A DNA stretch of 34,331 nt, taken from NCBI GenBank assembly GCA_903892645.1, contig CAITJF010000107.1, forward strand, positions 1-34,331, read 5' to 3'. Made by a program: the position numbers and the translations under genes. Source of the DNA: an uncultured Nitrosomonadales bacterium (lineage in GTDB: Bacteria > Pseudomonadota > Gammaproteobacteria > Burkholderiales > Gallionellaceae). Below are positions 1 through 34,331 of the stretch, piece after piece (position 1 is the stretch's first letter; every line of letters starts with the position of its first letter). A model generated the notes under the pieces. It was not told the DNA's origin. It made no database searches and saw only the letters and a program-made list of their open reading frames with translations.

Positions 1-172
1 CACCGCCATGGCCGTACACCACGCATGTCTTCTCGGGCATAAGAATAGCTGCGGTATCCAGCACGTGTTGCAATAGTGCGCGTCCAGCCAAGCCATGAAG
101 CACCTTGGGCCGATCCGAATACATGCGCGTACCCTTGCCGGCGGCGAGAATGACGATGTTGAGTGTGCTCAT
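1..172 (-). CDS. glmU: Bifunctional N-acetylglucosamine-1-phosphate uridyltransferase/acetyltransferase GlmU, N-terminal fragment
   Basis: Only the first 57 codons are present; the gene runs off the left edge. Read on the minus strand from the ATG at 172, the protein begins with the nucleotidyltransferase signature [17 protein letters not shown] followed by PKVLHGLAG, the UTP-binding loop of the GlmU uridyltransferase domain. GlmU makes UDP-GlcNAc for peptidoglycan and LPS. The position directly after the atp operon on the same strand is common in proteobacteria. An AAGG lies about 12 bases before the ATG. The acetyltransferase half cannot be seen, so a single-domain nucleotidyltransferase is a formal alternative. 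Confidence 0.88.
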
Positions 173-206
173 ATCTGCTAAACCTTAAAGTTTCAAGAGT
201 ATAAAC

Positions 207-230
207 AAAAAAAGCAGCCGAAGCTGCTTT
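207..230 (-). terminator. Rho-independent terminator of the atp operon
   Basis: An 8-bp perfect stem (AAAGCAGC with GCTGCTTT, 211-218 and 223-230) closes a TTCG tetraloop when read on the minus strand. A run of T residues follows, given by the A-run at 207-213 on the plus strand. It lies 21 bases after the atpC stop and before glmU, so it should end the ATP synthase message. Confidence 0.85.
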
Positions 231-251
231 CCTTGTGTTTGTTATTTGAGT

Positions 252-680
252 TTAATGCCCCGCTTGTTTGCGCAGTTTCTGAATGGCATGCAACTGCGCT
301 ACCGCTTCTGCCAATTCGGACTGGGCATGGGCATAATCCATATCGGATACACGGTTTTTCATCGCTTCTTCCGCTGCACGCTTGGCTTCAAGCGAACGTA
401 CTTCGTCCAGATCGGCACCACGGATGGCGGTATCTGCCAGAATGGTGACGACGCTGGGCTGCACTTCCAGCATGCCGCCGGAAACGTAAATCAACTCTTC
501 TTCGCTCTGGTTCGGTATCTTAAGCCGCACTGAACCGGGTTTGATGCGGGTGAGCAGCGGGGCGTGGCGGGGGTAAATTCCCAATTCGCCCATCTCGCCC
601 GGAACAATGACTACTTCAGCCACTCCTGAAAACAGGGATTTCTCTGCGCTGACCACGTCGACGTGAATAGTTAATGCCAT
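252..680 (-). CDS. atpC: F1F0 ATP synthase subunit epsilon
   Basis: The 142-residue protein is the epsilon subunit of the F1 central stalk, which couples rotation and inhibits ATP hydrolysis. It starts [19 protein letters not shown] and carries the beta-sandwich motif [22 protein letters not shown] (residues about 28-49). The C-terminal half is rich in Ala, Glu and Arg, as expected for the two-helix inhibitory domain. Length matches the family (about 140). It is the last gene of the atp operon, 33 bases after atpD and just before a strong terminator. Confidence 0.97.
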
Positions 681-713
681 GTCTTTACCTTTATTGCAGC
701 AGTTGGCTCTTAC

Positions 714-2126
<1,413 letters not shown>

Positions 2127-2174
2127 CTAAAATTAATTCTTTAATTCAGTCGCAGCGATTTGCACTGCGCTCAG

Positions 2175-3041
2175 TTATACCGCCGCCGCGCCGCCGACAA
2201 TCTCGGAAATTTCCTTGGTGATTGCGGCTTGGCGCGCCTTGTTGTAAATCAGCTTGAGCTCGCCGATGACGCTCTTGGCGTTGTCGGATGCCGCCTTCAT
2301 GGCTACCATGCGCGCACTTTGTTCGGATGCCTGGTTTTCTGTTACCGCGTTGTACACCAGCGACTCGACATAGCGCACCATCAACTCGTCCACCACTAGC
2401 TTGGCTTCGGGTTCGTAGATGTAGTCCCAAATCACACCGTCCGTCGCTTCAAAACTTTCACTGGAAAGCGGCAGCAATTGCTCCACCGTGGGTTCCTGCT
2501 TCATGGTGTTGATGAAGCGGTTGTAGCTGATATGCACCGCATCCACTTCACCGGCTATGTAGGCATCCAGCATCACCTTAACCGCGCCGATCAGTCTTTC
2601 GATATGCGGGGTATCGCCCATTCCGGTCAGGTGCGATTTTACGTCAGCACCAACGCGGGTCATAAAGCCGAAGCCTTTGTTGCCGATAGGGCAAACCTTG
2701 ATACCCTTGCCTTGGCCTTCCCATTCCCTCATCCGGCCTACTACCAAGCGCAGGATGTTGGTGTTGAGGCCGCCGCACAGGCCCTTGTCAGAAGTAATGA
2801 CGATCATGCCAACGTTCTTGACGGTTTCACGTTTGGCTATGAACGGGTGCTTATATTCGGGGTGGGCGCGTGACAAATGCGCCGCGACCTGGCGTATCTT
2901 TTCCGCATAAGGGCGCGCGGCGCGCATGCGCTCCTGCGCCTTGCGCATTTTGGATGCCGCCACCATTTCCATGGCACGCGTGATCTTGCGCGTATTTTCA
3001 ACGCTTTTGATCTTGGTGCGTATTTCCTTGCTGCCAGCCAT
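2175..3041 (-). CDS. atpG: F1F0 ATP synthase subunit gamma
   Basis: The 288-residue gamma subunit is the rotating shaft of F1. The N-terminal helix [36 protein letters not shown] and the C-terminal helix with [37 protein letters not shown], which pair as a coiled coil inside the alpha/beta ring, are both clear. Length matches E. coli AtpG closely. It lies 15 bases after atpA and before atpD, in standard order. Confidence 0.98.
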
Positions 3042-3056
3042 TATCTCCGCTCCGGC

Positions 3057-4598
3057 TTAGTAAACTGCAGTGGACTTGAATGACTCGATTGCTGCGGCCA
3101 AGGCTTTTTCATTGTCGGCTGACAAATCCTTGCTTGTCTCGATAGCATCCAGCAAGCCCTTGTGTTGGGATTTCACATAAACATGCAGCGCGGATTCGAA
3201 GGCAAGCACTTTGTTTACCGCCACGTCATCGAAAGAGCCCTTGTTAATCGCAAACAGCGTCACCGCCATCTGAGAAATAGACAGCGGCGCATATTGCGCC
3301 TGCTTCATCAATTCCATCACCAGGCGGCCACGTTCCAATTGTTTGCGGGTGGCTTCATCCAAGTCGGATGCAAACTGCGCGAACGCTGCCAGTTCACGGT
3401 ATTGCGCCAGTGCCAGGCGCACACCGCCGCCCAGCTTCTTGATCACCTTGGTTTGTGCCGCACCACCCACGCGGGATACGGATATACCTGCATTGATCGC
3501 GGGGCGAATACCGGCGTTGAACAAATCCGTTTCCAAAAAAATCTGGCCGTCAGTAATCGAAATTACGTTGGTCGGCACGAACGCCGATACGTCACCAGCG
3601 GCCGTTTCAATCACCGGCAGCGCTGTCAATGAACCGGTCTTGCCCTTGACTTCGCCCTTGGTGAATTTTTCGACGTATTCTGCATTTACGCGTGCAGCAC
3701 GCTCCAATAGGCGGGAGTGCAAATAGAACACGTCACCTGGGTAAGCTTCACGACCCGGCGGACGGCGCAACAGCAGGGATATCTGACGATAGGCCCAAGC
3801 CTGCTTGGTCAAGTCATCATAAATGATCAACGCATCCTGCCCGCGGTCGCGGTAGTACTCGCCCATGGTGCAGCCAGCATAAGGCGCCAGAAACTGCATC
3901 GCGGCGGAATCGGAAGCGGTTGCCGCAACCACGATGGTGAACTTCATCGCCCCGTGCTCTTCCAGCTTGCGCACCACGTTGGCAATGGTGGAGGCCTTCT
4001 GGCCGATCGCCACATAGATGCAGGTCATGTTCTGGCCAGCCTGGTTGATAATGGTGTCCACCGCCACTGCTGTCTTGCCGGTCTGGCGGTCGCCAATGAT
4101 CAGCTCGCGCTGGCCGCGACCGATAGGCACCATGGAGTCAATGGACTTCAAACCAGTTTGTACCGGCTGCGACACTGATTGACGCTCGATCACGCCGGGC
4201 GCAACCTTTTCGATCTTGTCAGTCAGTTTGGCGTTGACTGGGCCCTTGCCGTCGATAGGCTGGCCAAGCGCATTCACCACCCGGCCTATCAGTTCAGGGC
4301 CAATTGGCACTTCCAGAATGCGCCCGGTACATTTGACCGTGTCGCCCTCTTTGATATGCTCGTAGTCACCCAGCACCACGGAGCCGACCGAATCGCGCTC
4401 CAGGTTGAGCGCCAAGCCGAAGGTGTTGCCGGGAAACTCCAGCATTTCACCCTGCATCACGTCGGACAGGCCGTGAACACGCACGATACCGTCAGTTACG
4501 CTGACTACCGTACCTTCGGTGCGAGCCTGGGTCAGCGTTTCGAAATTCTCGATGCGGCTACGAATCAAATTACTAATTTCAGAAGGGTTGAGCTTCAT
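3057..4598 (-). CDS. atpA: F1F0 ATP synthase subunit alpha
   Basis: The 513-residue non-catalytic alpha subunit of F1 carries the nucleotide-binding P-loop GDRQTGKT and the following segment [25 protein letters not shown]. The N-terminus ([19 protein letters not shown]) is the usual membrane-distal helix that contacts the delta subunit, and length equals the family standard. It lies between atpH (31 bases upstream) and atpG. Confidence 0.99.
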
Positions 4599-4629
4599 CT
4601 GCTTTTCCTTAATTTCGATAAATCTGTTA

Positions 4630-5163
4630 TCAAGCCAAGGCGTTGGCCAGCTCGGAAAGGTGGGTGCGTGCGGAGCCGTCGATTACTTTATCTCCGGTGC
4701 GGATAATTATCCCGCCCAGCAATTCGCGGTCAGTTTTGCAGCTGAGCCTAATTTCACGACCCATGCGTTTTTTCATCGCCGCAGTAATTTTTTGCTTCTG
4801 TGCTTCATTCAGGTCAAACGCGGAAGTCACCATGACATCCACGCTTTTTTCAGCTTCTGCGCGCATGGTCTCGAACATTGCCGCAATTTCAGGCAGCAAG
4901 ATCAAACGCTGGCTTTCCACCACCAACTTGATAAAGTTGCGTCCGGGCGCGCTTATCTTGTCGCCGCACAATGCCAACATCAAGTCTTCAAGCTGGCTTC
5001 GGGCCACACGGGGGCTGGTGATCAGTGCGCGAACTTCCGGGTGGATCACAGCGTCTGCCGCCGATAGCAGCATATCCGACCAAACCTTCAGGTCGCCTTG
5101 CTTGCTCGCTGCGTCAAATGCGGCTATTGCATATGGGCGTGCGACGGAAATTGCTTCAGCCAT
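4630..5163 (-). CDS. atpH: F1F0 ATP synthase subunit delta
   Basis: The 177-residue delta subunit links the top of F1 to the peripheral stalk. The N-terminal domain begins [19 protein letters not shown] and the C-terminal region has the conserved stretch [31 protein letters not shown]. It begins 5 bases after the atpF stop and is followed by atpA. Length and order are normal. Confidence 0.97.
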
Positions 5164-5168
5164 GATAA

Positions 5169-5639
5169 TTAAATTTCCGCAACCAGTTTTTCGAGCAGGT
5201 CGTTGTGCGCCTTGGCATCAATTTCACGACCCAAAATTTTGCCCGCTCCCGCTAACGCAACGGCGGAAACTTGCGTACGCAGCTGCTCCTTGGCGCGGAA
5301 AACTTCCTGTTCAATTTCCGTGTTGGCACGTGCCTTTATATTGCCCGCTTCCACCTCGGCCTTAACTTTGGCTTCCTCAACAATTTCGCTGGCACGCTTG
5401 TCGCCCAACGCGATAATCTCGGCTACCTTTTCCTTGGCCTCACGCAGGAGTTCAGCGGAACGCCTGGCGGCCAAATCCAGATCGTGCTTGCCACGCTCGG
5501 CAGCGGCCAAGCCGTCTGCTATCTGCTTCCTGCGTGCCTCCAGCGCCGCCATGATGGGCGGCCACACAAATTTCATGCAAAACCACACGAACATGGCGAA
5601 CATGATCGTCTGGCCGAAAAGAGTCGCATTAATATTCAT
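5169..5639 (-). CDS. atpF: F1F0 ATP synthase subunit b
   Basis: The 156-residue peripheral stalk subunit has one N-terminal membrane helix ([29 protein letters not shown], residues 1-29). A long charged Ala/Glu/Lys-rich helix follows, which dimerises as the stator stalk and contacts delta. The family signature [21 protein letters not shown] is present. Length matches E. coli b (156 aa). It lies between atpE and atpH. Confidence 0.98.
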
Positions 5640-5686
5640 GCATGAACCTTTACTTGTTTGTTGAAAACAACTTTCGTTCCGATTGT

Positions 5687-5920
<234 letters not shown>

Positions 5921-5951
5921 TTACTCTCCTATTAAAAAATCAAATCAAAAA

Positions 5952-7153
<1,202 letters not shown>

Positions 7154-7168
7154 TCAATTTAGCTTTTA

Positions 7169-7197
7169 ATTTTAACAATATATAAAAAAGCTGTCAA
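7169..7197 (-). promoter_or_regulatory. Sigma-70-type promoter of the atp operon
   Basis: On the minus strand a perfect -35 TTGACA (7192-7197) and a -10 TAAAAT (7169-7174) are separated by exactly 17 bases. The site lies in the gap between the parB stop and the atpI start. Transcription should begin near 7162. The spacer is AT-rich, which would favour strong expression. Confidence 0.75.
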
Positions 7198-7210
7198 ACA
7201 TTTACAAAAA

Positions 7211-8068
7211 TCATTCGTTCCCGCGTACGCCCATTCTCGCTAGGATGCCATCGAGTTGGTCGAGTGTTTTATATTCAATTACCAATTTGCCCGTACCTTT
7301 TGTGCCGTGTTGTATTTCCACCTTTGCGCCAAGCTGATCGGCCACTTTTTCTTGTAATCGGACAATGTCACGGCTGGGTTTTGCCTTCTTGTGTTTGGGC
7401 ACAGGGTTCAGCAGGTTCTGCACCAGCTTTTCCGCTTCGCGCACCGACAGGCCGCCCGCCGTGATTTTGTTGGCGGTGGTGATCTGTTGTGCGCCATCCA
7501 GCGCCAATAGCGCGCGCGCATGCCCCATGTCAAGCTTGCCTTCCATCAGCATGGCTTGCACCGGTTGTGGTAACTTGAGCAGGCGCAACAGGTTGCTCGC
7601 CGCACTGCGCGAGCGCCCCACCGCATCGGCGGCTGTCTGGTGAGTCATCTTGAATTCATCTATTAACCGCTGGATGCCCGCTGCCTCTTCTAGAGGATTG
7701 AGATCTTCGCGCTGAATATTTTCAATCAACGCCATGGCCAGCGCGGCGTTATCCGCCACCTTGCGCACCAGAACCGGCACTTGGCTTAGCCCTGCCAGTT
7801 GTGCGGCGCGCCAGCGGCGCTCCCCGGCGATGATCTCATGGCTGCCATCCGGCAATACGCGTGCCAAGATCGGCTGTATCACGCCCTGCGCCTTGATTGA
7901 GGCGGCCAGTTCATTGAGCGAGGCTTCATCCATGCGGCTACGCGGCTGGTACTTGCCGGGTTTAAGCTGACCAACCTTCATTTCGCTCAATACGTCATCC
8001 TGTTCCCTTGCATTGCCGGATAGCAGTGCGTCCAGGCCGCGTCCCAGCCCCTTGTTCAGTTTTACCAT
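7211..8068 (-). CDS. parB: Chromosome partitioning protein ParB
   Basis: The 285-residue ParB/Spo0J-family CTPase binds parS and spreads along origin-proximal DNA. The N-terminus KGLGRGLDALLSG is the usual ParA-contacting leader. The ParB CTP-binding motif GERRWRAAQLAG lies near residue 77, followed by the helix-turn-helix region (KMTHQTAADAVGRSRSAASNLLRLLKLP) that reads parS. It lies 15 bases after parA on the same strand, and two matching parS sites are in the window. Confidence 0.97.
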   Translation of the reverse strand: MVKLNKGLGRGLDALLSGNAREQDDVLSEMKVGQLKPGKYQPRSRMDEASLNELAASIKAQGVIQPILARVLPDGSHEIIAGERRWRAAQLAGLSQVPVLVRKVADNAALAMALIENIQREDLNPLEEAAGIQRLIDEFKMTHQTAADAVGRSRSAASNLLRLLKLPQPVQAMLMEGKLDMGHARALLALDGAQQITTANKITAGGLSVREAEKLVQNLLNPVPKHKKAKPSRDIVRLQEKVADQLGAKVEIQHGTKGTGKLVIEYKTLDQLDGILARMGVRGNE

Positions 8069-8083
8069 GTCATTCCCTTATTA

Positions 8084-8863
8084 TTAAGCCGGTGCGGCTT
8101 GCGCCGCATTGTTGAGCAATTCGCCCGCCAGTGCCAAATAGGCCTGCGAACCTTTGGAAAGCTTGTCGTGGTAAAGCGCCGGCAGGCCGTAGCTGGGTGC
8201 CTCCGCCAGCCGTACGTTGCGCGGAATGACGGTACGGTAAACTTTCCCGCCGAAATGCTGTTGCAGTTGTTCCGATACCTGTTGCGCCAAGGTATTGCGT
8301 GGATCAAACATGGTGCGCAGCAAGCCCTCGATTTCAAGATCCGGGTTGAGATGGGTGCGCACCTTACGGATGGTGTTAACCAGATCGCTCAACCCTTCCA
8401 GCGCATAGTATTCGCACTGCATCGGGATCATCACCGACCGTGCCGCGCACAGGCCGTTTAGCGTAAGCAGGTTCAGTGCGGGCGGGCAGTCAATCAGGAC
8501 GTAATCGTATTCCGCCGTCACAGTTTGCAGGGCGTCCTTGAGCCGAGTTTCGCGATGGTGCAAATCAACCAGCTCGATCTCGGCGCCCGCCAGTTCACGG
8601 TTAGCAGGCAACACATCATATTTCCCCGCACCTGAATGAAGACGGGCTTCATGCAATGACTTGCTTCCCAGCAACACGTGGTAGACGGTTGTCGGCAAAT
8701 CGCGCTTGTCGATGCCGCTCCCCATAGTAGCATTGCCCTGCGGGTCAAGATCAACCAGCAATACCCGCTGTTTCACGGCAGCCAGACTGGCAGCCAGATT
8801 GACGGTCGTGGTGGTTTTGCCCACCCCGCCCTTTTGATTGGCAATCGCTAATATCTTGGCCAT
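8084..8863 (-). CDS. parA: Chromosome partitioning ATPase ParA
   Basis: The 259-residue ParA/Soj-type ATPase drives origin segregation on the nucleoid with ParB. The deviant Walker A loop KGGVGKTTT (residues 11-19) follows [10 protein letters not shown], and [12 protein letters not shown] is the Walker B segment. It has no N-terminal DNA-binding extension, typical of chromosomal rather than P1-type plasmid ParA. It sits 13 bases after rsmG and 15 before parB, so the four genes mnmG-rsmG-parA-parB look like one transcript. Confidence 0.97.
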
Positions 8864-8876
8864 TTTTAAGGCACCC

Positions 8877-9509
8877 TCAAATCGTTTTCAATATAACCAG
8901 ACAACGCGCAGCATCCAGCCCCGGCACTTGTAACGGGATTATCCGTTCCACCCTGACATCTGCTGGCAGCCGTTTCAGCTCCTGTTCCGGTGCCCCCTTC
9001 ATGGCGACCCAACTTCCCTCTTGTGCCAGCAAATGACGCGTTTGTGTAACGAAATCCGCTGTTTCGGCAAACGCGCGGGAAATAATCCCGTTGAAACACT
9101 GCCTTGTCTGCCAGTCTTCTACCCGTGCGCAGCAAACGCTCACATTGCGCAATCCCAGCTCGATTACTGCTTGCTGCACGAAGCTGGTTTTCTTGCTGTT
9201 GCTATCCAGCAAGGCAAAGGTCCATTCCGGACGCATTAGCGCCAGTACTACGCCAGGCAAACCGGCACCACAGCCCACATCCAGCCAGTGCCCCAGCCAC
9301 AAGTGCGGCAGCACAGCAAGGCTATCAAGTAAGTGATGGCTTACCATCTGCTCCGGCTGGCGGATTGCGGTCAGGTTGTAAACCTTGTTCCACTTTTGCA
9401 GCAACGCAAGGTAATTCAGCAACTTCTGTTGCACTTCAGGTGTTATTTCCACACCCAATTGCGCACTCCCGCACGTCAGTTCCTGTGCAAGGCTTGGCGT
9501 TGGGTTCAT
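8877..9509 (-). CDS. rsmG: 16S rRNA (guanine527-N7)-methyltransferase RsmG
   Basis: The 210-residue SAM-dependent methyltransferase (GidB) modifies G527 of 16S rRNA. It shows [12 protein letters not shown], then [13 protein letters not shown] and the SAM-binding motif [16 protein letters not shown] (about residues 76-91). The start overlaps the mnmG stop by four bases (ATGA), indicating coupling. Length is standard. Confidence 0.97.
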
Positions 9510-11425
9510 GCGCTGCTCTGCTCTTTTTCGGCTTTCTGGATTTTCTTGGTGCCTTGAAATCCGCGTTTCAGATGTACCAGTAGCAATGAAATCGCCGCCG
9601 GGGTCATGCCGGAAATGCGCGCCGCCTGTCCCACTGTCTCCGGCATGTGCTGGTTGAGTTTTTGCTGCGCCTCGATAGATAGCCCATGCACCGTACGGTA
9701 ATCCATGATTGCGGGCAATGCCAAGTTTTCATAGTGTCCTTGGCGTGCAATCTCGTCGCGCTGACGTTCAATATAGCCGTGGTATTTGGCTCCGATTTCT
9801 ACCTGCTCAGCCACTTTTTCATCGCTTACCTGCTCGCCAAGTCCCGGCAGGGTCATCAGGCTAGCGTAGCTTACATCTGGGCGGCGCAACAATTCATACA
9901 ACGTGTACTCACGCTCTATGCCCTTGCCCAACACCCGCTCCGCATCTTCCTGCAACAGCGTTTTTGGGCTGACCCAAACAGATTTCAGGCGCTCCTGTTC
10001 GCACACAATCGCACAGCACTTCTGCTCGAATGCCTGCCACCGGATGTCATTTACTACGCCCAGCCGACGGCCAATTTCTGTCAGGCGCAGGTCGGCGTTG
10101 TCTTCGCGCAACTGCAAGCGATACTCGGCGCGGCTGGTGAACATACGGTAGGGTTCCGATACCCCGCGCGTAATTAGGTCATCCACCAGTACGCCCAGAT
10201 AGGCTTCATCGCGGCGTGGGCACCAGCTTTCCTCATCTTGCGCCTGTAGCGCAGCGTTGAGGCCAGCCAGCAAGCCTTGTGCGGCAGCCTCTTCGTAGCC
10301 CGTGGTGCCATTGATTTGCCCGGCAAAAAACAGTCCGGCAATCGCCTTGGTTTCCAGTGAACGCTTCAGGCCGCGCGGGTCAAAATAATCGTACTCGATT
10401 GCATAGCCGGGGCGGGTGATATGCGCATTCTCCATTCCCTTGATGGAGCGCACCAGCGCCAACTGCACATCGAAGGGCAGGCTGGTGGAAATCCCGTTTG
10501 GGTAGATTTCATGGGTGCTCAGCCCTTCCGGCTCCAGAAAAATCTGGTGCGACTCCTTGTCGGCAAAGCGCGTGATTTTATCTTCGATGGACGGGCAGTA
10601 GCGCGGCCCCACCCCCTCGATCACCCCGGTAAACAGCGGCGAGCGATCCAGCCCGCCACGGATGATGTCGTGTGTGCGCTGGTTGGTATGGGTAATCCAA
10701 CACGGCAGTTGCCGCGGATGCTGCTGTGCATGCCCCATAAAGGAAAACACCGGCACCGGCGTATCGCCGGGCTGCTCGGTCATCACCGAATAATCCACGC
10801 TACGGCCGTCAATGCGCGGCGGCGTGCCGGTCTTCAGCCTGCCCGCCGGCAATTTGAGCTCGCGCAAGCGGTGTGCCAGCCTGACTGATGGCGGATCTCC
10901 TGCCCGTCCCGCCGGATAATTGGATAACCCGATATGGATCAAGCCCGACAGGAAAGTTCCGGTAGTCAGTACCACAGTTTTTGCGACAAAACGCAAGCCT
11001 AATTGGGTAACAACCCCGCATACCCGGTCTCCATCGACCAGCAGATCGTCCACCGCCTGTTGAAACAACCAAAGATTGGGCTGGTTTTCCAGTCTGTTAC
11101 GGATCGCCTGCTTATACAGCGCCCGGTCGGCCTGCGCGCGCGTGGCGCGCACCGCTGCACCCTTGGAGGAATTAAGGATACGAAACTGAATGCCTGCCTC
11201 GTCGGTAGCAGCCGCCATAGCGCCGCCCAAGGCGTCCACCTCCTTGACCAGATGCCCCTTGCCAATACCACCGATAGACGGGTTACAGGACATTAATCCA
11301 AGCGTCTCTATGTTATGCGTCAGCAGCAACGTGGCGCAACCCTTGCGGGCGCTGGCTAATGCGGCCTCCGTCCCGGCATGGCCACCGCCCACCACGATTA
11401 CATCGAAAGTTTTCGGGAATTCCAT
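9506..11425 (-). CDS. mnmG: tRNA uridine-5-carboxymethylaminomethyl modification enzyme MnmG
   Basis: This FAD-dependent enzyme works with MnmE to modify the wobble uridine of several tRNAs. I place the start at 11425 (639 aa) because the family begins there: [29 protein letters not shown], with the FAD dinucleotide-binding loop. An upstream in-frame ATG would add 26 unrelated residues. The conserved segment [23 protein letters not shown] follows. The C-terminal domain includes [37 protein letters not shown]. It heads an apparent operon with rsmG, parA and parB. Confidence 0.97.
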
Positions 11426-11517
11426 TATCTGCTTGAAGAAACGGCGGTCAGCCTGTTGCAATGAAGGCGCGCATGATACAACAAAACAACTCCAGCGCAG
11501 CAATCGTTCACCCCGTA

Positions 11518-11533
11518 TGTTTCACGTGAAACA
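11518..11533. promoter_or_regulatory. parS centromere site (perfect)
   Basis: The 16-bp palindrome TGTTTCACGTGAAACA matches the canonical chromosomal parS exactly. The symmetry extends outward with CCCG on the left and CGGG on the right (11512-11539, two mismatched flanking positions). It lies in the 122-bp gap between mnmG and mnmE, 2.7 kb from parA and about 3.8 kb left of the DnaA box. ParB from this same locus is expected to bind it. Confidence 0.95.
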
Positions 11534-11547
11534 TGCGGGCAGGTATT

Positions 11548-12888
11548 TTATTTGCCGATGCAGAACCGGCTGAATATCTCACCCAACAAGTCGTCGGCAG
11601 TAAATTCGCCGGTTATGGAGTTGAGGAATTCCTGGGAAAGGTGCAGCTCTTCGGCAAAGATTTCCACCCGGCTTGCCTCCCCTGCTGCGCGCTGCAAATG
11701 GTCTTGTGCAGCCAGCAGCACACGCACATGGCGCTCGCGTGCCATGAACACCCCCGCCTCCTGATGCCAGCCGATCAGCGCCAACAGCTTGTCGCGCAAC
11801 AACTCCAGCCCGGCGCCGGTCTTGGCGGACAGATAAATATGACATTCACCATCTAACTCTTCCACGTGCGCGGCTTGGTCAAGCAAGTCGGTTTTATTGA
11901 AAATGTGCAGCCGGGGAATATTCGGCGGCAGTTCATCGAGAATCTTCCGGTCAGCCGCGCATATACCCTGCCTGGCATCCAGCAAGAACAGAATGGCATC
12001 TGCTTTTTGCAGCGTGCTATGCGTGCGTGCTATGCCCAGCAATTCCACTTCATCCCGCGATTCGCGCAGACCCGCTGTGTCCATGATGTGCAACGGCACG
12101 CCACCAATTTGGATAGCCTGACGGATAACATCCCGCGTAGTGCCTGGAACCTCGCTGACCAAAGCCACCTCTTCTCCGCTCAAGCGGTTGAGCAGGCTGG
12201 ATTTGCCGACGTTGGGCTGCCCCGCCAATACGATATGTGCGCCTTCACGCAACAGGCTGCCTTGCTGCGCTAGGCCGAGGATTCTCTCCAGCTCTTTGCG
12301 CAATACACCTAGTTGCGCGTCGCGTAGCGCAATGTCCGGCGCCTCTATCCCTTCCTCAGGAAAGTCCAGCATGGCCTCCACCAGCATGCGCAACTGGATC
12401 AACTTACCTACTAGTTGCCGGATTGCCTGGGAAAACTCCCCCTGAAGCGAACGCATTGCGCTACGCACGGCTTGACTGGTGGTAGCATCAATCAGGTCAG
12501 CCACGCTTTCTGCCTGCGCCAAATCGAGCTTGTCATTGAGGAAGGCACGCAGGGTGAATTCCCCCGGTTGTGCAAGGCGCGCGCCCAATTCGAGACAGCG
12601 CTGCAACACCAATTGCAGCACGGCTGGGCCGCCATGCCCCTGCAATTCGAGCACATCTTCACCGGTATAGGAATGCGGAGTGGGGAAAAACAGAGCGATA
12701 CCTTGATCCAGAACCTGCCCTTCTGCATCAAGAAATAAAGAATAGGTTGCACATCGCGGGATGAGTGTCTTGCCCAGCATTGCTTCCGCGAATGTGGCGA
12801 GATTGCGCCCGGACACCCTGACCACACCAATACCGCCCCGCCCAAGGGCGGTGGCGATCGCCGCGATGATATCAGGCCTTGGCAACAC
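11548..12888 (-). CDS. mnmE: tRNA modification GTPase MnmE
   Basis: MnmE partners MnmG in wobble-uridine modification. The N-terminal folate-binding domain starts [24 protein letters not shown]. The G domain has [16 protein letters not shown] and NKTD. The C-terminus ends in FCIGK, carrying the family's final cysteine motif. No ATG fits the family start; I choose GTG at 12888 (446 aa), with TTG at 12885 equally possible. An ATG at 12948 would add 20 unrelated residues inside yidC. The chosen start overlaps the end of yidC by 17 bases. Confidence 0.95.
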
Positions 12889-14509
12889 CTTTTGCTTCGG
12901 CCTCCAGACCGCGTGTGATATACCATTGCTGCACGATGGAGAGCGCATTATTTACGATGGAATACAGCACCAGGCCGGCAGGAAAGAAGAAAAATACCAC
13001 ACTGAATATAATGGGCATGATTTGCATAAGCTTGGCTTGCAATGGATCGGGGGGCACAGGATTCAGCTTGCTCTGCAACAGCATGCTGGCACCCATAATC
13101 AATGGCAACACATAATAAGGATCAGCCGCCGACAGGTCGCTAATCCAGCCAAAGAAAGGGGCATAACGCAATTCGACACTGGCCAGAATGGCCCAATATA
13201 GCGAGATAAACACAGGTATCTGGATTAATACAGGTAAGCAACCTCCAAGAGGGTTGATTTTTTCAGTCTTGTATAATTCCATCATAGCCTTGTGCAGGCG
13301 CTCACGGTCATCACCGTACTGTTGCTTGATTTTTTCCAGTTTGGGCGCCACCACGCGCATCTTTCCCATAGATCGATAACTGGCTGCCGATAGCGGGAAA
13401 AAAGCTAGTTTGATCAGCACGGTTAGCAGAATAATTGCAACGCCCCAGTTGTGTACCCATCCCTGCAGAAAGGAAAGTAGCCAGAACAGCGGGGTTGCAA
13501 TTATGGTTAACCAACCGTAATCAACTGTTAACCCCAGCCCGGATGCGATCTTATCCAGCGATACCTGTGCTGGCCCGGCATACAAAGGCACACTGACCTT
13601 GGCACTTTGCCCCGGCGCAATGGTGGCCACCGGTAAAATAACACCAGCCGAATAAAGATCGTCTTCAAGTTGCCTAGTGTAGAACTCGCGCTGTACTTTG
13701 TCTTTAGGTAGCCATGCCGCCACAAAATAATGCTGCAACATGCCCACCCAGCCGTTATCAGTGCTTTGCGGGTACTTGACTTTGCCTTTATCAATATCAG
13801 AAAAATCTACCTTCTGGAATTTTTCTTGCTCCGTGTAGACGGCAGGGCCAGTGTAAGTGGGTACAAACTTTGATCCCCCTTCTGGCGGGGTTTTATCGCG
13901 TACTAATTGAAAATATGCCGAGGAAGAAAGCGGGTTGGTTCCAATATTTTCTATTTCATAGCCCACATCTATCAAATAGTTGCCACGGTGAAATACATAT
14001 ACTTTGCTTACCTTCGCACCATACACTTCAGTTGCCAGCAAGCGCACCTCCAGCGTATTTTTGCCATCCGCCAGTTGATATTCGCTAGCCTGCGCCGTAA
14101 ATGTCGAGTTGTGCGTGGGTAACCCAGTGCCCAACAAACCGGTTTGTGCGATGTAAGTGTGCGCTTTTTGTTCCTGCAATAGCACGAAAGGCTTGCTTTT
14201 ATCTTGAGCATCGTGATGCTGCAGAAATGCCAAGCGGCGTAAATCTCCACCTACCATGTTGATTTCTGCGACCAACCAGTCTGTTTTTACCGTGATTTTT
14301 TGTCCAGCCTGGTGTTTTTGCTGCGCTAAAACCGCGCTCGCACTAGGGCTGGCCACACCTGCCGTTACAATCACCGGCGCACTGGCTATCGACGGTGCAG
14401 CAATTGAGGCGGATTGCACTACGGGATGCTGCACGCGCTGCCAACCATCCCACAACATAAAGACCGAGAAGGAGAAAATCAGGAACAGAAATAGCCGTTG
14501 AAAATCCAT
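12872..14509 (-). CDS. yidC: Membrane protein insertase YidC
   Basis: The 545-residue YidC/Oxa1 insertase places proteins such as AtpE and AtpB in the inner membrane, alone or with Sec. An N-terminal anchor ([23 protein letters not shown]) is followed by the large periplasmic domain (about residues 30-330). The conserved membrane core begins at [42 protein letters not shown], with the hydrophilic-groove arginine in the last segment. The C-terminus is mostly helices with QQWYITRG. It lies 20 bases after yidD. Confidence 0.97.
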
Positions 14510-14529
14510 GTGGTTTTGCCTATGAAAAT

Positions 14530-14739
14530 CTATGGTACAGGATCATAACCGCCTGGATTCCAGGGGTTACAGCGCACCACTCGCTTGATACTCAACCAAA
14601 CGCCGCACCCAGCACCATGTCTGGCGATCGCCTCGCAAGCATAATGGGAGCAAGTCGGAGTAAAACGACAGGTAGGCGGCATAAGCGGACTAAACAAGTA
14701 CTGGTATGCACCAATCAACTTAATCAAGAGCCGCCGCAT
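14530..14739 (-). CDS. yidD: Membrane protein insertion efficiency factor YidD
   Basis: A 69-residue protein of the YidD family, which assists YidC-dependent insertion at the inner membrane. The full family pattern is present: [35 protein letters not shown], then [24 protein letters not shown], with three cysteines in the expected positions. I start it at the ATG at 14739, which shares one base with the rnpA stop (TGATG). A longer frame reaching upstream would overlap rnpA without homology. Confidence 0.93.
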
Positions 14740-15119
14740 CACACCCGTATAGTCAGTAGTAATTGCATCAAAGCCAGTCGCCCTTCCGCCAAATTTTCCG
14801 AGCTTATCCGCCGCTTGGCACGCACTACCACATCCAATCCACTTCCAACCGGAAACCCGCATCTAAATGTTTCTCTAATCAACCGTTTGGCAAAGTTTCT
14901 GGATACTGCTTTGGGCATGGTTTTTTTGCTGGCTACTATTCCAAGACGAGCAAATCCACTCTCATTTTTTCGTACATAAACCGCAAACCATTTATTAGTC
15001 AGCTGTTCAGCACGAAACGCTTGTTCGAATTCTACGCGCTGCCTTATCCGACGGCAAATTGATAACGTTTGCCTAGTGTTAGACAGCAAGGCGCGCGCGG
15101 CCTTTGGATCTACGAGCAT
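14739..15119 (-). CDS. rnpA: Ribonuclease P protein component
   Basis: The protein cofactor of RNase P, for tRNA 5' end maturation. The core is [24 protein letters not shown], then [28 protein letters not shown]. The usual RNR of the basic helix reads RNF here; a similar aromatic substitution is known in other betaproteobacteria as far as I recall. The ATG at 15119 gives 126 aa and overlaps rpmH by 41 bases. A TTG at 15089 would give 116 aa, nearer family length. Which start is used is unresolved. Confidence 0.92.
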
Positions 15120-15213
15120 GGATTACCGCCCTGCCACCTTTGGTTCTCATGCGAACCAAAAATCCATGAGTGCGTTTTCTTTTGATAACAGATGGTTGGT
15201 ATGTGCGCTTCAT
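15079..15213 (-). CDS. rpmH: 50S ribosomal protein L34
   Basis: The 44-residue ribosomal protein L34, starting [31 protein letters not shown] and ending in the basic tail [12 protein letters not shown] longer in-frame ATG at 15279 would add 22 non-homologous residues and overlap the promoter. AGGGG lies about 9 bases before the chosen ATG. The 3' end overlaps the possible 5' end of rnpA. Confidence 0.98.
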
Positions 15214-15250
15214 TTTGATGCCCCTAGTAGTTAATACTCGAAAACCCGCG

Positions 15251-15279
15251 ATTACAATATTTACCGACGCATATGTCAA
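15251..15279 (-). promoter_or_regulatory. Sigma-70-type promoter of rpmH
   Basis: On the minus strand TTGACA (15274-15279) and TGTAAT (15251-15256) are separated by 17 bases. The predicted start point is near 15244, giving a leader of about 30 bases with AGGGG ahead of the rpmH ATG. This would drive the rpmH-rnpA-yidD-yidC-mnmE run. Confidence 0.75.
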
Positions 15280-15293
15280 GCTTATTTTTCTTC

Positions 15294-15302
15294 TGTGGAT
15301 AA
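15294..15302 (-). promoter_or_regulatory. DnaA box (perfect 9-mer)
   Basis: TGTGGATAA is the exact reverse complement of the high-affinity DnaA box TTATCCACA. It is the only exact copy I found in the window. It lies 60 bases before the dnaA start codon, so it could serve both initiation and dnaA autoregulation. Confidence 0.88.
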
Positions 15303-15361
15303 CTTTACACCTTACATGTAGAATGTTTTGAAGCTTAATTTACACACCGTGACCAAAAAAT

Positions 15362-16714
15362 ATGCCCGAAAAAACTTTGTGGGATTCCTGTCTTCATTTT
15401 TTTAAGGACAACCTTCCGCCACAACAATTTAATTCTTGGATTAAGCCGTTGGGTTTTGAACTTAAGGGCAGCCAGATTACTCTGACCGCACCCAATAGCT
15501 TTACATTGAAACTTATACAAGATCGTTTTTTACCGGAGATTGCCAAGCGAGCGGAAGCTTTTCTCTCAGGCCCTCCGTGCTTCGAGTTACGCATCGGGAA
15601 AAAGGTCTCTGCCCCAACCGCCAAAAAATCCCCTGCGACAATAGCTGATACTATTTTACCCATAGTTCAGCCCATGCCTAAATTACAAAAAAATCAGAAT
15701 AAGCTTAACCCACTCTTATCTTTCGATAATTTCGTGATCGGCAAAGCCAACCAATTAGCCCATTCCGCTGCCATACAGGTCGCCGAAGCGCCTGGCACAA
15801 CCTACAACCCATTGTTTATTTACGGTGGTGTTGGTTTGGGGAAAACGCACTTGCTTCAAGCCATAGGAAACCACATTAAGCATGAAAATACACAAGCAAA
15901 AATTTGTTATGTGCATGCAACCAATTATATTTCAGATGTTGTACGTGCCTTTCAAACCAAAAAATTTGACGAATTCAAGCAATTCTATAATTCATTGGAT
16001 TTACTATTGATCGATGATATCCAATTCATTGCCGACAAACCGGGCACCCAACAGGAATTTTTTTATACCCTCAATTCATTGATCGACGGACACAAACAAG
16101 TTGTCATTACCTGCGATACTTTCCCAAAAGAAATTTCTGGGATGACACCACGACTTACCTCGCGGTTTAGTTGGGGATTAACCGTGGCTATAGAGCCGCC
16201 TGGTTTGGAGATGCGGGTAGCAATCTTATTGCAAAAAGCGGTCCTTTCGAATAATCCAATAAGCGAGGATGTTGCTTTTTTCATAGCCAAGCATGTACGC
16301 TCAAATATTCGTGAACTGGAAGGCGCGCTTAAACGCGTAGATGCTTATTCCAGATTCCACAAGCGTACTATTTCGGTGGAACTTGCCAAGGAAGCTCTTA
16401 AAGATCTGCTCGCATCTCAAAATAAACAAGTTTCCATAGAAAATATCCAAAAAACTGTAGCCGATTTTTATCGCATTAAGGTAATTGACCTGCTTTCTAA
16501 AAAACGCACCCGTGTGATTGCCCGGCCTAGGCAAATTGCCATGTGTTTAGCACGAGAACTAACACAATTAAGCTTACCTGAAATTGGTGCTGCCTTCGGA
16601 GACCGTGACCACACTACAGTTATGTATGCTTGTAAGACTATAGAAAGCTTACGCAATATGGATTCAACTCTTAATGCAGATTTCAATTTATTAAATCAAA
16701 CATTACGAAATTAA
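15362..16714 (+). CDS. dnaA: Chromosomal replication initiator DnaA
   Basis: The 450-residue initiator binds DnaA boxes and opens the origin. Domain I begins MPEKTLWDSCLHFFKDNLPPQQFNSWIKPL. A linker rich in Lys, Pro and Gln follows (about 83-115). The AAA+ domain has Walker A GGVGLGKT (155-162) and Walker B LLLIDDIQFI. The C-terminal duplex-binding domain contains RPRQIAMCLARELTQLSLPEIGAAFGDRDHTTVMYA. The gene is more AT-rich than its neighbours. No clear Shine-Dalgarno precedes the ATG; a GTG 14 bases upstream is out of frame. Confidence 0.99.
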   Translation: MPEKTLWDSCLHFFKDNLPPQQFNSWIKPLGFELKGSQITLTAPNSFTLKLIQDRFLPEIAKRAEAFLSGPPCFELRIGKKVSAPTAKKSPATIADTILPIVQPMPKLQKNQNKLNPLLSFDNFVIGKANQLAHSAAIQVAEAPGTTYNPLFIYGGVGLGKTHLLQAIGNHIKHENTQAKICYVHATNYISDVVRAFQTKKFDEFKQFYNSLDLLLIDDIQFIADKPGTQQEFFYTLNSLIDGHKQVVITCDTFPKEISGMTPRLTSRFSWGLTVAIEPPGLEMRVAILLQKAVLSNNPISEDVAFFIAKHVRSNIRELEGALKRVDAYSRFHKRTISVELAKEALKDLLASQNKQVSIENIQKTVADFYRIKVIDLLSKKRTRVIARPRQIAMCLARELTQLSLPEIGAAFGDRDHTTVMYACKTIESLRNMDSTLNADFNLLNQTLRN

Positions 16715-16918
16715 CAAATTTGCTAGTTATATATATGATGTTTGTTAACAACTGGCTAAAACTACCAATTTATTAAAATAATACATAAAAATTACACAGG
16801 CTTACAATTAAACATCCACACCTTTTTACCAACATTAACTCGTTACAATTAAATAAAAATATTAGTTATTTGTCATATTTATAAGATCTCTTATTATTAA
16901 CTTTAAGGATATATAAGA
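16715..16918. other. AT-rich dnaA-dnaN intergenic region, possible DNA unwinding element
   Basis: These 204 bases hold about 22 percent G+C by hand count, far below the flanking genes. An 11-bp direct repeat TTACAATTAAA occurs at 16802-16812 and 16843-16853. A DnaA-box-like 9-mer ACATCCACA (two mismatches) lies just after the first copy. The end carries TAAGGAT, the dnaN ribosome-binding site. Such regions act as unwinding elements in several bacteria; that role is inferred here. Confidence 0.5.
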
Positions 16919-18025
16919 ATGTTTATTGAAAAGATCGACAAAGACGTTTTACTCAAACCACTGCAAACAGTAATTGGTATTGTAGAACGCAAACAGCCAC
17001 TCCCAATTTTATCTAATGTGTTAATTGAAAAAACAGGCGCCAACTTGCGTTTTGTGGCTACCGATCTTGAAATTCAGATAACTACTCAAATTATTGATGC
17101 CAACCAAACTGGCGCGGATGAAGCCATTACTGTTGCAGCAAAGAAATTACAGGAAATCCTGCGGGTATTACCGGAAGGAAGTAAAGTTACACTGGATATT
17201 CTGGATAGCCGTCTTCAGGTAAAGTCGGGGAAAAGCCGATTCAATCTGCAAACCCTACCCGCACAAGACTTTCCCAAAGTTTCTGAGCAGTTGGAACAAG
17301 CAGAACAGGTGCAAGTTGAACAAAAGCAACTTAAGAAGTTGTTTGGTATGGTTCAATACGCCATGGCACAACAAGACATTCGTTATTACTTGAATGGCGT
17401 CCTGTTGATCATTGACGGAGCCTTCTTGAAGCTAGTCGCCACCGATGGACACCGTCTTGCCTTTACCAGTACCAAGCTAGACAAAGAATATCTGAAGCGC
17501 GAAGCTATTCTGCCAAGAAAAACCGTATGTGAATTAATCAAACTTTTGGCAGACTCGGAAGAAAAAATTACTTTTGATTTGGCGGAAAAACAGGTCAAGA
17601 TAACCTTTTCTGACGTTACCCTGACCTCTAAAGTAATTGACGGTAAATTTCCAGACTATGAGCGTGTAGTTCCAAATTACACTAATCATCTCACGCTGGA
17701 TAGGCTGGTTATATTACAAGCCTTACAACGTGCCGCCATTTTGTCCAATGAAATATTCAGAGGGGTGCGTTTCGTCCTGACCGAGAAAAATTTACGTATC
17801 ATTAGCAGCAACAGCGAGCAAGAAGAAGCGCAGGAAGATATGGAAACCGATTATCACGGCCCTGCGCTGGATATAGGCTTTAACGTCAATTACCTGCTGG
17901 ATGGACTGAATAATGCCACTGCGCAGACCGTAACTTTTTCATTTGGCGATCCCAATAGCAGTATTTTAATAACCGTGCCGGGCAATGATGAATTTAAATA
18001 TGTCGTTATGCCGATGCGGATTTAA
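16919..18025 (+). CDS. dnaN: DNA polymerase III subunit beta (sliding clamp)
   Basis: The 368-residue clamp holds polymerase III on DNA. It starts MFIEKIDKDVLLKPLQTVIGIVERKQPLPILSNVLI and ends with the typical clamp C-terminus NDEFKYVVMPMRI, near the hydrophobic pocket that binds client peptides. Three clamp domains fit the length. It has an AAGGA ribosome-binding site and follows dnaA. Translation and order are normal. Confidence 0.99.
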   Translation: MFIEKIDKDVLLKPLQTVIGIVERKQPLPILSNVLIEKTGANLRFVATDLEIQITTQIIDANQTGADEAITVAAKKLQEILRVLPEGSKVTLDILDSRLQVKSGKSRFNLQTLPAQDFPKVSEQLEQAEQVQVEQKQLKKLFGMVQYAMAQQDIRYYLNGVLLIIDGAFLKLVATDGHRLAFTSTKLDKEYLKREAILPRKTVCELIKLLADSEEKITFDLAEKQVKITFSDVTLTSKVIDGKFPDYERVVPNYTNHLTLDRLVILQALQRAAILSNEIFRGVRFVLTEKNLRIISSNSEQEEAQEDMETDYHGPALDIGFNVNYLLDGLNNATAQTVTFSFGDPNSSILITVPGNDEFKYVVMPMRI

Positions 18026-18041
18026 TTCAACACATGCCTGT

Positions 18042-20450
<2,409 letters not shown>

Positions 20451-20567
20451 CGAGCTGATGTTGCCACTGTCTTCAACAATCCGTACAAAAATACAGTAGT
20501 GTTCGGTTAAACCCGGAACCCAACCCAAACGCGTCCGAACGCTGATTTGCTGATTTCAAGTATGCCC

Positions 20568-20588
20568 TTGGCGCGAAAGCGCCAATTT
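20568..20588 (+). terminator. Putative terminator after gyrB
   Basis: A perfect 7-bp stem (TTGGCGC with GCGCCAA) closes a GAAA tetraloop and is followed by only TTT. It lies 118 bases after the gyrB stop and before prlC. The short T-run makes termination uncertain. The remainder of the 211-bp gap shows no other feature. Confidence 0.5.
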
Positions 20589-20661
20589 GAGTTAAAGTAA
20601 AACTTAAGCATGCCGCACAGAGATTTCGTCGTGCCGGATTAATAACTCATATTGCGATTTT

Positions 20662-22695
20662 ATGAACCCATTGTTAGATTTTTCCGGCTTGCCGCGTTTC
20701 GCGGAAATTCGTTCCGAACACGTTGCGCCAGCGATTGAGCAATTGCTGGGAGAGAACCGTGCATGGATTGAACGTCTGCTGGCTGATACCTCTGTCGCCA
20801 CTTGGGATGATTTTGTACAGCCGCTGACGGATGCAAACGAACACTTGTCACGCGCCTGGGGTCAGGTCGGCCATTTGAATGCAGTGATGAACAGCCCCGA
20901 ATTACGCGAGGTATATAACGCCACGCTGCCGAAGATCACCCAGTACTATGCTGAACTTGGGCAGAATATCGCGCTGTTCGATAAATTCAAGTCATTGTGC
21001 AACAGCCCTGAATTCGGTAGTTTTAGCGTAGCGCGCAAAAAAATCATCGAGAACGAGTTGCGCGATTTTCGTCTCGGTGGTGCGGAGTTGCCCGATGCGC
21101 AGAAGGTGCGTTATCTGGAAATTCAGGAACGCCTAGCGGAATTGTCGTCGCGGTTTTCCGACAACCTGCTGGACGCGACTAACGGCTACACGCTGTTGAT
21201 CGAGAACAAGGACGAACTGAGTGGTTTGCCCGATGATGTGCTGCAAGCGGCGCAGGAAGCCGCCCAAGCAGCAGACAAGACTGGCTGGCTGTTTACGCTA
21301 AAAGCGCCGTCCTACATGCCGGTTATGCAATATGCCGACAACCGCGCGTTGCGCGAAAAGATGTATTGCGCCCATGGCACACGCGCCAGCGAGTTCGGCA
21401 AGCCAGAGTGGGACAACACGCCGTTGATGGATGAGATCGTCAAATTACGCGGCGAGGAAGCAAGCCTGCTGGGTTTCTCCAGCTACGGAGAGTTGTCGCT
21501 GGCAAGCAAGATGGCGGATTCGCCGCAACAGGTAATCGAGTTCATGCGCGAACTGGCACAACGCGCACGGCCCTTTGCCGAACGCGACCTTGCGGAATTG
21601 AGCGAATTTGCCCGCGCTGAATTTGGGCTGGCGGAATTGCAGGCTTGGGATATCAGCTATGCCTGTGAGAAGCTGCGCGAGAAGCGTTATGTTTTTTCCG
21701 AGCAGGAGGTGAAGCAGTATTTTCCGGAAGATGCGGTGCTGCCAGGCATGTTCAAGCTGGTGGGAACCCTGTATGGGTTGGCTGTACGCCCTGCGCAGGC
21801 ACCGGTATGGCATGAGACGGTGCGTTTTTTTGACATTCTCGACGCGAACGGAAGCTTGGTCGGCCAGTTCTATCTCGACCTGTATGCGCGCAACAGCAAA
21901 CGCGGCGGGGCATGGATGGACGATGCCATCACGCGCAGGCGCACAGCATCCGGCATGCAGACGCCGGTCGCCTATTTGAACTGCAACTTTTCCGCACCCA
22001 TCGGCGGCAAACCCGCAACCTTCACACACGACGAAGTGATCACCCTGTTCCATGAATTCGGCCACGGCTTGCATCATTTGCTGACGCAGGTAGAAGACTT
22101 GGGCGTTTCCGGCATCAATGGCGTGGAATGGGACGCGGTGGAACTGCCCAGCCAGTTCATGGAAAATTTCTGCTGGGAGTGGGGCGTATTGCAGGATATG
22201 ACGCGCCATGTGGACACTGGGAAAAAGCTGCCGCGCGCGCTGTTCGACAAAATGCTGGCCGCGAAGAATTTCCAGAGCGGTTTGCAAACCCTGCGCCAGA
22301 TCGAATTTTCATTGTTCGACATGCTGATGCATAGCAACTTCGAGGCGGGTGGTGGCAAGACGATATTGCAACTACTCGACGAAGTGCGCGCGGAAGTGGC
22401 GGTGCTGATTCCGCCTGCGTTTCATCGTTTCCCGCACAGTTTCTCGCACATCTTTGCCGGTGGTTATGCGGCGGGCTATTACAGCTACAAGTGGGCGGAA
22501 GTGCTGTCCGCCGATGCGTATAGCCTGTTTGAAGAAAATGGCGTGCTGAATCCCGATGTGGGCGCACGCTTTCGTAGTGAAATACTGGCGATAGGCGGCA
22601 GCCGCGATGCGATGCAATCGTTTGCAGCATTCCGTGGGCGCGAACCGAGCATAGACGCGCTGTTGCGGCATAATGGGTTACTCGAAACTCCTTGA
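20662..22695 (+). CDS. prlC: Oligopeptidase A, M3 family zinc metallopeptidase
   Basis: The 677-residue cytoplasmic peptidase degrades oligopeptides, including cleaved signal peptides. The zinc motif is LFHEFGHGLHHLL, with His464, Glu465 and His468, and the third ligand region is GINGVEWDAVELPSQFMENFCWE. The length and start MNPLLDFSGLPRFAEIRSEHVAPAIEQLL match OpdA/PrlC, with no signal peptide. The related Dcp is a less likely alternative. The next gene starts 8 bases after the stop. Confidence 0.95.
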   Translation: MNPLLDFSGLPRFAEIRSEHVAPAIEQLLGENRAWIERLLADTSVATWDDFVQPLTDANEHLSRAWGQVGHLNAVMNSPELREVYNATLPKITQYYAELGQNIALFDKFKSLCNSPEFGSFSVARKKIIENELRDFRLGGAELPDAQKVRYLEIQERLAELSSRFSDNLLDATNGYTLLIENKDELSGLPDDVLQAAQEAAQAADKTGWLFTLKAPSYMPVMQYADNRALREKMYCAHGTRASEFGKPEWDNTPLMDEIVKLRGEEASLLGFSSYGELSLASKMADSPQQVIEFMRELAQRARPFAERDLAELSEFARAEFGLAELQAWDISYACEKLREKRYVFSEQEVKQYFPEDAVLPGMFKLVGTLYGLAVRPAQAPVWHETVRFFDILDANGSLVGQFYLDLYARNSKRGGAWMDDAITRRRTASGMQTPVAYLNCNFSAPIGGKPATFTHDEVITLFHEFGHGLHHLLTQVEDLGVSGINGVEWDAVELPSQFMENFCWEWGVLQDMTRHVDTGKKLPRALFDKMLAAKNFQSGLQTLRQIEFSLFDMLMHSNFEAGGGKTILQLLDEVRAEVAVLIPPAFHRFPHSFSHIFAGGYAAGYYSYKWAEVLSADAYSLFEENGVLNPDVGARFRSEILAIGGSRDAMQSFAAFRGREPSIDALLRHNGLLETP

Positions 22696-22703
22696 GGAGG
22701 TAA

Positions 22704-23234
22704 ATGAAACGTATCGTTTTGTTGTTGGGTTGTCTGCTGCTGATGCCAGTCAGTATCCACGCAGGCGAGCTGTATCGCTGGGTGGATAAGTTCGGCAAGG
22801 TGCACTATGGCGATGCGCCCACAGCTGAAGCAGAACAGATCGAACGGATGAAATTCTCCGCTATATATGACGGTGAAGATATGCCATATGAAACGCGCCT
22901 TGCGCAGCAGAATTTTTCGGTCACATTCTACGCGGCAAGTAATTGTATCGAGCCGTGCCAGCAGGCGCGTGATTTTCTTAACCAGCGCGGCATCCCGTTT
23001 ACCGAGAAGGCACTGCTTACCCAAAAAGAAATTGACGACTTCAAACAACAATCAGGCAGCGATATGTCTCCCACGCTTGCTGTGGGCAAGACTTACCTCA
23101 AGGGCTTTGAGGCCGAGCAGTGGAACAGCGAGTTGGATATCGCGGGTTACCCAAAAACCGCATCATATCGCTCGTCCAAGACGCTGCCTGCCGCCGCAAG
23201 CCAAGTTGCTCCGACCAATCCTGCGGCGCAATGA
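22704..23234 (+). CDS. Exported DUF4124 / thioredoxin-fold (glutaredoxin-like) protein
   Basis: A 176-residue protein with signal peptide MKRIVLLLGCLLLMPVSIHA (1-20). A DUF4124 module follows (LYRWVDKFGKVHYGDAP, 23-39), then a thioredoxin-like domain beginning VTFYAASNCIEPCQQARDFL. Its cysteines are Cys81 and Cys85, a CxxxC pair rather than the CxxC of glutaredoxins. SPTLAVG with Pro123 looks like the cis-proline loop. A Pro/Ala/Ser-rich tail ends it. A very strong GAGGAGG precedes the ATG. A periplasmic redox role is inferred. The stop overlaps the next start. Confidence 0.8.
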   Translation: MKRIVLLLGCLLLMPVSIHAGELYRWVDKFGKVHYGDAPTAEAEQIERMKFSAIYDGEDMPYETRLAQQNFSVTFYAASNCIEPCQQARDFLNQRGIPFTEKALLTQKEIDDFKQQSGSDMSPTLAVGKTYLKGFEAEQWNSELDIAGYPKTASYRSSKTLPAAASQVAPTNPAAQ

Positions 23235-23998
23235 AGCTAGCCACTTGGAACGTAAATTCGCTCAAGGTACGCTTGCCGCATGTGCTGGACTGGTTAGCGA
23301 CCAATCAGCCTGATGTGCTGTGCCTGCAGGAAACCAAGCAGGAGGACAACCAGTTTCCCATGGCTGCATTGCAGCAGGCAGGGTATCAAGCGGTGTATAG
23401 CGGGCAAAAAACTTATAACGGCGTCGCCATCATCAGCAAGGCTGCGGCCACAGAGGTGGTGTGTGGCCTGCCCAATTTCCCCGATGAGCAGAAGCGCCTG
23501 ATCGCCGCGACCGTTCAGGGCGTTCGTGTGGTGTGCGTGTATGTACCGAACGGACAAAGTGTGGATTCAGACAAATACCGGTACAAGCTGGCGTGGTTGG
23601 ATGCGCTGCGGGAGTGGTTGAAAGAGGATCTGGTGCACTATCCGAAACTCGCACTGCTCGGCGATTACAACATTGCACCGGAAGATCGCGATGTACATGA
23701 TCCCCAGGCATGGGCGAGCAATGTGCTGGTAAGCGAACTAGAACGTGCAGCATTTCGTGCACTTGAGCAACTGGGCCTGCGCGACAGCTTTCGTCTATTC
23801 GGGCAGCCGGAGAAATCCTATTCATGGTGGGATTACCGCATGATGGCGTTTCGCCGCAACATGGGGCTACGCATTGACCATATCCTGCTTAGTACGCCAC
23901 TGGCGCAGAATTGCACGGGGTGCGCTATTGATCGTGCGCCGCGCAAGCTGGAGCGGCCATCCGATCATGCGCCGGTGGTGGTGGAACTGGCTGGTTAA
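23231..23998 (+). CDS. xth: Exodeoxyribonuclease III (AP endonuclease)
   Basis: The 255-residue DNA repair nuclease cuts at abasic sites and degrades 3' ends. It starts MKLATWNVNSLKVRLPHVLDW; the metal-binding residues are Asn7 and Glu34 (LQETKQ), with LLGDYNIAPEDRDVHDP and the C-terminal RPSDHAPVVVEL holding the catalytic Asp and His. The start at 23231 overlaps the preceding stop (ATGA) and is set by homology; an upstream in-frame ATG lies inside the previous gene. The pairing of a repair gene with an exported protein is probably incidental. Confidence 0.97.
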   Translation: MKLATWNVNSLKVRLPHVLDWLATNQPDVLCLQETKQEDNQFPMAALQQAGYQAVYSGQKTYNGVAIISKAAATEVVCGLPNFPDEQKRLIAATVQGVRVVCVYVPNGQSVDSDKYRYKLAWLDALREWLKEDLVHYPKLALLGDYNIAPEDRDVHDPQAWASNVLVSELERAAFRALEQLGLRDSFRLFGQPEKSYSWWDYRMMAFRRNMGLRIDHILLSTPLAQNCTGCAIDRAPRKLERPSDHAPVVVELAG

Positions 23999-24073
23999 AA
24001 TTGCGTTGACGGCGAAAAAGTTATGAGAAACAATACGTCCTATATATTATAAATAACCGTAGGGGAAGATAGC

Positions 24074-24703
24074 ATGACTGAGGGAATAAAATTCAGCGTC
24101 CGCGCATTGCTTGTTGTCCTGGTTGCCATGGGAGCGGCACAAGCGGCAGAGGGGGATGCCAAGGTTGGCAAAGAAAAATCCGCGATGTGCCAAGGCTGCC
24201 ACGGCGAAGAAGGCATCAGCGCTGCACCCAATTTCCCTAATCTGGCGGGGCAGTTTCAGAAATATATTGAAAGGCAAATTCACGATTTTCAGGATGGAAA
24301 GCGCGTTGACCCGATGATGTCCGGTATGGCGGCAAGCATTACCGAACTGCAGGATCTTAAAGATATCGCCGCGTATTTTGCCAGCAAAAAGCGAATGAAG
24401 GGTACGCCAAGCGGCAATAAGGAGTTGGCGGCAAAAGGCAAGGTTATCTTCTACGAGGGCAATGCAGACACCGGAGTATATGCATGCAGCAATTGCCATG
24501 GCGAAAATGGCTATGGAAAAGATGCCCAAAATAATGTTTTTCCTGTGGTTAGCGGGCAAACCAAAGATTATCTTGTGAAGCAGTTAAGCGACTTTCGTAG
24601 CGGCGATCGCCATAACGATCCGGCAGGAATGATGAGTAGCGTCGCCAAGAAAATGACCCCCGCCGAAATTGATGCAGTGGCGGAGTTTGTAGCCGGAATG
24701 TGA
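24074..24703 (+). CDS. Diheme cytochrome c4
   Basis: The 209-residue periplasmic diheme c-type cytochrome carries electrons to terminal oxidases. The signal peptide ends near AQAAEG (about residue 25). Two heme motifs are seen: CQGCH (Cys39, Cys42, His43) and CSNCH (Cys138, Cys141, His142). Each is followed by likely methionine axial ligands in MMSGMAAS and GMMSSVAKKM. Two equal class-I cytochrome domains indicate cytochrome c4. GGGGAAG precedes the ATG, and a strong terminator follows the stop. Confidence 0.95.
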   Translation: MTEGIKFSVRALLVVLVAMGAAQAAEGDAKVGKEKSAMCQGCHGEEGISAAPNFPNLAGQFQKYIERQIHDFQDGKRVDPMMSGMAASITELQDLKDIAAYFASKKRMKGTPSGNKELAAKGKVIFYEGNADTGVYACSNCHGENGYGKDAQNNVFPVVSGQTKDYLVKQLSDFRSGDRHNDPAGMMSSVAKKMTPAEIDAVAEFVAGM

Positions 24704-24746
24704 GCATTTAGCGTTGTTCTGATTTGCGCCTCCGGCAGCAACCCAG

Positions 24747-24782
24747 CGAATGCGCCGTGTTTACCACGGCGCATTCGTTTTT
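24747..24782 (+). terminator. Rho-independent terminator after the cytochrome c4 gene
   Basis: A perfect 13-bp stem (24747-24759 pairing with 24765-24777) with a five-base loop is followed by TTTTT at 24778-24782. It is the strongest terminator-like structure in the window and separates the cytochrome gene from the phosphoesterase. Confidence 0.93.
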
Positions 24783-24809
24783 GCTTCACGCATTTTCCAC
24801 CAGAACATC

Positions 24810-25655
24810 ATGCTAAGAAATAACATGGCGCTGCGTTGGGTGGCGCTACTGCTGGCATGGGATATAGCACCAGTGGAAGCGCAGCACTTGCACAGCCCGG
24901 ACCATATCGTGGTCGTGGTCGAGGAAAATAAATCATTCGCGCAAATCCTCGGCAACCCGGCTGCACCGTATATCAACGCGCTGGCTAAGCGCGGCGCGCT
25001 GTTCACACAGTCCTATGGCGTCACCCACCCCAGTCAGCCGAATTACTTTGCCTTGTTTTCCGGCTCCACGCTCAGTATCGGCAGCAATGCCTGTCCGCTG
25101 GAACTGAGCGGAGCCAACCTCGCCAGCGCGCTGCTTGAAAAGGGGATGAGCTTCATCAGCTACGCCGAATCAATGCCAGAGACCGGTTTCGAGGGCTGCG
25201 CCTATGGCGCGTACATGCGCAAGCACAACCCGGTGGCGAACTGGAAAAAACTTGCGGCATTCAATCAACCATTCAGCGTGTTTCCGCAAGATTTTGAAAA
25301 ATTGCCTACGGTGGCGCTGGTTATCCCTGACCAGCGCAACGACATGCACGATGGCAGCATCGCGCAAGGCGATGCATGGCTGGCGAAAAATATCGAACCT
25401 TACGCGCAATGGGCGATGACGCACAACAGCTTGCTGATAGTTACCTGGGATGAGGATGACGGTTCGGCGAACAACCGCGTCGTAACCCTGTTCATCGGGC
25501 CTATGGTCAAGTTCGGCAACAGCTCGCAGCGCATCAACCACTACAACATTCTGCGCACCATCGAAGAGAGTTACGGTCTGCCTTATCTGGGCGAAAGCGC
25601 GCAGGTAGCGCCGATTGGCGGGGTATGGCAGGAGAGCGGGCGCGCAAGAAAATAG
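24810..25655 (+). CDS. Secreted phosphoesterase (AcpA-like acid phosphatase / phospholipase C superfamily)
   Basis: A 281-residue protein with signal-like N-terminus NNMALRWVALLLAWDIAPVEAQ. The PF04185-type motifs are HIVVVVEENKSF (metal-binding Glu-Asn), the nucleophile region THPSQPNYFALFSGST and the C-terminal metal site LIVTWDEDDG, as in Francisella AcpA. The substrate cannot be inferred: phosphomonoesters or phospholipids are possible. The start is uncertain. ATG 24810 or 24825 both leave a signal peptide, while an ATG at 24750 lies inside the upstream terminator and is rejected. Confidence 0.82.
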   Translation: MLRNNMALRWVALLLAWDIAPVEAQHLHSPDHIVVVVEENKSFAQILGNPAAPYINALAKRGALFTQSYGVTHPSQPNYFALFSGSTLSIGSNACPLELSGANLASALLEKGMSFISYAESMPETGFEGCAYGAYMRKHNPVANWKKLAAFNQPFSVFPQDFEKLPTVALVIPDQRNDMHDGSIAQGDAWLAKNIEPYAQWAMTHNSLLIVTWDEDDGSANNRVVTLFIGPMVKFGNSSQRINHYNILRTIEESYGLPYLGESAQVAPIGGVWQESGRARK

Positions 25656-25717
25656 TGTCACCTTATTCCATTTTCCAATCAATAGTGAAATATTGTAGAG
25701 AGCATAGAAACCAACGG

Positions 25718-25770
25718 GCATTGCACCGTTGAACTCCCCTTTTGGTGCAATGCGCTACGCTTATTGCACC
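25718..25770. repeat. Palindromic REP-like repeat between convergent genes
   Basis: GCATTGCACC (25718-25727) pairs with GGTGCAATGC (25744-25753) around a 16-base loop. GGTGCAAT (25744-25751) can alternatively pair with ATTGCACC (25763-25770) around an inner GCG-CTA-CGC hairpin. The two foldings share one arm. The second resembles dispersed palindromes seen between genes in many proteobacteria. It lies in the gap between the phosphoesterase and ntrC and ends at the ntrC stop, so it may terminate both messages. Confidence 0.6.
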
Positions 25771-27164
<1,394 letters not shown>

Positions 27165-27165
<1 letters not shown>

Positions 27166-27369
27166 ATGGGTACCTCTAAAAATCCAGATTTCATCCCAAC
27201 TGCTGCGTTGCGTAAAAAAATTTCTTGCTTACATATAAACCATATGCGGCGCGGCGAAATTTTTTCCGCGCCTTGCTGACGGCTCCGCACGGGCTGTTTT
27301 TGCCCGTAGCGGATCGGCGTCCCCTTGTGGGGCGTTTGGGCGAACTCTGAATTTTTAGAGGCACCCATA
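27165..27369. mobile_element. MITE-like element with 24-bp terminal inverted repeats
   Basis: The 205-bp segment fills most of the 222-bp ntrB-ntrC gap. Its ends, 27165-27188 and 27346-27369, are inverted repeats matching at 22 of 24 positions. Each outer end begins TATGGGT, so a TA target duplication of the Tc1/mariner-IS630 type is possible. The inside has several hairpins, for example GGCGCGG (27248-27254) with CCGCGCC (27266-27272) and CGTCCCC-TTGT-GGGGCG. No credible gene is inside. Identity as a transposable element is inferred from structure alone. Confidence 0.6.
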
Positions 27370-27387
27370 AGGTGGCATCTATTAAAA

Positions 27388-28428
27388 TCATTGTAGCGGA
27401 AGCAGCACGGTAAAGCAGGTGCGCCCCGGTTCGCTGTCAAACTCGATGCTGCCCTGATGCTGGCTGACGAAGTCCTGTGCCAGGGTCAGCCCCAAGCCAT
27501 GCCCATTCGGGCGGCCCGACACCAGCGGATAAAAAATCTTGTCGCGCAAATGTTCCGGCACTCCCGGGCCGTTGTCCAGGATTTGCACCATCACCGCCAA
27601 GCGGTGGCGCTTTTTTATCAGTGTGACCTGGCGCGCGATGCGCGTGCGCAACACGATGGTGCCTTGGCCCTGCATCGCCTGCGCCGCATTGCGCACGATA
27701 TTGAGCATCACCTGGATCAGTTGTTCCTTGTCGCCGAGTAGCGGCGGCAGACTGGTGTCGTAGTCGCGCTGGATGGCCAGTTCCGCAGGTATCTCGGCCA
27801 GCACCAGACTGCGTACCCGTTCCAGCACTTCATGGATATTGAGCGTACTGAAATAAGGCACGTGTTGCGGCGTGAGCAGTTTTTCCATCAGCGAGCGCAG
27901 GCGGTCGGCTTCCTGAATCACCACTTGGGTATATTCACGCAAGCCGGGCTTATCCAGTTCCTGCTCCAGTAATTGCGCCGCGCCACGAATGCCGCCCAGC
28001 GGGTTCTTTATTTCATGCGCCAGGTTGCGCAACAGCAGGCGGTTGGCCTGGGTCTGGTCGAGCATCTGTTCCTCGCGCGCCAGTTTCAGCGGGCGGTCCA
28101 TGGGGTGGAATTCCAGCAGCAGATAGCGTTTGCCGGATTGCAGCGGCGTAGCGGCGCAACGCAGGTGAAGCTTGCCATGCGTGTGCGTACCCAGCGTGAG
28201 GTCGTGTTCGATGTAGCTGGCGTTATTATTCAGTGCCTGCTGCATCGCGGCGGCGAGTTGCTCGGTGTGGGTGAAGGCATGCTGTACCGGATGGCCGATC
28301 AGGTTCTTGCTGCTCAACGCAAACAGGTTTTCCGCAGCGGGATTGAGGTAGGCGACGCGCGACTGCTCGTCCAGCAGGATGACCGCCGTGGCGAGGTGAT
28401 CCAGTGTGGGAAAGAATGTGTCAGGCAT
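27388..28428 (-). CDS. glnL: Nitrogen regulation sensor histidine kinase NtrB (NR(II))
   Basis: The 346-residue cytoplasmic kinase/phosphatase controls NtrC in response to PII protein. A PAS domain comes first (LDHLATAVILLDEQSRVAYLNPAAENLFALS). The H-box is LAHEIKNPLGG with His138, the N-box is NIVRNAAQAM, and DNGPGVP and GHGLGLTLAQ form the ATP lid region. I start at the ATG at 28428 because it gives the usual length (E. coli 349); an upstream ATG would add 30 unrelated residues. No membrane segment is present. Confidence 0.95.
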   Translation of the reverse strand: MPDTFFPTLDHLATAVILLDEQSRVAYLNPAAENLFALSSKNLIGHPVQHAFTHTEQLAAAMQQALNNNASYIEHDLTLGTHTHGKLHLRCAATPLQSGKRYLLLEFHPMDRPLKLAREEQMLDQTQANRLLLRNLAHEIKNPLGGIRGAAQLLEQELDKPGLREYTQVVIQEADRLRSLMEKLLTPQHVPYFSTLNIHEVLERVRSLVLAEIPAELAIQRDYDTSLPPLLGDKEQLIQVMLNIVRNAAQAMQGQGTIVLRTRIARQVTLIKKRHRLAVMVQILDNGPGVPEHLRDKIFYPLVSGRPNGHGLGLTLAQDFVSQHQGSIEFDSEPGRTCFTVLLPLQ

Positions 28429-28483
28429 AAGTGTTTCTTTAGCAGAGAACATGCCAGAAAAGAATATAGCGGACGGGTGATGG

Positions 28484-28921
28484 TTACTTGAGGTTGGTGA
28501 GTTCGGACTTGAGTGCATCCACGTTTTTCTCGTGCAACGATACTTGTTCTTGCAGGGCTTTCATCTTCTTGGGGGATGTTTCCGAAATTCCCTTGCCATC
28601 TTTCAGGTTCTGCTGTGCTTCGGCAAGCAGTTTTTCTTCTGCGGCCAACTCGTCTTCAAGTATTTTGCGGCGTGTGCCATCACGGTTTTTTTGTGTATTA
28701 CTATCCACTCTGGGGAAATCGGATGGACTGGCATCACTGTTACGCACACGCACAGGCGGCGACATGGTGGGCAGCAGCTCCAGATCAAGCTTTTTCGAAC
28801 CCTTCATCGGTGAGCTGGAATAGGTCACGTGCCCGTCGGCATCAATGTGCTTGTAGATCTCGGCCTGCGTCCAGCCGGTGTGTGTCATGCACAGCAACAC
28901 AAACAAATAGCGTGGCTTCAT
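28484..28921 (-). CDS. Exported DUF4124 coiled-coil protein
   Basis: A 145-residue protein with signal peptide MKPRYLFVLLCMTHTGWTQA (1-20), then the DUF4124 motif EIYKHIDADGHVTYSSSP (21-38). The C-terminal half (about 82-145) is a Glu/Lys/Leu-rich predicted coiled coil. The start is set by the signal peptide; an in-frame ATG at 28945 is also possible. It lies between glnA and ntrB on the same strand and ends 55 bases before ntrB. DUF4124 proteins near glnA/ntrBC are familiar in beta- and gammaproteobacteria, but the function is unknown. Confidence 0.8.
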   Translation of the reverse strand: MKPRYLFVLLCMTHTGWTQAEIYKHIDADGHVTYSSSPMKGSKKLDLELLPTMSPPVRVRNSDASPSDFPRVDSNTQKNRDGTRRKILEDELAAEEKLLAEAQQNLKDGKGISETSPKKMKALQEQVSLHEKNVDALKSELTNLK

Positions 28922-29020
28922 GATGCGTATCTTGACAAGGATCATAGAGGGCGGAGTATAGGTTAAAGCTCGGCAATGTGACAAACGCAACCAGGCAAAG
29001 TTACAAAAGGCACCACCCAA

Positions 29021-29048
29021 AAAGAAACGGAGCCTTGCGGCCCCGTTT
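29021..29048 (-). terminator. Terminator of glnA
   Basis: Read on the minus strand, AAACGGGGCC and GGCTCCGTTT form a 10-bp stem with one A-C mismatch around a GCAA loop, followed by CTTTTT. It begins 21 bases after the glnA stop and separates glnA from the DUF4124-ntrB-ntrC run, so the regulatory genes need readthrough or their own promoter. Confidence 0.82.
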
Positions 29049-29069
29049 ACTTCACAACGCAATGACTGC

Positions 29070-30491
29070 TTACAGGCTGTAGTACATGTCGTACTCGACC
29101 GGATGGGTGGTCATGCGGTAACGGGTCACCTCTTCCATCTTCAGCTCGATGTAGGCATCGATGAAGTCGTTGGAGAACACGCCGCCACGGGTCAGGAACT
29201 CGCGATCCTTGTCGAGATAGTCGAGAGCCTGCTCGAGGCTGGAACACACGGTTGGGATCTTCGCGTCTTCTTCCGGTGGCAGGTCATACAGATTCTTGTC
29301 GGCGGGATCGCCGGGGTGAATCTTGTTCTGGATGCCGTCCAAACCGGCCATCATCATGGCGGTGAAGGCCAGGTAGGGGTTGGCGGTCGGGTCCGGGAAG
29401 CGCACCTCGATACGGCGCGCCTTGTCGCTTTGCACGAAGGGAATACGGATCGAGGCAGAGCGGTTGCGTGCCGAGTAAGCCAGTTTCACCGGGGCTTCAA
29501 AGCCGGGAACCAGACGCTTGTAGGAGTTGGTGCCGGGATTGGTGATGGCGTTCAATGCGCGCGCGTGCTTGATGATGCCGCCGATATAGTACAGCGCTGT
29601 TTCGGACAGTCCTGCGTAGCCGTTGCCCGCGAACAGGTTCTTGCCGCCCTTCCAGATGGATTGATGCACGTGCATGCCGGAGCCGTTGTCGCCAACGATG
29701 GGTTTGGGCATGAAGGTCGCAGTCTTGCCATACTGGTGCGCGACATTGTGCACCACATATTTCAGTTTCTGGGTCTGGTCGGCGCGTTTTACCAACGTGC
29801 TGAACCGGGTGCCGATTTCGCACTGTCCGGCAGTCGCCACTTCGTGGTGATGCACTTCCACAGGCACGCCAATCTCTTCCAGCGCCAGGCACATGGCGGA
29901 GCGGATGTCCTGCAGCGAATCAACCGGTGGCACCGGGAAATAGCCGCCCTTGACGGTGGGACGGTGGCCGGTGTTGCCGCCATCGAATTTTTCGGCGGAG
30001 GACCAGGCGGCTTCTTCGGAGTTTACCTTGCAGAAGCAGCCTGACATATCCACTTGCCAGTTTACCGAATCAAAAATGAAGAATTCGGGTTCCGGGCCAA
30101 AATAGGCGGTGTCCCCGATGCCGCTGCTCTTCAAGTAGGCCTCGGCGCGCTTGGCGATAGAGCGCGGGTCGCGGTCATAGCCCTTGCCGTCGGCAGGTTC
30201 CACCACGTCGCAGCTCATCACCAGCGTGGTTTCGTCCATGAACGGGTCAACAAAAGCGGAGTCAGCGTCAGCCATCAGCAACATGTCGGATGCCTGTATA
30301 CCTTTCCAGCCTGCAATGGATGAGCCGTCAAAGGCGTGGCCGTTCTCGAACCAGTCGTCGCTGTCCGACACTACGTGTGCGGGGATGGAAACGTGCTGCT
30401 CTTTGCCGCGTGTATCGGTAAAGCGCAGGTCAACAAATTTAACCTCATTGTCTTTAATTAACTTCAGAACATCAGCTGCCGACTTTGACAT
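29070..30491 (-). CDS. glnA: Glutamine synthetase, type I
   Basis: The 473-residue enzyme joins ammonia to glutamate. The N-terminus [33 protein letters not shown], the FDGSSIAGW segment and the metal/ATP region [16 protein letters not shown] are typical. The adenylylation tyrosine is near residue 402 in [10 protein letters not shown], so activity is expected to be controlled by GlnE. The SD GGGGAG precedes the ATG. A sigma-54-type promoter lies 100 bases upstream, consistent with the linked NtrB/NtrC pair. Confidence 0.99.
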
Positions 30492-30590
30492 AATTTTCTC
30501 CCCTGAACGTAACGACTAAATCAAAAAATAAACCGGAAATTAAACAAACTGAAACTGGGTAAACAAGGCGTAAATTTTTAGCATAAAGTC

Positions 30591-30606
30591 AGCATGAAAT
30601 ATGCCA
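30591..30606 (-). promoter_or_regulatory. Sigma-54-type promoter of glnA
   Basis: On the minus strand TGGCATATTTCATGCT carries the -24 GG and -12 GC dinucleotides with the obligatory ten bases between them, and matches consensus at TGGCA. The -12 block reads ATGC rather than TTGC. It lies about 100 bases before the glnA ATG. A short palindrome GCGC-CAAA-GCGC (30618-30629) and a TATCC/GGATA dyad (30640-30662) lie just upstream, where NtrC sites would be expected, but neither matches the NtrC consensus well. Confidence 0.6.
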
Positions 30607-30661
30607 CTGCTTCTTAAGCGCCAAAGCGCGCATTTTGCCATATCCATCCGGATAAATGGAT

Positions 30662-30687
30662 AAAAATATGCGCCCTGAAGTGGGGCG
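30662..30687 (-). terminator. Weak terminator after the cation efflux gene
   Basis: On the minus strand CGCCC and GGGCG (30683-30687 and 30671-30675) pair around a seven-base loop. CATA and then five T residues follow. The stem is short and the T-run is offset, so efficiency is doubtful. It lies 18 bases after the transporter stop and upstream of the glnA promoter. Confidence 0.4.
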
Positions 30688-30705
30688 TCCAGTTATTTGA
30701 ATGCA

Positions 30706-31896
30706 CTATTCTTGTGCGAAACTGCAATGCAAGTGGATAACACGGAAATAAGGATCTGCCAGTGTGATTTCGGTGCATTTATGCTGTATCGCCTCAATCT
30801 CGGCGGGGTCGCAGTAAACCGCCGAGTCAAGAAATACATCGGCGTCAATTTTGCCATCCAGATAATGCAGCATGATGCGGCCATCGAGCGGTATGTCATC
30901 GCCCAAGCGTTCAGCCAGGTGCTTGAGTAAATCTTCGCGGCATGGCAAATGGGCGTTGGGTGCAAACTGCAAATCGTCTTCCGGATCAATATGCACCATT
31001 ACGTCCATCACGTGATGCTGGCGCAACACCGCTTGGCGCGCCGATTCGGCGATGTGATGGCCTTCGGATACACTGATTTTCGGGTCGACGAGAATGTGTG
31101 CGTCCACCAGCGCATGATCGGCCATCTTGCGTGTGCGCAGTTCATGCAGCCCGCGCACGCCGGGTGTTGACTGCAGCGTGGTGCGGATGGCTTCCACCTC
31201 TTCAGCGGAAAGGCCGGTGTCAATCAATTCGGCCAGTGCCTCAAGGGCAAATTTGCCGCCCATATGCGCAATCATCACCCCCACTACTGCGGCTGCGACC
31301 AGATCAAGGAAGGTGTAACCCATCAGGTTGCCGGAGATACCCGCCACGACCACCAGTGAAGACGCCGCATCCGAGCGCGCATGCCAGGCATTGGCGATGA
31401 GCATTTGCGAGCGCACGCGTTTGGCTACCGCCAGCATGTAGCGGAACATGCCCTCCTTGGCCGCCAGTGCGATGAGCGCAATCCAGAACGTGAATGGATG
31501 TACGGGCTGCACCAATTCTGGATGCTGCAGTCGCATCCCGGCTGCAAACAGCAGCACCACGCCCAGCGCCGCCAATGCAACGCCAAGGATAAGTGTGGCG
31601 GCAGTTTCTATGCGCGCATGGCCGTAGGGATGGTCGGCATCGGCATGACGGTTGCCATGGCGGTTGGCGAACAGCACCATGATGTCGGCCAACAGATCGG
31701 ACAGCGAATGCAGACCATCCGCCATCAGGGACTGCGAACGTCCGAGGTAACCCGCAACCACTTGCAGCACCGTCAGCAGCAGGTTGATAAAAATGCTGAT
31801 CCACGTGCTTTTTTGTGCGGCGGCAAAGCGCTCCGGGTGGGCAGGCTCGAAGGCGGCGGATTTGCTGTGAGTATGCGATTGGGTGTGATTTTTCAT
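30706..31896 (-). CDS. Cation diffusion facilitator family transporter (FieF/MamB-like)
   Basis: A 396-residue metal-proton antiporter predicted in the inner membrane. The N-terminus is His-rich (MKNHTQSHTHSKS). Membrane helices follow, with the metal-site sequence LMADGLHSLSDLLADIMVLFANRHGNRHADADHPYGHARIETAATL. The C-terminal cytoplasmic domain contains VDAHILVDPKISVSEGHHIAESARQAVL and a His/Asp-rich extension longer than that of E. coli FieF (300 aa). Iron, zinc, cobalt or manganese are possible substrates. I chose ATG 31896 over 31938 for homology; no clear ribosome-binding site is visible. Confidence 0.88.
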   Translation of the reverse strand: MKNHTQSHTHSKSAAFEPAHPERFAAAQKSTWISIFINLLLTVLQVVAGYLGRSQSLMADGLHSLSDLLADIMVLFANRHGNRHADADHPYGHARIETAATLILGVALAALGVVLLFAAGMRLQHPELVQPVHPFTFWIALIALAAKEGMFRYMLAVAKRVRSQMLIANAWHARSDAASSLVVVAGISGNLMGYTFLDLVAAAVVGVMIAHMGGKFALEALAELIDTGLSAEEVEAIRTTLQSTPGVRGLHELRTRKMADHALVDAHILVDPKISVSEGHHIAESARQAVLRQHHVMDVMVHIDPEDDLQFAPNAHLPCREDLLKHLAERLGDDIPLDGRIMLHYLDGKIDADVFLDSAVYCDPAEIEAIQHKCTEITLADPYFRVIHLHCSFAQE

Positions 31897-31919
31897 TGCA
31901 GTTGGGTATAGTATGCAAC

Positions 31920-31938
31920 GTGTTACGCAGAATAACAC
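31920..31938. promoter_or_regulatory. Inverted repeat in a divergent promoter region
   Basis: GTGTTA and TAACAC form a perfect 6-bp inverted repeat with a 7-base spacer, midway between the divergent starts of the cation transporter (31896) and the rhodanese (31975). The geometry suits a dimeric repressor or activator. The 78-bp gap contains AT-rich -10-like stretches on both strands but no convincing -35/-10 pair. No regulator gene is adjacent. Confidence 0.35.
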
Positions 31939-31974
31939 TTGCGGGTTATATATTAAACATTAAGCTGGGACGTC

Positions 31975-32427
31975 ATGGGTAAAATTACCGAGATTCTGAA
32001 TACTGCGCAAAACCGCGCCAAAGAAATGAACCTACCCTATGAAGGCGCGCTGTTGCCGGATGAGGCTTACGAAATCATGCAATTCGCGCCCGGCGCCAAG
32101 CTGGTGGATGTGCGCACGCGAGCCGAGTTTGACTGGGTGGGCCGCATCCCCGATGCAGTGGAAATCGAATGGGCCATCTATCCCGGCATGAAGCCCAACA
32201 CGCATTTCATCGCGCAGCTTGAGCAGATGGTGGACAAGGAAGCACTGGTAATGTTCATCTGCCGCAGTGGTATCCGCTCGCACAATGCCGCCATCACCGC
32301 TACACAGGCGGGTTATGCCGACTGCTACAACGTGCTGGAAGGCTTCGAGGGTGACAAGGGCGCAGACGGGCACCGCAATGTGCTGAATGGCTGGCGTACG
32401 TGCGGGTTGCCATGGGAGCAAAGTTAA
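31975..32427 (+). CDS. Rhodanese-like domain protein
   Basis: A 150-residue single-domain sulfurtransferase-fold protein. The active-site loop CRSGIRS begins at Cys96, and the fold entry is AKLVDVRTRAEFDWVGRIPDAVEIEW. It has no signal peptide, so it is probably cytoplasmic. The loop length of six residues after cysteine suits sulfur rather than phosphate chemistry; the sulfur donor is unknown. GGGAC precedes the ATG. It is divergent from the cation transporter and 31 bases before the next gene, with which it may be cotranscribed. Confidence 0.9.
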   Translation: MGKITEILNTAQNRAKEMNLPYEGALLPDEAYEIMQFAPGAKLVDVRTRAEFDWVGRIPDAVEIEWAIYPGMKPNTHFIAQLEQMVDKEALVMFICRSGIRSHNAAITATQAGYADCYNVLEGFEGDKGADGHRNVLNGWRTCGLPWEQS

Positions 32428-32458
32428 TTCACCGGTTTCAATAGGCACGGGGGCAATC

Positions 32459-33013
32459 ATGAACCAGCGGCAAAAACTCACATTGATTATTGCCGCGATC
32501 AATCTCGCCCTGATGTTGCTGTTTCCGCCATTTGATTCCTATTCGATCGCCAATTCCATCATCCCGATTTTCTCCGGATTCCATTTCGCTTTCAGCAAGG
32601 GAGTGAATGAAGCCGTCAATTCCGGCGTGCTGTTTCTCGAAACAGCAGTAGTGCTGATTAACGCCGGAATAGCCTGGCTGCTGCTACAGAGCAGAAAGGT
32701 GGTAACTCTCCGCAAGGTCAACTACCAGAACGCAACGCTGGTGGTCGTGGCAGTTAATTTGGTGGTGATCCTGCTGTTCCCGCCGTTTGAAAACTACAGT
32801 GCGGTAACGCGCGCCATCCTGCCGAGCTTCCAGGGGTTTTATTTTATTTTTGCGGCACCCCACAAGCACGTTATCGTCACCACTTTGCTCTATATCGAAG
32901 TGATATTCATGCTGGTCAACGGTGGATTGCTCTGGCTCATGTTCAAGGAAAGGACGCAGCTCGTCCTTACGCCGGAAGAAGAGATGAAACTCCTGCGCGA
33001 GCTAAGGAAATAA
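32459..33013 (+). CDS. Unrecognised membrane protein built from two tandem homologous modules
   Basis: I do not recognise this 184-residue protein. It contains four hydrophobic helices (about 7-25, 56-76, 92-110 and 140-162). The two halves are clearly homologous: residues 9-73 align with 94-159. Shared features are NL...LLFPPF(D/E).YS at 15-29 and 100-114, GF.F.F at 40-45 and 126-131, an in-membrane Glu at 61 and 147, Asn at 68 and 154, and Trp at 73 and 159. The C-terminus is charged (PEEEMKLLRELRK). A GGGGG run precedes the ATG; an earlier in-frame ATG overlaps the rhodanese gene. Confidence 0.75.
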   Translation: MNQRQKLTLIIAAINLALMLLFPPFDSYSIANSIIPIFSGFHFAFSKGVNEAVNSGVLFLETAVVLINAGIAWLLLQSRKVVTLRKVNYQNATLVVVAVNLVVILLFPPFENYSAVTRAILPSFQGFYFIFAAPHKHVIVTTLLYIEVIFMLVNGGLLWLMFKERTQLVLTPEEEMKLLRELRK

Positions 33014-33030
33014 TTCCGGGTTTGCGGGGA

Positions 33031-33855
33031 TTACGCCGCAGACCAGTTCACCATGCCGCTGTATGCCGTACCCAGCACCACCAAACCAAACACGATGCGA
33101 TACCAGGCAAACACCGTAAAGTCGTGGTGACTGATGAAGCGCAACAGCCAGCGCACACACAGGAAGGCGCTGATGAATGACGTAATGCCGCCCGCGACGA
33201 ACATGCCGATATCTTCCGCATGGAACAGATGGCGGTATTTGACGACTTCATAAACCGTGGCGGCAAACAGCGTGGGGATGGCGAGGAAGAAGGAAAACTC
33301 CGTCGCCGCCTTGCGCGACAGCCCGAAGAACAGCCCGCCGATGATCGTGGCGCCGGAGCGCGACGTGCCGGGAATCAACGCCAGCGCCTGCGCGCAGCCA
33401 ACCTTCAGCGCGTCCTTCCAACCCATATCATCCACCGCTTCGACGGTAATCCTGTGATCGCGTTTTTCTGCCCACAAGATGAAAATACCGCCGACAATGA
33501 AAGCCAGCGCCACCGGCACCGGCGCAAACAGATACTGTTTGATTTTGCTGGCGAACAGCAGCCCCAGCACGGCGGCGGGCATGAAAGCGACGATGAGATT
33601 GAGCGCAAAGCGCTGTGCCGCCTGTTCGCGCGACAGGCCGCTGACCACGGCGGCAATCTTCGCGCGGTATTCCCAGCACACCGCCAGAATCGCGGCGAAC
33701 TGAATCACGATCTCGAACACCTTGCCCTTCTCGTCGTTGAAATCGAGCAAGTCGCCCGCCAGAATCAGGTGGCCGGTGCTGGAGATGGGCAGAAATTCGG
33801 TAAGGCCTTCGACGATGCCGAGAATGGCGGCTTTAAGCAGCAGAATAGTATCCAT
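33031..33855 (-). CDS. uppP: Undecaprenyl-diphosphatase UppP (BacA)
   Basis: The 274-residue membrane phosphatase recycles the lipid carrier for peptidoglycan and gives low-level bacitracin resistance. The two signature motifs are [19 protein letters not shown] (about residues 16-34) and [20 protein letters not shown]. Multiple membrane helices follow. I start at ATG 33855 for homology; an ATG 13 codons upstream lies in a palindromic repeat. No clear Shine-Dalgarno is seen. It converges with the duplicated membrane protein across only 17 bases. Confidence 0.96.
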
Positions 33856-33870
33856 AAATTCAAGAGGCTC

Positions 33871-33938
33871 GTCATGCCGGGCTTGACCCGGCATCCAGTG
33901 GTTTTATTCGACTGGATTCCGGCTTTCGCTGGAATGAC
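33871..33938. repeat. Dispersed palindromic repeat upstream of uppP
   Basis: Two hairpins lie side by side: ATGCCGGG-CTTGA-CCCGGCAT in 33871-33898 and ATTCCGGC with its imperfect complement GCTGGAAT in 33912-33938. The whole is bounded by GTCAT and ATGAC, with CATCCAG and CTGGATT in the middle. This matches a class of intergenic palindromes common in proteobacteria, recalled rather than searched. It lies 15 bases before the uppP start and would be part of the uppP leader if transcription begins near 33967. Confidence 0.75.
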
Positions 33939-33973
33939 AACTTGGTTGTAATCCGTTAATTGACAGGTGCGCG

Positions 33974-33979
33974 ATTATA
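33974..33979 (-). promoter_or_regulatory. Possible -10 element for uppP
   Basis: A perfect TATAAT is present on the minus strand, but the matching -35 region is poor. A start near 33967 would give an uppP leader of about 110 bases including the palindromic repeat. The rest of the 33856-34107 gap shows nothing else recognisable apart from that repeat. Confidence 0.25.
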
Positions 33980-34107
33980 CCTGCACCCTGCAAAGAAGCA
34001 TGCCGCATGCGCTGTTGGAAAAAATGCTGCTAGCATCCGGGTTTATTTGGAGCTTGCATCGGGAAACAAAAAATGCGACAAAGTGCAACCATGAACAGGA
34101 GAATTCC

Positions 34108-34290
34108 ATGACAACCGTATCTTCGGCTGCTATTGATGACATGAGCAATCAGGGAATTCATCTGGTTGTTCCCGAGTCCCTGAAAAAATCAAAGGAAACT
34201 TGCTACAACGGCAAGGCCAACGTAATCACGTTCCGCGAATTTTTCGACGAAGAGATTTCTTCGAAGAGACCACGCTTCCGAAGAATCTAA
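34108..34290 (+). CDS. Small hypothetical protein, 60 residues
   Basis: I do not recognise this protein. AGGAG lies six bases before the ATG, which supports it as a real gene; an in-frame ATG at 33967 has no such signal. The sequence is soluble and mixed in charge, with a Ser/Asp-rich start, HLVVPESLKKSKETC in the middle and a strongly basic tail SSKRPRFRRI. No signal peptide or membrane segment is present. A palindromic repeat starts three bases after the stop. Function cannot be inferred. Confidence 0.6.
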   Translation: MTTVSSAAIDDMSNQGIHLVVPESLKKSKETCYNGKANVITFREFFDEEISSKRPRFRRI

Positions 34291-34292
34291 AC

Positions 34293-34318
34293 CTGTAGGA
34301 GCGGGCCATGCCCGCGAT
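34293..34318. repeat. REP-type repeat at the right edge
   Basis: CTGTAGGAGCGGGC followed by CAT and GCCCGCGAT forms a 6-bp perfect stem GCGGGC/GCCCGC (34301-34315). It closely resembles REP sequences well known in Pseudomonas and other proteobacteria (recalled, not searched). GGCTCGCG at the window end may begin a second element that is cut off. Confidence 0.7.
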
Positions 34319-34331
34319 AAAGTGGCTCGCG

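Follow-up and report, generated by a model that had tools for sequence, protein, structure and literature searches.

The 184-residue protein encoded in the window (the whole stretch of DNA analyzed, 34,331 nucleotides in length) is, judging from its sequence, a bacterial two-copy branch of a family of small membrane hairpins that is named here the FPPx module family, in which a transmembrane helix (TM) is followed by FPP(F/Y/W), G(F/Y)xF and a second TM, and whose bacterial and phage members appear to be united by their match to a common profile. The protein belongs to a hitherto unnamed family and its novelty lies in carrying two copies of what is otherwise a small membrane hairpin of phage type. 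This assignment links an orphan bacterial membrane protein with orphan phage proteins through a module that is absent from curated libraries, and it allows both to be annotated.

The coordinates of the gene, its modules, its conserved residues and its neighbors are listed in Table 1. The ATG at 32459 was preferred as the start codon because all 36 aligned homologues begin there, as does the window protein; an alternative longer open reading frame (ORF) from 32387, which lies inside the rhodanese gene, was set aside on the same grounds. Comparison with a 76%-identical homologue (L007) gave a dN of 0.145 against a dS of 1.61, and the protein is therefore under purifying selection and the coding is real. 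The internal tandem duplication described in the initial annotation was borne out: residues 1–84 and 86–167 share 37% identity across 81 aligned residues, and their local BLOSUM62 alignment scores 174, compared with a mean of 26.5 (SD 4.8, maximum 54) for 2000 shuffles (z ~31). FPPF(D/E), GF.F.F and the Glu, Asn and Trp residues recur at matching places, as had been described, with an offset of 85 before and 86 after a one-residue gap. In the longer motif LLFPPF(D/E).YS given in that annotation, FPP and the acidic residue are kept, but homologues have F, Y, H or V at position 25 and differ at position 28; the strict core is N..(6)..FPP.(D/E) instead.

Conservation was counted in 37 sequences, comprising the window protein and 36 aligned homologues from 40 loci in one genome-contig scan, which together form a shallow alignment. 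The initial annotation had staked its reading on the conservation of the Glu, Asn and Trp positions in homologues, and these are retained in 35–37 of the 37 sequences. F41 and F127 are each present in 37/37 sequences, the invariance of N54 is confined to the first half, and no invariant or near-invariant Cys was found in the 37-sequence alignment. Overall, the sequence observations of the initial annotation were confirmed, and its interpretation held in part only.

Table 1. Features of the window and of the two phage contigs carrying single modules (phage coordinates refer to those contigs).
Feature	Position	Strand	Basis or remark
FPPx-family gene, 184 aa, duplicated four-helix membrane protein (predicted)	32459..33013	+	Stop codon included; 36 aligned homologues; AlphaFold2
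Module 1, residues 1-84	32459..32710	+	Half-versus-half alignment, AlphaFold2, conservation
Module 2, residues 86-167	32714..32959	+	Half-versus-half alignment, AlphaFold2, conservation
FPPFD motif, residues 22-26, predicted periplasmic end of TM1	32522..32536	+	F, P, P and D each 37/37
FPPFE motif, residues 107-111, predicted periplasmic end of TM3	32777..32791	+	FPPF 37/37, E111 36/37
Asn15 in TM1	32501..32503	+	37/37; symmetry mate Asn100 at 32756-32758, 37/37
Glu61 in TM2	32639..32641	+	35/37; symmetry mate Glu147 at 32897-32899, 36/37
Asn68 in TM2	32660..32662	+	37/37; symmetry mate Asn154 at 32918-32920, 37/37
Trp73 in TM2	32675..32677	+	36/37; symmetry mate Trp159 at 32933-32935, 36/37
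Rhodanese-domain protein, neighbor, not judged part of the system	31975..32427	+	PF00581 E 9e-13
Cation-efflux (CDF) transporter, neighbor only	30706..31938	-	PF01545 E 1e-40
BacA-family (undecaprenyl-diphosphate phosphatase) gene, neighbor only	33031..33894	-	PF02673 E 3e-88
Single module, FPPW, 82 aa, phage contig L119	4001-4249		Profile A2 30 bits
Single module, FPPF, 84 aa, phage contig L130	10233-10487	-	Profile A2 30 bits

An AlphaFold2 model of the window protein (pLDDT 79, pTM 0.69; both loops at low confidence, in blocks of 61–72) places in module 1 a TM1 at residues 3–21, short β-elements at 24–27, 37–41 and 51–53, and a TM2 at 55–75, and in module 2 a TM3 at 89–106, β-elements at 109–112, 124–127 and 137–139, and a TM4 at 141–161. 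The middle linker and the tail contain on average 4.4 and 4.7 Lys and Arg residues (K+R), respectively, and the loops contain 1.2 and 1.8; the two FPP...GFxF loops are poor in K+R and were therefore placed in the periplasm by the positive-inside rule. Because each repeat contains two helices, the two repeats are predicted to be parallel. The structure prediction and the charge distribution point to an N-in/C-in topology, in which each module would run from the cytoplasm through a TM, a periplasmic FPP(F/Y/W)...G(F/Y)xF hairpin and a second TM back to the cytoplasm.

The description of the protein as an unrecognized membrane protein in the initial annotation still holds, since neither the protein nor its family gave a match above the cut-off in Pfam, NCBIfam, PADLOC or the PDB sequences. 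Two weak candidates were rejected: PF10801 (DUF2537), which scored 13.3 bits against a gathering threshold of 23.2 and was matched in only 2/37 members, and phrog_11096 from PHROGs, which was weak in 18/37 members (best 8e-5) and whose matches in 299 genomes excluded the window gene and had the appearance of frames unrelated to the family. A tblastn search of phage and plasmid records with the whole protein, its halves and the phage modules gave no match, and no relative came from scanning viral contigs for degenerate peptides derived from the family alignment. A made-up FPPW probe sequence produced chance matches only and was rejected after checking, and a whole-genome pattern search likewise returned chance frames. 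A literature search for membrane motifs of the FPPF or FPPW type yielded no paper.

A structural search with Foldseek yielded a single confident match of the window model in BFVD, namely A0A516LWQ3, an unnamed viral protein of 92 aa (prob 1.00; TM 0.76 when normalized to the length of the target; rmsd 1.7 across 83 columns; 26% identity). Because family sequence searches of viral collections had failed, IMG/VR was scanned for a DNA pattern encoding FPP(W/F/Y) and, after it, G(F/Y)xFxF, and ORFs were scored with a module profile (A2) that was built from the bacterial halves only. The ORFs of L130/L154 and L113/L119 scored ~30 bits over their full length (E ~2e-7 for 10,000 sequences), and no other ORF among the 13,326 in the returned loci, of which many contain the pattern fortuitously, scored above 14.6 bits; most other DNA-pattern matches in viral contigs were rejected on profile score. 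A reverse search with the L113 ORF returned family halves in G007, G070 and the window genome, and with the L130 ORF the window gene was the best match in 100 genomes (E 7e-6, 34%). The single-module homologues that the initial annotation had suggested seeking are thus represented by two examples in phage contigs, on which profile and reverse searches agree. A 121-aa ORF in other viral contigs (L164, L165 and L236), with the layout TM-FPPY-GYGFIF-Glu-TM plus a charged tail, scores 8 bits with the profile and is possibly a more distant single-module relative.

The phage single modules have the layout TM - FPP(W/F) - GYxFIF - TM. Both carry Gln at the place of Glu61 and have no equivalent of Asn15 or Asn68; this argues that these residues are dispensable for the core fold and that they may serve the two-module form. 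In an AlphaFold2 model of the L130 protein the elements follow one another in the same order, and A0A516LWQ3 is again its sole confident BFVD match, with an rmsd of 1.7–2.0 across both models; this model is supportive and not independent, because family halves stood in its alignment. A tree was built from 44 halves together with the two phage modules; it is limited to 84 columns and has many weak forks and a long L119 branch. All C-halves, including those of the paralogues, group together (97/98), with the phage modules branching outside (99/96). Such a shape fits a single old duplication that preceded the spread of the family.

The family is patchy and restricted to one bacterial order in the sampled genomes. 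Its gene was found in 6/100 near relatives of the window genome and in 16/399 genomes of the same order (~4%; 15 clear, one at E 0.009), and among 398 genomes drawn from the phylum the window's own is the only one that carries it. Three sampled genomes of the window's own genus are without the gene, and the gap between rhodanese and bacA is ~47 bp in G002 (same genus) and G004 (same family), versus 603 bp in the window, so that the gene at this site was either gained in the lineage of the window or lost cleanly in the others. The rhodanese/bacA interval is available with and without the gene among close relatives (L007 and L275 compared with window positions 32428–33030) and could serve to time the gain or loss. 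Family members also occur in metagenome bins labeled as Anaerolineaceae (L045) and Bordetella parapertussis (L046), which are probably binning or naming errors.

The window protein is tentatively proposed, with a function argued from analogy, to be an accessory inner-membrane adaptor or regulatory protein formed as a single-chain pseudo-dimer of the phage-related FPPx hairpin. The buried residues Asn15/100, Glu61/147, Asn68/154 and Trp73/159 would pack the two hairpins against each other, and the paired periplasmic aromatic-proline hairpins would form a contact surface for a partner, for which another membrane protein, a sensor, an enzyme or lipid head groups are candidates. The protein would accordingly act as an adaptor or regulatory subunit and not as a pathway enzyme or transporter. 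Helix packing, which the initial annotation had also named, is the simplest role for the buried Asn, Glu and Trp residues; strongly conserved Glu/Asn pairs within a membrane could equally carry ions or protons. No single neighboring gene is kept across the family and the neighbors change from clade to clade, which would fit an adaptor or regulatory subunit; reached by exclusion and analogy, this reading is offered as plausible and falls somewhat short of an even chance. A wider and rather doubtful extension is that temperate phages and bacteria have in common, in the FPPx hairpin, a membrane module not described before, whose single phage copy, placed in the lysogeny region, alters the host envelope or excludes other phages and whose β-proteobacterial two-copy fusion became coupled to various partners, including a membrane nucleotide cyclase. 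If the phage copies do act in exclusion or lysogenic conversion, this would be simple to test in laboratory strains.

The phage setting also bears on an unlikely alternative, in which the window protein is a domesticated phage superinfection-exclusion or lysogenic-conversion protein, that is, a hairpin hindering the entry of incoming phage DNA that was duplicated and kept as an accessory defense gene. The single modules come from two temperate phage contigs that are unrelated to each other, and in each the module lies near a helix-turn-helix (HTH) regulator gene: in L119, an HTH gene (3544–3972) is followed in the same direction by the module, by two more ORFs, the first of them small, and by an integrase gene (4959–6134), and in L130 the module, which has an HNH ORF beside it, lies on the same strand as a cI/YdaS-like HTH gene (11223–11636) and downstream of it. 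In lambdoid phages, such near-regulator sites often hold genes expressed from the prophage. The patchiness of the bacterial gene and its empty site in relatives also suit an accessory defense gene, and phage proteins that block DNA entry are often prophage-made inner-membrane proteins (PMC10883804). However, the near-repressor prophage setting is known from two phage contexts only and holds for the phage single modules, not for the duplicated bacterial protein, whose copies lie outside prophages and defense islands in the loci seen and which PADLOC does not recognize. Moreover, both halves have been strongly conserved since the old duplication, unlike fast-evolving exclusion genes.

The conservation of Glu61/147 and Asn15/68/100/154 within predicted helices, together with the CDF transporter gene close by in the window, might instead suggest a small transporter, ion channel or quinone- or proton-handling protein that works through intramembrane Glu and Asn pairs, in line with the ion, proton or quinone handling named in the initial annotation. 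This is distinctly unlikely, since by helix count and charges the repeats are predicted to be parallel and not inverted, the phage modules have replaced the Glu by Gln and kept neither Asn, no transporter family was matched in Pfam or NCBIfam, and the neighbors across the family are not related to transport.

Gene neighborhoods were compared across 46 loci, of which 41 have 500 nt or more upstream. The tRNA thiolation gene ttcA is located upstream of the family gene in nine Gallionella-type loci, and an FMN/FAD oxidoreductase gene is located downstream in L022, L025, L026, L033 and L034. In ten Rhodocyclaceae loci (L017, at 4145–4888, L020, L021, L022, L024, L027, L031, L035, L036 and L044), a paralogue of ~246 aa, designated paralogue A, is encoded in tandem ~850 bp upstream of the shorter family gene. 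In L039, L040, L042 and L043, the family gene shares an ATGA with the preceding gene, which encodes a membrane class III adenylate/guanylate cyclase (PF00211, E 1e-54), so that its start codon overlaps the cyclase stop codon; this suggests translational coupling. The overlap hints that, in the cyclase-overlap clade, the protein may serve signaling enzymes as a sensor subunit or membrane partner, with separate recruitment elsewhere; as an account of the family it is decidedly improbable, because the arrangement is confined to four loci of one divergent clade and is not present in the window genome.

The distance of 31 bases from the rhodanese stop codon to the gene was given correctly in the initial annotation, but neither the conserved rhodanese neighborhood that it had proposed to look for nor a functional tie to the rhodanese was supported: rhodanese is adjacent in three of the 46 loci, two of them distinct (the window, and L002/L007, which are the same sequence), and other clades have ttcA, the paralogue, the cyclase or the oxidoreductase, so that a functional link is unsupported because no single neighbor is kept. 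A sulfur-trafficking membrane protein working with rhodanese, for which the short intergenic distance and the upstream ttcA genes might speak, is highly improbable, given that the adjacency is limited to the window and one relative, that the gene is absent at 3/4 of the relatives' rhodanese loci inspected and at one more without bacA, and that the family has no conserved Cys. Upstream of bacA, positions 33874–33945 of the window resemble a unit of a dispersed palindromic repeat, with a sequence of the form TCATGCCGGGCTTGACCCGGCATCCAG...GGATTCCGGC...GGAATGACA, and near the window end a 60-aa ORF beginning MTTVSSAAIDDMSNQGIHLVVPESLKKSKETCYNG (34109–34290, + strand) is without a homologue in the related loci examined.

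Among known systems, the claudin-like four-helix proteins (TARP/stargazin and claudins) likewise have four helices with β-elements between helix pairs, but they are without a direct tandem repeat and show no sequence match to the window protein; claudin/TARP-like chains matched the window model at a Foldseek E of 0.35 or worse (prob 0.13) and at VIA Z 4.1–4.5 over ~100 residues, below the level that the tool regards as meaningful, and both these and the GPCR fold matches lie within the tool background. The SMR transporters of the EmrE type are also small, linked to duplication and pseudo-symmetry, and carry a membrane Glu, and the SMR family in Pfam (Multi_Drug_Res) matched none of the 37 members; the halves of SMR proteins are antiparallel (PMC3962082, PMC9574504), whereas the repeats of the window protein are predicted to be parallel from the two helices per repeat and the K+R-poor loops. 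HK97 gp15 and P22 SieA are small prophage-made inner-membrane superinfection-exclusion proteins (PMC10883804), whose genomic setting is similar to that of the phage single modules and to which no sequence relation was found. Paralogue A shares the duplicated core with the window family (35–46% identical by half) but has a longer, charge-rich cytoplasmic tail ending in GPERRxGGDRR, and its first motif is FPPFLDN rather than FPP.D. The only confident fold match, A0A516LWQ3, is viral and has one module only; the phage ORFs of L119 and L130 likewise have one module, in a phage immunity-type region. With its single- and two-copy forms and the predicted parallel orientation, the FPPx family would offer a clean case of the passage from a membrane hairpin to a single-chain pseudo-dimer.
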